Shown here: positions 1 through 64,000 of the stretch, piece after piece
How positions within the stretch are numbered: position 1 is the first letter of the stretch
How the letters are laid out: the number at the start of each line of letters is the position of its first letter
Source of the DNA: Fimbriimonadaceae bacterium
Lineage (GTDB): Bacteria > Armatimonadota > Fimbriimonadia > Fimbriimonadales > Fimbriimonadaceae
Assembly: GCA_023957775.1 (NCBI GenBank)
Contig: JAMLGR010000006.1
Location: 62,001-126,000 of the forward strand
Length of the DNA stretch: 64,000 nt
Direction of reading: 5' to 3'
Notes under the pieces: model-generated
The model's input: the letters and a program-made list of their open reading frames with translations, nothing else
What the model was told of the DNA's origin: nothing
Databases searched by the model: none
Program-made: the position numbers and the translations under genes

Positions 1-2
1 CG

Positions 3-614
3 GCAAGGGCGACGGAGCTGTTGGGAAACCTCGATCTGGCCTTTCTTTTTGCCCCGGCGCTGCACCCGACGATGCGTCTCGTGGGTCCGGCGCGGCGGGA
101 ACTGGGGGTCCGCACGGTGTTCAACCAACTGGGGCCGCTCGCCAATCCCGCGGGCGCGCCGAGGCAGGTGATCGGCGTGTACGACGAGACGCTCCTGGAG
201 CCGATGGCGGACGCCCTGGTCCTGTTGGGCGCGGAGCGAGCCCTGGTCGTGTGGGCCGAGGAGGGGATGGACGAGGTCTCCCCATGCGGGCCGACGCGCT
301 GGGAGGGCGTCGCGGACGGCGAGCGAACCTCGGGCCGCTGGAGCCCGGACAGCTTCGGGCTGGACCCGCTTCCACCGGCCGCGCTGGCCCCGGGCGAAAC
401 GCTCGAGCGGAGCGCCGCCATTCTCTGGGAGGCGATTTCGGATCCCGATTCCGCGCGATGCGCAGCCCTGCTTCCGGGGGCGGCCGCCACCCTTTGGTGC
501 GCGGGGGTGGTCCCCGACCTGCGGGAAGGCGTGGCCCTTGCGCTCCAGGCCGTCGCGTCCGGTGCGGCACGCGCGCGCCTCGCCTCGTACGCGGAGGCGT
601 CCCACCAGCCATGA
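3..614 (+). CDS. trpD: Anthranilate phosphoribosyltransferase, C-terminal part (5' end outside window)
   Basis: Transfers phosphoribosyl from PRPP to anthranilate in tryptophan synthesis. The frame is open from the window edge, so the N-terminal part with the PRPP-binding glycine motif is missing. What remains has the family core: HPTMRLVGPARRELGVRTVFNQLGPLANPA, here written only to name the region, is the characteristic conserved stretch, followed by the EGMDEVS motif that lines the anthranilate site. The stop overlaps the trpC start (ATGA). The operon order D-C-F follows. Function is clear from sequence; the start cannot be given. Confidence 0.95.
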   Translation, partial: ARATELLGNLDLAFLFAPALHPTMRLVGPARRELGVRTVFNQLGPLANPAGAPRQVIGVYDETLLEPMADALVLLGAERALVVWAEEGMDEVSPCGPTRWEGVADGERTSGRWSPDSFGLDPLPPAALAPGETLERSAAILWEAISDPDSARCAALLPGAAATLWCAGVVPDLREGVALALQAVASGAARARLASYAEASHQP

Positions 615-1393
615 ACCGGCTCGCGCAGATTCTCCAGACCAAGCGCGCCGAGCTCGTCGAAGCGATGGCGGCGACGCCCCTTGCGGCGTTGGAGTCCCGA
701 CTGGCCGCCAGCCCGCCTCCCCGCGGCTTTCTCGCCGCGCTGGAGCGAGCCCAGCCCGGCCCGGCGCTGATCGCCGAAGCGAAGAAGGCCAGCCCTTCGC
801 GCGGGCTCATTCGACCCGATTTCGAGGTCGTATCGGTCGTCCGCGCGTACGAGTCCGCGGGCGCCCATGCGCTCAGCGTGCTGACCGACGCGACGTTCTT
901 TCAAGGAAGCAACGACAATCTCGTTCGGGCAAGGGAGGCCACCCGGCTTCCGGTTTTGCGCAAGGATTTCACGCTCGAACCTTATCAAATCGTGGAGTCT
1001 CGGGTCTTGGGGGCGGATGCCGTGCTGCTGATCGTCGCGGCGCTTTCCGAGCCGGCCCTTGTCGAAATGCACGCCCTGGGGCGCTCGCTGGGCATGGACG
1101 TGCTGGTCGAGGTCCACGACGAGGACGAGGCGGAGATCGCCCTGCGCCACGGATTTCCGCTGATCGGGGTGAACAACCGCGACCTGTCGACGTTCGCCAC
1201 GGACCCCGGCACGTCGTCGGCGCTGGTGCCGCGTTTGGCCCGGCACGCGTTCGTGGTCAGCGAGAGCGCGTTGGAGAGCGCGGAGGACGTGACGCGCGCG
1301 CGCGCGTCGGGCGCGCGGGCGGTGCTGATCGGCACGGCGTTCTGCGCGGCGCCCGACATCGAGCCGAAGGTGCGCGAGGTGATGGGTTGGTGA
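611..1393 (+). CDS. trpC: Indole-3-glycerol phosphate synthase
   Basis: Closes the indole ring of CdRP in tryptophan synthesis; a soluble TIM barrel of 260 aa, normal for a stand-alone enzyme. Visible signatures: AEAKKASPSRG near residue 55 (catalytic Lys), SVLTDATFFQGS, PVLRKDF (catalytic Lys), ADAVLLI, LVEVHDEDE, GVNNRDL and VSESAL. The frame is open far upstream, but the ATG at 611 gives the usual N-terminus and overlaps the trpD stop by 4 nt. The 3' end overlaps trpF by 4 nt. Confidence 0.97.
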   Translation: MNRLAQILQTKRAELVEAMAATPLAALESRLAASPPPRGFLAALERAQPGPALIAEAKKASPSRGLIRPDFEVVSVVRAYESAGAHALSVLTDATFFQGSNDNLVRAREATRLPVLRKDFTLEPYQIVESRVLGADAVLLIVAALSEPALVEMHALGRSLGMDVLVEVHDEDEAEIALRHGFPLIGVNNRDLSTFATDPGTSSALVPRLARHAFVVSESALESAEDVTRARASGARAVLIGTAFCAAPDIEPKVREVMGW

Positions 1394-1974
1394 CGCGCGT
1401 GAAGGTGTGCGGGGTGACGCGCTTCGACGATTGCGAGGTCGCGCTCGATGCCGGGGCCGACGCGCTGGGTTTCGTGATGGAGGCGGGCAGCCCCCGCCGC
1501 CTGCACGACGCGTCTTTGCCGGCCGCGGTGGGACCGCTTGCCCTTTGCGTCTCCGTTTACGGCGTCTACCTTCCCGGCACCGAGGTCTGTCCGTGGGTGC
1601 AGTGCTCCTCGGGGACCCCGGACGCGGCCTTCATCCGAGCCGTTCGCCTGAGACCCGAATCGACCGTGGAGTCCGTGCTCGCGCAGCTTGGCGACGAAAT
1701 CAGTAAGCCGGCCGCGGTGCTGCTCGACGCGTTCGACGGCGCGGTGGCGGGGGGCACGGGCCGCCTCGTGGACTGGGGCTTGGCCGCCGAACTCGTGCAG
1801 GCCCTTCCTCTTCCCGTGATTCTGGCGGGCGGCCTGGGGCCGGAGAACGTGGGTGAGGCCGTACGCAAGGTTCGGCCCTACGGGGTGGATGCCAGCAGCG
1901 GCCTGGAAGTTTCGCCCGGAATCAAGAGTCACGAGCGGGTGCGCGCGTTCGTCCTCGAAGCCAAAGGCGCCTAG
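1390..1974 (+). CDS. trpF: Phosphoribosylanthranilate isomerase
   Basis: Amadori rearrangement of PRA to CdRP, the step before TrpC. The 194-aa protein starts with KVCGVTRFDDCEVALDAGAD, carrying the catalytic Cys of the K-[IV]-CG motif; LLDAFDG supplies the catalytic Asp region and VILAGGLGPENV and VDASSGLEVSPGIK form the phosphate-binding loops. The chosen start is the GTG that overlaps the trpC stop (GTGA); a second GTG lies three codons on. It is the last gene of the visible trp cluster. Confidence 0.96.
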   Translation: MTRVKVCGVTRFDDCEVALDAGADALGFVMEAGSPRRLHDASLPAAVGPLALCVSVYGVYLPGTEVCPWVQCSSGTPDAAFIRAVRLRPESTVESVLAQLGDEISKPAAVLLDAFDGAVAGGTGRLVDWGLAAELVQALPLPVILAGGLGPENVGEAVRKVRPYGVDASSGLEVSPGIKSHERVRAFVLEAKGA

Positions 1975-1988
1975 GGAAACATAAAAAG

Positions 1989-2027
1989 TGCGGGAACGCT
2001 GAAAGGAGAGCAAAGCACGTTCCCGCA
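1989..2027 (+). terminator. Inverted repeat after trpF
   Basis: A perfect 10-bp stem (tgcgggaacg / cgttcccgca) with a 19-nt loop lies 14 nt after the trpF stop. It has no U-run behind it, so it may be a factor-independent terminator of atypical form, an RNA-processing hairpin or a repeat. The rest of the 309-nt gap (1975-2283) holds an AT-richer stretch at about 2100-2175 and the promoter of the next operon; I see no gene in it. Confidence 0.45.
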
Positions 2028-2245
2028 AGGCTTCGTCCAAGACCTGGCCCTTCCGTCGCTTGCGCGTCCTTGCGAGGGCCTCGGTTTCTTGGCGCGCTGA
2101 CATTATAGACGTTGAAAGTCATAACAAACGTCTCATATTTTCGATTACATGTAACACTTTTCCACTACATTCTGGGGACGATTTCCCCATCGCGCGCGTT
2201 GAGTGGGGTGTGCAGGAGAGGCAATCGTCGGGTTTTCCAACCCGC

Positions 2246-2254
2246 TGGTATACT
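2246..2254 (+). promoter_or_regulatory. Extended -10 promoter of the ABC operon
   Basis: TGGTATACT: a TATACT box at 2249-2254 preceded by the TG of an extended -10. No good -35 is visible 17 bp upstream. A strong Shine-Dalgarno AGGAGG at 2270-2275 precedes the TTG start at 2284. The identical nonamer recurs at 12873-12881. Confidence 0.6.
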
Positions 2255-2283
2255 CTCGCGGAACCGACAGGAGGTGCGCGCGC

Positions 2284-3201
2284 TTGGCCGCAGCCATTGT
2301 TACGAAACAGCTCACGAAAAGCTACAAATCTCGATCCGCGGGCGTCGTCAACGTTGTAGACCATCTTGATCTCGTCGTCGAAGAGGGCGAGATTTTTGGT
2401 TTCTTGGGGCCCAACGGCGCCGGGAAGACGACGACGATCAAGATGCTTCTGGGCATCATCTACCCGACCTCGGGCGAGGCGTACGTGCTCGACAAAGAGA
2501 TCGGGGACATGGACGTGCACCGCGTCATCAGCTACCTTCCGGAGCGCCCGTACTACTACGAGCACATGACCGGCTTGGAGCTGCTGAAGTTCTACGGCTC
2601 GCTTTTCGGAATCGACGACGTGGAGAAGTGCCAGCGGCTGCTCGAGAAGGTCAACCTCGCGGGCGACGCGACGAAGACGATCTCGCAGTACTCGAAGGGC
2701 ATGCAGCAGCGGGTCGGGCTCGCCCAGAGTCTCCTGAACGACCCCAAACTCCTGTTTCTGGACGAGCCGACGGGCGGCTTGGACCCCATCGCGCACACGG
2801 AAATCCGCGACCTGATCCTGCAGTTCCGGGACGAGGGGCGCACCGTGTTCATCTCGAGCCACGAGTTGAGCGAAGTCGAGCGCATCTGCGATCGCGTCGC
2901 GATCATCAACCGAGGCAAGATCGAGCGCCAGGGGTCTTTGGACGACCTGCTGCGCGGCGGTCGGATCGAGATCGTGGCCGACGGCATCGACAAGGAGTTT
3001 GCGGACTCGGTCAAGCTGAGCGACGACAGCATCGTCTCGTTCAGCGGCGAGCGCCTGATCGTGGACATGCCCGAAGAGCAGGACGTGAACGGCCTGCTCG
3101 ATTCGATCCGGTCGAAGAAGGGCCGGGTGGTCAGCGTGATCCCCCGTCGCCGCCGGTTGGAGGACCTCTTCGTCGAGACGGTCCGCAACGTGAAGATTTA
3201 G
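2284..3201 (+). CDS. ABC transporter ATP-binding protein (ABC-2 type exporter)
   Basis: ATPase subunit of an ABC-2 exporter, cytoplasmic face of the membrane, 305 aa. Walker A GPNGAGKT at about 42-49, signature YSKGMQQR at 136-143, Walker B LLFLDEP at 156-162 and the H-loop SSH near 200 are intact. The C-terminal 90 residues form the usual accessory domain of DrrA/CcmA-like subunits. TTG start chosen because AGGAGG sits 8 nt before it; upstream in-frame codons lie before the promoter. The permease follows 9 nt later. Substrate unknown. Confidence 0.93.
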   Translation: MAAAIVTKQLTKSYKSRSAGVVNVVDHLDLVVEEGEIFGFLGPNGAGKTTTIKMLLGIIYPTSGEAYVLDKEIGDMDVHRVISYLPERPYYYEHMTGLELLKFYGSLFGIDDVEKCQRLLEKVNLAGDATKTISQYSKGMQQRVGLAQSLLNDPKLLFLDEPTGGLDPIAHTEIRDLILQFRDEGRTVFISSHELSEVERICDRVAIINRGKIERQGSLDDLLRGGRIEIVADGIDKEFADSVKLSDDSIVSFSGERLIVDMPEEQDVNGLLDSIRSKKGRVVSVIPRRRRLEDLFVETVRNVKI

Positions 3202-3210
3202 GAGAATGCT

Positions 3211-3996
3211 TTGAAACCCATCTGGTCCATTGCGACAACGACCGTCGGCGAAGCGATTCGGCGCCGGGTGTTGCTCATCATCCTGCTGATCGGTTTGTTG
3301 ATCCTCACGATCGCGCCCGGTCTGTCCGTGCTGACCGCGCGGTCGGAGACGACGACGCTGATCAGCATGATGTACGCGGTCCTTCAGGGGGTCAGCGCGC
3401 TGATCGCGATCATCCTCACGGTGTACATGATCCCGAACGAGATCGAGCGGCGCACGATCTACACGATTCTCTCCAAACCGGTGCAGCGGTGGCAGTTCCT
3501 GGTCGGCAAGTACCTGGGCGCGGTGTTGGCGCTCGCGCTGATGATGGGTCTGATGAGCGCGGTGATGCTGGGCGTCTTCTACTTCCAGCAGCAGCCGGAC
3601 ATGGCGAAGATGGCCGAGCTGGCCAAGGGGCCGATCCTCTACTTCGTTCAGATGTGCCTGCTCGCCGCGGTGGCGATCTTCTTCTCGACGTTCACCACGC
3701 CGATCGTGAACTTCTTCCTCTCGACGGGCCTGTACGCGGTCGGAACCGTGCTGAATCCCGTCTACGACACGTTTGCGTCCACCAATTCGAACCAGTTCAT
3801 CAAAACCGTCGCGCAGATCATCACGACCGTGCTGCCGAACTTCGGCAACTACAACGTGCAGAACCCGATCATCAACCCCGGGCAGATCATCGCGAACGAG
3901 ACCGTGTTCTATCTGAACGCCACGGTGTACGGCGTGTTCTACATCTCGGTCCTGCTGGTGGCGGGCATCCTGATCTTCGACCGGAGGGAGGTCTGA
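3211..3996 (+). CDS. ABC-2 type permease
   Basis: Membrane subunit of the exporter, 261 aa. Six hydrophobic segments can be seen: about residues 20-40, 55-75, 100-120, 145-165, 170-190 and 235-255. The NEIERRTIYTILSKPVQRWQFLVGKYLG type stretch near residues 72-100 is typical of ABC-2 permeases (NosY/Gld-like), giving the EIE...L..P motif. The start is TTG, with AGGAG overlapping the ATPase stop. Same operon as the ATPase and the next gene. Confidence 0.9.
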   Translation: MKPIWSIATTTVGEAIRRRVLLIILLIGLLILTIAPGLSVLTARSETTTLISMMYAVLQGVSALIAIILTVYMIPNEIERRTIYTILSKPVQRWQFLVGKYLGAVLALALMMGLMSAVMLGVFYFQQQPDMAKMAELAKGPILYFVQMCLLAAVAIFFSTFTTPIVNFFLSTGLYAVGTVLNPVYDTFASTNSNQFIKTVAQIITTVLPNFGNYNVQNPIINPGQIIANETVFYLNATVYGVFYISVLLVAGILIFDRREV

Positions 3997-4000
3997 TCCG

Positions 4001-5392
4001 ATGAGGGGAACCAAGCCTCTGGTCGGGGCGCTGGTCGTGTTGTTTCTCGCGCAGGCGCTGCTGTGCAACTACGCGCTGCGCGACAAGTGGAACAAGGACT
4101 TCGGGCCGGGTTCGGGCAAGGGCCTCGTGCACGCGAACTCGTCCCCCGAGCAGGTGCTCCTGCAGCTCTTCGGCTTGCGCGAGTTCGCCGCGGGCATTCT
4201 CTGGGTCAAGGCCGATTCGTTCTTCGAGACGGGGAACTACGACGCGATCCTCCCCATCATCCGGCTCGTGACGTGGCTCGACCCCAAGCAGATCGACGTG
4301 TACGCCACGGGCATGTGGCACCTGGGCTACAACTTCACCGACGAGGAGCAGCGCTCCGACCGCCGCTACATCCCTTCGGCGCTCGCGCTCGGCAAGGAGG
4401 GGGCGGCGCAAAACCCCAACACGTACGAGATGTTCTTCGAGACGGGTTGGATGTGGTACCACAAGATCGACGACGACTACTTCCAGGCTGTGAAGTGGAT
4501 GAAGGAGGCCCAGCAGAGGCCCGACATGCTTGCGGCCCGTAAGAACCTGCTGGCCGGCGCCCTCGAGCGCGACGGGAAGATCGAGGAGTCGCTCATGACG
4601 CGGTACAAGCTTCTCGACGAAGCGAACGAGCGCTTGAAGAAGGACCCCGCGTACGGCAACATGACGATGCGGGACACGATCGAGAACAACATCGACACGA
4701 TGCTCATCCGCATGTCGCAGCGCGGCGTGTTCGCTCGGGAGCGCAACGACGGAAGCTTTGAGCGCCTCCCCTACGACGTCAAGCCGCCCTTCGAGACCGG
4801 CTTCAGCGTGAAGGTCACGGTGGAAGACCCCCGCATCATCCGCTTCGAGGGAACGTGGAACGTGCTTCCCGTAGGCACCCGCATCCGTGCGATCGTGCGC
4901 GACGCCAACTACCCGGGGGCCAAGCTCGCCGAGCTGGATTGGGACTCGCAGAGCAACGTGGACCTCGACCCGCCGCGCGATCTCACGTACATGCAGGAGC
5001 AGTTGTTCGTGAAGAACCGCCGCTTCAACCGGCGCGTGGACATGAGCAAGGACCCCACGATGTATCCGTTCACGACGGACAAGTACCTCGTGGAGTTCTA
5101 CTACAACCCGCGCAGCGCGGCCGTGCACATCCAGGACAAGTTCGGTTGGAACGGCGAGGGCATGACGGACGCCAACTACCTCCGCTTGGACGTCCGGCCG
5201 GACCAGCGCGTCGTCTACACCACGCTCACGCTGACGCGAGACCAGATTCTCCGTCGCGGCGAGTGGCAGGATCGCGTGCCGATCGTGAAAACGCCCAACT
5301 ACGTGGAGCAGAAGGGTGCCGGGATCGAGGACGAGATGTTCGCGGTGCCGAGTATGATGGCGGAGCCGGCGAAACCTCCTCCCGGAGGCTAG
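4001..5392 (+). CDS. Membrane-anchored helical-repeat protein of unknown function
   Basis: 463 aa. An N-terminal hydrophobic segment (about residues 7-24) is followed by a soluble region with TPR-like helical pairs at about 50-230 (LREFAAGILWVKADSFFETGNYDAILP, WLDPKQIDVYATGMWHLGYNF, NPNTYEMFFETGWMWY) and a beta-rich C-terminal region. It begins 4 nt after the permease stop, so it is most likely a partner of the ABC exporter, perhaps an accessory protein facing the periplasm. I do not recognise a named family. The last codons contain CCTCCCGGAGG, a tight palindrome that could help end the transcript. Confidence 0.8.
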   Translation: MRGTKPLVGALVVLFLAQALLCNYALRDKWNKDFGPGSGKGLVHANSSPEQVLLQLFGLREFAAGILWVKADSFFETGNYDAILPIIRLVTWLDPKQIDVYATGMWHLGYNFTDEEQRSDRRYIPSALALGKEGAAQNPNTYEMFFETGWMWYHKIDDDYFQAVKWMKEAQQRPDMLAARKNLLAGALERDGKIEESLMTRYKLLDEANERLKKDPAYGNMTMRDTIENNIDTMLIRMSQRGVFARERNDGSFERLPYDVKPPFETGFSVKVTVEDPRIIRFEGTWNVLPVGTRIRAIVRDANYPGAKLAELDWDSQSNVDLDPPRDLTYMQEQLFVKNRRFNRRVDMSKDPTMYPFTTDKYLVEFYYNPRSAAVHIQDKFGWNGEGMTDANYLRLDVRPDQRVVYTTLTLTRDQILRRGEWQDRVPIVKTPNYVEQKGAGIEDEMFAVPSMMAEPAKPPPGG

Positions 5393-5432
5393 CGGGCAAG
5401 GAAACAGGCTCGGTGCTGGACCGGCGGAGTGC

Positions 5433-5438
5433 TACAAT
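5433..5438 (+). promoter_or_regulatory. -10 box of the SRP RNA gene
   Basis: TACAAT about 10 nt before the predicted 5' end of the SRP RNA. The -35 region is weak. The box agrees with the TACAAT boxes before tRNA-Thr (13371) and panB (11190). Confidence 0.55.
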
Positions 5439-5447
5439 TGAGGCAGT

Positions 5448-5545
<98 letters not shown>

Positions 5546-5560
5546 TGGAGCCCGTTTCCC

Positions 5561-7129
5561 TTGGCCTATCTCTCCCTTTACCGCAAATACCGCAGCCAGA
5601 CCTTTTCGGATCTGGTGGGCCAGGAGCACGTGGTTCGGACCCTGCAGAACGCGATCGCGTCGGGCCGCATCGCGCACTCGTATCTGTTCACCGGTCCCCG
5701 GGGAACGGGGAAGACCTCGACGGCGCGGCTGCTCGCCAAGGCGTTGTGTTGCGAGAAAGGGCCCCTCGCAGAGCCGTGCAACGAGTGCCACCTTTGCCTG
5801 GCGATCACCGAGGGCTCGCTGATGGACGTCGTCGAGATCGACGCCGCCAGCGAGTCGGGCGTGGAAGACGTGCGCGAGTCGATCGTCGAGGTGGCGGAGT
5901 ACCGGCCTTCGCTCGCCCGCTACAAGGTGTTCATCATCGACGAGGTCCACGATCTCTCGTCCCGCGCGTTCGACGCGCTGCTCAAGACGATCGAGGAGCC
6001 TCCGCCCCACCTCATCTTCATCTTGGCGACGACCGAGTTCCACAAGGTGCCCTCGACGATCCGCTCGCGTTGCCAGAAGTACGAGTTCCACCGCGGCTCC
6101 GTGCAGGACGTCGAGACGCGGCTCCGCCACGTGGCCGAGGCGGAGGGGGCGTCGATCGAGCCGGCCGCGCTCACCGCGCTGGCCCGCATGGCCGACGGCG
6201 GGTATCGCGACGCGCTCACTCTGCTCGAGCAGGCCGTGCTGAGTGCGGAGGGCACCGTGACGCTGCAGCACGTCTACGACCAGTTGGGTCTGATCGCGGA
6301 CGAGTCCGTGGACGCCCTGCTGATCGCCATGCGCGAGGGCGATGTGCCCGCGCTGATGGACCAGTTGGGAGAGCTGGCGCGTCGCGGGCGCGATCCGCGC
6401 TCGATCCTCGAGTCCCTCCTTTTCCGCTTGGCGGACCTGACGCGCGCCGCATACGGCGTGGCCGTCGGGGCCGAATCGGATGCCGGGAGGGAGGCCGCGA
6501 CCCGCGAAACCGCGGCCCGCGTGGGCCGCGATCGGTTGCTCGGCCTCCGCTCGGCGCTGGCCGACGCCCACAAGACGCTGCGCGACATCACGCTGCCGCG
6601 CCTGTGGCTCGAGGCCGAGCTCATCCGCCTCGCCACCGTCCCCGAAACCCCCGTGACGGTCGCCGCAGCCAGCGTGCGGGAGGCGCCGCCAGCCGTCCAA
6701 CCCGCGGCGCAGACCGCCCAAGCTCCGGCAAAGGCGGCCCCGCCCGCCGAAGCCGAGGCGAAGGCGGTCGATCCCAAGCTGGCCAAGGCTTCCAAGGTGT
6801 GGCAGACCGTCGTGCACGATCTGAGCGAGGTGTCGAAGTCGATGGCGATGCGCCTGGGCGGGTCGCGCGTGACGCAACTCGAGGGCAAGGTGCTGACGAT
6901 CGAGTTCGACCGCCAACTCGACCGCGACTGGGTCGTCGACCACGCGAAGCGCCTGGCGGCCATCCAGGCGAAGCTCGGCGAGCACACGAAGGGCGAGCTG
7001 ACCGTGGAGTTCACCGCCCGCAAACGGTCCTCGGCCGCCGACGACGAGGTCCGCACGGTAGAATTGCCCGCAGAAGGACCGCGGCTGCACAAGATGGCCC
7101 AGGAGATCTTGGCGCCGGGCACGGACTAG
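5561..7129 (+). CDS. dnaX: DNA polymerase III subunit gamma/tau
   Basis: Clamp-loader ATPase of the replisome, 522 aa. Walker A GPRGTGKT at 45-52; zinc module Cys64, Cys73, Cys76, Cys79; Walker B VFIIDEVH near 124-131; sensor 1 LATTEFHKVPSTIRSRCQ near 161-178. After the AAA+ and collar domains comes an Ala/Pro-rich linker (about 370-405) and a C-terminal tau-like domain. TTG start, 15 nt after the SRP RNA. I see no obvious slippery frameshift heptamer, so whether a short gamma form is made is unclear. First gene of dnaX-ybaB-recR. Confidence 0.96.
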   Translation: MAYLSLYRKYRSQTFSDLVGQEHVVRTLQNAIASGRIAHSYLFTGPRGTGKTSTARLLAKALCCEKGPLAEPCNECHLCLAITEGSLMDVVEIDAASESGVEDVRESIVEVAEYRPSLARYKVFIIDEVHDLSSRAFDALLKTIEEPPPHLIFILATTEFHKVPSTIRSRCQKYEFHRGSVQDVETRLRHVAEAEGASIEPAALTALARMADGGYRDALTLLEQAVLSAEGTVTLQHVYDQLGLIADESVDALLIAMREGDVPALMDQLGELARRGRDPRSILESLLFRLADLTRAAYGVAVGAESDAGREAATRETAARVGRDRLLGLRSALADAHKTLRDITLPRLWLEAELIRLATVPETPVTVAAASVREAPPAVQPAAQTAQAPAKAAPPAEAEAKAVDPKLAKASKVWQTVVHDLSEVSKSMAMRLGGSRVTQLEGKVLTIEFDRQLDRDWVVDHAKRLAAIQAKLGEHTKGELTVEFTARKRSSAADDEVRTVELPAEGPRLHKMAQEILAPGTD

Positions 7130-7145
7130 GAGCGACGCAGAAAGC

Positions 7146-7466
7146 ATGAAACTTCCCAAAGGATTCGGCGGCCAGGGCTTTTCCGGCATGATGAAACAGG
7201 CGCAGGACGCCATGGCGCGCGCCCAGAGCCTCGAGGAGGAGCTGGCGGCCCAGCGGCTGGAGATCGACAAGGGCCCGGTCAAGGCGACGTTCAGCGGAAC
7301 GGGCGAGCTGATCCAGTTGCGCATCGATCCCAGCGTGGTCGATCCCGAGGATGTCGAGGTGCTCGAGGACCTGGTGACGGGCGCGATCCGGGACGGGTTC
7401 ACGCAAGCGACCGACCTTCGGAACGCCCGCGTCCAGGAGATCATGCCCAAGATCCCCGGAATGTAG
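7146..7466 (+). CDS. ybaB: YbaB/EbfC family nucleoid-associated protein
   Basis: Small dimeric DNA-binding protein, 106 aa, the usual size. N-terminal GFSGMMKQAQDAMARAQ helix, then the conserved GTGELIQLRIDPSVV strand pair and a C-terminal helix ending in IPGM, as in YaaK/EbfC. It lies between dnaX and recR, its nearly universal position, and its stop abuts the recR start (TAGATG). Confidence 0.94.
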   Translation: MKLPKGFGGQGFSGMMKQAQDAMARAQSLEEELAAQRLEIDKGPVKATFSGTGELIQLRIDPSVVDPEDVEVLEDLVTGAIRDGFTQATDLRNARVQEIMPKIPGM

Positions 7467-8060
7467 ATGCTGTTCGCGCGGCCCCTTGCCGAACTCATCG
7501 CGGAGCTTGAGCGGCTTCCCGGCGTCGGGCCCAAGTCCGCCCAACGCCTCGCGTACCACCTGCTGCGCGTCACCGACGCAGAGGCGTTTCGCCTTGCCGA
7601 TGTGATCAAGTTGGCAAAGCAAAACTTGCGCTTTTGCGCTCGATGCCAGAACGTGAGCGAGCAGGAGCTGTGTGAAATCTGCTCGAATCCGAGGCGGGAC
7701 CCGATGCAGATCTGCGTGGTGGGCGAGCCGCGCGACATCGCGGCGATCGAGCGGGTGAACGAGTTCAAGGGCGTGTACCACGTGCTGCACGGCCTCCTCA
7801 GCCCGATGGACGGAGTCGGCCCCGAGCAGCTTCGGGTGAAGGAGCTTCTGGAGCGGCTGCGGGACGACGTCACCGAAGTGATCGTGGCCACCAATCCCAC
7901 GACCGAGGGAGACGCGACCGCGCTCTACCTGGCGAAGCTCATCAAACCGGCCGGGATCAAGATCACGCGCCTCGCGCACGGCATGCCCGTGGGGGGCGAA
8001 CTGGACTACGCGGACTCGGCCACCCTGCTCAGCGCTTTGGAGTACCGGCGCGAAATGTAG
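7467..8060 (+). CDS. recR: Recombination mediator protein RecR
   Basis: Works with RecO/RecF to load RecA at gaps; 197 aa, normal length. Helix-hairpin-helix LPGVGPKSAQRLAYHLL at about 16-32; zinc finger CARCQNVSEQELCEIC at about 52-67; Toprim domain with VVGEPRDI and the ATNPTTEGDATALYL motif. Starts immediately after the ybaB stop and ends the operon, 6 nt before a heptamer repeat. Confidence 0.97.
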   Translation: MLFARPLAELIAELERLPGVGPKSAQRLAYHLLRVTDAEAFRLADVIKLAKQNLRFCARCQNVSEQELCEICSNPRRDPMQICVVGEPRDIAAIERVNEFKGVYHVLHGLLSPMDGVGPEQLRVKELLERLRDDVTEVIVATNPTTEGDATALYLAKLIKPAGIKITRLAHGMPVGGELDYADSATLLSALEYRREM

Positions 8061-8065
8061 GTGCC

Positions 8066-8120
8066 GGGAATCGGGAATCGGGAATCGGGAATCGGGAACG
8101 GGAATCGGGAATCGGGAATC
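8066..8120. repeat. Heptamer tandem repeat (GGGAATC)
   Basis: Seven perfect GGGAATC units and one shortened GGGAAC unit (8094-8099) in head-to-tail order, filling the gap between the convergent recR and peroxiredoxin genes. Such short arrays change length by slippage. It could also act as a bidirectional stop. It is not a CRISPR: there are no spacers. Confidence 0.95.
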
Positions 8121-8122
8121 GG

Positions 8123-8575
8123 TTATCCCTTGAGGGTTTCCAAAACTTGTTCCGCGTGCTCTGCGGGTTTGACCTTCCGCCATACGTGCGTCACCACGCC
8201 CGTTTCGTCCACGAGGAACGAGCTGCGTTCGACGCCCATGTACTTCTTCCCGTACATCGACTTCTCGACCCACACGCCGCACGCCTCGCAGAGCGCCTTC
8301 TCCTCGTCCGCCAGCAGTGGGAACGGCAGGCTGTACTTGTCGATGAACTTGCGGTGCGACTTGGGCGAGTCGGGACTCACGCCGACGACATGTACCCCTT
8401 TGAACTTGGGAAAGGAGTCGCGCAGGTCGCACGCCTGGGCCGTGCAGCCGGACGTGTCGTCCTTGGGATAGAAGTAGAACAACGTCTTCTTGCCTTCGAA
8501 GTCGGCGAGCGTGCGGACTTTGCCGTCCTGGTCGGGGAGGGAGAAACTGGGGAACGGGGAGCCTTCTTCAATCAT
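8123..8575 (-). CDS. bcp: Thioredoxin-dependent peroxiredoxin (BCP/PrxQ type)
   Basis: Reduces peroxides with thioredoxin as donor; cytoplasmic, 150 aa. The motif YPKDDTSGCTAQACDLRD holds the peroxidatic Cys44 and the resolving Cys49 five residues later, the atypical 2-Cys arrangement of this class; FYP and the later GVERSSFLVDETG strand are also typical. An ATG seven codons upstream (8596) exists, but the ATG at 8575 has a GGAAG motif and gives the family N-terminus. It overlaps the CBS gene by 8 nt. Confidence 0.95.
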   Translation of the reverse strand: MIEEGSPFPSFSLPDQDGKVRTLADFEGKKTLFYFYPKDDTSGCTAQACDLRDSFPKFKGVHVVGVSPDSPKSHRKFIDKYSLPFPLLADEEKALCEACGVWVEKSMYGKKYMGVERSSFLVDETGVVTHVWRKVKPAEHAEQVLETLKG

Positions 8576-8987
8576 GGGGGTTGTCTTCCTTCTCATCCGG
8601 GCGCCGATCGAGCAGCATCGCGTGCATGAGGTCCACCCGCAGTACCACCCCTGCCAGGCGGCCGTCCTCGACGACCGGCAGAAGGGTGAGTCCGCTGCTG
8701 ATCATCGTGTGGAAGGCCTCGCCGATTTCGGTGTCGGGCGATGCCACCCGGGGGTCCTTGCTCGCGTAGACGAGGGCGGGCTCGGCGCCGAGTCCGGTCA
8801 TGTTGTCCCGGGTCAGTGACGCGCGGCACACGTCTCCCTCGGTAATCACGGCCAGGGGCGCCCGTTCTTCGTCGACGATCACGAGCGCGGGGAACTGGTA
8901 CACGTCCATCTTGTCCACCGCGTCCCGCACCGTGCTCTCGGGCCATAGGGTGGGGATGTGGGCGTGCAGAACCTCGCGCAACGTCAT
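8568..8987 (-). CDS. CBS-domain pair protein
   Basis: 139 aa made of two CBS motifs, which form one Bateman module that usually binds adenine nucleotides. First motif about residues 1-60 (MTLREVLHAHIPTLWPESTV, PALVIVDEERAPLAVITEGDV), second about 75-135 (PDTEIGEAFHTMISSG, LLPVVEDGRLAGVVLRVDLM). No catalytic domain is attached. Its stop overlaps the peroxiredoxin start, so both are probably one transcript. The frame is open far upstream, but the ATG at 8987 lies 8 nt after a -10-like box. Confidence 0.88.
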   Translation of the reverse strand: MTLREVLHAHIPTLWPESTVRDAVDKMDVYQFPALVIVDEERAPLAVITEGDVCRASLTRDNMTGLGAEPALVYASKDPRVASPDTEIGEAFHTMISSGLTLLPVVEDGRLAGVVLRVDLMHAMLLDRRPDEKEDNPHD

Positions 8988-8995
8988 GCCGACCC

Positions 8996-9001
8996 AGTTT
9001 A
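8996..9001 (-). promoter_or_regulatory. Leaderless-type -10 box of the CBS/peroxiredoxin operon
   Basis: TAAACT on the minus strand, 8 nt before the ATG at 8987 and without a Shine-Dalgarno. One of a series of such boxes in this window. Confidence 0.45.
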
Positions 9002-9089
9002 CATGCCGCCTCTCCAGAACAAACCAAAAACCACAAACCAAGGTAGTATCGTCACATAAGGGTATCGAAAGGCCCGAAATGACGAAAGC

Positions 9090-9095
9090 TATACT
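9090..9095 (+). promoter_or_regulatory. Leaderless-type -10 box of the phosphorylase gene
   Basis: TATACT ending 9 nt before the ATG at 9105, so transcription should begin at or next to the start codon. No Shine-Dalgarno is possible in this space. It faces the divergent CBS promoter about 90 bp away. Confidence 0.55.
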
Positions 9096-9104
9096 CCGGA
9101 CACC

Positions 9105-9836
9105 ATGCGAATCGACGCGGCGATCATCGGCGGAACGGGAGTGGGAGAGCGCCTTCTTGCGCTTGGCGGAAGCCCGGTTCACGTGCCCACCTCTCGGGGC
9201 ATGGTGCGGGGGCGCCTCCTCGACCTGGAGGGTCGATCGGTGATGCTTGCCAGCCGCCACTCCGCGGGCCATAAGGTGCCTCCGCACCGCGTCAACTTCG
9301 CCGCGGTGGCGCTGGCGATGAAAGCCCTGGGCGCCCGGGCCGTGTTTTCCACCGCTGCGGTCGGGAGCTTGCGCGGCGATTGGCCGCGGGGCACGTTCGC
9401 GGTTCCGAACGACTTCCTCGACGTGACGGGGCGGAACGCGACGCTGTTTGACGACCGGGTCGTGCACACGGACTTCAGCGAGCCGTTTGCCGAATCCGCT
9501 CGGCACCGCCTCCTCGAGGGTGCGGCCGCGGCGGGCGTGCCGGTGCATCCGTCCGGCGTCTACGTGTGCGGAAACGGCCCGCGTTACGAAACCGGGTTCG
9601 AAATCGACCTCTACCAACGCGCCGGGGGCGACGTGGTCGGCATGACCGCGGCCACCGAAGCCATCGTGATGCGGGAGGCCCGGGTGCCTTACGCGTGCCT
9701 GTGCGTGGTGACCAATCTGGCGGCGGGCATGGAGTCCGAGCCGCTCGACCACCAAGACGTCGTGCGCGAGATGGAGCAGGCGGGAGAGCAGGCGGTGAAG
9801 GTGCTGACCGAGGCCGTGAAGGGGCTCGAGCCGTGA
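9105..9836 (+). CDS. Purine nucleoside / 5'-methylthioadenosine phosphorylase
   Basis: Phosphorolysis of a purine nucleoside or MTA; 243 aa, soluble trimer family (PNP_UDP_1, MTAP branch). N-terminal AIIGGTGVGE phosphate loop; SAGHKVPPHRVNFAAVALAMKALG region; STAAVGSLR; YVCGNGPRYETGFEI; and GMTAATEAIVMREA, the purine-site motif of the MTAP group, followed by VTNLAAGM. Purine versus MTA preference cannot be fixed from the sequence alone. Its stop overlaps the next gene (GTGA). Confidence 0.87.
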   Translation: MRIDAAIIGGTGVGERLLALGGSPVHVPTSRGMVRGRLLDLEGRSVMLASRHSAGHKVPPHRVNFAAVALAMKALGARAVFSTAAVGSLRGDWPRGTFAVPNDFLDVTGRNATLFDDRVVHTDFSEPFAESARHRLLEGAAAAGVPVHPSGVYVCGNGPRYETGFEIDLYQRAGGDVVGMTAATEAIVMREARVPYACLCVVTNLAAGMESEPLDHQDVVREMEQAGEQAVKVLTEAVKGLEP

Positions 9837-10711
9837 CCGTCGCGCGCCGCACGTTCGCGCTGCTCCTTGCGATGACCCCGGGCGTGGGTGGCAAAGGGGT
9901 CGTGCGGGTGCTGGCGCGCAACGACCTTCTCGGCCGTTCGGCCGAGGAGTTCCTCCAGCTCTCGGAAGAGGCCTTGCGCGAGGAGTACCGCCTCTCGGCC
10001 AAACCCGCGCGGACGCTTGCCCAGGCGGCGCCGCGCAAGCTCGTGGACGACGTTCGCCGACTCGAAGAGCGTCTCGATCGGCTGGGGGTCTCGCTGGTGA
10101 CGGCGGCGGACGCGCACTACCCCGTGCGCGTCGAGGAGATGGACCCCCAGCCGCCCGGCGTGCTCTTTCTCTACGGGAACGCCAAGCTGCTCCAAAGCCG
10201 CACCTTCGCGGTGCTGGCCTCGCGAGGGACGCCCCCACGCACGCTGGACGTCTTGGAGGAGCGCGTCGAGAAGGGCGTGCTGGACGCCGAGGTCCTGGTC
10301 AGCGGCCACGACCGTCCGGAGTATCAGCGCGCGGCCGTCGTGCCGCTGCGGTGGGGCTCCCCGCGCGTCTTGTGCCTGGACCGCGGCCTCTTCCAGGCTT
10401 TGGGCGAGGATCTGCGGGAGGAGCCGTTCCGGGCCGCCCGCCTGTGGCGGTACCAGTTCGATCCGGGCACCGATCTCGTGGTCTCGCCCTTCCGCCCGGA
10501 GGCCCACTACGTGGGCGTGAACAACCAGGTGCGGGATCGCCTGGTGGCGTGCCTGAGCGACCGTCTGGAGCTGGTGCATGCCAACGCAGGGGGGAACATG
10601 GAACGGAACGCCAAGCTGGCCTTGCGGGCCGGACGGACGGTGCGCGTGGCCGCCACGTGCGGTTGCGCGGCCCACCTGTTCGCTTCGGGGGCGGATCCGC
10701 TGCCTTCCTGA
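9833..10711 (+). CDS. Divergent DprA/Smf-like protein
   Basis: 292 aa. The middle resembles the DprA Rossmann fold: YPVRVEEMDPQPPGVLFLYGN corresponds to the YPxxL...PPxLYxxG entry of DprA and FAVLASR to its xAIVGSR strand; later VSGHDRP, PRVLCLDRGL and LSDRLELVHAN...ALRAGRTVRVA follow the order of DprA's SG, GCGLD and LS...EA motifs. Several residues of the single-strand DNA loop are not conserved, so it may be a paralogue rather than the competence DprA. GTG start overlaps the phosphorylase stop. Confidence 0.72.
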   Translation: MTVARRTFALLLAMTPGVGGKGVVRVLARNDLLGRSAEEFLQLSEEALREEYRLSAKPARTLAQAAPRKLVDDVRRLEERLDRLGVSLVTAADAHYPVRVEEMDPQPPGVLFLYGNAKLLQSRTFAVLASRGTPPRTLDVLEERVEKGVLDAEVLVSGHDRPEYQRAAVVPLRWGSPRVLCLDRGLFQALGEDLREEPFRAARLWRYQFDPGTDLVVSPFRPEAHYVGVNNQVRDRLVACLSDRLELVHANAGGNMERNAKLALRAGRTVRVAATCGCAAHLFASGADPLPS

Positions 10712-10725
10712 GGCGCCCGGTCGGA

Positions 10726-10731
10726 CATAAT
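10726..10731 (+). promoter_or_regulatory. -10 box of tRNA-Ser
   Basis: CATAAT 10 nt before the tRNA 5' end, leaving a 5' leader of only a few nucleotides. Confidence 0.5.
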
Positions 10732-10741
10732 GAATGCGGCT

Positions 10742-10834
10742 GGAGTGGTGTCCGAGTGGTCGAAGGAGCGCGACTGGAAATCGCGTATTCGGTGTTAAGC
10801 CGGATCGTGGGTTCGAATCCCACCCGCTCCGCCA
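10742..10834 (+). tRNA. tRNA-Ser (anticodon GGA)
   Basis: Acceptor ggagtgg (10742-10748) pairs with ccgctcc (10824-10830). Anticodon arm cgcga-ctggaaa-tcgcg carries GGA; a long variable arm (attcgg...ccggat) marks a class II tRNA; T arm gtggg-ttcgaat-cccac. Discriminator G at 10831, and CCA (10832-10834) is encoded. Reads UCC/UCU serine codons. Confidence 0.97.
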
Positions 10835-10844
10835 GCCTTCTCCC

Positions 10845-11180
10845 ATGACGCTGGCCCCCACGCCCGAGGAACAGGACGCCCGCGACGGCCTGATCGCCGA
10901 ACTCCAGAGGTGGATTCGCGAAAACCGGCGCGTCGTGCTCGGGCCGCGTGGAGTGAGCCCGTTCGAGGGGAGGGTGGGGCCGTACGCCTTTGCGTTCGAG
11001 GGCGAAGACGACCTGCTTCACCTGTGGGTGTGGCGCCGCGACGCATCGCCGTTGCGCGTCGAAGAGGCGCAACGGGTGGTCGCCTTCGCCGTTCCCGAGG
11101 TCGACCCAGGCGTGATCTGGCTCAAGCCGGCCGAGCGTTCCCACCACTTCTACTTCGGTCACGACGAACTCGTGCGGTAG
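10845..11180 (+). CDS. Hypothetical protein, 111 aa
   Basis: Small acidic, soluble protein with no signal or membrane segment. Predicted helix at the N-terminus (residues 5-27, EEQDARDGLIAELQRWIREN) followed by a beta-rich part (VGPYAFAFEGEDDLLHLWVWRR...). The reading frame runs through tRNA-Ser, which cannot be coding; the ATG at 10845, 11 nt after the tRNA, is the only sensible start. No family recognised. Confidence 0.7.
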   Translation: MTLAPTPEEQDARDGLIAELQRWIRENRRVVLGPRGVSPFEGRVGPYAFAFEGEDDLLHLWVWRRDASPLRVEEAQRVVAFAVPEVDPGVIWLKPAERSHHFYFGHDELVR

Positions 11181-11189
11181 CGGGCCAGA

Positions 11190-11195
11190 TACAAT
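11190..11195 (+). promoter_or_regulatory. Leaderless-type -10 box of panB
   Basis: TACAAT ending 6 nt before the GTG at 11202; no Shine-Dalgarno between them. Confidence 0.55.
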
Positions 11196-11201
11196 GGCTC
11201 C

Positions 11202-11984
11202 GTGAACCAGCGGGTAACGGCACCGAAGATACGTGCGATGAAAGGGAGCCAGAAGGTCGTCTGTGTGACGGCCTACGACGCGTCGACGGCTCGCATCGCC
11301 GAAGAGGCCGGAGTCGATCTGATCCTCGTGGGCGACTCCTTGGGCAACGTCGTCCTGGGGTACGAGTCGACCCTGCCGGTGACGCTCGAGGAGATGCTCC
11401 ACCACACGCGGGCGGTGGCGCGCACGACCACGCGGGCGTTGGTGATCGGCGACATGCCGTTTGGCAGCTACCAGGCGTCGCTCGAGGACGCGATGCGCGC
11501 GGCCGCCGCGTTCCTCAAAGCCGGCGCGCACGGCGTGAAGCTGGAGGGCGCCTACCCCGAACTCGTGCGCGAGATGGTGCGCGCGGGGATTCCCGTGATG
11601 GGGCACGTGGGCATGACGCCGCAGTCGGTGCATGCGTTCGGCGGATTTCGCGTACAGGGCAAGGGCGCGGCGGGAGATCAGGTGGCGGACGCCGCGCGAG
11701 GGCTCGCGGACGCCGGCTCTTTCTCTCTCGTGCTCGAACTGGTGCCGGCCGCGTTGGCGGCCCGGATCACGAGCGAGGTGGCGTGTCCGACGATCGGGAT
11801 CGGCGCGGGCGCCGGATGCGACGGGCAGATCCAGGTCTTCCACGACCTGCTCGGGTTGTCGCCCGTAACGCTTAAGCACGCAAAGACCTATGTCGAAGGG
11901 CAGCGGCTCTTGGCGGACGGCCTGCGCGCCTATGCCGACGAAGTTCGGGAAGGCGAGTTTCCGGGGGAAGAACACAGCTTTTGA
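11202..11984 (+). CDS. panB: 3-methyl-2-oxobutanoate hydroxymethyltransferase
   Basis: First committed step of pantothenate synthesis (ketoisovalerate to ketopantoate with methylene-THF). 260 aa TIM barrel with VCVTAYDASTARIAEEAG, the Mg-binding LVGDSLGNVVLGY, IGDMPFGSY, GAHGVKLEG (catalytic Lys region), GHVGMTPQS and the IGIGAG loop. GTG start taken because the -10 box lies 6 nt before it. Stop overlaps panC by 4 nt. Confidence 0.97.
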   Translation: MNQRVTAPKIRAMKGSQKVVCVTAYDASTARIAEEAGVDLILVGDSLGNVVLGYESTLPVTLEEMLHHTRAVARTTTRALVIGDMPFGSYQASLEDAMRAAAAFLKAGAHGVKLEGAYPELVREMVRAGIPVMGHVGMTPQSVHAFGGFRVQGKGAAGDQVADAARGLADAGSFSLVLELVPAALAARITSEVACPTIGIGAGAGCDGQIQVFHDLLGLSPVTLKHAKTYVEGQRLLADGLRAYADEVREGEFPGEEHSF

Positions 11985-12835
11985 AGATCGTTCGCACACG
12001 TAGCGAGCTCTCGAAGATCGATGCGCCCGGCAAGGGTTTCGTGCCGACCATGGGCGCCTTCCATGCGGGCCATCTGGCGTTGATGCGCTTGGCGAAGCAG
12101 AGGTGTGGGTTCGCGGTGGTCTCGCTCTTTGTGAACCCCACCCAGTTCGGCCCCGGCGAGGACTTCGGCAAATACCCCCGCGACGAGCATCGGGATTTTG
12201 CGATGGCGGAGTCGGCGGGTGTGGACGTGTTGTATGCGCCCGGGGTCGAGGAGATGTTCGCGGGGGTGTCGACGACCGTCCGCGTGGGGGAGATTGCCTC
12301 GCGGTGGGAGGGGGAACACCGGCCCGGCCACTTCGAAGGGGTCGCGACCGTGGTCGCGAAACTGCTTCACCAGGTTCAACCGGAGGTCGCGTTCTTTGGG
12401 CTCAAGGACTACCAGCAGTGCGCCGTGATCCGCCAGATGGTGAGGGATCTGGACTTCCCCGTGGCCCTCGAGTTCTTGGAGACGGTACGGGAGGCGGACG
12501 GGTTGGCCTTGTCGAGCCGGAACCGCTATCTCGATTCGGCCCAGCGTGCCGCCGCGCCGGCGCTGGTGGGCGCCTTGCGCGAGGCGGCCAGGGAAGTGGC
12601 CCGCATCGGCCCGCGCGCAGTGCGGGAGGCGCACGATCGGGTTTCGGAGATCGCCAATGGCTTATCGCAGAAGGGGTTTGCCGTCGATTACTTCGCTTTG
12701 GTGGACGCAGATTCTCTCGCGCCTTTCGAAGGCACAGGGGACGCTCGGTTGATAGCCGCGGCCAAACTGGGTTCCACGCGTCTGATTGATAACGTCTCCG
12801 TACTTTGGGAGCCGGTAGCCGGAAAAGGTTCCTAA
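11981..12835 (+). CDS. panC: Pantothenate synthetase
   Basis: ATP-dependent condensation of pantoate and beta-alanine, 284 aa. FVPTMGAFHAGHLALM holds the HIGH-like ATP motif (HAGH); VVSLFVNPTQFGPGEDFGKYPR, FGLKDYQQ and the SSRNRYLD (KMSKS-equivalent) loop are all present. TTG start overlapping the panB stop (TTGA). panD is not next to it in this window. Confidence 0.97.
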   Translation: MKIVRTRSELSKIDAPGKGFVPTMGAFHAGHLALMRLAKQRCGFAVVSLFVNPTQFGPGEDFGKYPRDEHRDFAMAESAGVDVLYAPGVEEMFAGVSTTVRVGEIASRWEGEHRPGHFEGVATVVAKLLHQVQPEVAFFGLKDYQQCAVIRQMVRDLDFPVALEFLETVREADGLALSSRNRYLDSAQRAAAPALVGALREAAREVARIGPRAVREAHDRVSEIANGLSQKGFAVDYFALVDADSLAPFEGTGDARLIAAAKLGSTRLIDNVSVLWEPVAGKGS

Positions 12836-12872
12836 GCGGGCCGAAGTAGCGCGCAAGCCCATGCTTTTCGTT

Positions 12873-12881
12873 TGGTATACT
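12873..12881 (+). promoter_or_regulatory. Extended -10 promoter of the small basic protein gene
   Basis: TGGTATACT, identical to the box at 2246-2254. An AAGGTAGG ribosome site (12899-12906) stands 5 nt before the ATG at 12912. The expected 5' UTR is about 24 nt, so this is a leadered transcript. Confidence 0.65.
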
Positions 12882-12911
12882 GCGCGTGCCATCGAGACAA
12901 GGTAGGCAATT

Positions 12912-13319
12912 ATGAAAAAGAATGTGAAGTCCGTCAAGAACTCGTTGAAGTTCAAAGCGCAATCCAAAGAGGGCATCTTGTCCGTCCGTGTCGGCGTGAA
13001 GAAGTACAACCTCCCGGTCGAAGCGCGCATTTTGAGCAACGAAGACTATATCTTTTTGTCGTTCCCCGCGAGTTCCGAGCTGTATCAGGTCAAGGACAAG
13101 AAGCTGTCGCCGATGGCCGCGGAGGCCGACGCGTCGGCCGCTTTTGCAGCCCTCAACCCGGCGAAGAAGCGCGCCCGGAAGCGCCGCACGGTGCAGGCCG
13201 AGGTACCGACGGAAGTCGCCAACGCGCTGAAGAAGATTCCGAGGGGCTATCGCCTTGGTTTTGGTCCGGACGGCGAGCCTCGCCTCGTGCGCACGCGCAC
13301 CCGAGCGAAGAAGGCTTAG
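12912..13319 (+). CDS. Small Lys/Arg-rich protein, possibly nucleic-acid binding
   Basis: 135 aa, strongly basic. Lys-rich N-terminus, a central beta-like stretch (LSVRVGVKKYNLPVEARILSNEDYIFLSF is the region about residues 23-51), a NPAKKRARKRR cluster near 91-101 and a basic tail ending TRTRAKKA. A strong promoter, good ribosome site and a following hairpin suggest an abundant product. The charge pattern resembles histone-like or ribosome-associated proteins, but I recognise no family. Confidence 0.78.
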   Translation: MKKNVKSVKNSLKFKAQSKEGILSVRVGVKKYNLPVEARILSNEDYIFLSFPASSELYQVKDKKLSPMAAEADASAAFAALNPAKKRARKRRTVQAEVPTEVANALKKIPRGYRLGFGPDGEPRLVRTRTRAKKA

Positions 13320-13341
13320 GTCTCGGGCTCCTCGCATGGCT

Positions 13342-13369
13342 TTCCCCCGCCCGTCAAGGGGCGGGGGAA
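13342..13369 (+). terminator. Strong GC hairpin between basic-protein gene and tRNA-Thr
   Basis: A perfect 11-bp stem (ttcccccgccc / gggcgggggaa) with a 6-nt loop, 22 nt after the stop. It has no U-tract. It lies just before the TACAAT box of tRNA-Thr. Confidence 0.65.
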
Positions 13370-13370
13370 G

Positions 13371-13376
13371 TACAAT
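13371..13376 (+). promoter_or_regulatory. -10 box of tRNA-Thr
   Basis: TACAAT 11 nt before the tRNA 5' end, same sequence as the boxes of the SRP RNA and panB. Confidence 0.55.
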
Positions 13377-13387
13377 CCCCCTGCCGT

Positions 13388-13459
13388 GCCGGCGTAGCTC
13401 AGGGGTAGAGCGGCTCTTTTGTAAAGAGCGGGTCGCGGGTTCGAATCCTGTCGCCGGCT
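13388..13459 (+). tRNA. tRNA-Thr (anticodon TGT)
   Basis: Acceptor gccggcg / cgccggc; D arm gctc...gagc; anticodon arm gctct-tttgtaa-agagc with TGT at positions 34-36; T arm gcggg-ttcgaat-cctgt. 72 nt to the discriminator T. CCA is not directly encoded after it. Reads ACA and related threonine codons. Confidence 0.96.
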
Positions 13460-13508
13460 CCCCATTTCGTTATGGGAGGCCCGGCGTGAATCTGTGTATC
13501 ATCGAACC

Positions 13509-14132
13509 GTGGTGCGACCGGCATCGGTGCTTTCGGCAGGCGTCCTGATCGTCGTGGGCCTCGTTTGCTACGCGATGATCAGGGAGTCGCTCGCCCTCCC
13601 GCCCGAAGACGAGAGCGTCGACACGTTGCCCGTGTTGCGCAGGGAAGTCGTCAAGTGGGCGCTGGACGATGCGGCCGACAAGATCGATCGCCGTCCGCAA
13701 ACCGCGACGATCGCCGCTCTCCTGGCGCTTCCGAGGCCCGCCGACCTCCGGAGCGACGACTCGTCTCCGCGTTACCAGGACAAGCGCATCGCACCGCTCG
13801 AAACGACGATCTGGCGGCTGGAAGCCACGTTGACGAGCATCGTCCTGCGCGAGGACGGCGATCTGTACCTCGTCCTCGTCGACGGTCGCGGCGGCATCAT
13901 GGTCGGCGAAGCTCCCAACGTCGAGGAGTGCAAAGGGAGCGTGTTCCGCGACTCGATCGCGGCTGTCTGGGACCAGCTCGTCGAGCGCTTTCAGCCCACG
14001 CAGAGGCCCAGGCCGCTCGATCTGCGCGTGACGATCGAAGGAATCGGCTTCTTCGGACGGTCCACCGATCGAGAAGGCGCCCACCATAGCGGTGCGCGCC
14101 TCATGCCGATCACGAGAATCCAATTTCACTAG
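13509..14132 (+). CDS. Hypothetical membrane-anchored protein
   Basis: About 207 aa. One N-terminal membrane helix (VLSAGVLIVVGLVCYAMI) and a soluble remainder with a beta-rich centre (TTIWRLEATLTSIVLREDGDLYLVLVDGRGG is about residues 95-125). The LEATLTSIVLREDGDLYLVLVD pattern is OB-fold-like, but I would not name a family. The start could be GTG at 13494, but TATCAT at 13497-13502 fits a -10 box 6 nt before the GTG-GTG at 13509/13512, so I prefer 13509. Confidence 0.65.
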   Translation: MVRPASVLSAGVLIVVGLVCYAMIRESLALPPEDESVDTLPVLRREVVKWALDDAADKIDRRPQTATIAALLALPRPADLRSDDSSPRYQDKRIAPLETTIWRLEATLTSIVLREDGDLYLVLVDGRGGIMVGEAPNVEECKGSVFRDSIAAVWDQLVERFQPTQRPRPLDLRVTIEGIGFFGRSTDREGAHHSGARLMPITRIQFH

Positions 14133-14142
14133 CAGGGTGCAG

Positions 14143-14170
14143 CGCACGCCCGTCGAGCGGACGTGCCACC
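14143..14170 (-). repeat. Palindromic intergenic repeat, family 2, copy 1
   Basis: 28-nt element between convergent genes that matches 36537-36564 at 26 of 28 positions when read on the minus strand. It folds into an 8-9 bp hairpin around the shared core CTCGA. Here it may serve as a bidirectional terminator for the genes ending at 14132 and 14207. Confidence 0.75.
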
Positions 14171-14206
14171 CATGGTTGCCCGAGGAGCCGCGACCGTGCG
14201 GGACGG

Positions 14207-14926
14207 CTACCAGAGTTCGGTCGACGTATCGAGCCAAGGGAACCACTGCGGGCACGGCTGCAGCTCCGCCTGCTCGGGCGTTCCCCAAACGGACGAGGGG
14301 ATGTCCTTCCACCACTGGGGCATCTTGTGGTAGCGCGCGTGGGTGTCCGCGTAGATGTACGTCGAACCCCCCGAGTGGCGCTCGAATCCGAGATACCGGT
14401 CGGGCCGGAGAATCTCCCGACCCGAGCCCGACGCCGTTTCCGCGATGTAGATCTTGCTGGCCGGGGTCGCGATCTCGCTCATGCTTCCGCCGGTAAGCGA
14501 GAATCGCGACACGCCGCCCCGAAGCTTGTAGAAGTAGTAGTTCAAGCCGTAGGAGAGGGGCGCGCCGGGGACGTTGCCCGGGGTCCCGGAATCATCGACG
14601 GGGCACTTGAAGATCTGCAGGTTCTTCGAATAGGGCTGGATCAGGTCCGCCCAAGCGGGTTCTCCCGCCCCGGCGCCCGCATCGAATCCAAACTCGGTGA
14701 ACGGGGGGCCGACAAACGTGTTCGGGTAGTTCGCCATCGGAAGCGAATCATCGTAGTCGCCGACATAGAGATACAACGCAATCCCGATCTGCTTGCCGTT
14801 TGAAATGCACATCGTCTTTTTGGCCGCGGCCTTGACCTGCGCGAAGACGGGAAAGAGGATGGCGGCAAGGATCGCGATGATCGCGATCACGACGAGAAGT
14901 TCGATCAGGGTAAACGCCTTTTTCAT
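14207..14926 (-). CDS. Type II secretion/pilus-like pseudopilin with H-X9-DG-type C-terminal domain
   Basis: 239 aa. Perfect prepilin N-terminus (MKKAFTLIELLVVIAII, cleavage after KA with the F at +1 and E at +5), then the AAILFPVFAQ core and MCISNGKQIGIALYLY segment typical of the large pseudopilin family in Armatimonadota and Planctomycetota. The C-terminal FERHSGGSTYIYADTHARYH matches the H-X9-DG motif with D-T in place of D-G. Stand-alone gene, far from the main pilus locus. The start is the ATG with GAGG upstream. Confidence 0.9.
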   Translation of the reverse strand: MKKAFTLIELLVVIAIIAILAAILFPVFAQVKAAAKKTMCISNGKQIGIALYLYVGDYDDSLPMANYPNTFVGPPFTEFGFDAGAGAGEPAWADLIQPYSKNLQIFKCPVDDSGTPGNVPGAPLSYGLNYYFYKLRGGVSRFSLTGGSMSEIATPASKIYIAETASGSGREILRPDRYLGFERHSGGSTYIYADTHARYHKMPQWWKDIPSSVWGTPEQAELQPCPQWFPWLDTSTELW

Positions 14927-14962
14927 AAGATTGCCTCGTTGGGAGCACCGATGGTAGCTCAA

Positions 14963-14971
14963 TCTATACCA
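14963..14971 (-). promoter_or_regulatory. Extended -10 promoter of the pseudopilin gene
   Basis: TGGTATAGA on the minus strand, about 37 nt before the ATG; GAGG ribosome site between. Similar to the TGGTATACT boxes at 2246 and 12873. Confidence 0.5.
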
Positions 14972-15035
14972 GACGGTCAACTTTCCCGCCGAGTTCGGTT
15001 TCGAAGAGGTGGCCCAGGGGGCGACCTTCTGTCCC

Positions 15036-15518
15036 TCAAGTCGCCAAGGCGTCGGCCACCGCATCCCGCACGCTCGCGTGCCGCGTGTGGTCCATCACGC
15101 TCCGACCGCGCTTGTCCACGGCCGCGGGATCGGCGCCGCGTTCGAGCAGCAGGGTCACCACGCTCTCCCGACCCCAATCGCACGCCCAGTGCAAGGGCGT
15201 CAACTCCTGATCGTCCCGGGCGTCGACCTGCGCCCCCGCGTCCAAGAGCATTCGGACCACCTGCTCGCGCCCTTCGCGGCAGGCGTAATGGAGCGGCGTG
15301 GAGTTGCCCAGCATCCGCGCGCCCACCTCGGCGCCGGCGGCCAGGAGCAGTTGCACCACCGGCGCGTGGCCGCGCCCGGCCGCCAGCACCAACGGGGTCC
15401 GTGAGAAGGGATCGCGGCCCTCGATCTCGCCGCCCGCGCGGAGCGCACGCTCGACGCCGGGCCGATCGCCGGACTCGCTCGCGGCGAGCAGTCGCTCCGT
15501 GGGGGTGGCTTCGGGCAT
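15036..15518 (-). CDS. Ankyrin-repeat protein
   Basis: 160 aa, soluble, no signal. Four ankyrin repeats from about residue 8: LLAASESGDRPGVERALRAGG, TPLVLAAGRGHAPVVQLLLAAGAEV, TPLHYACREGREQVVRMLLDAGAQV and TPLHWACDWGRESVVTLLLERGAD. Protein-protein interaction role; partner unknown. The frame is open farther upstream, but the ATG at 15518 starts just before the first repeat and lies 5 nt after a TATACC box. Confidence 0.88.
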   Translation of the reverse strand: MPEATPTERLLAASESGDRPGVERALRAGGEIEGRDPFSRTPLVLAAGRGHAPVVQLLLAAGAEVGARMLGNSTPLHYACREGREQVVRMLLDAGAQVDARDDQELTPLHWACDWGRESVVTLLLERGADPAAVDKRGRSVMDHTRHASVRDAVADALAT

Positions 15519-15553
15519 GCCCCGGTATACCCCCGCGCCACCCACCTCGCTCT

Positions 15554-16441
15554 TCACTCGCCGGCGTCCGGGTCCGTTTCCCGCAATCGGGCGCGCATCA
15601 CCACCTGGTCTCCGATCGAGTAGTACAGCCACAGATCCTCGCCCTCGACGACGACCGATGCCGCAAATGCGATATCGGGCATGCCGCTCGGCTCGGGGGG
15701 CCGCCGGATCAGGGGCTCACGACCGCGCCGCAGCACCGTGCGGCAGTTCGTGTCGAACTCGATCCAACCGATGCGCCAATCCGCCTTCTCGTCCGAACCG
15801 TTGTAGAACATCGTGATCCGCTCTCCCGGCGTGTAGAGAACCGGACCGGTGCTCAGGTGGTGCAGGTCCCACTCCTCCTTGCGGCGGATCACCAGCGGAT
15901 CTTCGAACCTCCACGGACCCGCCATCGACCCCGCGCACGCCAGCCCGATCCGCGACAGATCTCCGTCGGCGTACTCGAAAAACATGCTGCAGCGGTCCGG
16001 GCCCTGCACGAACGACGGTTCCTTGGTGTAGGCGTACCGCTTGTCCGGTGGAAAGACCCGGCCGTGCTTCTCCAGCGTGTCGAAGGTGGGCCCCATCGCT
16101 TGCATCAGCTTGGCGATCCCCGTCTCCCGGTTCCAACCGGTATAGAACACCAGACAGCGATCGTCCAACGGCACCACGGTGGGATCTTCGCAACCGTTCT
16201 TCTCGAGCGGATTCGAGCCGGGGGCGATTGCCGCGCCGCGCGCCATCTCGAAACGTCGACCGTCCTCGCCGACCCCGTGCGCGATGAACGAGTCCAACGT
16301 TTTCGGATCTTGCACGCGCACCGCCAGATGGTAGGTTCCCTCGACCTTCCACACGTAGGGGCTCAGGTGGAAGAAGTCGTCCACCTCGGGCTGCCTGCTC
16401 AGCACCAAGGGCTCGTGTTCGAACACCGTGAAACGGCTCAT
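15554..16441 (-). CDS. GH130-like glycoside phosphorylase/hydrolase
   Basis: 295 aa five-bladed propeller of the GH130 (mannoside phosphorylase) type. GCEDPTVVPLDDRCLVFYTGW near residue 83 holds the catalytic-acid region (EDP); GPVLYTPGERITMFYNGSD and DIAFAASVVVEGEDLWLYYSIGDQVV are the later family motifs. It lacks a signal peptide, so it acts in the cytoplasm. Substrate, and phosphorolysis versus hydrolysis, cannot be told. It ends 35 nt upstream of the ankyrin gene start on the same strand. Confidence 0.8.
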   Translation of the reverse strand: MSRFTVFEHEPLVLSRQPEVDDFFHLSPYVWKVEGTYHLAVRVQDPKTLDSFIAHGVGEDGRRFEMARGAAIAPGSNPLEKNGCEDPTVVPLDDRCLVFYTGWNRETGIAKLMQAMGPTFDTLEKHGRVFPPDKRYAYTKEPSFVQGPDRCSMFFEYADGDLSRIGLACAGSMAGPWRFEDPLVIRRKEEWDLHHLSTGPVLYTPGERITMFYNGSDEKADWRIGWIEFDTNCRTVLRRGREPLIRRPPEPSGMPDIAFAASVVVEGEDLWLYYSIGDQVVMRARLRETDPDAGE

Positions 16442-16501
16442 GGCGATGGGTTTGGTTTACCCTTCCGCGGTGCTCCGGGTCCCCCATTTGAACCCGGTGT
16501 A

Positions 16502-16545
16502 TCGCTGCGCCCGACCCCGGGCAACCGTCTGCGACCTCTTCGAGA
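16502..16545 (+). repeat. Intergenic GC repeat, family 1, diverged copy C
   Basis: gaccccgggcaaccgtctg (16513-16531) differs at 2 of 19 positions from the matching stretch in copies A (37399) and B (41482), and the preceding tcgctgcgc also occurs in copy A. It sits in the 122-nt gap between two minus-strand genes. Confidence 0.6.
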
Positions 16546-16563
16546 TCGTTCTTCAGCACCCTG

Positions 16564-18312
16564 CTAGAACAGTTCGCTGAGCTTGACGCGGAACAGTGTC
16601 AGTGCAATGCGGCCTCCGTCGGGCTGACCGCGGACGAGCGCCTCGCCGAAATGCCCCGCCTGCTCGAGCGAGACCTTGCTTGGCATCGGCGGCTCAAAGG
16701 GATCGACCTCGACCTCCACCACACACGGCCTCTTGGCGGCAAGGGCCTCTTCGAGGGCCGGGCGCAGTTTCTCGGGGTCCCGGACGCTGAGCCCCATTCC
16801 GCCGCACGCCTCGGCGTGTTTGGCGAAATCGATCGGGTGCAGCTCGACACCATACTCGGGGTTGCCGAAGAACACCACCTGCTCCCACTTGATCTGGCCC
16901 AGGGCGTTGTTCTTCACGATCACGACCACGATCGGCAGGTCGTACTTCACCGCCGTGGCGAAGTCGCCCATCAACATGGTGAAGCCGCCGTCGCCCACGA
17001 AAGCGATCGACTGCCGCCCCGGGTACGCCACGGCCGCGGCGATCGCGTAGGGGAGACCGGGCGCCATGGTCGCCAGGTTGCCGGAGCAGGAGAACATGCG
17101 CTCGCCGCGGATCTTGAACTGGCGTGCGATCCACGTCGTGATCGTGCCGGAGTCCGTGGAGACGATCGCGTCGTCGCTGGCGATCTGGTCCAGCTCGTAC
17201 GCGATCTGCTGGGGCTTGATGGGCGTCGCGTGCCGCGCGCGCTCCTCCATGAGGCTCCACCAGTCGTCCATCTGGCTCTGGAGCCCCGACAGGTAATCCC
17301 TGTTCTCGTTGCGCGCAAGCTTGGGCATGAGCGCCGCCAAGGTGGGGCCGGCGTCGCCCACGAGGCCCGCATCGATGGGGAAGCGCAGCCCGATGCGGTC
17401 TGCCTTGTCGTCGATCTGCACCGCGCGGACGCCTTCGTGCTTGGGAAGAAACTCCATGTAAGGGAAGCTGGTGCCCACCATGAACAACGCGTCGCACGTC
17501 TCCATCGCGGTTTGCGCGGGACTCGTGCCCAGCAGGCCCAGGCCACCCAGCGAGAGGGGATGGTCGTCCGGGACCACGGCTTTGCCCAAGAGCGCCTTGA
17601 CGATCGGGGCGCCCAGGCGTTCAGCCGCCTGAATCACTTCGTTGCGCGCCCGAAGGGCCCCCTGGCCGACCAGCATCACGGGGCGCGAGGCCCCGTTCAG
17701 CAGCTCGGCGGCGCGTTCGAGCTGCTCGTCGGGAGGGACGATGCTCGAGGTGGCCCGTCGGCTGGAGGCGTGGTGCGCCACCTTGTGCATCGAGCCGTTG
17801 CTCTTGGGCACGGCCACCTGGTAGTCGACCGGCACGCTCAGGTGGGCGACCCCGCGATGGTTGATCGCGTGTCGGCACGCCTCGTTGGCGAGCATGTTCA
17901 TCTGCGAGGGGTTGAGGAGTTCCTGGTTGTACACCGCGACGTCCTGGAACAGGCTGAGCGTGTTCACCTCCTGCTGGAAGTAGCTGCCCTTCAGGTCGGA
18001 GAACGTCTGGCCGGTGATCGCAAGCACGGGCGCCTGGTCCATCTTGGCGTCGTAGAGGCCGTTCAGCAGGTGGATCGCCCCCGGTCCCGAAGTCGCGAGG
18101 CAACAGCCCAGCTTGCCCGTGTACTTGGCATAGCCGCACGCCATGAACGCCGCCGCCTCCTCGTGGCGGGTTTGGACGAACCGCACGTTCTCCCGCTCGA
18201 CGCGGAGGGCCTCCATGATCCCGTTGATTCCGTCGCCGGGGATTCCGAAGATCGTGTCGACGCCCCAATCCTCGATTGTTTTGATCAAAATATCCGATAC
18301 GTCTTTAGCCAT
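16564..18312 (-). CDS. ThDP-dependent pyruvate oxidase / pyruvate:quinone oxidoreductase
   Basis: 582 aa, three-domain ThDP enzyme. IPGDGINGIMEAL near 25, catalytic Glu in RHEEAAAFMACGYAKYTG near 50, FAD/Rossmann middle domain (PVMLVGQGALRARNEVIQAAERLGAPIVKAL region), and the ThDP-binding GDGGFTMLMGDFATAVKY...KNNALGQIKWEQ near 430-475. IPGDGINGI and ELHPIDFAKHAEACG point to the pyruvate oxidase/PoxB branch rather than acetolactate synthase. A CCCAGA-G-TCTGGG palindrome lies about 70 nt before the start. Confidence 0.88.
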   Translation of the reverse strand: MAKDVSDILIKTIEDWGVDTIFGIPGDGINGIMEALRVERENVRFVQTRHEEAAAFMACGYAKYTGKLGCCLATSGPGAIHLLNGLYDAKMDQAPVLAITGQTFSDLKGSYFQQEVNTLSLFQDVAVYNQELLNPSQMNMLANEACRHAINHRGVAHLSVPVDYQVAVPKSNGSMHKVAHHASSRRATSSIVPPDEQLERAAELLNGASRPVMLVGQGALRARNEVIQAAERLGAPIVKALLGKAVVPDDHPLSLGGLGLLGTSPAQTAMETCDALFMVGTSFPYMEFLPKHEGVRAVQIDDKADRIGLRFPIDAGLVGDAGPTLAALMPKLARNENRDYLSGLQSQMDDWWSLMEERARHATPIKPQQIAYELDQIASDDAIVSTDSGTITTWIARQFKIRGERMFSCSGNLATMAPGLPYAIAAAVAYPGRQSIAFVGDGGFTMLMGDFATAVKYDLPIVVVIVKNNALGQIKWEQVVFFGNPEYGVELHPIDFAKHAEACGGMGLSVRDPEKLRPALEEALAAKRPCVVEVEVDPFEPPMPSKVSLEQAGHFGEALVRGQPDGGRIALTLFRVKLSELF

Positions 18313-18682
18313 AACTTGTTTTCGATGATCTGATTGGCGACCTTGTCGGTTCGAAGCCGCAGCGCGACCCGTGCGCGGGCCTACCCAGAGTCTGGGGGAG
18401 CACATGGCAGGGACCCCTAAGAGGGGGTTGGAGAGTGATAAGAAAACTCTATGATCGCCAATGTCGGACCACTAACTTGGTCCAAACCACCCGCCCGAAC
18501 CTCCGATGCGGCGCGCGGGTCAGTCCGAGGAGATCGCGGCGCCGTGACGTTCCTGGCCTCCGCCGGCTCCGGCTCCGTGTCGGAAGTGAACGGGGACCTC
18601 ACGCAGCCATGCGGCCCGGGCGCTTTGTTTCTTTTCCAAGCGGTCGGCGCAGGACAAAAGGCGGTAAACATGGAGGGGCGAC
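18313..18682. other. 370-nt intergenic region between divergent genes
   Basis: Holds the promoters of the pyruvate oxidase (minus) and xseA (plus). Visible: the 13-nt palindrome CCCAGAGTCTGGG at 18384-18396, a 6-bp inverted repeat ggacca / tggtcc at 18466-18483, and a Shine-Dalgarno GGAGG just before xseA. A short open frame from ATG 18451 with GATAAG 8 nt before it exists, but its codons look non-coding. No RNA motif recognised. Confidence 0.5.
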
Positions 18683-20428
18683 ATGTGGATCCGGCTTTGC
18701 GACGACGGCGACCTGGCGATCACGTTCCAGTACGACGAGGGACTGGTCGCGCTGGTGAGGACGCTCCCCGAGAAACGGTGGTTGAAGAACGACCGGTGCT
18801 GGATCGTACCGCGGGAGCACGCCGCCGTGGTGGTGGAGCGGCTCCAGCCGATGGGGTTCGTGGTCGAGCCCTCGGTGATGGAGCTGGCCGCCGACCCCTT
18901 GGCCGCTGGGCCGCCCGCGCAGACGCCGGACCTGACGGTCGCGGAGCTGAACGAGAGAGCCGCCGATGCGATCGACCGTGCGTTCACCGGTTCGGTTTGG
19001 GTCGTGGGAGAGCTGTACGACGTATCGCGCGCCCGGCGCATCGACGCGAGCGGCACCCTGCGGTTCTCGCTCGTCCAGCGCGATTCCAAGGGCAAGGAGA
19101 TCGCCCGGGTGCGCGCCGTGCTGTTTGGCGAAACCCGCAAGCGGCTCGAACGCAACCTGCAGCGCGCTGGCAGCCCGTTCGAACTGCAGGACGAAACCGC
19201 CGTGCGGCTTCGGGTGCGGCCTTCGCTCTACGCGGCGGGCGGCTCCTTTCAGATCGTCGTCGACGAACTCGACGTGGAGTACACGTTGGGAGACGTCGCG
19301 CGGCGCCGGGAAGAGGTGTTGCGGCGGCTGGTCGGTGAGGGGCTCCACAAACGCAACCCCGCCCTTGCGATTCCGCCCGCTCCCCTGCGCGTGGCGCTGA
19401 TCACCCGGGCGGAATCGGACGCGTTCCACGACGTGCGCCAGACGCTCACGGACTCGGGGCTTGCGTTTGTGCTGACCGTTGCCGACGTGCGGGTGCAGGG
19501 TCGCGACGCCGAGCCAACGATCCTGCGTGCCCTACGCCGGTTCGAAGCTCGGGCGAGGGAGTTCGACGTGCTGCTCATCTGCCGAGGTGGCGGCTCTCGC
19601 GTCGACCTATCCGCCTTTGACAGCGAGGCGATCGCCCGCTCGGTCGCGGCGCTCTCGATCCCGGTGGTGGTGGGGGTGGGACACGAGCAGGACCGCTCGG
19701 TGCTGGATGCGTGCGCGCGTTCGGTGCGCACCCCCGTCGCCGCCGCGGAACTCCTGGTCGAGGAGGTCCTTCGTTTTGAAAGGGGACTCGGGGCGGCGAT
19801 GGGTGCTGTTTCGGAACAGGCCGGAACGATGGTGCGCGCCCACGCCGAGGATCTGGCGCGCATCCGCCGGGAGCTGGCCCCGATGGCGCTCCGGGCGGCA
19901 TCGGAGGCCGAGCGCACGCTGCAAAGCCACGCGCGGGTCGCGTCCCAAGCGGCCCTCGGGACCACCCACCGAGCCCGCGCGGCGCAAGCGGCCACGGGCC
20001 ACGCGCTGGAGACCGCGACGCGTCACGCCGTGGCCCGAGAGCAGACGCGCGTCCAAACGCGAATCGAGCAGCTCCGAGGGACGTCGCGGGAGCACGTCGC
20101 GGCCCCTCGCAGGCACCTCGCAACCGCTCGCGCCGACCTGCTTCGGGGAGGCGCGGCGGTCTTGGCCATCGCCTCCGCGGGCCACGAGTCGGCCGCGCGG
20201 CAGATCGAGCTCGCGCACCCGAAACGCGTGCTGGAGATGGGTTACGCGATCCTCCGCAAGCCGTCGGGGTCCGTGATCCGATCCTCGCGCGCGGTGCGCG
20301 CGGGCGATGCCGTGGTCGCCCAACTCGCCGACGGGACCCTGTCGCTCGAAGCGAAGCACCCCGGCCCGCCGCAGCAGGAGCTCGCGCTCGATCCCGCCGG
20401 GGATAATGGGGACGAGGAGAACGTGTGA
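18683..20428 (+). CDS. xseA: Exodeoxyribonuclease VII large subunit with extra N-terminal domain
   Basis: 581 aa, longer than the usual 400-460. Residues about 95-180 form the tRNA-anticodon-like OB domain (VAELNERAADAIDRAFTGSVWVVGEL), followed by the catalytic core: LICRGGGSRVDLSAFDSEAIARSV near 295 and VVVGVGHEQDRSVLDACARSVRTPVAAAE near 328, then a long Ala/Arg coiled coil and the C-terminal strand. Residues 1-65 (ITFQYDEGLVALVRTLPEKRW, CWIVPREHAAVVVERL) are not part of ExoVII and look like the HARP-type domain seen in SMARCAL1-like helicases and some integrases. xseB overlaps its stop. Confidence 0.93.
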   Translation: MWIRLCDDGDLAITFQYDEGLVALVRTLPEKRWLKNDRCWIVPREHAAVVVERLQPMGFVVEPSVMELAADPLAAGPPAQTPDLTVAELNERAADAIDRAFTGSVWVVGELYDVSRARRIDASGTLRFSLVQRDSKGKEIARVRAVLFGETRKRLERNLQRAGSPFELQDETAVRLRVRPSLYAAGGSFQIVVDELDVEYTLGDVARRREEVLRRLVGEGLHKRNPALAIPPAPLRVALITRAESDAFHDVRQTLTDSGLAFVLTVADVRVQGRDAEPTILRALRRFEARAREFDVLLICRGGGSRVDLSAFDSEAIARSVAALSIPVVVGVGHEQDRSVLDACARSVRTPVAAAELLVEEVLRFERGLGAAMGAVSEQAGTMVRAHAEDLARIRRELAPMALRAASEAERTLQSHARVASQAALGTTHRARAAQAATGHALETATRHAVAREQTRVQTRIEQLRGTSREHVAAPRRHLATARADLLRGGAAVLAIASAGHESAARQIELAHPKRVLEMGYAILRKPSGSVIRSSRAVRAGDAVVAQLADGTLSLEAKHPGPPQQELALDPAGDNGDEENV

Positions 20429-20658
20429 AGCCCAAAGAACCCACCTATGCCGAGGCGTCCGAGCGCCTGGGCGCGATCCTGCAGCAGTTGCGCGATGGTT
20501 CGGTCGAGATCGACGATCTAGCGCAGGTCGTCGAGGAGGCCGCGACCCTGCTCAGCCACTGCCGCAAGAAGCTGCGCGCGGTCGAAGCCAAGGTCGAGAA
20601 GATCGCGGCAGAGTTAGACGAGGCGGACGACGATCCGTTCGATGGGCCGGAGGAGTAA
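20425..20658 (+). CDS. xseB: Exodeoxyribonuclease VII small subunit
   Basis: 77 aa helical hairpin that wraps the XseA coiled coil. PTYAEASERLGAILQQLRDGSVEIDDLAQVVEEAATLLSHCRKKL is the whole family core (residues 6-50). Starts at a GTG overlapping the xseA stop, so the two subunits are coupled. HIT gene follows 2 nt later. Confidence 0.95.
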   Translation: MKPKEPTYAEASERLGAILQQLRDGSVEIDDLAQVVEEAATLLSHCRKKLRAVEAKVEKIAAELDEADDDPFDGPEE

Positions 20659-20660
20659 GC

Positions 20661-21140
20661 GTGCCCCAGTCGCCATGGTGGCCCTCCGAGCGTTGGGACG
20701 AACTGGTCGAGGGGCGGAATTGCCCGCTCTGCCAGGTGCTTGCGTATCCTGAGAAGGACGAGGAAGCCGTCGTCGTCGCGGATCTTGAGGCGAGCCGCCT
20801 CCGCCTGGCCCGGAACCAGTTCGTCCGAGGCTACTGCGTGCTCGTGAGCCACGTCCACGCGAAGGAACCCTACGAGTTGGCCCCGGAAGTGCAAGCCGCT
20901 TTCTTTCGGGACCTGATGCGAGCGGCCAAGGCCCTCGACCGAGTCTTCCAGCCCGTGAAGATGAACTACCAGATACTTGGAAACCAGGTGCCCCATCTCC
21001 ACGCGCACCTGCTGCCTCGGTACGCGGACGACGGGGCGCCCGGCGCACCCCTGGCTCCGGGCAGCGGCCACCACGTGCTGAACGCGGAGGAGCTTGAAAG
21101 GCGCGTCCAAACGATCCGGATCGCCTTGGAAGAGGGGTAG
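20661..21140 (+). CDS. HIT family nucleotide hydrolase/transferase
   Basis: 159 aa. CPLCQVL near residue 20 (zinc-type start of the family), FVRGYCVLVSHVHAKEPYEL, and the catalytic histidine triad VPHLHAHLLPRY near 112. Typical of Fhit/HinT-like hydrolases acting on dinucleoside polyphosphates or AMP derivatives. GTG start with GGAGGAG overlapping the end of xseB. Confidence 0.9.
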   Translation: MPQSPWWPSERWDELVEGRNCPLCQVLAYPEKDEEAVVVADLEASRLRLARNQFVRGYCVLVSHVHAKEPYELAPEVQAAFFRDLMRAAKALDRVFQPVKMNYQILGNQVPHLHAHLLPRYADDGAPGAPLAPGSGHHVLNAEELERRVQTIRIALEEG

Positions 21141-21149
21141 CCTCCGCGC

Positions 21150-21542
21150 ATGGAACCCAAGCTTGACGCCATCGGAATCGTCGCGGCCGACATCGCGGCC
21201 TCGGCCGCGTTCTACCGCCTGCTCGGCGTTCCGTTCGGCGAGCCCGCCGAGGGCGAAGACCATTTTGAGGCGACCTTGCCGAGCGGATTGCGCCTCATGC
21301 TCGATTCGGAGGCTTTGGTGCGCCAGATCAAGCCTGGCTGGACGCCGCCAAACGGCCAGCGGATCGGCCTCGCCTTCTTGTGCGCAAGTCCGGAGGACGT
21401 GGACCGCGTCCACCAGGCGGTGGTGGACGCGGGGCACGCCTCCGAACTCGCCCCTTGGGACGCGTTCTGGGGCCAGCGGTACGCGCAGGTGAAGGACCCC
21501 GACGGAAACACCGTGGATCTGTTCGCGCCGTTGCCCGGGTAG
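21150..21542 (+). CDS. VOC (glyoxalase/bleomycin-resistance fold) protein
   Basis: 130 aa with the paired beta-alpha-beta-beta-beta modules of the VOC superfamily: LDAIGIVAADIAASAAFYRLLGVPF and RYAQVKDPDGNTVDLFAPLP. The usual first metal His is replaced (AIGIV), so a metal enzyme role is not assured. 9 nt after the HIT gene; probably same transcript. Confidence 0.87.
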   Translation: MEPKLDAIGIVAADIAASAAFYRLLGVPFGEPAEGEDHFEATLPSGLRLMLDSEALVRQIKPGWTPPNGQRIGLAFLCASPEDVDRVHQAVVDAGHASELAPWDAFWGQRYAQVKDPDGNTVDLFAPLPG

Positions 21543-21585
21543 CACCCCCCTTTCGTCACGGTTCTCGGCGACCGACAATCAGACG

Positions 21586-21987
21586 GTGGCTCGCCGAACG
21601 CTGCGCGGTACGACGCTGGTGGAACTGCTGCTGACCATCACGCTGGTCGGGATCTTCAGCGCCACCCTGATGAGTGCCCTCAGCGCAGGTTCGTTCAAGG
21701 TGGAGCGCGCTCGTCAACGGGCGGTGGCCCTGGGCATCGCCCGCGAGAAGATCGAGGAGCAGCGCGTGCAGGCCCGGTCGGGCTCGATGTCTACAGGCGC
21801 CTCCAGCACCGTGGTGAGCCGTGCGTCGGGCGTTGGACCGTTCAGCGTGACGCGATCGATCTCGTCAGTGACAACGGGCGGCATCAGCGGGCTTTTCAAG
21901 GTCAACGTCCAAGTGAGTTGGACTGCGAACAACGGCGCCACGGACCAGGTCGTGCTCGAGCTGTGGATACGGGACTATGACGAGTAG
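21586..21987 (+). CDS. Minor pilin, PilV/GspI-like
   Basis: 133 aa. Prepilin N-terminus GTTLVELLLTITLVGIFSATL with the Glu at +5, then a short globular domain. Prepilin peptidase would cut after the Gly. First gene of the pilus locus; the next minor pilin overlaps it by 11 nt. GTG start; the decamer ccgacaatca ends 4 nt before it and is also found before the major pilin. Confidence 0.85.
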   Translation: MARRTLRGTTLVELLLTITLVGIFSATLMSALSAGSFKVERARQRAVALGIAREKIEEQRVQARSGSMSTGASSTVVSRASGVGPFSVTRSISSVTTGGISGLFKVNVQVSWTANNGATDQVVLELWIRDYDE

Positions 21988-22648
21988 ACGTGGATTCACC
22001 CTGGTCGAGGTGATGATCACCACCGCTTTGGTCGCGGTGGTGGTCGGCGTCCTCGCCTCGCTCTATTTCACGACGTTCAACCGCATGACCCGGGGCGTCG
22101 CGGAGGTCTCGGCGATTCTGCAAGCCCAGATGTTGCTCGATAGGATGGAGGTCCATCTTGCCCAAGCGTGCGACGCCCAACTGGTCACTTTCGGGGGCGT
22201 GACGGCGCTGAAGATCACGATGCCATCGACCGGCAAGGATAAGGACGGCGACGGGGTTCTCGATTCCTGCACGCCGACCGGCGTCAGCACTCGAGGCATC
22301 GCGAAGTTCAACCGCGGTAAACGGGTCTGGTACTACATGTCGAACGCAACAGGCAACTTCGGGACGCCCGGAAACCTCATCTACCAGGCCGCGCGAAACG
22401 ACGATGCCAACCCGACGGGTGCCGATGTCGTCACGGCTTTCAGCAACTCCGGCGGGCAGTATCGATACCCGCTCCTGGATTCGATCGGATTCAGTCTGGA
22501 CAGCCCCGTCGAGTCGGTCACGGTGACCGTGCGAACGTCGAGGCTTTACCGCAACGAGAGTGCCGCGGGCGCGGCGGCGGCGGAGAACAGGGACAACTAC
22601 GTCGTGACGTTGAGCCGCAAGGTCTGTTGGAGGAACTGGTGGAAGTGA
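21977..22648 (+). CDS. Minor pilin, PilW/GspJ-like
   Basis: 223 aa. MTSRRGFTLVEVMITTALVAVVVGVLASLYF is a canonical type III signal peptide region; cut after Gly, F at +1, E at +5. The rest is a beta-rich globular head with a DKDGDGVLD calcium-loop-like segment near residue 87. Overlaps both neighbours. Confidence 0.87.
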   Translation: MTSRRGFTLVEVMITTALVAVVVGVLASLYFTTFNRMTRGVAEVSAILQAQMLLDRMEVHLAQACDAQLVTFGGVTALKITMPSTGKDKDGDGVLDSCTPTGVSTRGIAKFNRGKRVWYYMSNATGNFGTPGNLIYQAARNDDANPTGADVVTAFSNSGGQYRYPLLDSIGFSLDSPVESVTVTVRTSRLYRNESAAGAAAAENRDNYVVTLSRKVCWRNWWK

Positions 22649-23703
22649 CCGGCACGCGGCGGAGCCGCACCCGACGGGGGAGTTCTCTGATCTTCGCGGT
22701 GATCCTGATCACGGCGATCACGATCTTCTTCGTGGGCGCGCAAGAGCTGATGATGTCGTCAGTGACCGCGCAGCAGCGTTTCGAGGACCGGACCAAGGCT
22801 CGTCTGGCGACGGAGTCCGCCGCGGCGGAAGTGATCTCGGAGTTCCGATACGGCTTGCTGACGTTGCCCGCAACGCGGGTCGTCACCGTCGCGGGCATTC
22901 CGGTCACCGCGGATGTGACGGACAACTCCGGGGTCGTTCCCAAGACGATGAAGATCACCACGTCGTTGGCGATCAAGGGTACGACGTTCAAAGACTCGGT
23001 CGTCGCCGGGCAACGCATCGACCCCTCTCCATGGGATTTCGCGCTGTTTGTCAACGGGTCAAACTCCTGGTCGGACGTGCTCACCACGGGCGCTTTGGGC
23101 GCCAATGGAAGCGCCTATTTCGGCTGGAGCGCCTGGGGCGGTTCGAACACCCACACGATCAACGGCGACCTCGAGGGCGTGGTCGATCTCTCGTCCACCC
23201 GCTTCAACGTGACCGGCACCGCGTGGGACCATTGTCCGTCGATCGCGTTCGCCACGGGCACGTGGGCAACTTACCAAGCCGCAGCCGACACGATCTACTG
23301 GAGCAACAACATGGTCGGTTACACATTCACCGACTTCGGCCCGACGAAGACCCACCTGGTCTTCCACACTGGGGATCTCAACATCGAAGGGAACTTCGTC
23401 GGCAACGGCATGATCTACGTGAACGGCAAGGTCAATATCAAGGACGCCATCACCGTCAGCGGAGGGAAGTTGGTCATTGTCGCCGAGGAAGACGTGTTGC
23501 TCAAGCAAAACGACGTTGCGGTCAACGCGTTCCTCTTTGCCGAGAACGAGTTCAAGGTCAGCAACCGGGGGAACACGGTTACGGGTGCCGTGGTCGCCAA
23601 CTCAAGCGACATCGGCAAGTACGTGACGATCATCCACGACCCCTACTTCACCGACAACCCCTCGGAGCGCGCCCGCTTCAAGTTGCCCGGATATTGGCCG
23701 TAG
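22645..23703 (+). CDS. PilX-like pilus assembly protein
   Basis: About 352 aa. Arg-rich start, then RRGSSLIFAVILITAITIFFVGAQELM, the membrane segment typical of PilX/GspK-type minor pilins, followed by a large beta-helix-like head with repeated G-x-V-x-G motifs (NIEGNFVGNGMIYVNGKVNIKD). The head resembles the DUF of polymer-forming/bactofilin-like surface domains. Start uncertain: TTG 22627, GTG 22639 or GTG 22645; I took the GTG that overlaps the upstream stop as GTGA. Confidence 0.75.
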   Translation: MTGTRRSRTRRGSSLIFAVILITAITIFFVGAQELMMSSVTAQQRFEDRTKARLATESAAAEVISEFRYGLLTLPATRVVTVAGIPVTADVTDNSGVVPKTMKITTSLAIKGTTFKDSVVAGQRIDPSPWDFALFVNGSNSWSDVLTTGALGANGSAYFGWSAWGGSNTHTINGDLEGVVDLSSTRFNVTGTAWDHCPSIAFATGTWATYQAAADTIYWSNNMVGYTFTDFGPTKTHLVFHTGDLNIEGNFVGNGMIYVNGKVNIKDAITVSGGKLVIVAEEDVLLKQNDVAVNAFLFAENEFKVSNRGNTVTGAVVANSSDIGKYVTIIHDPYFTDNPSERARFKLPGYWP

Positions 23704-23801
23704 GAATCGCGCGGCACCCTCCAATCCGGGCGCAAAAGTCCCGATAAAAACACCGTGCCCCGCGGGAGCGAACCGCGGCGCATCTGGAACGCGCCAACGT
23801 G

Positions 23802-25481
23802 ATGAACCAATCCAACGAATCCGCACTGGCTTCCGAAGCGCTCGGGATCCGCATCCGATGGGCCGTGTTGGCCGCGGCGGGCATCATGGTGTTCGACCAG
23901 ATCGGCGCGCCGGTGTTCGAGGTCGCCCTTGGCGTGATGGCGATGGCGAACCTGGCCCTGTTGAAGCTGGTCGCCAAGAAGGAGTGGTTCGCCAAGTTCG
24001 GGCGGAAGGCGGGTTGGATCGCCCGCATTGCAGACGGTGCGATCCTCACCGGCATTGGATTCCTCCCTCCGTTCGGCGCCGAGAAGTTGTGGCTTTTGAC
24101 CGTGCCGGTTCTCGTCGGGGAAGCCTTGATCAGCCGCAACAAGCGCCATGTCGCGTTGACGGCGGCGCCCATGGCCCTCATTCAAGCGGGCGTGCTCTTT
24201 GCGAACCACGCGAGCCCCACTGCGATCGCGATGTCGGTCGGCACGATCTTCGCCGGCGCGGCCGTGGGATTGGTGTTGTCCGGCTATCGGGTGCGCGAGG
24301 AGCATCTGGTCACGCACGACCGGCGCCTTTCGTCGGTGCTCGACTGCGGCGCGGCCCTTGCCGCGAGCCGCGATCTTCGCGCTACGATCCTGCACACGCT
24401 GAAGTCCGCCGTCCACGAAACCGGCGCGACGTGCGGGTATGTGATGCTGATCGACGAGTCGGGGTCGGCCACGCGGCTCGTCACCGAAGTGGCGTACAGC
24501 GTCGAAGGGAAGTTCACATTCCCCGAGGAGTTGGAGGTGGGCCAGGGTATGTCCGGCTTCGTCGCAAAGATGGGGCAGCCCGTCGCCATCACGGACGGCG
24601 GCGAGGAGAACCAGTTCGACGGCGTGACTGCGGGCGTGCACTCGGCCGCGAGCGTTCCGCTGGTGACGCGCTCCTACTCGTCCACCGCGCAGTCCGGTGC
24701 GGAGAACGTGTTGGGCGTCCTCAGCCTGCTCAGCCTCGACGGCCGCGCGGCGTTCTCGGCCGACGACATGGACTTGTTGCGGGCGCTGGGCTCGCTCATT
24801 TCGGTAACGGTTTCGAACTCGCGGATGGAGGAGCGGCAACGCACGACGTTCCTGCGGACGATGCAGAGCCTGGCGACCGCCCTCGAAGCCCGGGACGAGT
24901 ACACGCGGGGCCACTCCCACCGCGTCAGCGAGGTGTCGTTGATGATCGGCGAGAAGCTCGGCTTCGGTGCGGAGGCGCTGGAAGAGCTGCGCGTGGGGAC
25001 GATCCTCCACGACATCGGCAAAATCGGTGTTCCCGACGAGATCCTCAACAAACGGGGCCGCCTCACGGACGAGGAGTTCGAGGTCATGAAGAGCCACCCG
25101 GTCAAGGGCTACGAGATCTGCCGGCCGTTGATGCTCTCCGAGGGGATCTTGATGATCATCCGCAACCACCACGAGAAACTGGATGGAAGCGGGTACCCGG
25201 ACGGCTTGAAGGGTGGAGAACTGCCACTGTCGCTGCGCATCGTGTGCGTGGCCGACGCGTTCGATGCGATGAGTTCGAAGCGTCCCTATCGCGGCGTCAT
25301 GGAGACCTCGATGGTCCTGGCGGAACTCAGCAAGGGCGCGGGAACCCAGTTCGATCCCGTGGTGGTGGAGACGCTCAAAGAGTTGATGGATTCCCCCCCG
25401 ATGCAGGAGCTGTACGCCATGTATTGGGACGATCGCGCGCGGGCGGAAAGTCGGCAGACCCAGGAGCAGAAGGCGGCTTAG
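23802..25481 (+). CDS. Membrane GAF/HD-GYP cyclic-di-GMP phosphodiesterase
   Basis: 559 aa. N-terminal membrane region with about five to six helices (residues 15-165), GAF domain (about 180-345), then HD-GYP domain with HSHRVSEVS, LHDIGKIGVPDEIL near 402, NHHEKLDGSGYPDGL and RIVCVADAFDAMSSKRPYR. HD-GYP residues are intact, so hydrolysis of c-di-GMP is expected. It lies between the minor pilins and pilM, which suggests that pilus activity is tied to c-di-GMP. GTG at 23799 is an alternative start. Confidence 0.93.
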   Translation: MNQSNESALASEALGIRIRWAVLAAAGIMVFDQIGAPVFEVALGVMAMANLALLKLVAKKEWFAKFGRKAGWIARIADGAILTGIGFLPPFGAEKLWLLTVPVLVGEALISRNKRHVALTAAPMALIQAGVLFANHASPTAIAMSVGTIFAGAAVGLVLSGYRVREEHLVTHDRRLSSVLDCGAALAASRDLRATILHTLKSAVHETGATCGYVMLIDESGSATRLVTEVAYSVEGKFTFPEELEVGQGMSGFVAKMGQPVAITDGGEENQFDGVTAGVHSAASVPLVTRSYSSTAQSGAENVLGVLSLLSLDGRAAFSADDMDLLRALGSLISVTVSNSRMEERQRTTFLRTMQSLATALEARDEYTRGHSHRVSEVSLMIGEKLGFGAEALEELRVGTILHDIGKIGVPDEILNKRGRLTDEEFEVMKSHPVKGYEICRPLMLSEGILMIIRNHHEKLDGSGYPDGLKGGELPLSLRIVCVADAFDAMSSKRPYRGVMETSMVLAELSKGAGTQFDPVVVETLKELMDSPPMQELYAMYWDDRARAESRQTQEQKAA

Positions 25482-25482
25482 C

Positions 25483-26658
25483 ATGCCACGCGATCCTTCC
25501 AGCCGGTTCCAGCGCCGTTCGCTCGGCATCGACGTCGGCAGCCAGGCGATCAAGTTCGTCGCGGCCGATTTGGTCGCCGAGCGTGTGGACGTCCAGACCG
25601 CCGGCTCGTTCACCATCCCCCTCGGTTTGGTGACCGATGGAATCGTGCGCGATCCCAAGCGCTTCGGCCGCTCGGTGCGGGCGCAGTTGCTCGAAGCCGA
25701 GGTCGCCTGCACCTCCACCGTGTTCTCGGTTCCGAGCAACCTCGCGGTGCTTCGTTGGCTCAACATGCCGCTCCTCGAGCCGGACGAGCTGCGCGAGGCC
25801 GCGCGGTTCAAGGTCAAACGCCACCTCCCGTTCCCGGTCGAGGATGCGTACGTGGAAGCCTCGCCTCCCGAGTCGGTCGACGAAGAGGGGCAGGGCCCCG
25901 CGCTGATCATCGCGGTGCGGCGGGACGTGGTGGACTCGCGCGCGGAAGGGCTCGAATGCGCCGGACTGGAGCCGATCGGGGCGGAGTTGGAGGCCCAGGC
26001 CATCCTTCGCGTGGCGGAGCGAAGACTGGGTGAGCAGAGCGCGCTTTGGCGCGACGCCTCGCTCACGATCATCGACGTGGGGGCGACGAACACGCACATG
26101 TACGTCGTGCAGAACCAGCAGCTCCAGTTCATCCGAGGCGTGAAGTTCGGCGCGAACCTCATCTCCCAGACCGTCGCGGACGCGCTGGACCTGGCGACCG
26201 AGGAGGCCGACGCCCTCTTGAGCCGCCCCGAGACCGTCTTGAACCCCGACGGGGTGCTTCACCTGTGCGTCGAAGGGTTGCCCGCCTGCATGCGGATCCA
26301 ACCGGCGCTCGAGAGGCTCACGCGCGAGTTCCTCCGGCTGTTGCGCTACTTCCGGTCGCTGCATCCCGAACGGAGCTATGCGGGCATTCTCGACCACGTG
26401 CTCGTGTGCGGAGGACTCGCCAGCCTGAACGGGTTCGCCGAATACCTGGAGCAGGAGCTGGGCCTGCGCGTCGAGCGCGCCCGACCGTTTGCCGGCACGA
26501 TCGCCAAATTCAGCAAGAGCTCGTTCGAAAACGTGGTGAACCGCCAGGAGGCGTACACCGTCGTGATGGGTCTCGCCCTTTCCGGGCTCGAGTCCACGCG
26601 CAAAGATCAAGGGGAGGCAGGGCTTGGACACCAGTTCGCTTGGTCGCGCGCAGCGTAG
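25483..26658 (+). CDS. pilM: Type IV pilus assembly protein PilM
   Basis: Actin-like cytoplasmic ATP-binding protein of the alignment complex, 391 aa. SLGIDVGSQAIKFVAA near 14 and LTIIDVGATNTHMYVV near 190 are the two phosphate loops; VLVCGGLASLNGFAEYLEQELG near 307 is the adenosine motif. Begins 1 nt after the HD-GYP stop and overlaps pilN by 35 nt. Confidence 0.93.
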   Translation: MPRDPSSRFQRRSLGIDVGSQAIKFVAADLVAERVDVQTAGSFTIPLGLVTDGIVRDPKRFGRSVRAQLLEAEVACTSTVFSVPSNLAVLRWLNMPLLEPDELREAARFKVKRHLPFPVEDAYVEASPPESVDEEGQGPALIIAVRRDVVDSRAEGLECAGLEPIGAELEAQAILRVAERRLGEQSALWRDASLTIIDVGATNTHMYVVQNQQLQFIRGVKFGANLISQTVADALDLATEEADALLSRPETVLNPDGVLHLCVEGLPACMRIQPALERLTREFLRLLRYFRSLHPERSYAGILDHVLVCGGLASLNGFAEYLEQELGLRVERARPFAGTIAKFSKSSFENVVNRQEAYTVVMGLALSGLESTRKDQGEAGLGHQFAWSRAA

Positions 26659-27226
26659 CACGAAGACGATCAACGTCGAGGCCAATCTGCTCTCCGAGCG
26701 GCTGACCGAGCGCGCGCGCATCGCCGAGAGCTCGCGCAACCGTCTCATCGGGCTTGGGCTGTCGCTCGCCCTCTTCCTGCTGGCCGCGCCCCCCCTCTAC
26801 CGGTACCAGGGGGCGGCGACGAGAGCCGCGCACAACGCTCAGGCGAAGGCGGACCAGTCCGCCGAGCAGCGTGCCGCGCTCGAGAAGAAGGTCGAGGAAG
26901 CTCAGCCGAAGCTGGAGGAGAGCGAATTGATGGACCGCCTGCAGAAGCAGTCGAACGGTGTGGTCGACCAGTTGGTGGGCGTGCTCAACGCCGTGCCCGC
27001 GGGCGTGGCGCTCTCCGGCGTGAAAGTCGACGTCATGGGTGGCACCCTCACCTTCCAGTGCACAGCCGAGGCGGAGAGTTTCGAGCAGGCCCAAGCGTTC
27101 CTCGCCAACGCGCGCAGCGCACCCGGTTCCAAGGATGCGTTTCTCAGCAGCGCTCGCCAGAGCGCGCAGATCGCGCCGACGGGAGTGGGCTTCGATCTGA
27201 TCAAGAAGGTGGAGTGGGCCCCATGA
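26624..27226 (+). CDS. pilN: PilN-like alignment-complex protein
   Basis: 200 aa. Cytoplasmic N-terminus with TINVEANLLSERL (the NLLP-like PilM-binding motif in modified form), one membrane helix (about 43-62), a coiled coil and a small ferredoxin-like periplasmic domain. TTG start inside pilM. Assignment rests on motif order and position. Confidence 0.8.
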   Translation: MDTSSLGRAQRSTKTINVEANLLSERLTERARIAESSRNRLIGLGLSLALFLLAAPPLYRYQGAATRAAHNAQAKADQSAEQRAALEKKVEEAQPKLEESELMDRLQKQSNGVVDQLVGVLNAVPAGVALSGVKVDVMGGTLTFQCTAEAESFEQAQAFLANARSAPGSKDAFLSSARQSAQIAPTGVGFDLIKKVEWAP

Positions 27227-27795
27227 TCCGCCACACCCTTGCCGAATCCAAAGTCAACGCGCTGCTCGGTCGCCTGGTGGTCGGATGCGCGGTCGTCTGT
27301 GCTCTCGTCCTCGCGGTCCTGGGTGCCAGCGGGCTGTACTTCGGCGCGCAACGAAGCCAAGCCGTCGAGGCGGTCCGGGCCGACAAGGATGCGATCAAGC
27401 AGGCGATGGACACCCTCGACCGGAGTCGTTCGGTAAAGGCGGTCGGAGGGGTGGAGGGTCTCGCCGCCGTCAACGCCTTCCAGCGATTCTTCGTCGAGAA
27501 GGTCACGGGGAGCGGGTGCACCGTCAAAGAGGTGGTCGCCTCGTCGGAAGGGCAGCCCTACGTGACGAAGTTCAACAAGGACACTCCGCCCAACGAGTAC
27601 GTCCAACTCGGCTTCAAGTCGTCGATCGTGGGTTCCCCGTCGCAGGTGCTCGCGGCGTTGCGTGCGTTGGGAGAGAGCCAGATCCCGTTCGAGATGGACA
27701 CCTTGACCCTGCGGCGCTCGTCGGTCGCGCAAGGGCATTCGATCCTCGAACTCGCGTTCGAGCTTCGGGTGCTGGCCAAGGGAGGTGCCGCTTGA
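27223..27795 (+). CDS. pilO: PilO-like alignment-complex protein
   Basis: 190 aa. Membrane helix at about 18-41 (VVGCAVVCALVLAVLGASGLYF), coiled coil and a periplasmic ferredoxin-like domain (EYVQLGFKSSIVGSPSQVLAALRALGESQIPF). Sits between pilN and pilP-like gene with overlaps on both sides; assignment is mainly positional. Confidence 0.78.
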   Translation: MIRHTLAESKVNALLGRLVVGCAVVCALVLAVLGASGLYFGAQRSQAVEAVRADKDAIKQAMDTLDRSRSVKAVGGVEGLAAVNAFQRFFVEKVTGSGCTVKEVVASSEGQPYVTKFNKDTPPNEYVQLGFKSSIVGSPSQVLAALRALGESQIPFEMDTLTLRRSSVAQGHSILELAFELRVLAKGGAA

Positions 27796-28403
27796 AGACC
27801 GGCGATCCCAAGAAGGTGTTGGTGCTCGTCGTGGTCGCACTGGTGGTCCTCGGGGTGGCCGTGGTGCGCATCCTCCCCAAGTCGGAGCAAGGTCCCCGTG
27901 CGGTCGAGGGCGCCGAAAAGACCGCGGATGTCGCAGCGGTGGTTTCGAGCCAGGAGCTGGTGCTTCGCGGCGATCCGTTTTACCACCCGAAGCTGGAATT
28001 GCCTTCGTCCGCGCCCGATGTGGGCGAGGCGGACCCCGCGGGCGCGGCTCCCCTGGACGTTCCTTCCGGAGGGTTGCCGAACCCGGCGAGGTGGGGCGTG
28101 CCGAGCGGCTGGATCCCGGGTCTGATCGGCATCCGCCCGTCGACGGGGGACACGGGCGACCCTGAGGAAAAGACCGGGAAGGGCCAACAAACAAAGAAGA
28201 CCCGAAAGGTCGTTTTGAACGCGGTTCTTTCGGTGGCGTCGCCCTTTGCCTACCTGTCCGTCGACGGGACCGAGTTCCGGGTCGGGATCGGTGGCGAGGT
28301 GCCTGGAATTGGAACGATCGCGGCGATCACGTCGGGTTCGGTGACCGTGGTCACAGCCCGTGGGAAGGTCGTGTTCGAGATCGGGGAAGCAGTGGAACTA
28401 TGA
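27792..28403 (+). CDS. PilP-like protein
   Basis: 203 aa. Membrane helix near residues 8-25, Pro-rich linker, and a C-terminal small beta domain (VLNAVLSVASPFAYLSVDGTEFRVGIGGEVPG) that is like the HR domain of PilP/GspC, which contacts the secretin. TTG start overlapping the pilO stop; its own stop overlaps the secretin start (ATGA). Confidence 0.72.
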   Translation: MKTGDPKKVLVLVVVALVVLGVAVVRILPKSEQGPRAVEGAEKTADVAAVVSSQELVLRGDPFYHPKLELPSSAPDVGEADPAGAAPLDVPSGGLPNPARWGVPSGWIPGLIGIRPSTGDTGDPEEKTGKGQQTKKTRKVVLNAVLSVASPFAYLSVDGTEFRVGIGGEVPGIGTIAAITSGSVTVVTARGKVVFEIGEAVEL

Positions 28404-30199
28404 GCGATTTCTTGATGGCCCTCGCGGCCGGGACAAGCCTCCTCCAAGGCGGAACGCCCCCAACGGTTTCCAAGGTGCGCCCTCAACCGACGCCGGCGGC
28501 GGTGGTTCGTCCTTCGCTGATGCCGATCGCCTTTGATTGGGCCCTGCCGGGCCCGCGGGGCCTGGCATCCCTTTCCAACGTGGAGAAGCGGGCACGGAGT
28601 CGCGACGAGGTCGAGATGCCGTTCTCGGGAGCTCCCTCCGTCCCGGCGCCCGACAAGCCCCTCGACCTCTTGGAGAGTCTGGGTTGGCGAAATCCCCTGG
28701 GATCCCCCACCCGCTTGCAGGCGTCCTTCCGGAACAGCTTCCCGGGTGCCAGTCCGACGTGGATCTCCACCCCCGCTCTGGCGCCCCGAGTTCTGGCAGG
28801 GCCCGACGAGGACTGGGCGGTTCGCCAGACCGAGCGGTTGGAAGACGTGGTGCAGGCGGCCCTTCCCGTCGCGGCTGCAGGCACGCCTCCCTCGCCTCCT
28901 CCGGGAGGCGTCAAGCGCACGGCGATGGACGAACTCATCTGCAGCCTGAGCGTCGCCGAGTGGGATCTGGCCAAGGTCCTGCAGGCGCTCTCCGTGCAGA
29001 CCCACGCGAACTTGTTGCTCCAGGCGCCGCCCGACACCAAACTCACGATCAGCCTCACGAAGGTTCCGCTGGCGGACATGCTGCGCCACATCTGCGCGGT
29101 GACGAACCTGCAGTACCTCCGCGTGGACAACACCTACATCGTGGCGGACGCGGCGAAGCTCGAGGCCGCCTATCCGGCCGAGTGGTATGCGCTGCACCCC
29201 AAACCCGACGCTCCCAAGACGGCTCCCAAAGAGGCGACGGCCACGCACGTCTATATCGCCAACTATGTGAGCTCCCAGCAGGTTGTGGAAGCGCTGAAGG
29301 GGATCTTTGGAAACCAGGGATTGACCGTGAACGCCGGACCGTCCCAGGTGACGCCGAAGATCGTCGCCCGCGACACCGGTGCCGTGACGGGCATCACGAC
29401 CGGCACGGTGTCGGCCGCACCGGGGACGGACACGGTCTCCCGAGTCGTCATCCTTCAAGGGCCCCAGGATGTGGTGGACGCCGCGCTCGAGGTGGCCAAG
29501 GCGCTCGACGTCAGCCGGCCGCAAGTCTCGATCGGGGTCGCCATCTACGACATCAACAACGATGCGGTGAAGGACCTTGGGCTGTCCTGGACGTTCGGCG
29601 ATATCGGGATTTCGGAGGGTTCGGTCGGCAAGGGCCTGAACTTCGGAGACTTCACGCGGGTGCCGCTCAGCTTCGCCGCGACGATCAGCGCGCTTGAGAA
29701 GAACGACAAGGCAAAGCAACTCGCGTCACCCAACATCTCCGTGCTCGACGGCGAGCAGGCGTTCATCCTCATCGGCAACCGCATCAACTATCCGGTGCTG
29801 ATCGGTTACACGCAGCTCAACACGCCGATCTTCGACAAAGAGACCGAGAAGGTGGGCATCTACCTGCAGGTGGCCGCGTCGGTGAGCGACTCGAACGAGA
29901 TCACCCTGAGCCTCTATCCCCAGGTGTCGTCCATCACCGGATTCTTGCAGGTAAACGGCGCAAGCTATCCCCAAATCGCCACGCGGGAAGCGCAGACGAC
30001 GCTTCGAGTCCCGAGCGGTCAGACCATCGTGATGGGCGGTTTGCTCCGGGATGAGGAGATCTCCAACATGGAGCGCGTGCCGATCCTCAGCGACATCCCG
30101 ATCCTCGGGGAGCTGTTCAAGCGCCGCAAGACCACGAAGACGTCGTCCCAGGTGCTGATCGCGATCACCCCGACCGTGATTCCCCCCAAGACGCAATGA
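28400..30199 (+). CDS. pilQ: Type IV pilus secretin PilQ
   Basis: Outer-membrane channel for the pilus, 599 aa. An N-terminal low-complexity region (1-170), STN/N0-like domain (VAEWDLAKVLQALSVQTHANLLLQ near 185), N1-type domain (THVYIANYVSSQQVVEALKGIFG), then the secretin core (SIGVAIYDINNDAVKDLGLSW, LASPNISVLDGEQAFILIGNR) ending in GGLLRDEEISNMERVPILSDIPILGELFKRR, the family signature. The N-terminus is a poor signal peptide (FLMALAAGTSLLQGG), which is odd. Confidence 0.93.
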   Translation: MSDFLMALAAGTSLLQGGTPPTVSKVRPQPTPAAVVRPSLMPIAFDWALPGPRGLASLSNVEKRARSRDEVEMPFSGAPSVPAPDKPLDLLESLGWRNPLGSPTRLQASFRNSFPGASPTWISTPALAPRVLAGPDEDWAVRQTERLEDVVQAALPVAAAGTPPSPPPGGVKRTAMDELICSLSVAEWDLAKVLQALSVQTHANLLLQAPPDTKLTISLTKVPLADMLRHICAVTNLQYLRVDNTYIVADAAKLEAAYPAEWYALHPKPDAPKTAPKEATATHVYIANYVSSQQVVEALKGIFGNQGLTVNAGPSQVTPKIVARDTGAVTGITTGTVSAAPGTDTVSRVVILQGPQDVVDAALEVAKALDVSRPQVSIGVAIYDINNDAVKDLGLSWTFGDIGISEGSVGKGLNFGDFTRVPLSFAATISALEKNDKAKQLASPNISVLDGEQAFILIGNRINYPVLIGYTQLNTPIFDKETEKVGIYLQVAASVSDSNEITLSLYPQVSSITGFLQVNGASYPQIATREAQTTLRVPSGQTIVMGGLLRDEEISNMERVPILSDIPILGELFKRRKTTKTSSQVLIAITPTVIPPKTQ

Positions 30200-31908
30200 A
30201 CCTCGATCGCTCGATCTCCGATATCTTCGTCGAGGAAGGGTACGTCACCCGCGAGGAGCTCAACCAGATCCTTGCGGAGCGGGCCGACACCCTTGAGCCG
30301 GTCGGCGACCTGCTCGTTCGGCTCAAGAAGATCACGGAAAAGCAGAAGCTCAAGTGCGTCGGGCTGCAGATGGGCGTCCCGTTCGTCGATCTGGCCAACC
30401 ACGAGCTGGACATCTCGACGGCGCGCATCATCACCCACCCCGTGGCGATCCGGCTGCTTTCGATCCCGATCGAGAAGACGGACATCGCCGCCAGCGTGGC
30501 GATGGTGAATCCGCTCGATCTGGCGGCGATCGACGATCTCGCCGCCCTGACCGGCCTCGACATCGACCCCATGCTTGCGACCGAGGAGGACATCCGCGAC
30601 GCGATCTTCCGGTCCTTCGGCGCGTACGACGACCTTGGCGAAATCGTTGGCGAGGCCGTCAAGGGGCTCGACAAAGACGGGCTCCGGATGGCGGGCGAGG
30701 ACGAGGAGGAAGAGGAGCAGGTCAACGTCGTCGAGCTCAAGGAGATCGTCGAGGGCGCTCCGGTCATCAAGCTCGCCAACATCCTCTTGACGCGAGCGAT
30801 CTCCATGCGCGCCAGCGACATCCACGTTGAGCCGCACCAGCGGCGCGTGCGCGTGCGCTTCCGCATCGACGGCTTGCTGCAGGAGGTGATGTCGATCCCC
30901 AAGGACCTGCAGCATCCGCTGGTGTCCCGCATCAAGATTCTGGCAAACCTCGACATCGCGGAGCGGCGCGTTCCCCAGGACGGCCGCTGCACGATGGTGT
31001 CGCACCAGGGCGAGTACGACTTCCGCGTGTCCACGTACCCGAGCGTCTTCGGCGAAAACGTGGTCATCCGCATCCTGGATAAGCATGCCGCGACGATCGA
31101 CCTCAACAAACTGGGCATGTCGGCCGAGAACAAGACCCGGCTCATTCCGAAGATCGAGGAGCCCCAGGGGCTGATCATCGTCACCGGGCCGACCGGCTCC
31201 GGCAAGACGACCACCCTCTACGCGGCCCTCCACCACCTGAACGCGGTGCATCGGAACATCGTGACCGTCGAGGATCCGGTCGAGTATCAGTTGGAAGGGA
31301 TCATCCAGGCCAACGTCAATCCGCGCGCCGGCATCTCGTTCGCCACGGGGCTGCGCTCGATTCTGCGGCAAGACCCCGACGTGATCCTCGTCGGCGAGGT
31401 GCGCGATGGCGAGACGGCGTCCATCGCGGTCGAAGCCGCGTTGACGGGCCACCTCGTGTTGACTTCTCTGCACTCGAACGACAGCGCCGCGGCGATCACC
31501 CGATTGATGGACATGGGCATCGAGCCGTTCTTGATCGGGTCCTCGATCACGTGCAGCGTCGCCCAGCGGCTCGTGCGCGCGTCGTGCCCCAAGTGTCTCG
31601 AAACGTACGAGCCCGAACCCGAGGTGCTCGCCAAACTCAACCTGCCCACCGACGTCCCGTATCGGCGCGGCCGTGGCTGCGAGTACTGCGCGAAGACGGG
31701 CTACCGCGGACGGATGGGCATCTACGAAGTGCTCGACGTTTCGTCCGACGTTCGCAGGATGATCCTCACCGGCAACCACGCCGCAGAGATTCGGGATCAG
31801 GCCGAGCGGCAGGGCATGACCACGTTGCGGAACGACGCTCGCGCCAAGGTGCTCGAGGGCACGACGACCATCGAGGAGGTCATCCGCGTCACCGCGGACG
31901 GAATGTAG
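30196..31908 (+). CDS. pilB: Pilus extension ATPase PilB/GspE
   Basis: 570 aa. N-terminal T2SSE_N/MshEN-type domain (1-150), an acidic linker (DEEEEEQ), then the ATPase with Asp box, Walker A GPTGSGKTTT at about 331-340, VGEVRDGETA and His box HLVLTSLHSNDS; zinc motif CPKC...CEYC near 460-500. Hydrolyses ATP to push pilins into the fibre. The c-di-GMP-binding RLG and Q residues of true MshEN domains look altered. Overlaps pilQ by 4 nt. No PilT retraction ATPase is found in this window. Confidence 0.95.
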   Translation: MNLDRSISDIFVEEGYVTREELNQILAERADTLEPVGDLLVRLKKITEKQKLKCVGLQMGVPFVDLANHELDISTARIITHPVAIRLLSIPIEKTDIAASVAMVNPLDLAAIDDLAALTGLDIDPMLATEEDIRDAIFRSFGAYDDLGEIVGEAVKGLDKDGLRMAGEDEEEEEQVNVVELKEIVEGAPVIKLANILLTRAISMRASDIHVEPHQRRVRVRFRIDGLLQEVMSIPKDLQHPLVSRIKILANLDIAERRVPQDGRCTMVSHQGEYDFRVSTYPSVFGENVVIRILDKHAATIDLNKLGMSAENKTRLIPKIEEPQGLIIVTGPTGSGKTTTLYAALHHLNAVHRNIVTVEDPVEYQLEGIIQANVNPRAGISFATGLRSILRQDPDVILVGEVRDGETASIAVEAALTGHLVLTSLHSNDSAAAITRLMDMGIEPFLIGSSITCSVAQRLVRASCPKCLETYEPEPEVLAKLNLPTDVPYRRGRGCEYCAKTGYRGRMGIYEVLDVSSDVRRMILTGNHAAEIRDQAERQGMTTLRNDARAKVLEGTTTIEEVIRVTADGM

Positions 31909-31910
31909 GC

Positions 31911-33146
31911 ATGCAGGCATTCAAGTACAAGGGCGTCGACGGCACCGGACAGAAGGTCGAGGGGGAAATCCAAGGCGCGACGATCGAGGACGCGGAGCGC
32001 CGGCTGTCGTCGCAGATGGTCACGATCATCGCCATCGTGCCCGCGGGGATGCGCCGCTCTCAAAAGGCCGAGGTCTCCGAGGGCGTCCAGAAGGTGCCGC
32101 GCGGGCGCCGAAAGATCTCCGATGCGGACCTCGCGATCCTCTTGCACGACCTTGCCGTGATGTCGGAGACGGGCGTGCCCTTTGTGGAGGCGCTGGACGC
32201 GGTGATCGAGGGTGCGAAAACCCCGGCGATCAAAGCGGGTCTCGAGCACCTGCGATCGGAAATCGTGGGCGGCCGGGGGCTCTCCCAGGGCATGAAGAGC
32301 GTGCCGTGGATGTTTCCCACGCTCGTGTCCGACATGGTGCGCGTCGCTGAAGAGGGCGGACGGCTGGACCAGGCGCTTGCCAGCGCATCGGCGTACGTCG
32401 AGCGCTCGGCGGACCTTCGCAAGAAGGTCGTCAACGCGATGCTCTATCCCATCGTGTTGTCGTCCGTGGCCTTCCTGACCCTTACGGTGCTCATCGTCTT
32501 CGTCATGCCGAAGTTCGCCACGATGTTCGAGAAGATGAAGGGCGGCCTGCCGCTCTCCACCAAAATCCTGCTCGGAACCGGTAACTTCGTGCGGGGCAAT
32601 CCGCTGCTCACCGTGGGGTTGATCGTGGGGACGCTCGTTGGCATCAAGTTGCTGCTGGGCTTGCCCGGCGCGCGCGTGGTCGCGTCCCGCGTCGCGATTC
32701 GCGTGCCGATGTTGGGCGAGCTGTTGAAGCGGCTCGCCTACTCGAGGGCGTTCCAGTCGATCGCAACGCTGCTGACGGGGAACGTGAACCTCATGGCCGC
32801 CCTCGAGCACGGATCGAAGGTGGCGGGAAACCCGATTGTGGAGAGGGCCCTCATGGAAGCCCGCACGAGCGTGGAGCAGGGAAGCACGTTCTCCGAGGCG
32901 CTCGCGCAGACGAAGGTGTTCCCCAACATGCTGATCCAGATGGCCGCGGTGGGCGAACGGACGGGTCGCCTCGCGCCCCTGATGCTCAACACGACGAAGC
33001 ACATGGAAGAGGATGTGGACGCTCGATTGAAAGCCCTGGTGGCCATCGTGGAGCCTCTGATGATCGTGGTGATGGGCGTGATGGTGGGTTTCATCACCCT
33101 CTCGATCATTACCCCTATTTATTCGGTGGTCGAGAATCTCAAGTAA
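31911..33146 (+). CDS. pilC: Inner-membrane platform protein PilC/GspF
   Basis: 411 aa. MQAFKYKGVDGTGQKVEGEI start is diagnostic; two GspF domains (about 80-200 and 285-405) each with the LAVMSETGVPFVEALD-type and LLTGNVNLMAALEHG-type motifs, and three membrane helices (about 180-205, 230-255, 380-403). ATG 2 nt after pilB stop. Confidence 0.95.
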   Translation: MQAFKYKGVDGTGQKVEGEIQGATIEDAERRLSSQMVTIIAIVPAGMRRSQKAEVSEGVQKVPRGRRKISDADLAILLHDLAVMSETGVPFVEALDAVIEGAKTPAIKAGLEHLRSEIVGGRGLSQGMKSVPWMFPTLVSDMVRVAEEGGRLDQALASASAYVERSADLRKKVVNAMLYPIVLSSVAFLTLTVLIVFVMPKFATMFEKMKGGLPLSTKILLGTGNFVRGNPLLTVGLIVGTLVGIKLLLGLPGARVVASRVAIRVPMLGELLKRLAYSRAFQSIATLLTGNVNLMAALEHGSKVAGNPIVERALMEARTSVEQGSTFSEALAQTKVFPNMLIQMAAVGERTGRLAPLMLNTTKHMEEDVDARLKALVAIVEPLMIVVMGVMVGFITLSIITPIYSVVENLK

Positions 33147-33159
33147 TGGAAGAAAGTTG

Positions 33160-33176
33160 CCGACAATCATTGTCGG
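33160..33176. promoter_or_regulatory. 17-bp palindrome before the major pilin gene
   Basis: CCGACAATCATTGTCGG: two perfect 8-bp arms around one base, between pilC and pilA, 12 nt before the ATG. The left half plus centre (ccgacaatca) also occurs at 21572-21581 before the first minor pilin. A regulator operator or an mRNA hairpin that covers the ribosome site are both possible. Confidence 0.6.
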
Positions 33177-33188
33177 AGCGTGTGTGTA

Positions 33189-33611
33189 ATGGAAAAGCTC
33201 ATGAAGATTCGTAATCGGAAGGGTTTCACCTTGGTGGAACTCTTGATCGTCATCATCATCATCGCCATCTTGGCGGCGGTGGTCGTGCCCAAGTTCTCGC
33301 AGTCCAGCAAGAGCAGCAAAGAAGCGGCGCTTCGGTCTGACCTCAAGCTGTATCGCAACGCGATCGAGCTGTTCCGCGCGGACACGGGGTACTACCCGCT
33401 CCAGTTGAGCGATCTGGAAGCGACGTCGGCGCCCGCCCAGGGCAAGGATTCCTCCGGCACGTCGCAGAACATCACGGCCGCCGACTGGAAGGGACCGTAC
33501 ATCGACGCCGTCGCCGCGAACGATCCGTTCGGCACGGCTTGGAAGTACAGTGTGACCGCAGGCTCGGTCGGAAAGGTCACATCCGCGACGGCCGGCTACA
33601 CGACCTGGTAA
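33189..33611 (+). CDS. pilA: Major pilin, GspG/PilA-like
   Basis: 140 aa. MEKLMKIRNRKGFTLVELLIVIIIIAILAAVVVPKF is a perfect type III signal (cut after Gly). The tail ADTGYYPLQLSDLEATSA and WKGPYIDAVAANDPFGTAWKY matches the GspG-type pilin head with its calcium-loop region. GTG at 33180 is an alternative start. Encoded after the platform gene, as in many GspE-F-G clusters. Confidence 0.92.
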   Translation: MEKLMKIRNRKGFTLVELLIVIIIIAILAAVVVPKFSQSSKSSKEAALRSDLKLYRNAIELFRADTGYYPLQLSDLEATSAPAQGKDSSGTSQNITAADWKGPYIDAVAANDPFGTAWKYSVTAGSVGKVTSATAGYTTW

Positions 33612-33763
33612 CCCGTCGGTACGCACACGCCCCGGTTGGGTCGCGTGGTGGTTCCGAAAACGAAATACCGGGTGACTCGACAACGGGGCGGGGATTGCGA
33701 AGCGATCCTCGCCCTTTCTCTTTCCAAAGCCTTCGAAACCGGCCCTTGGCGCGCAATGTACCC

Positions 33764-33791
33764 TTGGCCCGCGCGCAGGTCTGCCGATAAT
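33764..33791 (+). promoter_or_regulatory. Promoter of the two-component operon
   Basis: TTGGCC (33764-33769), 16-bp spacer, GATAAT (33786-33791); the ATG follows 11 nt later, so the leader is only a few nucleotides. The rest of the 191-nt gap after pilA shows nothing else clear. Confidence 0.55.
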
Positions 33792-33802
33792 TCCCATAAG
33801 GC

Positions 33803-35347
33803 ATGCGTGCACGCGAAGATCTGTCCGAACGCGATGTTTGGAGTCTGTTCGACGTTTCCTGGGCTTCCGAGTCCGGGGGGCTGGACGGCTACATGCGCAC
33901 GTTGTTGGATCGCTGCGCCCACTGGTTCGAGGCCACCGGCGCGTCCATCTTCCTCCGGCAGGAGTCGGGGGTGTTCGTGTTGGCCGCCAGGCGGGGGCGC
34001 GGGGCCCGCTTTCCGGCCGATGCCAAAGTCGTTCCCGGATTGGGGATCGCCGGGGCGAGCATCGAATCGGGCGAACCGCTGCTCGTTTCGGACCCTCGGG
34101 AGAACGCGCGGCTGGAAGGGAAGGTCATGGCGCGAACGGACATCGGCAGCTCGATGGTCGTACCGTTGATGACCCCCGAAAGCGGGTGCATCGGCGTGGT
34201 GAACCTCTCGCGCAACAAGGGGATGCCCGATTTCGATCTGGACGACCTGCGGCAGGCCAAGAGCTTCGCACGCCACCTCGCGCTGGGAGTCAGCAACGCC
34301 CGCCTCTTCGCCCGCATGAACCAGGCGACGATGCAGGCGCGCGCGCTGCACGAAAGGCTGGGGGCGGTCATCGAGCGGCTGGTGGTCGGCGTCATCGTCC
34401 TCAACCGCTACGGCGAGGTGACCGAGTGCAATCCCGAGGCCGTTTCGTGGCTCGGTTCGAGCCCGAAGGACGGCAGCCAGTGGTTCGATTTGCTCGAGAC
34501 GGTGCGACCCTCGCTGGCCGATCCGTTCGAGGAGGTCGTCACGGGCGCCTTGGAAGGCGTGGCGACGCGTCGCCGCGCGCACGATCCGGGTACGGACCGC
34601 GCGTGGTCCCTCACGGCCACGCCGATGCCGGACGGCGGGGCGACGCTGGCGATCCACGAGGTGACCGAGTTCGAGCGGACGCAACGCGAGTTGGAGCAGA
34701 CCAAGCGCCTCGCGGAAATCGGTCAGATGACCGCGGCGATCGCGCACGAGATCCGCAATCCGCTGACCGGCATTCGCAGCGCCGCCCAGTTTTTGGGAAA
34801 GAACCCCGAGTCGGCCGAGGAGTTCGCTCAGATCATCGAAGAGGAGGCTGTGAAGCTCAACACGCTTTGCGACCAGTTCCTCGAGTTCGCCCGACCCCTG
34901 AGTTTGCGGGTCGAGCAGGTGACGCTCTCGGACATCGTGCGCAAGATCGCCTCGCTCCACGCGTCGGATTTCGAAGCAAGGCAGGTGCGCCTGGAGGTGC
35001 AGATCCCCGACCACGGACCGATGATAAAGGGAGACCCGGTTCGGCTGGAGCAGATTTGCAGGAACCTGGCGCTCAACGCCCTTCAAGCGTGCAAGCCAGG
35101 GTGCACGGTCGAGCTGGTGGTCAACGAGAACGGGTTCGAGGTTCGCGACGACGGTTGCGGCATGCCGGAGGAGGTTCGGGAGCGGGTGTTTGCGCCCTTC
35201 TTCACGACGAAGCCGGCGGGGATAGGATTGGGCTTGAGCAACGTGCGGAAGATCGTGGACGCGCACGGCGGGTCGATCGAGGTCGACTCGAGAATGGGTG
35301 TCGGCACGACGTTTCGCGTCAGCTTGGTCCCAAGGAAGATTGCATGA
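33803..35347 (+). CDS. Soluble GAF/PAS sensor histidine kinase (PilS/NtrB-like)
   Basis: 514 aa. GAF domain (about 25-175), PAS domain (about 190-295), then HisKA with AIAHEIRNPLTGIRSAAQFL near 315 (phospho-acceptor His) and HATPase with N box NLALNALQACK, G1 VRDDGCGMP, F box FFTTKPAGIGLGLS and G2 GVGTTF. No membrane helix, unlike canonical PilS. Stop overlaps the response regulator gene (ATGA), so the two are cognate. Confidence 0.93.
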   Translation: MRAREDLSERDVWSLFDVSWASESGGLDGYMRTLLDRCAHWFEATGASIFLRQESGVFVLAARRGRGARFPADAKVVPGLGIAGASIESGEPLLVSDPRENARLEGKVMARTDIGSSMVVPLMTPESGCIGVVNLSRNKGMPDFDLDDLRQAKSFARHLALGVSNARLFARMNQATMQARALHERLGAVIERLVVGVIVLNRYGEVTECNPEAVSWLGSSPKDGSQWFDLLETVRPSLADPFEEVVTGALEGVATRRRAHDPGTDRAWSLTATPMPDGGATLAIHEVTEFERTQRELEQTKRLAEIGQMTAAIAHEIRNPLTGIRSAAQFLGKNPESAEEFAQIIEEEAVKLNTLCDQFLEFARPLSLRVEQVTLSDIVRKIASLHASDFEARQVRLEVQIPDHGPMIKGDPVRLEQICRNLALNALQACKPGCTVELVVNENGFEVRDDGCGMPEEVRERVFAPFFTTKPAGIGLGLSNVRKIVDAHGGSIEVDSRMGVGTTFRVSLVPRKIA

Positions 35348-36525
35348 AGGAAAGGGTCAAGATTCTGATCGTAGACGATGAGCCGAACATTCGGCGCATC
35401 CTCGAGGTCTCGTTCGACAAGGCGGGATTCCAGCCGATCGTGGCGGAGGATGGCGCCCAGGCCCTCGAACTGCTCGGCGAACACGAGTTTGGGTGCGTGC
35501 TCACCGACGTGACGATGCCGGGCATGAACGGCTACGAGCTTCTGCGCGAAATCCGCGGACGAACCCCTGCGCTTCCAGTCGTGATCATGACCGCTTTCGG
35601 CACGATTCCCCAGGCCGTTCAGGCGATCCGGGACGGCGCGTTCGAGTACGTGACCAAGCCGTTCGACCTCGACGCGTTGAAGCGCGTCGTCCAGTCCGCG
35701 CTGGACTGGCAGCCCGAAGCAGGCGCGAAGTCTGCCGCGCGCCGGCCGAAGAAGCGCTCGTTCCAGTTGATCGCCGAGTCTTCCGCCATGCGCGACGTCG
35801 TTCAAACGGCCGAGCAGGTCGCCGACTCGCGAGCCACGGTGTTGATCACCGGCGAGAGCGGTGTCGGAAAGGAGGTCGTGGCGCGGCTGCTGCACGAGGC
35901 CTCCGGGCGTGCGCACCAGCCGTACGTTCCCGTTTCGTGCGCGGCTTTGCCCGAAACGTTGCTCGAGAGCGAGTTGTTCGGCTACGAGAAGGGCGCCTTT
36001 ACGGGGGCCCAGGGTGCAAAGCCGGGCCGCTTCGAGATGGCGCACGAGGGCACGTTGTTCCTCGACGAGGTCGGCGAGATTCCCCCGTCGATTCAAGTGA
36101 AGCTGCTTCGCGTGCTGCAGGAGCGCGAGTTCGAGCGCCTGGGCGCGCGCAAGCCCACGAAGGTCGACGTACGCTTGATCACCGCGACCAACCGCGACCT
36201 TCGCGAGGCGGTCGAACAGGGAACGTTCCGGCTCGATCTGCTCTATCGGCTGCAGGTCGTCGAGGTCCACATCCCGCCGTTGCGGGAGCGCACCGACGAC
36301 ATCCGGCCCCTTGCCGAACACTTCTTGGCCAAATACGCGGCCGAGAACGGTCGGGCGACGCTGGCGATCGGCGATGCGGCCCTTGCGGCGCTGCGCCGGT
36401 ACGCGTGGCCCGGCAATGTGAGGGAGTTGGAGAACACGATGGAGCGCGCCGTCGTGCTGTCCGCCAAAGGCGAGACCTCGCTCTCCCCAGCGCTCCTGCC
36501 GCCCACCATCCGCGAAGCGGCCTAG
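35344..36525 (+). CDS. Sigma54-type response regulator without DNA-binding domain (PilR/NtrC-like)
   Basis: 393 aa. Receiver domain with D11, D12, phospho-acceptor D55 (LTDVTMPG) and K105 region (VTKPF); AAA+ domain with Walker A GESGVGKE near 172, the sigma54 contact loop ELFGYEKGAFTGAQ near 215, Walker B GTLFLDEVGEIP and arginine finger region. It stops right after the WPGNVRELENTMERAV motif (LLPPTIREAA), so the usual C-terminal Fis-type helix-turn-helix is missing. Like FlgR of Helicobacter it would act from solution. No frameshift is evident; a hairpin repeat follows 12 nt later. Confidence 0.93.
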   Translation: MKERVKILIVDDEPNIRRILEVSFDKAGFQPIVAEDGAQALELLGEHEFGCVLTDVTMPGMNGYELLREIRGRTPALPVVIMTAFGTIPQAVQAIRDGAFEYVTKPFDLDALKRVVQSALDWQPEAGAKSAARRPKKRSFQLIAESSAMRDVVQTAEQVADSRATVLITGESGVGKEVVARLLHEASGRAHQPYVPVSCAALPETLLESELFGYEKGAFTGAQGAKPGRFEMAHEGTLFLDEVGEIPPSIQVKLLRVLQEREFERLGARKPTKVDVRLITATNRDLREAVEQGTFRLDLLYRLQVVEVHIPPLRERTDDIRPLAEHFLAKYAAENGRATLAIGDAALAALRRYAWPGNVRELENTMERAVVLSAKGETSLSPALLPPTIREAA

Positions 36526-36536
36526 GCCCCGGCGAG

Positions 36537-36564
36537 GGTGCCACGCCCGCTCGACGGGCGTGCG
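36537..36564 (+). repeat. Palindromic intergenic repeat, family 2, copy 2
   Basis: 28-nt element with a perfect 8-bp stem (cacgcccg / cgggcgtg) around ctcga, 11 nt after the response-regulator stop. 26 of 28 bases match the copy at 14143-14170 on the opposite strand. Likely acts as terminator here. Confidence 0.78.
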
Positions 36565-36654
36565 ACGGCCTGAATCCTTCGGCCCTTGCGTTGTCTCTCT
36601 AACCTGGCACTTCCCGAAAGGACCCGGGTCCCCGGGGAGCCGGTGGGATTCTCA

Positions 36655-36688
36655 GGAACTCCAACGGACCGAGAGGTGTCTTTACTAT
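36655..36688 (+). promoter_or_regulatory. Candidate promoter of the ECF sigma gene
   Basis: GGAACT (36655-36660) and GTC (36678-36680) are spaced 17 nt apart, the form of an ECF-type promoter, which would fit autoregulation; a sigma70-like TACTAT (36683-36688) overlaps the same place. Which is used cannot be told. Confidence 0.35.
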
Positions 36689-36744
36689 CGAGGCACGCAA
36701 TCGTGCGACCTGGGAAAGGAAGGGCGCTAGGAAGGCGCAAAACG

Positions 36745-37359
36745 ATGTCTAGCAACGCAGTCACACTCGATCCCCGCGAACAGATCCGGTTCAACCGGCT
36801 CATGGAGGGCACCTATCGGAAGGTGTTCAACATGGCGTACCGCCTGGCCGGCAACCGGTCGGATGCCGAAGATCTCACGCAGGAGGCGTACTACCGGGCC
36901 TATCGCAGTTTTGGAGACTACGAGGGCGACCGCCCGTTCGAGAACTGGATCTTCCGCATCGTCACACGCTTATTCTTGGACCTGCTCAGGAGCCGTCGCC
37001 GAAGGATTAAGGCCGTCTCGTACGATTCGCCGCTCCAGCGCGACGGGGTGGAGGACAACCTCTACTTCGAGATGCCGGACGACAAACCGAACCCCGAGGA
37101 CCACCTTCTCAACAACTCTTTGGGTGAAAATCTCCAAAAAACGTTAAAATCGCTCACGCCGGAACAGCGCCTGCTCGTGATCCTTGCGGACGTGGAAGGT
37201 CTGCCCTACAAGGACATCGCCGAGATGATGGGCAAACCCGTGGGCACCATCCGCTCCCGTCTGCATCGAACGCACAAGCTGATGCGCCAACGGTTGGAGA
37301 AGCTGCAGCGGGATCGCTCGCCGAGCGTTTCCGGGTTCGCGGCCGTCCACATGGGTTAG
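36745..37359 (+). CDS. ECF RNA polymerase sigma factor
   Basis: 204 aa. Sigma region 2 (YRKVFNMAYRLAGNRSDAEDLTQEAYYRAYRSFGDYEG, about residues 24-62; FENWIFRIVTRLFLDLLRSRRRR) and region 4 (LTPEQRLLVILADVEGLPYKDIAEMMGKPVGTIRSRLHRTHKLMRQRL near 140-185). No anti-sigma gene is adjacent. ATG chosen because AGGAAGG stands before it. Targets unknown. Confidence 0.93.
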   Translation: MSSNAVTLDPREQIRFNRLMEGTYRKVFNMAYRLAGNRSDAEDLTQEAYYRAYRSFGDYEGDRPFENWIFRIVTRLFLDLLRSRRRRIKAVSYDSPLQRDGVEDNLYFEMPDDKPNPEDHLLNNSLGENLQKTLKSLTPEQRLLVILADVEGLPYKDIAEMMGKPVGTIRSRLHRTHKLMRQRLEKLQRDRSPSVSGFAAVHMG

Positions 37360-37372
37360 GCGGTACCGCGTT

Positions 37373-37437
37373 GGGGGCCCCGGGGGCTCGCTGCGCTAGA
37401 CCCCGGGCTACCTTCTGTGAACCCCTTTGGGGGGTCC
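37373..37437 (+). repeat. Intergenic GC repeat, family 1, copy A
   Basis: First hairpin CCCGGGG...CCCCGGG (about 37379-37407) then agaccccgggctaccttctg (37398-37417, identical to copy B) and a second hairpin acccc-tttg-gggg. Lies between the sigma gene and the S9 peptidase gene. Confidence 0.8.
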
Positions 37438-37500
37438 TTGGCTGCGGCCCCATGGTAGCCTTGTCGAACCTCGACGCCGGGGGCTCGGGGGGGAGATACC

Positions 37501-40329
37501 ATGGGGATTCGCTACCGCCGCCTGTCGCCGCTTCTCGCGGCGCTCCTTCTTGCCACGCTGGCCCTTGGGACGCAAGGGACCAAGAAGCCGATCGACCACG
37601 ACGTCTACGACACGTGGCGTTCGATACGCGGCTCCGAGCTGAGCCGCGACGGCAAGTGGCTGGTGTACGCGGAGGCACCTCAGGAAGGCGACGGCGTGCT
37701 GCTGATCAAATCGGTCTCGGGCGACACCGTCCATAAGATCGATCGTGGGACCGCCCCGCGGTTTACCCACGATTCGCGGTTCGTGCTCACGACGATCGTG
37801 CCGCCAAAGGCCGAGGTCGACCAGGCCAAGAAGGAGAAGAAGAAGCCCGCGGAGATGCCGAAGAACGCGCTCGGCATCTTCAATCTGGCCACCGGGGAAC
37901 TGACGCGGATCGAGCGGCTGAAGTCGTTGCGCGTCCCTTCGGAAGACTCCGGCTGGATCGCCTACCAGGTGGAGCCCGAGGCGGCCAAGCCCGAGCCCAA
38001 GGAACCGGAGAAGAGCGAGAAGCCGCAGAAGAAGAAGGACCACCCGGTCGGTTCCGAGCTGATTGTCCGCAACGTGGCCTCCGGGACCGAAACCAAATTC
38101 GCCGATGTCGGAGACTCGGTGTTCTCCAAGGACGGGAAGACCCTCCTCTACGCCGTCTCCACGAAGACGGGAGAAGGGGACGGGCTCTTCGCCATGAACC
38201 TCGAAGATGGCGCAAAGACCACGGTGGCCGACGGGATGGCGAACTACCGGCAACTCACGTGGCACGACGACTCCCAAACGCTGGCGTTTGTGACGGACCG
38301 TGACGATTACAAGGCGGACCCCGCACGGTACGCGCTCTACGTGTGGAAGCGGGGTTCGCAGCCGAAGCGGCTTGCGGCGGAAGGGTCCGCGGGTCTTCCG
38401 GAAGGGTGGATCCTCCAGACGCGAGGCAGTCTCAGCTTCTCAGACAGCGGGAAGAGGGTGTTCTTCCCCGTGGCTCCCAAGCCGGAGCCCGAGAAGAAGG
38501 AGGACGCGCCCGCGGCCGATGAGAAGGTGGTCGTGGACATCTGGAACTGGCGCGATCCGGAGCTGCAGCCCATGCAGCTTCTTCGGGCGGCGGCGGAGCG
38601 AAACCGGACGTACACCGCCATGGCGGACCTCGAGACGGGAAAGCTGGTCCAGTTGGAGACCGAGGACCTTCCCAACGTGACGGTCGGTGGGAAAGGGGAT
38701 GGCGCTTGGGCGCTGGGAACCTCGAACCTCCCCTATCGCCAGTTGACCTCTTGGGACACCACCTATGTGGACGTGGTCCTGGTGAACGTGTCCGACGGTT
38801 CGCGCCGGCGAATCCTCGAGCAGCTCGACGGACAGGCCACGCTCTCCCCCGAGTGCCGCTTCGTCTCGTGGTTCGACCAGGCGACGTTGGCGTACTACGC
38901 GATGGACGTCGCCACCGGGAAGATCGTCGTGCTCAGCGCGGGGATCCCCTACGCCGTGCACGACGAGGAGCACGATACGCCCGATCGCCCGAACGCCTAC
39001 GGCAACGCGGGATGGCTCAAGGGCGACCAGGGCACCCTCATCTACGACGCCTTCGACCTTTGGCTCTGCGACCCCACGGGCGTCGCGGCGCCGCGATGCG
39101 TCACCGAGGGCTTCGGCAGACGCTGGAACCTTCGGCTGCGGGTGGTTTCCCTCGATCGCGACCGCGGCCCGCTCGATCCGAAGGCGTCGCTTCTGCTGAA
39201 CGCGTTCAACGCGGACACCAAGGCGGCGGGATTCTATCGCGATTCCCTTGCCGGAACGGACTCTCCGCAGAAGCTGGTGATGGAAGACCGCCGCTTCGGC
39301 AATCCGTCGAAGGCGGAGGATGCGGACGTGTTGCTCTTCACGCAGGAGACCTTCCGCGACTTTCCCGATCTCTGGGTCTCCAACGGGAACTTTGAGCACC
39401 GCAAACGGATGAGCGATGTGAATCCGCAGCAGGCGGAGTACGCGTGGGGCGACGCAGAGCTGGTGCAGTACACGTCGATCGACGGGGTTCCGCTGCAAGG
39501 AATCCTCGTGAAGCCCGCCGACTTCGACCCCGGGAAGAAGTATCCGATGCTGGTCTACTTCTACGAGCGGCTTTCCGACGGGCTCCATCGTTACTACGCG
39601 CCCAGCCCCAGTTCGGGGGCGAGCGTGAACCCCTCGTTCTATGCCAGCCGCGGCTACTTGGTGCTCATGCCCGACATTCCCTACAAGGTCGGCTATCCGG
39701 GCGAGAGCGCTCTGCACGCGATCCTTCCGGCCGTCCAGAGCGTGGCCTCGCGCGGCTACGTGGACACGGCGCACATGGCCCTCTGCGGACACAGTTGGGG
39801 TGGGTACCAGACGGCCTTCCTCATCACGCGCACGAACCTGTTTCGGTGTGCGATCGGTGGCGCGGTCGTGTCGAACATGACGAGTGCCTACGGTGGGATT
39901 CGGTGGGGAAGCGGCATGGTCCGCCAGTTCCAGTACGAGAAGACGCAGAGCCGCATCGGAGGTTCGCTCTGGGAGCGGCCGCTGCAGTACCTCGAGAACT
40001 CGCCGATCTTCTGGGCCGACAAAGTGGAGACGCCTTTGCTGCTCATCCACAACGATGCGGACGGAGCCGTTCCCTGGTATCAGGGCATCGAGTACTTCAC
40101 CGCGCTGAGGAGGCTTGGAAAGCCCGTTTGGATGCTGAACTACAACGGGGAAGACCACGGGCTCGGCAAGCGCCAGAACCGGAAGGATTGGTCGATCCGG
40201 ATGCAGCAGTTCTTCGACTTCTATCTCAAGGACGCGGCGCCCCCGGTTTGGCTGGTGGACGGGGTTCCAGCGGTCAACAAGGGCAAGGACCTCGGGCTTG
40301 GGTTGATCGAGAAGAAGGGGGGCGGATAG
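37501..40329 (+). CDS. Secreted S9 prolyl-oligopeptidase family peptidase
   Basis: 942 aa. Signal peptide (LLAALLLATLALGTQG), beta-propeller region (about 40-640) with long Lys/Glu/Pro inserts, and an alpha/beta-hydrolase domain with Ser765 in GHSWGG, Asp854 in HNDADGAVPW and His886 in GEDHGLG. Cleaves peptides, often after Pro or small residues. The charged inserts (KKEKKKPAEMPKN, KPEPKEPEKSEKPQKKK) are unusual. Probably outside the cytoplasm, serving peptide use. Confidence 0.93.
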   Translation: MGIRYRRLSPLLAALLLATLALGTQGTKKPIDHDVYDTWRSIRGSELSRDGKWLVYAEAPQEGDGVLLIKSVSGDTVHKIDRGTAPRFTHDSRFVLTTIVPPKAEVDQAKKEKKKPAEMPKNALGIFNLATGELTRIERLKSLRVPSEDSGWIAYQVEPEAAKPEPKEPEKSEKPQKKKDHPVGSELIVRNVASGTETKFADVGDSVFSKDGKTLLYAVSTKTGEGDGLFAMNLEDGAKTTVADGMANYRQLTWHDDSQTLAFVTDRDDYKADPARYALYVWKRGSQPKRLAAEGSAGLPEGWILQTRGSLSFSDSGKRVFFPVAPKPEPEKKEDAPAADEKVVVDIWNWRDPELQPMQLLRAAAERNRTYTAMADLETGKLVQLETEDLPNVTVGGKGDGAWALGTSNLPYRQLTSWDTTYVDVVLVNVSDGSRRRILEQLDGQATLSPECRFVSWFDQATLAYYAMDVATGKIVVLSAGIPYAVHDEEHDTPDRPNAYGNAGWLKGDQGTLIYDAFDLWLCDPTGVAAPRCVTEGFGRRWNLRLRVVSLDRDRGPLDPKASLLLNAFNADTKAAGFYRDSLAGTDSPQKLVMEDRRFGNPSKAEDADVLLFTQETFRDFPDLWVSNGNFEHRKRMSDVNPQQAEYAWGDAELVQYTSIDGVPLQGILVKPADFDPGKKYPMLVYFYERLSDGLHRYYAPSPSSGASVNPSFYASRGYLVLMPDIPYKVGYPGESALHAILPAVQSVASRGYVDTAHMALCGHSWGGYQTAFLITRTNLFRCAIGGAVVSNMTSAYGGIRWGSGMVRQFQYEKTQSRIGGSLWERPLQYLENSPIFWADKVETPLLLIHNDADGAVPWYQGIEYFTALRRLGKPVWMLNYNGEDHGLGKRQNRKDWSIRMQQFFDFYLKDAAPPVWLVDGVPAVNKGKDLGLGLIEKKGGG

Positions 40330-40375
40330 GGTCGGGCGACGCGCTGGGCGGCGCCGGGACGTCTGAACCCTTGTG

Positions 40376-41458
40376 ATGCTTAGCGCTTGTCTGTTGGCCG
40401 TTTCCGCGTCGCCCCTTCTGGTCCGATTGCCCGTCGGCGGCATCGTTCCGGATGTGGCGGTTCAAGGTTCGCGCGCGTGGGTGGCCTACGGGGACCGTTC
40501 GGACGCCTACGTCGCCGAAATCAAGTTCGGCGACCAGACGCTGACGCCGCCCGTCCGCGTGAACTCCACCCGGGGGTCCGCGGTCGCGGGAGGGGAACGG
40601 GGACCCCAGATCGCCGCGGGCACCAACGCCCTGCACGTCGCGTGGCAGGGCCCCCAAGAGGGCGGAGCGCACGTGTGGTACGCGCGCAGCGCGAACGGCG
40701 GCAAGGGATTCGAATCTCAACGCGATCTCCTTCAGGGCAGCGTCGGTGTGGACATGGTCACCGTCGCGGCAATGGGGAAACGGGTCGTGGTGCTTTGGCT
40801 GGACGGTCGGGGCGGAGAGGACCCGCGCAGTCCCGCGACCAGCCTCATCTACTACGTCGAGAGCACGGACGGCGGCAACACGTTCGGCCCGAACACGAAG
40901 CTGGAGGCCTACTCGATCGTCGAACCAAGGTCTGCCGGCGGGCGCGTCTCCGCGGTGGCGGCGAGAGCGAGACGCGCGTGCGCCTGCTGCACGATGGACG
41001 CCCAGTTCACGGAGGACGGCACCCTCAAGGTGCTCTACCGATCGGGAGAAGGGAACATCCGAGACGTGTGGCTTCTGGAACGGCCAACGGATCGGCGCGA
41101 GTTTTCCGCGCTGCGCGTGTCCGAGGACAACTGGTCCCTCAAGACGTGTCCGATGGACGGGCCGCGCTACTTCGAGAGCGTCGGACGTCCGGTGGCCGCG
41201 TGGATGAGCGACGGGCGCACGTACTGGGCCGAACGTGCCGGGGAGACCTTCCTTCCCCGCAAGCAGCTTGCCGACGGGCCCTCGAAGTACCCCTCGGTCG
41301 CGCGTGGAGCGGACGGCTCCCTGCTGGGCATTTGGGAAGCGGACGGCCGCGTGCATTGGCGCGACCTTCCCGACGGCTCCTCGGGCGCCTTCGACTCGAG
41401 TGGGCACCGCAGCGCTCTGTTCGTGGCGCCGGACGGGCGGTTCACGATTGTGAATTAG
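40376..41458 (+). CDS. Secreted sialidase-fold (BNR/Asp-box) protein with CxCC motif
   Basis: 360 aa. Short hydrophobic N-terminus, then a six-bladed propeller with Asp boxes SANGGKGFESQ and STDGGNTFGPN. In the middle is CACCTMDA and later KTCPMDGP; the CxCC...CP pattern is known from secreted exo-alpha-sialidase-like proteins of unknown function. Catalytic sialidase residues are not evident. A GTG one codon upstream is an alternative start. Confidence 0.75.
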   Translation: MLSACLLAVSASPLLVRLPVGGIVPDVAVQGSRAWVAYGDRSDAYVAEIKFGDQTLTPPVRVNSTRGSAVAGGERGPQIAAGTNALHVAWQGPQEGGAHVWYARSANGGKGFESQRDLLQGSVGVDMVTVAAMGKRVVVLWLDGRGGEDPRSPATSLIYYVESTDGGNTFGPNTKLEAYSIVEPRSAGGRVSAVAARARRACACCTMDAQFTEDGTLKVLYRSGEGNIRDVWLLERPTDRREFSALRVSEDNWSLKTCPMDGPRYFESVGRPVAAWMSDGRTYWAERAGETFLPRKQLADGPSKYPSVARGADGSLLGIWEADGRVHWRDLPDGSSGAFDSSGHRSALFVAPDGRFTIVN

Positions 41459-41460
41459 GG

Positions 41461-41519
41461 CCCGGGGTCTGCTTTCGGCGAGACCCCGGGCTACCTTCTG
41501 GGACCCTTTCGGGGCCCTA
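41461..41519 (+). repeat. Intergenic GC repeat, family 1, copy B
   Basis: Perfect 10-bp hairpin CCCGGGGTCT / AGACCCCGGG (41461-41470 and 41481-41490), then the 20-mer shared with copy A (41481-41500) and a second hairpin (gggaccctttcggggccc). It fills the gap between two convergent genes and is a good bidirectional terminator. Confidence 0.85.
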
Positions 41520-44114
41520 GGGGTGGACGAACCAGCGCACCTGGTCCGTGGAGACGCGCCAGGCGACCTCGTTCGCGGCCACGCGGCGATACATGTCAAG
41601 CCGAGCAGCCATTTGAAGGGTCGCGGGGTTGACGTAGGCGCTCGGATTCGACGTCACCGTGACGGTCCGCACCTGGTCCGTGCCGCCGAGCGTCGCCGAA
41701 TCGACCAGCTCGTAGCGGTTCGTCGTCCAGTTGTAGAGGTACGTGTCCATCGAGGTTCCGGTCGCGTTGGCCTTCGCTTCGACGCGGAAGGTCAACTGGG
41801 AGAGCGTCGACGTCGGGGCCGTTCCCCGGAACGTCACGCGCCCGTGGGGCACGATGGAGTCGTACTGGGCGGACTGGCCCCAGCCCATCGCGTGGTTGTT
41901 GCTCGTGTGCAGGTCGGCGAGGACGCCGCCTTGGGGCGTGCCGACGTCCGCCTGCAGCGAACTCACCAGGACGCTGTGCCGCACGCCGCTGACCGCCAGC
42001 GCGTAGTCGGCATCGACCACACCGGCCGTTTCCAGACGCGCATCCTGCACGATGGCGTCACCGCTCACCTCGATGGTCCAGACGCCCGCTTGGGGGCTCG
42101 CCACAAACACGTTCTCCACCGTATCGACGGTGTTCGCGACGCCGCCCGGGGTGGAGTAGTTGTTGGCCAGCAGCCCGTTGTTCCCCCAATAGACGGTGCC
42201 GTTGGGCGCGGTGACCTTGAGCGTCAGGTCGTTGATGCGGTGGAGCGTCGAGCTGGTCGTGCCGGGGGGATCCGAGTAGACCATGGTTGCCTTGAACTCC
42301 GGCGTTCCGGAGGCCACGTAGAGGCGATAGGTCTTGGACTGGAGGTTGGTCAGCACATCGGTCTCGTCCACGATGAACATGTCGTTGCGCTGATCGTACG
42401 CAGCCTTCAGGTCTGCGGCGCCCCAGCCCTGGTGCGTGCGAGTGAGGTCCGCGCTGGCTCCGCTGAACGTCCACTGCGTGGCGGTGTTGATCATGACCGC
42501 CTTGGCAGTCATGTTCATCGGGCGCGCGTCGAACACGGTCGTCCCGGTGACGGTCTGCCCGAACACCCCGTCGGCCCACATCTGATAGAAGAGTCCGAAG
42601 TGACCCGCCGTGATCGGCGTTGCGGCGCTCGTCCCGCCGAAGCTCGACGTGTAGGCCGTATCGTTCGTGTTGGTGGTGCACAGCACGGAGTCGTAGAAGT
42701 GCGCCAGGTCGGGCTTGATGCGGCCGTCGGCCGCGGGGCCGATGCTTCCGCCCGCCGTCCAACGGTCGTCGGCGCGGGTCAGCGTGTTGAGGTGCTTGAT
42801 GCCGCCGATCGAGACGATGTTCTTCGCCCACGCCTGCGGCCGGGAGTCTTGGTTGCCCGCGTTGCTCTGGGACTGCAGGATCGTGATGTTCATGCGGAAC
42901 AGGATGTCGTCCATCCCGAACGAGTCGGTCGTGTAGGCCCGCGTTCGCGTACCGCCGGTCGAGTTCGATTCGAACACGGCGAAATACGGCGCCTGGAGCA
43001 GGGCGGCGGTCTCGTTGTAACGTGTGGAGCCTGTCGTGAGGCCCGCCAGGAAGATCCCCTGGGCGTCCGGCATCATGCCGCGACCGAGCGGGTTCGCCGT
43101 GCCGTCTCCGAACACGATGCCGTAAGTGCTGGACCCGTGGCTGGTGTTGGTCGTGTTGGAACGAATGATCGTGGGGGGACTTTGGAATGCGACGTGCGTG
43201 GTCCGAAGCCCGCCGTCGCGCACCTGGGCGCGGACGCCTTGGCCCGTGTAGCCGGCCACGCCCTCGATGTAGTTCGCCCCGCCGAAGTCGCGGGCGATGT
43301 TCATGTCCATTTCCATCGGGACCCACTTGTCGATCCAAAACACCTCGTTCATGAGGAGCGCGGCGCGCAACTGGCCCGGTGTCAGCGTCGCCTGGAAGAC
43401 GTATCCGGGCTCGCCCAACTCGTCGATCTTGCCGCCGATCGCTTCAATCCACTGGGCGGCGGTCTGCTTCTCCTCGAGGCCGTAGTGATAGACCTGGACG
43501 TTGTAGCGCTGGGTCGGGAGCTTGCCCTTCTCCATTTGCTTCCGAAGATCGGGGTCCAGCCGGTAGGCGGGCTGGTAGGGGCCCACCCACCGCACGTAGG
43601 GCAGTTGCGAGACCGCGCCTCGGGCGTGGGAGTCCATCCGCACGAGGTAGGCGTCGTACGGCAAGTAGTAGGTCACCACACCGCCCGCCCGGGCGATCGC
43701 GTCGCGGTATTCGGGTAGCGGCTGGGTCTGAAACTGCACGATGTACTGCTCGTTGTGCTCGGTGGCCGCGAGTTCGGGGGAGACCGTGGGGATCGTCTGG
43801 AGCGGGTCGAACTCCTCGTAGCGCAGCTTGAGCGTGTTCAGCGCCTCAGCAACGCGCCTGACGTCGCGGCCGTTCGGCGCGATGGCGTAGAAGGTCTTCG
43901 TGCCGGCGCGGGAGCGTTCTTGCCACGTGGCGAGGCGGAGCTGTGTGCCGGCCACGTCGATGGCCCGTCCATCGGCCACCTTCGCCCTCGTCTGGTGGAA
44001 GGATTCTCCCTTTTCAAAAGCGAGCGACGTCAGGTCGCCCGAGCGCTGGACGACGAGGCCGCCGCCAGCGGTGCCGCCGAGCCCGATGGCAGCGGCGAAG
44101 ACAAGATTCAACAT
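41517..44114 (-). CDS. Secreted subtilisin-like serine protease (S8) with C-terminal module
   Basis: 865 aa. Signal peptide (MLNLVFAAAIGLGGTAGG), long pro-region, S8 domain with Asp300 (VRDGG), His326 (NTSHGSS) and Ser near 500 (FGGTSAATP); Asn region ITILQSQSNAG. A P-domain-like beta sandwich (about 590-700, WTIEVSGDA) follows, as in kp-43-type subtilases. Residues 729-865 form a module shared with the secreted protein at 60220-62418. SD GGAGAGG before ATG. Confidence 0.9.
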   Translation of the reverse strand: MLNLVFAAAIGLGGTAGGGLVVQRSGDLTSLAFEKGESFHQTRAKVADGRAIDVAGTQLRLATWQERSRAGTKTFYAIAPNGRDVRRVAEALNTLKLRYEEFDPLQTIPTVSPELAATEHNEQYIVQFQTQPLPEYRDAIARAGGVVTYYLPYDAYLVRMDSHARGAVSQLPYVRWVGPYQPAYRLDPDLRKQMEKGKLPTQRYNVQVYHYGLEEKQTAAQWIEAIGGKIDELGEPGYVFQATLTPGQLRAALLMNEVFWIDKWVPMEMDMNIARDFGGANYIEGVAGYTGQGVRAQVRDGGLRTTHVAFQSPPTIIRSNTTNTSHGSSTYGIVFGDGTANPLGRGMMPDAQGIFLAGLTTGSTRYNETAALLQAPYFAVFESNSTGGTRTRAYTTDSFGMDDILFRMNITILQSQSNAGNQDSRPQAWAKNIVSIGGIKHLNTLTRADDRWTAGGSIGPAADGRIKPDLAHFYDSVLCTTNTNDTAYTSSFGGTSAATPITAGHFGLFYQMWADGVFGQTVTGTTVFDARPMNMTAKAVMINTATQWTFSGASADLTRTHQGWGAADLKAAYDQRNDMFIVDETDVLTNLQSKTYRLYVASGTPEFKATMVYSDPPGTTSSTLHRINDLTLKVTAPNGTVYWGNNGLLANNYSTPGGVANTVDTVENVFVASPQAGVWTIEVSGDAIVQDARLETAGVVDADYALAVSGVRHSVLVSSLQADVGTPQGGVLADLHTSNNHAMGWGQSAQYDSIVPHGRVTFRGTAPTSTLSQLTFRVEAKANATGTSMDTYLYNWTTNRYELVDSATLGGTDQVRTVTVTSNPSAYVNPATLQMAARLDMYRRVAANEVAWRVSTDQVRWFVHP

Positions 44115-44211
44115 GAAACACCTCTCCAGATAGATGAACGCAAACGCGTGCTGCTACCGCAACACTCTCCCATTGTGCGTCAAAACGGACGGGGAGGCAA
44201 GTCGCCGACGG

Positions 44212-45918
44212 TTAGATCTGGACGGTGGTCCGTACGGTTCCGGCCCGTTCGTGCCGTGCGATCAGCTCGAAAGTCCCGGGGCCGCGCACGACCCATTCGA
44301 AGATGTGGACGTCGTCGGTTCCGCTCATCTGCCACCCGAAACCCCCTGCCGTCACGTGATTCCAACCCACGAGCTGGCCGCCCTCTTCACGGAGCTTTCC
44401 GGCGGCGAGCCACTCCGGAGCGTGGGCGCCCGCGCCCCCCTCCTCCTCGTTCGTGCGCCGAATCTCTCCCACCACGCCGCGGACCAGCTTCTTCTCGGCG
44501 GCCCACTTCGTGACGTTGGTCGGAAGCCAACCGGTGTTTTGGACCGCGAAGCGGATGCGGGTGACGCCCCCCTCGAGCGGGTCGAGGCGCAGCTCCCGCA
44601 ACTCGAGCTTCGGAGAGGCGAGGGCTTGCCAAACCACCCATTTGGAGAATGGCGCCACTTCGGCCTCGAGGAACTCTGGCGGCGGGTTGCGGAACGCGTA
44701 GTGGCTGTCCCACCCGCCGATCTCGACCTCTCCGAGCTGCGGGTGGTGGAAGGGTTGCCAATCGACGTGGCCCCGGCCGCCCAATTTCTCGTCGGACCAC
44801 TTCAGGAGCTTGAGGTCGTCTTCCACCGGATGCTCGCGGAACCAATCGATGTACTTGTAGTCCGTGATGCCGGCCTGGCGCTGGGGCGACCAGATCTCGG
44901 TGGTCCACGAGTACACGCCCCGATGTTCGTACATCCAGTCGTCGAATACGCCGGAGATCACCTCCTTCGGGTGGTACTTGAACTCGTGGAAGTTGCTGAT
45001 CGCCGGGTACCCGGTCATCTCGGTGCCAACGGCGCCGATCTTGTCGAACGTCCAGATGTCCTCGGCGGGCAGCTCGTCGTCGGGCTTGCGGCTCGGGGGG
45101 CGAAGGTGGACTCCGCTGAACGTATGGAACGTGACGGCCCCACAGATGTTGGGTCGATCGCAGATGGCCGCGACCGCAGCCCGGATCTCGGGCTCGCTGG
45201 TGGGGAACGGCCCCGCGCCGTGCTGTTCGTGCTCGCCGCGCCAGGCGATGGGGAAGTTGCGGTTGAAGTCGAGCCCTTGGGGGATCCTCCGCGCCCGAAG
45301 GGTCATTTCGTCGTAGTTGTGCAGAAGGCCCTCGGGCATGACGCGGTAGTAGGTCCCGCCAACGTCGCCGGGTTGGCGGCGGACCAGCAGCCGGGGCTCC
45401 TGCTCGCACACCTTCCACGCGCCGTTCGTGTCTTTGACGCGAAGATTGAGGATGCGGCCGTCTCCGTCGAGGTCCTTGCGTTCGAGCCCGTAGAGGTCCT
45501 CCTCGTCGTACGGGTAGTGCCGGGTTCCGCTGCGCACGACCCTTGGCGGCGACTCCAAGCTCCAGTCCGCGCCGTCCGGGTTCAGTCTTGGCACGAGATA
45601 GAACGCCCGCGAGTCGAGGGCGCGCGTCACTTCGGGGTCGGACCCATAGCCCGTGCACAGGTGGTGGATCAGATAGAGCACAGCCGTGGAGGCGCTCACT
45701 TCGGAAGCGTGGATGTTGCCGTCGCACCAGAACGCGGGTTTGTCGGCGGCCGGTCCGGATTCGCGCTGGGTCAGCGTGACGAGCCAGATCTCCTTGCCCT
45801 CGTGCGAGCGTCCGATCGACTCCAGCTCCACGAGCTCGGGATACTCCTCCGCGTAGCCTCTCAGGAGTGCGGTGAGTTCGTCGTAACGGTAGTAGCGGTT
45901 GAAGGCGATCCCGGGCAT
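44212..45918 (-). CDS. M14 zinc carboxypeptidase
   Basis: 568 aa. Zinc ligands His70 and Glu73 in DGNIHASE, the third His in AVTFHTFSG, catalytic Glu in SWTTEIWSP; substrate arginine region FNRNFP. The C-terminal 120 residues form a beta domain (ELRLDPLEGGVTRIRFAVQNTGWLPTNV). No signal peptide is visible, so it may be cytoplasmic or exported another way. Downstream of nothing on its strand: the gap 44115-44211 separates it from the subtilase, which is read in the same direction. Confidence 0.9.
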   Translation of the reverse strand: MPGIAFNRYYRYDELTALLRGYAEEYPELVELESIGRSHEGKEIWLVTLTQRESGPAADKPAFWCDGNIHASEVSASTAVLYLIHHLCTGYGSDPEVTRALDSRAFYLVPRLNPDGADWSLESPPRVVRSGTRHYPYDEEDLYGLERKDLDGDGRILNLRVKDTNGAWKVCEQEPRLLVRRQPGDVGGTYYRVMPEGLLHNYDEMTLRARRIPQGLDFNRNFPIAWRGEHEQHGAGPFPTSEPEIRAAVAAICDRPNICGAVTFHTFSGVHLRPPSRKPDDELPAEDIWTFDKIGAVGTEMTGYPAISNFHEFKYHPKEVISGVFDDWMYEHRGVYSWTTEIWSPQRQAGITDYKYIDWFREHPVEDDLKLLKWSDEKLGGRGHVDWQPFHHPQLGEVEIGGWDSHYAFRNPPPEFLEAEVAPFSKWVVWQALASPKLELRELRLDPLEGGVTRIRFAVQNTGWLPTNVTKWAAEKKLVRGVVGEIRRTNEEEGGAGAHAPEWLAAGKLREEGGQLVGWNHVTAGGFGWQMSGTDDVHIFEWVVRGPGTFELIARHERAGTVRTTVQI

Positions 45919-45924
45919 GGCGGC

Positions 45925-45930
45925 AGATTA
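45925..45930 (-). promoter_or_regulatory. Leaderless-type -10 box of the M14 gene
   Basis: TAATCT on the minus strand, 6 nt before the ATG at 45918, no ribosome site. Confidence 0.5.
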
Positions 45931-45987
45931 CCTAGCGGCCGATCGGCTCGAGTGCAACGCGGCCTCACCGCCCACGTAGGTTCCTGA

Positions 45988-46758
45988 GTGGATGACGGGG
46001 GACTCCTGGAGAGCTTGGGACCTGCGGCGGTCGTCGGGGCCGGTGTCCTTGTCGTCGTGGCGATCCTGCTGTTCGCCAACCATTTGCAGAGGCTTCGCCA
46101 GGAGCGTCTCGCCGAAGTCGCGCGGCTGCTCGGACTCGATTTCATTCCCGGCGTGGTCGACGGCGGGGATCCGTTCGGGTGTCTGATGGGGCTCTTTGGC
46201 GGAGGCGGGACCGCTCGCGCCTCGATCATTGCCCGGTTGGACGGATTCGACCCGTTCGGCCGCGGCGACTCCCGGCGCGCTTCGAATCTGCTGTCTGGCC
46301 GGCGGGCGGAGTTGGATTGGCAGTGCTTCGACTACCAGTACTCGACCGGATCGGGCAAGAGCCGGAGCACGCACCATTTCGGAATCGCGGCCGCCACGGT
46401 GCCGATGGTGTTCGCCGGACTGCAGATCCGGCCGGAGAGCGTGCTCGACCGGGTGGCTTCGATCGTGGGATGGAAGGACATCCAATTCGAAATGGAGGCG
46501 TTCAACCGCCGCTACTTCGTGACGTCTCCCGACGCCCAGGAGGCGTACGGGATCCTGCACCCCCAGGCCATGGAGTTCCTGATGGGCCTGCCACCCCGCC
46601 ATTGGCAAATCAAGGGTTCCCGCGTCGTGCTGATGCAGAGCGGCAGCTACTCGGCGGAGGAGTTGTTCCGGGTGATCTCGGACGTCGAGGACTTCCTCAA
46701 GCTGCTTCCTCCGTACCTGGACCAGGACCTGCGTGCCCGTTCCGCGTATTCTGGATAG
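45988..46758 (+). CDS. Membrane-anchored DUF3137-like protein
   Basis: 256 aa. One N-terminal membrane helix (AAVVGAGVLVVVAILLFANHL), then a soluble domain with ELDWQCFDYQYSTGSGKSRSTHHFGIAAATV and FNRRYFVTSPDAQEAYGILHPQAMEFL, the order seen in DUF3137 proteins, which often stand next to LemA. GTG start; it is followed by lemA 6 nt later. Function unknown. Confidence 0.75.
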   Translation: MDDGGLLESLGPAAVVGAGVLVVVAILLFANHLQRLRQERLAEVARLLGLDFIPGVVDGGDPFGCLMGLFGGGGTARASIIARLDGFDPFGRGDSRRASNLLSGRRAELDWQCFDYQYSTGSGKSRSTHHFGIAAATVPMVFAGLQIRPESVLDRVASIVGWKDIQFEMEAFNRRYFVTSPDAQEAYGILHPQAMEFLMGLPPRHWQIKGSRVVLMQSGSYSAEELFRVISDVEDFLKLLPPYLDQDLRARSAYSG

Positions 46759-46764
46759 CGCACG

Positions 46765-47352
46765 ATGAATGCCCCCACTTCTCTGAGCCCATTGCTTGCC
46801 GTCGGGTTCTTCGCCCTCGTCACACCGCTGCTCTGGTACATCGTGACCCGCAACCGGTTCGTCCGCCTTCAAAACATGATGCGCGAGAGCTGGTCCAACA
46901 TCGACGTGCTCCTTAAGCGGCGCTACGATCTGATCCCGAACCTGGTGGAGACGGTCAAGGGTTACGCGGCCCACGAGCAGCAGGTGTTCGAGGCCGTCGC
47001 CAAGGCCCGAGAGCAGGCCGTCGCCGATGTGGGAAGCGTCGGGCACCAGGCGCAAACCGAATCCGAGTTGGTTCGGGCGCTCAACCAACTCCTCGTGCGC
47101 GTCGAGGCGTACCCGGAGCTGAAGGCAAGCGTCCACTACCTGGCGCTGCAGAACGAATTGACGAACACCGAGGACCGGATCGCGGCGGCGCGTCGGTTCT
47201 TCAACGCGAACGTGCGCGACTTCAACCTCCTGCTCGAGTCGTTCCCGTCGGCGATGGTCGGCTCGTCGATGGGCCTGCGGCCTGCCGAGTTCTTCGAAAT
47301 CGAAGAGCTTCACGTGCGACTTGCGCCGACCGTGGCGCCCGGCCCCCGTTGA
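46765..47352 (+). CDS. lemA: LemA family protein
   Basis: 195 aa. Membrane helix at about 9-28, then the LemA core: NRFVRLQNMMRESWSNIDVLLKRRYDLIPNLVETVKGYAAHEQ and ENELTNTEDRIAAARRFFNANVRDFN-type helices, ending in FFEI. Found with DUF3137-like partner upstream, suggesting a two-protein membrane complex. Role not known for the family. Confidence 0.93.
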   Translation: MNAPTSLSPLLAVGFFALVTPLLWYIVTRNRFVRLQNMMRESWSNIDVLLKRRYDLIPNLVETVKGYAAHEQQVFEAVAKAREQAVADVGSVGHQAQTESELVRALNQLLVRVEAYPELKASVHYLALQNELTNTEDRIAAARRFFNANVRDFNLLLESFPSAMVGSSMGLRPAEFFEIEELHVRLAPTVAPGPR

Positions 47353-47375
47353 GGTTCGTCCCATCGCGAAGCGGT

Positions 47376-47381
47376 CATAAT
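47376..47381 (+). promoter_or_regulatory. Leaderless-type -10 box of the dCMP deaminase operon
   Basis: CATAAT, 8 nt before the ATG at 47390, no ribosome site. Confidence 0.5.
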
Positions 47382-47389
47382 CACCAACC

Positions 47390-47863
47390 ATGGAGCGCCC
47401 GAGTTGGGATACCTACTTCATGCGGTTTGCCCACCTCGCGTCGGAACGCGCGACCTGCCCGAGACGCCAGGTGGGAGCCCTGATCGTCAGGGACCGCCGC
47501 ATCCTTGCCACGGGCTACAACGGGGCCCCGCGCGGCTTGCCGCACTGCCCCCCGGAGGGACCCGAGCACGACTGGCCGGTCGGGTGCATGCGCGCGGGCC
47601 ACTGCATTCGTTCCCTGCACGCGGAGCAGAACGCCCTCCTGCAGGCCGCGATGATCGGCGTCGCGTGCGAAGGGGCGACGATGTACGTGACGTGCCAGCC
47701 CTGCAACGCGTGCGCGAAGATGATCATCAACGCGGGCATCCAAACCGTCATTTACGAGGGGGAGTACCCGGACGAGTTTTCCAAGGAGCTGTTCCGGGAC
47801 GCGGGGCTCGACGTTTTCCTCTATCGCGGCGACCGTTTGGAACGTCTTGACCTCGGAGAATGA
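47390..47863 (+). CDS. dCMP deaminase (ComEB family)
   Basis: 157 aa. Zinc-dependent deaminase: HAEQNALL (His77, Glu79) and PCNACAKMI (two zinc Cys), N-terminal CPRRQVGALIVRDRRILATGYNG and an extra zinc/allosteric segment CPPEGPEHDWPVGCMRAGHC. Makes dUMP from dCMP for thymidylate. Overlaps the next gene (ATGA). Confidence 0.94.
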   Translation: MERPSWDTYFMRFAHLASERATCPRRQVGALIVRDRRILATGYNGAPRGLPHCPPEGPEHDWPVGCMRAGHCIRSLHAEQNALLQAAMIGVACEGATMYVTCQPCNACAKMIINAGIQTVIYEGEYPDEFSKELFRDAGLDVFLYRGDRLERLDLGE

Positions 47864-48948
47864 TGGATCTTCTCGATTGGGTCGCGCAGGAGCACGCCAA
47901 GCCGCTCGCCGGCTTTCGCGCGCCCCTCATGACCGGTGCCATCGCCCTCACGGTCACCTACTTCCTGACCCCGTTTGTTCGGTCGTTGGCGATTCGAAAG
48001 GGCGTGATCGACGACCCCAAGTCCGACGACCGACGGGTGCACACCGAACCCACGCCACGGTGGGGAGGTCTGGCGATCTTCGTGGGAATCGCCGCCGCGT
48101 TGGCGGTGGTTTTGCCGTTCGCGTTCCCTCTCAATCCGTTTCCACGGTATCTGCAGGCGATGCTCGTGGCCAGCCTCCTGATCGTGGTGATGGGAGCGCT
48201 CGACGACCTCTACCAGTTTCGGGCCTCGGTGCAGGCCTTGTTCCTTCTCACCATCGGAGTGTGTGTCCAGTACTGGTTTGGCGATGCGGGGCGCGTTCAG
48301 ATCCCCGGCATGGGCAATCCGCTCGCCGCGGAAGGCGGTTGGATCGATTTCGGGTGGGCGGCCGTGCCGATCACGGCGATCTACCTGTTCGTGGTGACCA
48401 AGACGATGGACACGATCGACGGCATCGACGGCCTCGCCGCGGGGATCGCCGCGATTGCGGGCGGCACGTTGTCCGTCATCGCCACCTACTTCGTGCTGGA
48501 CTCGAATCCGCAGCGGGCCGCGGAACTCGGGCGAGCGCTTTGGCAGGATTTGCCGCGGATCGCGATTATCGCCGCCGCGCTCGCGGGGGCCGCGATCGGC
48601 TTTCTCAAGCACAACTACAATCCCGCGAAGATCTTCATGGGCACCGGCGGGGCCCAACTGCTTGGATTCCTGCTCGCATGCCTGAGCATCGTCGGTGTGA
48701 TGAAGACGGCCGCCGCCCTGGCGCTGCTCGTTCCCGTCCTGGTGTTCGGAGTGCCGATCGTGGACGCTGTAAACGTCGTGATTCGACGCCTGGCGAGCCG
48801 ACAGCCGATCACTCAGGCGGACAAGCGCCACTTGCACCACCAACTGCTGGAGCGGGGGTTGACCCAGCGCCAAGCCGTGTGGGTGCTCTATCTCGTGGCG
48901 CTGACCCTGTGCGGCGTGCTGCTCGTGGTGGTGCGACTGTATGGCTAA
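47860..48948 (+). CDS. Undecaprenyl-phosphate GlcNAc-1-phosphate transferase (WecA/TagO)
   Basis: 362 aa, about ten membrane helices. DDPKSDDRRVHTEPTPRWGGLAIF, LDDLYQF, the catalytic MDTIDGIDGLAAG, MGTGGAQLLGFLLA and the C-terminal DKRHLHHQLLERGLTQRQAV motif of the family. Starts lipid-linked glycan synthesis by moving GlcNAc-1-P to undecaprenyl phosphate. Next gene supplies ManNAc epimerase. Confidence 0.94.
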   Translation: MMDLLDWVAQEHAKPLAGFRAPLMTGAIALTVTYFLTPFVRSLAIRKGVIDDPKSDDRRVHTEPTPRWGGLAIFVGIAAALAVVLPFAFPLNPFPRYLQAMLVASLLIVVMGALDDLYQFRASVQALFLLTIGVCVQYWFGDAGRVQIPGMGNPLAAEGGWIDFGWAAVPITAIYLFVVTKTMDTIDGIDGLAAGIAAIAGGTLSVIATYFVLDSNPQRAAELGRALWQDLPRIAIIAAALAGAAIGFLKHNYNPAKIFMGTGGAQLLGFLLACLSIVGVMKTAAALALLVPVLVFGVPIVDAVNVVIRRLASRQPITQADKRHLHHQLLERGLTQRQAVWVLYLVALTLCGVLLVVVRLYG

Positions 48949-50074
48949 GCCGGTCGTGGCGTGCGTCGTCGGAACCCGTCCCGAGGCGATCAAGATGGCG
49001 CCGGTGGTCCTGGCGCTGAGGGAGCATCGGGACGAGGTGGAGACGCTTCTCGTGTCCACGGGCCAGCACCGGGAGATGTTGGAGCAGGCGTTGGGTGCCT
49101 TCGACCTTGCGCCCGATCACGATCTCGCGATCATGCAGCATGGACAGACGTTGGCGGAGGTGACGGCACGGGCGTTGGCCGGGCTGGATGGGCTTTTGGA
49201 ACGCCTGGAACCCCAGATGGTCGTGGGGCAGGGGGATACGACGACCACGTTCTGCGCGTTCCTCGCCGCGTTCTACCGAGGCATCCCCTCCGCGCACGTC
49301 GAGGCGGGGCTGCGCACGGACCGCATCGACAACCCCTTCCCGGAGGAGTTCAACCGTCGCGCCGCCGGTCTGGTGGCCTCGCTCCACTTCCCACCCACGC
49401 ACTGGGCCGCCGACAATCTGCGCCGCGAGGGCAAGGCCGAATGCGACCTTTTCGTGACCGGCAACACGGGCATCGACGCGGTGCAGGCCATCGCGCCGCG
49501 GCTTCCCCAGGAGTGGGCGCCCGATCACGCCGGCCGCGTGCTCGTTCTAACGACGCATCGCCGGGAGAACTGGGGCGAACCTCAGCGCGAGATCGCCCGC
49601 GCCGTCCGCACCGTGGTGGACCAAACGCCCGACACGCTCCTGATCGTCCCCATGCACCGGAACCCGCGCGTGCGCGAGGTGCTGGAGGCCGAGTTGGGCG
49701 GCCACGCGCGGATCCAGCTGATCGACCCGCCGGAGTATCCGAGGTTCGTGAAACTCATGCAGCGCGCGACCCTGATCCTCACCGATTCGGGAGGGGTTCA
49801 AGAGGAGGCGCCGGCGTTCGGGGTCCCGGTGCTGGTGCTTCGGGAGACCACCGAGCGTCCCGAGGGGGTCGATGCCGGCACGGCCAAGCTCGTCGGGACC
49901 GATCGGGCGACGATCGAGCGCGAAGCCTTGGCCCTTCTGGGCGATGAGACGGCGTACCGGCGGATGGCGCATGCCGTCAGCCCCTACGGGGATGGCATGG
50001 CGGCGCGGAGAATCGCGTCGGTGATCCTTCGGCGCCTGGGCCTGGGGGCCAACGAGGTGCCGATGTGGGGTTGA
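48941..50074 (+). CDS. wecB: UDP-N-acetylglucosamine 2-epimerase (non-hydrolysing)
   Basis: 377 aa GT-B-like fold. VVGTRPEAIKMAPVV, QGDTTTTF, AHVEAGLRT, PFPEEFNRR, THRRENWG and TDSGGVQEEAPAFGVPVLVLRETTERPEG are all present. Converts UDP-GlcNAc to UDP-ManNAc for surface polymers. 8-nt overlap with wecA, 10-nt overlap with uppP. Confidence 0.96.
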   Translation: MAKPVVACVVGTRPEAIKMAPVVLALREHRDEVETLLVSTGQHREMLEQALGAFDLAPDHDLAIMQHGQTLAEVTARALAGLDGLLERLEPQMVVGQGDTTTTFCAFLAAFYRGIPSAHVEAGLRTDRIDNPFPEEFNRRAAGLVASLHFPPTHWAADNLRREGKAECDLFVTGNTGIDAVQAIAPRLPQEWAPDHAGRVLVLTTHRRENWGEPQREIARAVRTVVDQTPDTLLIVPMHRNPRVREVLEAELGGHARIQLIDPPEYPRFVKLMQRATLILTDSGGVQEEAPAFGVPVLVLRETTERPEGVDAGTAKLVGTDRATIEREALALLGDETAYRRMAHAVSPYGDGMAARRIASVILRRLGLGANEVPMWG

Positions 50075-50937
50075 TCGAAGCGATCGTGCTCGGAATTGTC
50101 CAGGGGCTGACGGAATTCCTGCCTATATCCAGTACGGCGCATTTACGGATTCTGCCCGCTCTGTTGGGTTGGTCCGATCCGGGGGCGTCCTTCACGGCGG
50201 TGATCCAGCTCGGCACGTTGGGTGCGGTGCTTGTGTACTTCCGAAGCGAGTTGGCCTCCGCGCTCGGGGCCTGGGGCCGCAGTCTGGGGGACGCTTCGCT
50301 GCGCAAGACGCCCGAGGGCCGGCTCGGTTGGGCGATCTTCTGGGGCACGATTCCGATCGTGATCCTCGGCGTGTTGTTCAAGTCCTCGATCGAGAACGAG
50401 TTGCGGTCGCTTGAGATCATCGCCTGGTCCTTGATCGGGATGGGGCTTCTGTTGGGCGTTGCCGATCGGGTGGCGGCAGGCACGAGGGGCGAGCACGAGG
50501 CCACGGTGCGCGACGGCGTGTGGGTGGGCCTTTGGCAGTGCATCGCGTTGATCCCGGGTGCAAGCCGCAGCGGGAGCACGATCACGGGCGCCCTGCTGGG
50601 CGGTTTCGACCGCGCCGCGGCGGCCCGATTCTCGTTTTTGCTGAGCGTTCCCAGCGTCTTCGCCGCGGGTGTGTTCAGCTTGAAAGAGCACGCGGGAGCG
50701 CTTGGGGGCCAGTGGATGGCCGTGGCCGTGGCCACGGCGGTGTCGTTCGTGGTGGGGTACGCGTCCATCGCGTTCCTCTTGCGATACCTGCAGACGCGCG
50801 GGTTGTGGCCGTTCGTCCTGTACCGGGTGGCTCTCGGAGTCGCGATCCTGGCACTGCTTTCCTCGGGGACGCTTCGTCCCGATACCGGGTTGCCGCCGGC
50901 GGAGGGGGCGGTCGTCGCCACCGGGCACCAACCGTGA
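50065..50937 (+). CDS. uppP: Undecaprenyl-diphosphate phosphatase
   Basis: 290 aa, about eight membrane helices. GIVQGLTEFLPISSTAHL and IPGASRSGSTITGALLGGF are the two catalytic motifs. Recycles C55-PP to C55-P, so it fits with the WecA gene. Start GTG 50065, with TTG 50071 as alternative. Confidence 0.95.
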   Translation: MGLIEAIVLGIVQGLTEFLPISSTAHLRILPALLGWSDPGASFTAVIQLGTLGAVLVYFRSELASALGAWGRSLGDASLRKTPEGRLGWAIFWGTIPIVILGVLFKSSIENELRSLEIIAWSLIGMGLLLGVADRVAAGTRGEHEATVRDGVWVGLWQCIALIPGASRSGSTITGALLGGFDRAAAARFSFLLSVPSVFAAGVFSLKEHAGALGGQWMAVAVATAVSFVVGYASIAFLLRYLQTRGLWPFVLYRVALGVAILALLSSGTLRPDTGLPPAEGAVVATGHQP

Positions 50938-51521
50938 TGTTCCGCCGCAAGCCCAAGGAGGCGATCCAGCCCGAATGGCTGATCGTTGGGTTGGGGAATC
51001 CGGGGGCGGAGTACGCGCGCACGCGTCACAACGTGGGCTTCGAGGTGGTCGAGGAGCTGGGCCGGCGGCACCGGATCAAGTTGGACAGGGGTCGGAATCG
51101 GGCGCTGGTCGGGATCGGGCGCATTCGGGGAGTGGCCGTGGGGTTGGTGAAACCCCTGACGTTCATGAATCTGAGCGGTCAGTCGGTCGCGCCGCTGGCG
51201 CGACAACTGGGGGTCCCGGTCGATCGGATCGCGGTGGTCGCCGACGATCTTGATTTGCCCGTGGGTCAGGTGCGGTACCGGCCCCGGGGCGGTTCGGGGG
51301 GGCACAACGGCCACAAGTCGCTGATCCAGATGCTCGGGACCCAGGAGTACCCTCGGCTCCGAATCGGGATCGGTCGCCCGGGAGACGCGACGATCGAGCA
51401 CGTGTTGAGCCGGTTCGAGCCGGAAGAGCGCGCCGAGATCGACAAGGCGATCGCGGCTTGCGCGGACGCGGTCGAGGAGTTGCTGGCGGACGGACTCGAG
51501 GGGCGCCGCGACCTGACGTAG
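50937..51521 (+). CDS. pth: Peptidyl-tRNA hydrolase
   Basis: 194 aa. LIVGLGNPGAEYARTRHNVGF (catalytic His), PLTFMNLSG, DDLDLPVG and GGSGGHNGHKSLI identify it. Frees peptides from tRNA in stalled translation. ATG overlaps the uppP stop by one base; GTG at 50934 possible. Confidence 0.96.
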   Translation: MFRRKPKEAIQPEWLIVGLGNPGAEYARTRHNVGFEVVEELGRRHRIKLDRGRNRALVGIGRIRGVAVGLVKPLTFMNLSGQSVAPLARQLGVPVDRIAVVADDLDLPVGQVRYRPRGGSGGHNGHKSLIQMLGTQEYPRLRIGIGRPGDATIEHVLSRFEPEERAEIDKAIAACADAVEELLADGLEGRRDLT

Positions 51522-51558
51522 ACCGTCCTGTGGCACCCGGTTGCACCCGATCGGGCTC

Positions 51559-51930
51559 TTAGCGCATCAAAAGGCCTTCGGTGCGCTCGCTGTACGAGTG
51601 TTGGGTGTGCAGCAGGTGCAGGGGCAGGTCGCACCGGCTCCACAGGGGCCGGGTCTGGTTCATGTAGACGTGGTAGACGTGGGCGCCGTCCCGCGTCTTT
51701 CCCCAGCGCGGCGTACCCGCTCCCGAAATCAGGATCACGTACATGCCCGCGGGCACGAGGACGTCGTCGGTGAACAGATGCGAGCCGCGCAGGACGTCTC
51801 CGGTCCGCAAGGCCTCGTCCGCGACCAGCATGTGGCCCCTGAGGGCGGCACGGAGCGAACCCTGGTTTTGGAGCAGAACGAATTCCCGTTCCGCAGATTC
51901 GCTTCGCTGGACGCCGACGATTCTAATCAC
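51559..51930 (-). CDS. Small lamin-tail-like protein
   Basis: 123 aa, soluble, beta-rich. IRIVGVQRSESAEREFVLLQNQGSLRAALRGHMLVAD is like the opening strands of the lamin-tail domain (Val/Glu-Phe-Val-Leu-Leu-Asn-Gln-Gly). GTG start. A perfect AGGTGG-A-CCACCT palindrome lies 2 nt upstream and includes the only ribosome-site-like bases. Convergent with pth. Function unknown. Confidence 0.6.
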   Translation of the reverse strand: MIRIVGVQRSESAEREFVLLQNQGSLRAALRGHMLVADEALRTGDVLRGSHLFTDDVLVPAGMYVILISGAGTPRWGKTRDGAHVYHVYMNQTRPLWSRCDLPLHLLHTQHSYSERTEGLLMR

Positions 51931-51932
51931 AG

Positions 51933-51945
51933 AGGTGGACCACCT
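51933..51945. promoter_or_regulatory. 13-bp palindrome before the lamin-tail-like gene
   Basis: AGGTGG-A-CCACCT (perfect arms), 2 nt before the GTG at 51930 read on the minus strand. It could be an operator or sequester the ribosome site AGGTGG in a hairpin. The 149-nt gap to the marR stop shows nothing else that I can name. Confidence 0.45.
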
Positions 51946-52079
51946 TGCCTAAAGGGACGGATCGCAAGCCCGATTCGGAGCCGGTTTTCCACACCTTGGG
52001 GAGGCCCTCGCAATCCTTAGCCGAGGATAGTCCAACTCCCTCCGAAGCCCCAACTCCGGTTTTTCCCCAATTCCCCATG

Positions 52080-52520
52080 CTAATCGTTGGCGAGGTTGTG
52101 CGCCGCATCGCCCAGCACCCGCACCGCGATGTCGAGCTGCTCGGTCGAGATCCCTCGGGTCATCCGCTCTTCGGTCGCGCTGAGCGCCGACAGGACCTTG
52201 CGGAGGGCCGCGCCGCCCTTTCGCGTCAGTTGGATCCGGTTCTCCCGGCGATCGCGCTTGTTCGCGCGCTGCTCGACGAGACCTTTGGCCATCGCGCCCT
52301 TCACCGCCTCGCACAAGGAGGGTGGGGTGATTCCCAGCCGCCTAGCCAGCTCCGCCTGGCTCGCCTTCCCGTCGGCCGCGTGCGCCGCGCTGAGAAGCTC
52401 GAACGTGCCGTAGTTCAGGCCGTTGGCCTCGAGCACCGGATCGAGCTGCGCGGAGACGAGCTCGGAGAGCACGGAGGCCCGGGCCGAGAGCGACCCCTGC
52501 AAAGACCGTTCGCCTTCCAT
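52080..52520 (-). CDS. MarR family transcriptional regulator
   Basis: 146 aa. Winged helix: SQAELARRLGITPPSLCEAVKGAMAKGLVEQRANKRDRRENRIQLTRKG, with the DRR(E)-N wing typical of MarR; helices for dimerisation at both ends. ATG chosen because -10 TATCCT lies 6 nt before it inside the palindrome TTAGGTATCCTAA. Encoded 13 nt after the dipeptidase gene on the same strand. Confidence 0.9.
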   Translation of the reverse strand: MEGERSLQGSLSARASVLSELVSAQLDPVLEANGLNYGTFELLSAAHAADGKASQAELARRLGITPPSLCEAVKGAMAKGLVEQRANKRDRRENRIQLTRKGGAALRKVLSALSATEERMTRGISTEQLDIAVRVLGDAAHNLAND

Positions 52521-52524
52521 ATGG

Positions 52525-52537
52525 TTAGGATACCTAA
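52525..52537 (-). promoter_or_regulatory. MarR self-operator overlapping its -10 box
   Basis: TTAGGTATCCTAA (perfect 5-bp arms, 3-bp centre) contains TATCCT as -10; the ATG follows 6 nt after it. Its form TTAG-N5-CTAA is like sites of SlyA/MarR proteins. Binding here would block transcription of marR. Confidence 0.65.
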
Positions 52538-53604
52538 TGAGTGAGCGGCGCCCAAGTCTGCCCGAGCACGCGCATCCAGTTCCCATGGGCGATCTTGGCG
52601 AGATCGCTCTCGCCGAAGCCGTGGGCGCGCAGGGCCCCGACAATCTTCGGAAGCCCGGACGCGTCTCGGATGGCCGAAGGGAGCTGGGTCCCGTCGAAAT
52701 CCGAGCCGAAGGCGACGTGCTCCACGCCGATGCGCTCGGCAACGTAGGCCATGTGCCGCACCAGCAGCTCCAAGGGAACGTCCGCGTCGAGCCGCCCCTC
52801 GGGGTCGAGGTCGTAGTTTGCGAAGATCACGCCCATCACGCCTCCGGAAGCGCCGATCGCATCGATCTGCGCGTCCGTGAGGTTGCGCGAGCGGGGGGCG
52901 AGGGCGTGCACGGCCGTATGGGTGGAGACCAGCGGCGCCCTCGAAAGGGAGGCAACGTCCCAAAAACCCCTCTCGTTGAGGTGCGCGAGGTCGATCATCA
53001 CGCCCAGCCGGTTGCACGCGGCCACGAGTTCGCGGCCGGCGGGCGTGAGGCCCGGGCCCGTGTCCGGCGAGGAGGGAAACCGAAAGGGAACGCCCTCCGC
53101 AAAAGCGTTCTTCCGGCTCCACACCAGTCCCAAAGAGCGCAATCCCCGCCGAACCCACCCTTCGAGGTTGGAGAGGTCGGGCGCGATGGCCTCGGCGCCC
53201 TCGAAGTGCAACACGACCGCAAAGCGCCCGTCCGCGCGGCACGCCTCCAGAGTCGCCGCATCGCGGGCGACGACGACGCGTCCGGCGGAGCCCGCTTCCA
53301 GGGCGAACATCTGTTCCGCGATTCCGCGGGTGAAGGCGTCCGCCCTTTCGAAAGGGTAGGGACCTTCGAGCGGAACCTCGTATCCATCGGCCGTCCGTAT
53401 CAGCGGCACGTTGCCGGTCGGACCGTACGTGAACTCGGGATTCGGGGCGAAGATGGCGAACAGCCCGCCGAACAAGCCCCCCTCCACGGCGCGCGGGAGG
53501 TCGAGGTGCCCCTCCTCCGAACGTTCGAAGAAGGAGCGTCCCGTCGCCCGATCCGGATGGAACAGCTTGAGCAGGGTGTCGTTGTGGCCATCGAAGACGA
53601 GCAC
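52534..53604 (-). CDS. Membrane dipeptidase family (M19) dipeptidase
   Basis: 356 aa TIM barrel with binuclear zinc: DGHND near residue 5, LHFEGAEA (bridging Glu), IDLAHLN, STHTAVHAL and GSDFDG. Splits dipeptides. GTG start 6 nt after CAATCT, a weak leaderless-type -10. MarR gene follows directly, and the operator overlaps this gene's stop codon. Confidence 0.93.
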   Translation of the reverse strand: MLVFDGHNDTLLKLFHPDRATGRSFFERSEEGHLDLPRAVEGGLFGGLFAIFAPNPEFTYGPTGNVPLIRTADGYEVPLEGPYPFERADAFTRGIAEQMFALEAGSAGRVVVARDAATLEACRADGRFAVVLHFEGAEAIAPDLSNLEGWVRRGLRSLGLVWSRKNAFAEGVPFRFPSSPDTGPGLTPAGRELVAACNRLGVMIDLAHLNERGFWDVASLSRAPLVSTHTAVHALAPRSRNLTDAQIDAIGASGGVMGVIFANYDLDPEGRLDADVPLELLVRHMAYVAERIGVEHVAFGSDFDGTQLPSAIRDASGLPKIVGALRAHGFGESDLAKIAHGNWMRVLGQTWAPLTH

Positions 53605-53666
53605 GGGGACAGATTGGCAGATTTCACCACAGACACGAATGGGCCCGTTCGCGCGTTAGAAAGGGC

Positions 53667-54530
53667 GTGAAAGCGACAAACATCGCCTTGCTGGCCGTTG
53701 CCGCCGCGTTGGTCGGCTGCGGCCAACCCGCCAAGGTGTCTCCACCGGCTCCGAAGCCCGTCGCGCTCGCAGCGGGAACCCCGGTGTCCCTCATCCTGCT
53801 CCAAAAGCTCGATTCTGGGGGAACGGCGGTGGGCACGGTCGTTCCGCTGATGGTCGCCGAGGACGTGAAGGCGCCGGACGGCACGGTTTTAATTCGGCGA
53901 GGGGCCCCAGCCAGCGGGACCGTGACCCTGTCCCGGAGTGCGGGCGCGCTGTCCGCGCTCGCGAACACCCCGGCGCGGCTCGCCCTGCGTCTCGAGCGCA
54001 CGTGGGGCGTCGACGGGTCGGAGATCGTCTTGTGCGCCGAGATCGACGACGCCGAGGCGGCGTACGCCTTCACGCGCGATAACACGGGGAAGATCGGGGG
54101 AGAGGTCGACCTGGAGAAGGTGTGGTCGAACGACACGGCCCAACCCATCCTCGAGCGGCTCTCGCAGAACCTGGAGGAAGGGAAGAGCCTCGACCTGTCC
54201 GATCCCGAGATTCGCCGGACGCTTCAGGACGTCGCCCGCGATCTCAACCTCGACTCCACGAGCCGCCTGCTGCAAAGGGGGGAGCTGGAAAGGGCGGACA
54301 ACCTGCTTGCCCAGGTTCGGCAGGGCGGAAGCGCGGCGGCCCTGGTGAACGGCGCCGCGTTGCCGACCATCGGTGCGGCGATCGAGCTGGCCAACCTCGC
54401 CGGACGCGTCGGCAGCAGGATCGGAGGCGTGTTCAAGGGGCGGAACATCCGCGCGCACGTGGGCACTCCCGTCCCAGCCTTGGTCGCCGAGCAGGCCTCG
54501 GTCCGACCACAGCCGGTGTCCGCCGCGTGA
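53667..54530 (+). CDS. Lipoprotein of unknown function
   Basis: 287 aa. Lipoprotein signal with lipobox LVGC at about residue 15-18. Then a beta-rich half (VSLILLQKLDSGGTAVGTVVPLMVAEDVKAPDGTVLIRRGAPASGTVT, about 45-95) similar in pattern to proteins with swapped SH3/SAF-like domains, and a helical half. GTG start. Overlaps the acylphosphatase gene by 4 nt. Confidence 0.75.
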   Translation: MKATNIALLAVAAALVGCGQPAKVSPPAPKPVALAAGTPVSLILLQKLDSGGTAVGTVVPLMVAEDVKAPDGTVLIRRGAPASGTVTLSRSAGALSALANTPARLALRLERTWGVDGSEIVLCAEIDDAEAAYAFTRDNTGKIGGEVDLEKVWSNDTAQPILERLSQNLEEGKSLDLSDPEIRRTLQDVARDLNLDSTSRLLQRGELERADNLLAQVRQGGSAAALVNGAALPTIGAAIELANLAGRVGSRIGGVFKGRNIRAHVGTPVPALVAEQASVRPQPVSAA

Positions 54531-54799
54531 CGGCGGCACGAATTCGCGTCGAAGGCAGGGTGCAAGGCGTGGGCTTTCGGGCCTTCGTGGTCCGGGAGGC
54601 TGCGGTTCTTGGGATCGCCGGCGAGGTTTGGAACACGATCGACGGGGCGGTGGAGCTGCTGGCGGTCCACGGCGATCCGTCGGTCCTTGCCGCTCTCGAA
54701 CGGAAGCTGGCGCGGGGTCCCGGCCGAGTGGACCGCGTCGTTTCGCGACCTGTGGACGCGGACCCAGCCAACGGATTCGTCATCGGGGCCACGCGGTAG
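54527..54799 (+). CDS. acyP: Acylphosphatase
   Basis: 90 aa. VEGRVQGVGFRAFVVREA (the Arg phosphate-binder) and GEVWNTIDGAVELLAVHG (Asn in the catalytic position) are the two family signatures. Hydrolyses acyl phosphates. GTG start overlapping the lipoprotein stop. Confidence 0.92.
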   Translation: MTAARIRVEGRVQGVGFRAFVVREAAVLGIAGEVWNTIDGAVELLAVHGDPSVLAALERKLARGPGRVDRVVSRPVDADPANGFVIGATR

Positions 54800-54815
54800 A
54801 CGTCAGGCGCGGATC

Positions 54816-54923
54816 TCAAATCGCGCGCATCATCCCCTGGTCCTCGTGTTCCAGGTGGCCGGCGTAACGGTAGAACCAGCGGTCGTCCAACTCTCGAGCA
54901 GACAACCGCTGGATGAGGTTCAG
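54816..54923 (-). pseudogene. Possible multicopper-oxidase C-terminal remnant
   Basis: Frame on the minus strand just after the cytochrome stop reads ...LDDRWFYRYAGHLEHEDQGMM and then stops. LEHED-x-GMM is the end motif of type-1 copper sites in multicopper oxidases (normally YHCHxLEHEDxGMM). The HCH part is altered and the upstream two-thirds of such a gene are missing. Could be a remnant left after recombination; could also be chance. Confidence 0.35.
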
Positions 54924-54952
54924 TCCCGTCGCAGCACCGGGCTCGCGAACGC

Positions 54953-55876
54953 CTACTCTTTCGCGCCGCCGGCGATCCAGTCGGCGATCTTCTGGACCTC
55001 GTCGTCGGGCATGGGCGGTCCGCCCTGGGGCATCCGGGGCTGCATTGTGCCGCGAATCAAGAGAACGAGTCGGCTCTCGTCGGGCTTGCCGGGGACGATG
55101 TTGCGGCCGCGGCCCGATGCCACCAGCGCCTGGTAGTTCGTCACGTCCACCCGGCCGGCACGAGACTGCGCGCTGTGACAGGGCAGGCATCGCTTGGTCA
55201 GGATCGGCGAAACGTCCGCGAAGGTGAGCGCGCTCGCGGCGGGCTTTTCCACCTTGGTGGCGCCCGCGGGAGGCGTGAAGGCCCCGACGGCGTCCGCAGA
55301 GGACAGAACCTCGAGCTGCGTGGCGATCACCAGGGTCTCGGAACCGGCGGTCTTGATCGAGAAGCCGCGCACCAATCCCGTTTTGGCGTCGAGGTACGCG
55401 GTCACCGGCCGCGAATCCGGGGCCGCGGTGGTGAAGGTGATTTCCGTGACGGCGATCCCTTTGATCGTGCGCTTCGCCCCCGTCTGGACGTTGGTGGCGC
55501 CTTTGAAGGGATCGCCCCCGAAGAAGCCGCCCCACGCCCAGAGAAGATCGTTGGACATCAGCTTGGCGGTCTCGCCTTCGGGGGCGGGCTCCTCCGTGTA
55601 CTCGTTCTTGGCGGTGTCGACCGTCCAGAGTGTCTTGCCGTCGGTGGCGGTTTGGGTGCCAGGGGCCTCCCATCGGGCCGTGGAAGGCTTCGCGAGGACC
55701 AGTTTGTGCTCGCTGGCAACTCCAGGAATCGGCTGGACCGAAAGGACGAGGCGAAGCGCCGGGGCCTTGGCCAGCGCGGCGTTGTTCGCCGCCAAGGCGC
55801 CAGACCCACCTTGAGGAGTGAAGGCGGCAATGGCCAGAAGGGCCGCCGCGAGAACGAAGGGCACGGTTTTGTTCAT
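54953..55876 (-). CDS. Secreted LolA-like/cytochrome c fusion protein
   Basis: 307 aa. Signal peptide (MNKTVPFVLAAALLAIAAF), a LolA/DUF2092-like beta half-barrel (about 45-200, TARWEAPGTQTATDGKTLWTVD, TAYLDAKTGLVRGFSI), then a c-type cytochrome domain with CLPCH near 226-230 and RAGRVDVTNYQALVASGRG, PGKPDESRLVLLI and MPDDEVQKIADWI, as in Planctomycetes-type cytochromes. Likely periplasmic or outer-surface electron carrier. ATG at 55876 gives the signal. Confidence 0.82.
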   Translation of the reverse strand: MNKTVPFVLAAALLAIAAFTPQGGSGALAANNAALAKAPALRLVLSVQPIPGVASEHKLVLAKPSTARWEAPGTQTATDGKTLWTVDTAKNEYTEEPAPEGETAKLMSNDLLWAWGGFFGGDPFKGATNVQTGAKRTIKGIAVTEITFTTAAPDSRPVTAYLDAKTGLVRGFSIKTAGSETLVIATQLEVLSSADAVGAFTPPAGATKVEKPAASALTFADVSPILTKRCLPCHSAQSRAGRVDVTNYQALVASGRGRNIVPGKPDESRLVLLIRGTMQPRMPQGGPPMPDDEVQKIADWIAGGAKE

Positions 55877-55929
55877 AGTCGTCGCATTAGAGTACGGCAA
55901 CGGCCGATCAAGTTGCACCCCCCGTCAAG

Positions 55930-55935
55930 GATAAT
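55930..55935 (+). promoter_or_regulatory. Leaderless-type -10 box of the cyclophilin gene
   Basis: GATAAT 6 nt before the ATG at 55942; no ribosome site. Confidence 0.55.
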
Positions 55936-55941
55936 GGGTGT

Positions 55942-56619
55942 ATGCGAAAGATTTCCGTGGCCCTTGCCGTTGCGTTGGGCATGCTCGTCGTCGGTTGCGA
56001 GGAGGGGGCGGGGACCGCGACCACCCTCGAAAAGAGTCCCGAAGCGACGGCGCCGGCCGTTCAAACCCCCGCGCCCGATGAATCGTCGCAGGACGAGCAG
56101 GCCGCCAAACCCAAGGACGGCGACGAGGTGGGCGTGATCCAAACCAACCTCGGCCGCATCGTGGTCCAGTTCTTTCCCGACAAGGCTCCGGGGCACGTGA
56201 AGAACTTCAAGGACCTGGCGCGCAAGAAGTTCTACGACGGCACGAAGTTCCACCGCGTGATTCCCGACTTCATGATCCAGGGCGGGGATCCCAACTCGCG
56301 CGAGGCGGATCGGAGCCTTCACGGGACCGGCGGGCCGGGCTACGCGATCAAGGCCGAGTTCAACGACATCAAGCATGTGCGCGGCGTGCTCAGCATGGCG
56401 CGCTCGAGAGATCCCGATTCGGCGGGAAGCCAGTTCTTCATCATGGTTGCCGCGTATCCGAGCCTCGACGGCGAGTACAGCGCCTTTGGCTCCGTCGTCG
56501 AAGGCATGGACGTGGTGGACAAGATCGTGGCCCTGCCCCGCGACGGGAATGACAATCCGCTGGCGGAGAACCCGGCGATCATCGAGTCGATCCGCATCGA
56601 AACCTGGCCGCTCAAATAG
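55942..56619 (+). CDS. Cyclophilin-type peptidyl-prolyl isomerase lipoprotein
   Basis: 225 aa. Lipoprotein signal (lipobox VVGC near 16-19), Pro/Glu-rich linker, then a cyclophilin domain with NFKDLARKKFYDGTKFHRVIPDFMIQGGDP (catalytic Arg), GVLSMARSRDPDSAGSQFFI and FGSVVEGMDVVDKI. Folds extracytoplasmic proteins. Single-gene transcript. Confidence 0.94.
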   Translation: MRKISVALAVALGMLVVGCEEGAGTATTLEKSPEATAPAVQTPAPDESSQDEQAAKPKDGDEVGVIQTNLGRIVVQFFPDKAPGHVKNFKDLARKKFYDGTKFHRVIPDFMIQGGDPNSREADRSLHGTGGPGYAIKAEFNDIKHVRGVLSMARSRDPDSAGSQFFIMVAAYPSLDGEYSAFGSVVEGMDVVDKIVALPRDGNDNPLAENPAIIESIRIETWPLK

Positions 56620-56723
56620 TCCGCCGCCCCGGCGCGAACTTCGTCGGGGTTGGCACCCTCTACCATTTCGAGGGACACTGTGAGTGTCTTTCGGTGGGCT
56701 GCGCCCGCCAATAGGGAGGAGGG

Positions 56724-59282
56724 ATGATTTTGATGAAGAGAGCGCTTCTTTGCGCGATGCCGTGGCTGCTGTCCAGTGCCGTGCTCGCGCAAATGCCCGC
56801 CGATGTGGCGGCAAAACAGGCGATCGCCGAGGCCAACCTGAAGATCGAGGTGCCCAGCGTCCGAACTTTGAAGCTCGGCGGGAAGGTCAGCCGGGTGTAC
56901 GGGGTGCCGTTTGGATACGGGACGTCGCCGCGCGATTCCGCCACACGGTTCTTGGTTCGCTACCACGAGCTGTTCGCACCCGGGGACTCCACGTTCGCCT
57001 TCGAAGGAACGCAATCCCTGGCGGGCGGGCGTTTCACGGCCGTCTACTACCGACAGATGGTCGGCGACGTGCCCGTCGACCGCGGCTACCTCACCCTGAT
57101 GGTCAGGAGCGAGGCGGAGTTTCCCATCGTGCTTGCCAGTTCGGGAACGCAGATCGTGCGCTCGATGACGACCGAACCCAAGGTCCCGGCGATCGGGGTG
57201 GTGGGGAAGGTCTCGCGCCTGAACCGCAAGCTCAAGGCGTTCAGCCAACCTTCGCTCGTGGCCTACCCGCACGAGACCGAAACGCGCCTTGCGTGGACGC
57301 TCACGGGCGACTCGGTCGAGCTGAAGGACCAGCAGAAATACCAGATCTTCGTCGATGCCATGACGGGCGAGGTGCTCGAGTGGCGAAACCGGATCTTCCG
57401 CACGGATGTGTTGGGCAACGTCTCGGGCAAGTACACCCCGGGGTTGAAGCCCGACCAACCCAACAACCCGCCGGCGCTGATGCCCGTTCCCGGCGCCGGT
57501 GTGAACATCACCGGAGGCAGTGCCGGCTACGCGGACGGCAACGGCGATTTCGTGTTGCCGAACGGCGGCACGGCGCCGGTGACGGTGACCGGGAGGCCGG
57601 TCGGGCGTTGGTCGTCCGCTGCGAACTCCGGTGGCGCCGCCCTGACTGGCGGCGTCAACGTGACCCCGCCGGGGCCCGCGAACATCGTGCTGAATGCCGC
57701 TCCCGTTGAATTCGACACGGCTCAGCTCAACGGTTTCACGCAGGCCGAGCGCATCCACAATCTGGCGAAGGCGGTCCACCCGACGTACCCGGGAATCGAC
57801 ATTTCGTTGACCACCAACGTCAACGTGAACAACACGTGCAACGCGAACTACAACGGTTCGGCGATCAACTTCTTCCGAGCGGGTGGCGGGTGTCCAAACA
57901 CAGCCTACAGTTCGGTGGTTTGGCATGAGTACGGTCACTTCATCATCGATCGCGGCCACCCCAGCGCTGCCGGGGACTACCACGAAGGCGTGGCCGACGT
58001 GTCTGCGTGCATGGTCGGCGATACCCCCGAACTCGGGCTTGATTTCCGAGGCCAGGGCACGGGTCCCCTGCGCAATGCGATCAACACGGTGAATTACCCC
58101 TGCTCCGGGGAAGTGCACCTTTGCGGCCAGGTGATCTCGGGCGCCTTCTGGATGACGATCCTCGAACTCGACCAGACGATCGGCCATGCCGCGTCGTTGC
58201 CGATGCTGCGGAGCTGGTGGCTGGACAGCATCTTGCTGCGCCCGTCGGGAATCAACCCGGGCATCACGATCGACGTGCTGACGCTCGACGACGACGACAA
58301 CAACATCTACAACGGGACGCCGCACTACCAGGAGATTGCCGACGGTTTCGGGGCGAAGAACCTCGACGCGCCCGAGTTGGAGTGGGTCCAGATCGCACCG
58401 CAGGGCCTTCCCGAGTTCCTCATCAAGCCGAGAAGCCCGGGCCGCGAGGAGGTGACCCCCACCTACGTCGTGCGGGTCCTGGTTCAGGACAACGTGGGCA
58501 CGGTCGACCCGGGGGCCGTCAAGGTGTGGACGTCGAAGAACGGCGGCGCCTTCACATCGAGGTCGTTGGTGCCGGTGCCTGGGCATCCCCATCAGTTCTA
58601 CACGGCGATTCCGATTCCGCCGTGCGGGACCTCGGTTCGGTACTACTTGGAGGCGCGGGACACCCAGAACAGGGTGACGACGTACCCGCGGGCTGGAGCC
58701 GATCAGCCGATTCAATTCGTGGTCGCCGAGGACATCCTGGTCCAGTTCGAGGACACGTTCCAATCGAATCTGGGTTGGTCCGTGGAGAACATCGCCGTTT
58801 CGACGGGCGCATGGGTGCGCGACGCTCCGCGGGGGACGAGCCTCAACGGCCTCCCGGCGAATCCGGGTTCGGATTCCAGCGACCCCGGTTCGCTCTGCTA
58901 CTTCACGGGACAGGGCGCCATCGGAGGAGCGGTGGGCGATGCCGACGTCGACGGGGGCCCCACCCGGCTGATCTCGCCGGTCATCGATCTGGCGGGAAGC
59001 AACGCGATCATCGAGTATCGCCGGTGGTTCTTCAACGACGACGGCGACGACGCGTTGACCGTCGAGGTCTCGAACGACAACGGGGCGTCTTGGACGCCGG
59101 TCGAGACGGTGCTCTTCGCCGGTGCGGAGAACGCTTGGATCCCCCGTTCGTTCGCGGTGAGCGACTTCGTGACGCCGTCCGCGACGGTGCGCGTTCGGTT
59201 CTCCACGTCGGACAACCCGAACAACTCGATCACCGAGGCCGGGGTGGACCACTTCGTCGTGAAGCGGCTCATTTGCCACTAG
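56724..59282 (+). CDS. Secreted gluzincin metalloprotease (thermolysin/fungalysin type)
   Basis: 852 aa. Signal peptide (MPWLLSSAVLA), FTP-like propeptide (about 30-220), metalloprotease domain with zinc motif HEYGH at 401-405 and third ligand Glu421 in YHEGVADV, then Ig-like/beta domains and a C-terminal MAM/CUB-like domain (VEVSNDNGASWTPVETV, VDHFVVKRL). Strong SD GGGAGGAGGG just before ATG; ATG 56736 is possible. Digests external protein. Confidence 0.9.
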   Translation: MILMKRALLCAMPWLLSSAVLAQMPADVAAKQAIAEANLKIEVPSVRTLKLGGKVSRVYGVPFGYGTSPRDSATRFLVRYHELFAPGDSTFAFEGTQSLAGGRFTAVYYRQMVGDVPVDRGYLTLMVRSEAEFPIVLASSGTQIVRSMTTEPKVPAIGVVGKVSRLNRKLKAFSQPSLVAYPHETETRLAWTLTGDSVELKDQQKYQIFVDAMTGEVLEWRNRIFRTDVLGNVSGKYTPGLKPDQPNNPPALMPVPGAGVNITGGSAGYADGNGDFVLPNGGTAPVTVTGRPVGRWSSAANSGGAALTGGVNVTPPGPANIVLNAAPVEFDTAQLNGFTQAERIHNLAKAVHPTYPGIDISLTTNVNVNNTCNANYNGSAINFFRAGGGCPNTAYSSVVWHEYGHFIIDRGHPSAAGDYHEGVADVSACMVGDTPELGLDFRGQGTGPLRNAINTVNYPCSGEVHLCGQVISGAFWMTILELDQTIGHAASLPMLRSWWLDSILLRPSGINPGITIDVLTLDDDDNNIYNGTPHYQEIADGFGAKNLDAPELEWVQIAPQGLPEFLIKPRSPGREEVTPTYVVRVLVQDNVGTVDPGAVKVWTSKNGGAFTSRSLVPVPGHPHQFYTAIPIPPCGTSVRYYLEARDTQNRVTTYPRAGADQPIQFVVAEDILVQFEDTFQSNLGWSVENIAVSTGAWVRDAPRGTSLNGLPANPGSDSSDPGSLCYFTGQGAIGGAVGDADVDGGPTRLISPVIDLAGSNAIIEYRRWFFNDDGDDALTVEVSNDNGASWTPVETVLFAGAENAWIPRSFAVSDFVTPSATVRVRFSTSDNPNNSITEAGVDHFVVKRLICH

Positions 59283-59295
59283 GTGACAGGTCTTC

Positions 59296-59319
59296 CGGGG
59301 CCCCCGCGAAGGGGCCCCG
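59296..59319 (+). terminator. Hairpin after the metalloprotease gene
   Basis: Perfect 9-bp stem CGGGGCCCC / GGGGCCCCG with a 6-nt loop, 14 nt after the stop. No U-run. Confidence 0.6.
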
Positions 59320-59334
59320 AGGACCACGAGATCC

Positions 59335-59751
59335 ATGTCCAACGAACGGCACCTCCCCTGTGCGGCCGCCCTGGGCGCGAGCCGTGTCGGAGCGGCGCGC
59401 CACGCGACCCGCGTGGATCTCTGGAGGTGCATCGAACAGGCGCGCGCCGAGTTGGCGGAGCGGGCCGGGGAGGGGGTGTCGCTCCGGACGCTTTCCCATG
59501 CCGCGGGCCTTTCCCCCTGGCACTTCCAGCGCGTGTTCAAGCGCGCTTGCGGAGAGACCCCGCACGCGGCGCTGAGGCGGATGCGTCTTGAAGCAGCCCA
59601 TCGCCTCCTCAGCGAGACCGGGTGCAGCGTGACGGAAGCGTGTTTCGCCGTGGGGTTTTCAAGCGTGGGTTCGTTCTGCCGGCTCTTCCGCCGCAGCTAT
59701 GGCCGGTCGCCAGGATCGGTGCGAAAGTCGCAACCCCGGACAACGGCTTAG
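59335..59751 (+). CDS. AraC-type DNA-binding protein lacking a sensor domain
   Basis: 138 aa. Residues 28-130 form the two helix-turn-helix units of AraC/XylS: SLRTLSHAAGLSPWHFQRVFKRACGETPHAALRRMRLEAAHRLL and SVTEACFAVGFSSVGSFCRLFRRSYGRSPG. No effector domain, so it may respond to level or a partner. Next gene is a VOC protein; a link is possible. Confidence 0.88.
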   Translation: MSNERHLPCAAALGASRVGAARHATRVDLWRCIEQARAELAERAGEGVSLRTLSHAAGLSPWHFQRVFKRACGETPHAALRRMRLEAAHRLLSETGCSVTEACFAVGFSSVGSFCRLFRRSYGRSPGSVRKSQPRTTA

Positions 59752-59810
59752 CCCTCCACGTCGCGCACAATGCGTCCATTGCGCCGCGCGGCCGTGCGCA
59801 GGGAGGTCCC

Positions 59811-60167
59811 ATGTCTCACCACGTTTGCCACATCGAATTCAACTCCACCGATCTCGAGCGATCGCAGGCGTTCTACGCGCAGATCTTCGATTGGAAGTTC
59901 GCTGCTTACGGACCCGAAATGGTGGTCTTCGGCACGGATGCGGGCCACATCGGCGGGCTGATCAAGACCGACAAGGTGGGCGCGGGAGATTCTCCTTCGG
60001 TGTGGTTCGAGGTCGAATCGGTCGAGGAGACGCTTGGCAAGGCCCTCGCCGCGGGCGGAGCGGTCCGAAGTCCGAAGTCCCCGGTGCCGGGAGTCGGCTG
60101 GTCGGGAGCGTTCACGGACCCCGACGGGAACGCCGTGGGTCTGGTCGAGTACTCGGCGGAACGGTAA
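59811..60167 (+). CDS. VOC family protein
   Basis: 118 aa. CHIEFNSTDLERSQAFYAQIFDWKF and GWSGAFTDPDGNAVGLVEY are the two halves of the VOC fold, resembling the glyoxalase-like protein 27 kDa antigen (CFP30B) type. AGGGAGG ribosome site before ATG; the open frame runs farther upstream, but through the AraC gene's end. Confidence 0.87.
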   Translation: MSHHVCHIEFNSTDLERSQAFYAQIFDWKFAAYGPEMVVFGTDAGHIGGLIKTDKVGAGDSPSVWFEVESVEETLGKALAAGGAVRSPKSPVPGVGWSGAFTDPDGNAVGLVEYSAER

Positions 60168-60173
60168 ACAAGA

Positions 60174-60206
60174 GCGCCCCCGCCGAAGCTAGTTCGACGG
60201 GGGCGC
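60174..60206. terminator. Bidirectional hairpin between convergent genes
   Basis: 9-bp perfect stem GCGCCCCCG / CGGGGGCGC, loop 15 nt, between the VOC gene (plus) and the secreted protein gene (minus). Confidence 0.65.
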
Positions 60207-60219
60207 CACGCGTGCCGGC

Positions 60220-62418
60220 TCAGGGCTTGATCAGCCATGCCAGGCGGTCGATGCGCGTCCGCCAGACGATGTTGAGGTCCGCTGCAACGAGGTTGAAGCC
60301 GACGCGAGCCTTGATCTTCCCGGTGCCGGGTTCCACGTACCGAGCGGCCTCGGCTCCTGTGACCACGACGTTCATGGTCGTGTCGCCCAGCGTGCCGAAC
60401 CGTGTGTCCTTCAAGACCCACCGGTTGTCCACGAAGTCGTACAGGTAGACCTTCTGGTTCGTGCCGCCGATCTGGATGCCCGCTTCCAGCTGCAGCTCGA
60501 AGTGGCCCGGCGATTGGAGCGGCGACGTACCCTCCATCTCGATGAGGATCTGATCGTAGATCGTCTCCTGAGCCGGGTTGAGTTCGAGCACGGCGTAATG
60601 GTCGTCGGAGCTGACGACACTCGCGACCGTGCCGCTGAACAACCGGCCGTTCACCATTCGCAGCGCCGAGGGCGGGGCCGTCGTCTGAGGCCCCTTGGTG
60701 TCGACGGTAAGGCCCGGCAGCGAGCCGGATTTGAACAACCCGATCTCGCCTACGGTGCTCGCCGGCGGCGTCGCGCACTCGAACCAGAAGTTGAAGACCG
60801 TGCCGTACTTGAGCGGGTTGGCTCCCGCCTGCCCGAAGGTGCCTGTCGACCACGTGATCTTGTCGTTCGCCTTGGTCGAGGTCCAGTCGTTGCCGCTGTC
60901 TTGATCGATGTCTCGGAATCCGACGTTGGTGACCGCCGTGGAGTCGAGCACCGGGATCGAGAACTCGCGGATCTGCCGATCGATGTCGTGCACGTAAAGC
61001 GCGTAATCGTATCGGTAGTTGCCGCCGCCGAGGTCCGTGGTTTTGACCGCGAGAATCGCGTCACCCTCGTCGCGAGGGGTGGCGATCGCGTTCATGTCGC
61101 CCCATCGGGTGATGGCGGGTCCGGGACGCAACGGCTCCGAAGACGTCACGAAGCTCCACTGCGAGCCGGTCCAGTTCATCGAGTTGATGGAGCGCGAGGC
61201 GATGTTGTTGTACTTGTCGATCGTCTCGTCGCGCGAGATGTAGTACGCCTCGTAGAAATACTGGGCCCCGGCCACGCCGAGATCGGCATCCCGGACTTGC
61301 AGCCGGTGGTCGATCGAGGAGAGGCCGCTTCCCGAATTGCGGCGCGTACAATCCGGCTGGTAGTTCGAGAACCACGAGTTGTTGCAGTCCCAAATGCCGG
61401 TAAACGGGTTGACCTCGTCGCGCCCGCCGAGCCACGTTTGGCTGGCGTTGTTGCCCGCGCTGTACGTGTCCGAGCAGTTGACGCCGAGGAGGCTTCCGGT
61501 GCCCGGGTTCTGGCACGTGCCGCACTGGTTGCTGTTCAGGGCGTAGAAGCCGTGCTTCAGCCACGACTGGCCGATCTGCTCGAAGCGACCCTGATAGATG
61601 CGGTACATCTGCATGGCGATCACGGGGTGGCGGGTGTCCATCGCCTGGTACCAGGGGATGTTCGCGTTGCCCGGGTTGCACGACGTCGTGGCCATCGAGA
61701 GGCCGTTCATGCCGTTCGGGTACGACCCTTGGTGCCCGTAGGAAGTCAGGCCGTACAACTCCACGATCGAAACGTCGAGGGGGACATCCTCCTCACCACC
61801 GCGCGGAGGCCCACCGCGGAAGGGCTTGGGGCTGTCGCCCCCGCTCCACTTCGCGTCAGCCTCGATCGTGGCCTGGCCGATCAACTGCCCGGCGAGTTCG
61901 GGCCGGCCCATGGCCTTGGCCGACGCCGCGTTGATGACGAGGTCCGCATACCCGATCAGAAGCTGGTTCTTCTCAGGGTTCCAGCCGACCTTGGCATGGT
62001 TGATGTCGAGGCTGATCGAGCCCTTGCCGCCCTCGAGCGCCAATCCCATCTGGGGCAACGCGGCCTTCGGCTGGATCTCGAAGCCGTTGAGGGCGAAGGT
62101 TCGCCTTCCGGACCGCAATCCGAATCCGCCCGTGTTCGTCAGTCTGCCCGATTCGAACTGCCGGAACTGGTGGTTCTCGATTTCGAACAGGAGCGTCGAT
62201 TCGCCGAGTGCGAAGCCCAAACCGTCGGGCATGTCCCACTTGGCCTTGGCCGTAGTGCGGGCTTGCACGACGTCCAGCCCGATCGCTTCCAGAATTCCGG
62301 GAGCGAGTTCGAGCGTCGTGGTTCCTCCCGTCACACGCCACGTCTCCGTGGCTTGCGCGGTCGTCGCGCCCAGCAGGAGCGCAGTCGCGGCCAGGCCGCA
62401 TGCAAAACGAAATTTCAT
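60220..62418 (-). CDS. Large secreted protein of unknown function with shared C-terminal module
   Basis: 732 aa. Clear signal peptide (FACGLAATALLLGATTAQA). The central part (about 215-450) holds distinctive Cys pairs (SNQCGTCQNPGTG, NCSDTY, WDCNN, DCTRRN) and a rich Asn/Gly/Trp composition; GLTSYGHQGSYPNGMNGLSM is one conserved-looking segment. I think similar proteins occur in Planctomycetota, but I cannot name a function. Residues 596-732 align with the C-terminal 137 residues of the subtilase at 41517-44114. Probably surface-exposed. Confidence 0.8.
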   Translation of the reverse strand: MKFRFACGLAATALLLGATTAQATETWRVTGGTTTLELAPGILEAIGLDVVQARTTAKAKWDMPDGLGFALGESTLLFEIENHQFRQFESGRLTNTGGFGLRSGRRTFALNGFEIQPKAALPQMGLALEGGKGSISLDINHAKVGWNPEKNQLLIGYADLVINAASAKAMGRPELAGQLIGQATIEADAKWSGGDSPKPFRGGPPRGGEEDVPLDVSIVELYGLTSYGHQGSYPNGMNGLSMATTSCNPGNANIPWYQAMDTRHPVIAMQMYRIYQGRFEQIGQSWLKHGFYALNSNQCGTCQNPGTGSLLGVNCSDTYSAGNNASQTWLGGRDEVNPFTGIWDCNNSWFSNYQPDCTRRNSGSGLSSIDHRLQVRDADLGVAGAQYFYEAYYISRDETIDKYNNIASRSINSMNWTGSQWSFVTSSEPLRPGPAITRWGDMNAIATPRDEGDAILAVKTTDLGGGNYRYDYALYVHDIDRQIREFSIPVLDSTAVTNVGFRDIDQDSGNDWTSTKANDKITWSTGTFGQAGANPLKYGTVFNFWFECATPPASTVGEIGLFKSGSLPGLTVDTKGPQTTAPPSALRMVNGRLFSGTVASVVSSDDHYAVLELNPAQETIYDQILIEMEGTSPLQSPGHFELQLEAGIQIGGTNQKVYLYDFVDNRWVLKDTRFGTLGDTTMNVVVTGAEAARYVEPGTGKIKARVGFNLVAADLNIVWRTRIDRLAWLIKP

Positions 62419-62538
62419 ATGAGTAACAACCTGCCTTTCAAATGCCGAAAGAAGGACCCAGACCCGTGCGGAATCCCCCCGGCGCTCGCAGAGACCCCCC
62501 TTTGCGACCCTGATAGTGTAACCCGGATCTTGCGATCT

Positions 62539-62560
62539 GCCAAGGCGAATCGCCTTTGGC
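62539..62560 (-). terminator. Hairpin at the end of the ferredoxin/TPR gene
   Basis: gccaaggcga / tcgcctttggc pair with one bulge; it touches the stop codon of the upstream minus-strand gene. The remainder of the 141-nt gap before the secreted-protein gene has no other clear signal besides AAAGGCAGG about 10 nt before the ATG. Confidence 0.5.
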
Positions 62561-63999
62561 TAGGGAGCCGGCGCCCCTCCGCGACGGTTCTGGAGTCGGC
62601 GCGCCAGGGCGTCGGCCGTTCGGACATCGCCCTTGATCCGGTACAGCGTTTCCGCGGCAGCCCATGCGCCGTCGTCGTCGGCCGAGGCGCGGACGAGGTC
62701 CCGCAGTGTGGACTCTAAACGCCCGCTTTCGGAGACGGCGCGGCCCCAGGCGTCCAGCACTTCGGGCGCGAACGGATCGAGCTTTCGGGCCATGTTCGCT
62801 TGCTCGAGGGCGTCCGCACCCTGGCCCGCGTCGAGCAGCAGACGGCTGAGCACCACGTGGCCCTCGACGAATTCGGGGGCCAGTCGAACGGCTTCGCGCT
62901 CGGCTGCGATCGCCGCGTTGTGGTCGCCCGCCTCGGCCAGGATGATCGCGAGCGTGTGGCGGCCTTGCACCGATTGGGGATCGAGACGAACGGCCTCGCG
63001 GGCGGAGGTGGCGGCTGCGTTGAGTTTCCCCAAGGCGGCCAATGCGAGGGCGAAGTTGATGCGCAGGTTCGCGTCGTCCGGGTGCCTCGTGGCGAGGTAG
63101 TCCCACTGTTCTGCCGCCTGCCGGTGGTTTCCCAGACTGGTGGACAAGGCGGCAAGATCGCGACGCGCCGGTTCCCACGTCGGCTCGTCGGAGACGGCCT
63201 TGCGGAGCGCACGCTCGGCCTCCTCGAACCGCCCCAGCTCCCCGAGGGCCCTTGCCAGCGCGCGCTGGACCTCTGCGTTTCCTCGCATGAGTCGAGCCGC
63301 CGTTTGAAGGTGCGGAAGGGCCAAGCCGGGACGCCCGAGCCTGCGTTGGAGATTCCCGATCATCGCTTCGTTGCGGCCCATCGCGACCAGGCCGTAACGC
63401 GAAACCCACTCGAGATGGCCCAAGGCCGTTTCGGCGATCCTCATGGTCTTGGGGGCGACGTCCGACGGCCCCCCGGCGTCGAGGGAACCGACCGCCTGGG
63501 CATGCAGGGCCGCGCCTTCTCTCACGTGGTACTGGACCATCGCCGAGTGCACCAGAAACGCGATCGCGGCGAACCCCACCGCGCGCGTCCACCAGCCTGC
63601 GGGCCGCACGCCCGACGCATCCCGAAGCTGCCAACGTTGGAGGCGAACGCGCGGGGAGTAGAACGTGCGGGCGACCATCAGCAACCCGAAGGAAGCGAAT
63701 GCAGAGGCGCCAAGGGCGAGCAGGAACGGCACGAGGTCGTAGAGTCCGCGCAGCGCGTACAGGCAACCGAGGAAGAGCACGGCCAACCCGATCTCTTCCG
63801 GCCACGAGAAGTCATAGACCTTCACCGGTGCCCTGGGGACCTTGCCGCGGGCGACGGACGGCTTGCCGAACCCGAAGTAGAGCGCCTTGTTTGGACACAC
63901 GTCCACGCAGTCCATGCACTTCATGCACCCCGGATCGACGACCATGCCGTAAGCCCGAACCTCCTCGTGCACCCGCACGTTGGACGAGCACACGGCGGT
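62560..63999 (-). CDS. Membrane 4Fe-4S ferredoxin/TPR protein (5' end outside window)
   Basis: At least 479 aa, open to the window edge. The first visible part carries C...NVRVHEEVRAYGMVVDPGCMKCMDCVDVCPNKALYFGFGKP, a CxxCxxCxxxCP cluster of polyferredoxins such as CcoG/NapH-like membrane proteins. Then two to three membrane helices (about 70-115, 138-155) and about seven TPR units (about 190-470), e.g. AEVQRALARALGELGRFEEAERALRKAV. A redox-center to TPR fusion of this kind is seldom described. Start not determinable. Confidence 0.85.
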   Translation of the reverse strand, partial: TAVCSSNVRVHEEVRAYGMVVDPGCMKCMDCVDVCPNKALYFGFGKPSVARGKVPRAPVKVYDFSWPEEIGLAVLFLGCLYALRGLYDLVPFLLALGASAFASFGLLMVARTFYSPRVRLQRWQLRDASGVRPAGWWTRAVGFAAIAFLVHSAMVQYHVREGAALHAQAVGSLDAGGPSDVAPKTMRIAETALGHLEWVSRYGLVAMGRNEAMIGNLQRRLGRPGLALPHLQTAARLMRGNAEVQRALARALGELGRFEEAERALRKAVSDEPTWEPARRDLAALSTSLGNHRQAAEQWDYLATRHPDDANLRINFALALAALGKLNAAATSAREAVRLDPQSVQGRHTLAIILAEAGDHNAAIAAEREAVRLAPEFVEGHVVLSRLLLDAGQGADALEQANMARKLDPFAPEVLDAWGRAVSESGRLESTLRDLVRASADDDGAWAAAETLYRIKGDVRTADALARRLQNRRGGAPAP

Positions 64000-64000
64000 G

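Follow-up and report, generated by a model that had tools for sequence, protein, structure and literature searches.

Exonuclease VII (ExoVII) trims single-stranded DNA, and HARP domains are known chiefly from fork-remodelling ATPases. The HARP, HIRAN, OB and winged-helix domains are described as junction-specific DNA-binding parts of fork-reversal enzymes, and HARP itself as a sheet of five strands lying on two helices (PMC4666394); HARP domains fused to other SNF2 proteins confer annealing helicase activity (PMC4035279). The window analyzed here, a stretch of 64,000 nucleotides from a Fimbriimonadaceae bacterium, encodes a large subunit of exonuclease VII (XseA) that carries, according to sequence profiles and structure prediction, a HARP-like domain at its N-terminus. 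Both parts, exonuclease VII and HARP, are known, and it is their combination that is new; within our partial coverage of the literature, no paper joining the two was found.

The xseA gene of the window (18683–20428, + strand) encodes a protein of 581 amino acids, and a putative ribosome-binding site, GGAGG (18672–18676, + strand; sequence AAACATGGAGGGGCGACATG), lies six bases 5' of its ATG start codon. The protein scores 263.5 bits against the xseA equivalog model TIGR00237 (cut-off, 180). Because this match begins only at residue 85, and that of PF13742 at residue 84, about 80 residues precede the ordinary XseA part. The latter consists of an OB-fold single-strand-binding domain (residues 84–196; 18932–19270, + strand; PF13742, E-value = 7.8e-14) and a catalytic domain with a long helical region (residues 225–554; 19355–20344, + strand; PF02601, E-value = 1.3e-57), and xseB, for the small subunit (20425–20658, + strand; PF02609, E-value = 8.8e-13), overlaps the end of xseA by four bases. 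Residues D250, R301, H334 and D337 align with D155, R205, H238 and D241 of E. coli ExoVII (8txr numbering; 8txr is a mutant structure in which H238 is A), which we take to be the catalytic residues. The OB domain, the D/R/H/D catalytic domain and the coupled xseB are thus shared with E. coli XseA, and the window's XseA is, judging from its sequence, an intact-looking exonuclease VII large subunit, as the original prediction of standard catalytic residues and a coupled xseB had it. It differs from E. coli XseA, and from the ordinary XseA of both phyla considered below, in having a HARP-like domain of about 70 residues (residues 1–70; 18683–18892, + strand; delimited by profiles and predicted fold) and a linker modelled with low confidence (residues about 71–83; 18893–18931, + strand; pLDDT below 50 at residues 74–83). 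After this extension Pfam finds XseA domains only, and an SNF2 ATPase motor is absent from the protein.

In a scan of GTDB genomes, one close full-length relative was found, in Acidobacteria bacterium Mor1, with 39% identity over the best segment (residues 9–558) and 35% identity between the two extensions. A profile made from the window and Mor1 XseA was then run over 396 Acidobacteriota genomes. XseA was recognized in 376 of them, but only in seven (Mor1, G278, G412, G211, G134, G436 and G254) did the match begin at the model's first columns; the extended proteins score at least 513 bits and ordinary XseA at most 225 bits. An eighth Acidobacteriota case, G238, has a clearly related XseA that is cut by the end of a contig. 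In the class of Mor1 the extension occurs in seven of 41 genomes, every match lying in the XseA reading frame. The XseA proteins of the window's own phylum were surveyed for the same extension, as had been proposed: XseA was found in 99 of 291 genomes at the threshold used, and the window's genome alone (1/291) has the extension, which is therefore not a trait of the phylum but a feature of one XseA subfamily. The HARP–XseA fusion is rare, and the few bacteria that share it belong to two phyla.

The extra N-terminal residues of XseA, put at about 65 in the original prediction, number about 70, and the pattern F-x-Y-D...LVALVRTLPEKRW...CWIVPREHA is present at residues 15–47. Twelve positions besides M1, namely G9, L11, F15, D18, L21, V22, L28, R32, W33, W40, P43 and F59, are invariant between the window and the seven Acidobacteriota copies. 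An HMM built from the seven Acidobacteriota extensions alone recovers the window's XseA (domain E-value = 8e-16) as its sole match among the 514 ORFs of the window. AlphaFold2 predicts a confident fold for the extension (pLDDT 92.9, pTM 0.80), with strands at residues 2–5, 11–14, 32–34 and 39–42, a short strand at 60–61, and helices at 19–25, 44–57 and 63–70. The model of full-length XseA is poor (pTM 0.40) except in the extension and in some stretches of the catalytic domain, and so we make no claim on the packing of the domains. Since the conserved block begins at about residue 8, the start codons of the Acidobacteriota relatives correspond to residue 1 of the window's XseA and the predicted fold takes in residues 2–70, translation is unlikely to begin near residue 90. 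From its conservation and its modelled fold, the extension is a distinct domain and more than a product of chance.

When searched alone, the window's extension gave nothing useful from Pfam, NCBIfam or PDB sequence searches, and the case for HARP was accordingly built through its relatives. The Pfam HARP family (PF07443) matches six of the eight members of the extension set with E-values below 1 (best, 2e-4), the window's copy not being among the six; the Mor1 extension scores 15.8 bits, against a curated cut-off of 25. A PF07443 search of the window's genome gave no match, but the same search over the whole genome of Mor1 did not report the extension of its XseA either, so the silence of PF07443 in the window's genome is uninformative. 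The top PDB sequence match of the extension profile is 4o66, the HARP domain of SMARCAL1 (E-value = 0.015). The window's domain shares with SMARCAL1 HARP the pattern F/Y-D/N...L...K.LP.R..........W, nearly gapless over the core, and a similar fold; the two differ in that identity in structural alignments is only about 12–14%, the window's domain falls below Pfam's curated score, and the protein that carries it is an exonuclease and has no ATPase motor.

Further evidence comes from HARP-like domains on recombinases, whose existence had been anticipated. A Pfam HARP search of Acidobacteriota gave four matches, one of which (L094) exceeds the curated cut-off, and the three of the four for which the full frame was read encode tyrosine recombinases in which a HARP-like domain at the N-terminus is followed by SAM-like and integrase domains (L094, 1372–2496; L095, 148–1194; L097, 568–1689); in L095, the integrase and HARP domains are both confirmed by Pfam. 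These three domains were gathered through Pfam HARP, independently of XseA. In the profile–profile comparison that had been suggested for the N-terminal residues, hhalign aligned this recombinase set with the XseA extension profile at a probability of 97.7, an E-value of 1.7e-12 and a score of 63.4. The reversed profile scored 8.7, none of 200 column shuffles exceeded 16.4, and other parts of XseA gave scores of 6 to 11. The recombinase HMM also recognizes the window's copy itself (24.3 bits, E-value = 2e-6; 2000 shuffled sequences gave at most 7.8 bits). The recombinase domains are thus clearly homologous to the XseA extension and occupy the same N-terminal position, with SAM-like and integrase domains as their fusion partners where that of the window is fused to the OB and ExoVII domains. 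A tblastn search of phages and plasmids with one extension found a phage HepA-related protein and the N-termini of SNF2-type helicases. SNF2-type helicases such as gp25 of Acinetobacter phage JeffCo and WP_207531430.1 of Pontibacillus have the same short domain before the catalytic part, and the N-terminus of XPB appears, from the models, to belong to the same fold class as the window's extension, the partners in these helicases and in XPB being ATP-driven translocases. A search of PHROGs gave weak unknowns only, a plasmid search gave no close DNA match, and a search of viral contigs gave no relative. Weak HARP-like coding matches were seen in the Ensifer plasmids NZ_CP015882, NZ_CP121310 and NZ_CP030264, at places where the incomplete plasmid table lists no gene.

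The structure prediction called for in the original prediction points the same way. In a Foldseek search of the PDB, the best eight matches were all to the XPB N-terminal domain or to 4o66, with weak E-values of 0.2 to 1. The topology of the model fits HARP as described in the literature (PMC4666394), with a further helix at residues 63–70. In VIA-align, XPB and 4o66 gave Z-scores of 6.2 and 4.2, but because the apparently unrelated GATOR2/CASTOR1 and eIF1 entries score comparably, at 5 to 6, the case for HARP could not rest on the fold match by itself. Among viral structure models the best match had a TM-score of 0.83, and HepA-related and SWI/SNF-named proteins were among the top six. Sequence, profile and fold therefore agree with the HARP resemblance first suspected from the letters, although the window's copy lacks a Pfam HARP match and the Mor1 copy falls below the cut-off. 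On these comparisons we conclude that the extension is HARP-like and a homologue of the HARP-type domains that recombinases and helicases carry, while formally remaining under the Pfam HARP cut-off.

As to function, we find it reasonably probable that a HARP-type domain (of the SMARCAL1 HARP/XPB N-terminal class) added to ExoVII steers the enzyme to junctions of single- and double-stranded DNA. In the models, the HARP-like module would precede the OB domain and be joined to it by a flexible linker. By analogy with the fork-reversal enzymes, the module may bind single/double-strand junctions (forks, flaps or branched ends), and such binding would recruit the ExoVII complex to the adjacent single-stranded tails, which would then be trimmed. 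A more specific form of this reading, to which we give tentative credence somewhat short of even, is a structure-guided ExoVII in which HARP, as a portable reader of fork and flap junctions, would direct motor-free trimming at stalled forks. Against a junction reader stands the fact that the HARP literature compared here concerns motor ATPases, whereas ExoVII has no motor, and against the HARP assignment itself stand the missing Pfam match of the window's copy, the scores of its relatives below or near the cut-off, and the weak E-values of the PDB fold matches. The presence of HARP on a motor-less exonuclease, alongside its kin on recombinases, suggests a general plug-in for recognizing branched DNA, and the fusion may be informative about the sites at which exonuclease VII works in cells.

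The best surviving alternative, which we hold to be rather unlikely, is that the domain is HARP-like by descent but works through protein contacts or in assembly, for example with a replisome, with a recombination partner or within the large ExoVII complex. That the domain is compact and autonomous and is attached through a linker would suit such a role, and a [G/P]LF motif in six of the seven Acidobacteriota linkers (the window's has none) hints at N-terminal partner contacts; however, no partner is known, and the relatives whose partners can be read are DNA-acting fusions, namely tyrosine recombinases and SNF2 helicases, which favours a DNA-linked role. Improbable, in our estimation, is the alternative that the domain comes from a wider, DUF5710-like superfamily whose core is W...W..P, in which case the likeness to HARP would be superficial and the domain a general nucleic-acid or regulatory module. 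DUF5710 (PF18974) does match three of the eight members, weakly (best E-value, 5.3e-3) and without the window's copy, and DUF5710 proteins are among the weak fold matches, but HARP matches more members and matches them better (6/8; 2e-4), and HARP and XPB structures head the PDB lists; the DUF5710-like and HARP readings may also not be mutually exclusive. That the start codon was mis-called, the genuine N-terminus lying near residue 85, is scarcely credible, even though ordinary XseA begins at about that residue and every other XseA of the window's phylum lacks the extension, because the ATG has a good ribosome-binding site, GC3 is 0.94 across the extension, and the extension is conserved between phyla and folds confidently in AlphaFold.

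A tree of 55 XseA core sequences places all nine extended rows (the window, the seven Acidobacteriota proteins with the extension and the truncated protein of G238) in one clade (support 100/94), within which the window's XseA branches outside the Acidobacteriota members. The domain was probably added to XseA a single time, in the common ancestor of an XseA subfamily that today occurs in an Acidobacteriota class and in the window's genome. Downstream of xseAB in the window lies a type IV pilus cluster (pseudopilins to pilB; 21586–31908) that is conserved in genomes of the same family, and in four same-family stretches examined, neither xseA nor xseB was found beside it. The absence of xseAB from beside this conserved cluster in the relatives suggests horizontal gain, and it is likely that xseAB was gained horizontally by the window's lineage. 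The HIT gene downstream is too divergent in the relatives to serve as a synteny marker. Contamination of the assembly was considered and rejected: the contig is 222 kb long, the pilB gene that lies 12 kb downstream shares 76% identity with a same-family genome, and the 4-mer composition of the window fits its own genome (0.91–0.93) more closely than it fits Acidobacteriota (0.75–0.84), so the contig is native. The simplest account is that the fusion arose in a single event and that the window's lineage acquired xseAB horizontally.

Nearly all genomes of the window's family and order lack exonuclease VII. Among the same-family genomes searched with the XseA family model, G016 is the only one besides the window's with a strong match, and the order adds only G055 and G086. 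The XseA of G016 (L140; contig C40, about 1051–2307) is very divergent, with about 28% identity, and has no HARP-like extension; in the tree it has an end branch of 2.4 and adjoins the extended clade with weak support (88/69). In the linkers of L034, L039, L040, L041, L042 and L043, that is, in all the extended Acidobacteriota copies except L044, the [G/P]LF motif takes the form of a short PGLF(D/E), RGLFD or LPLF, which, but for the usual leading Q, recalls the tail of a clamp-binding peptide.
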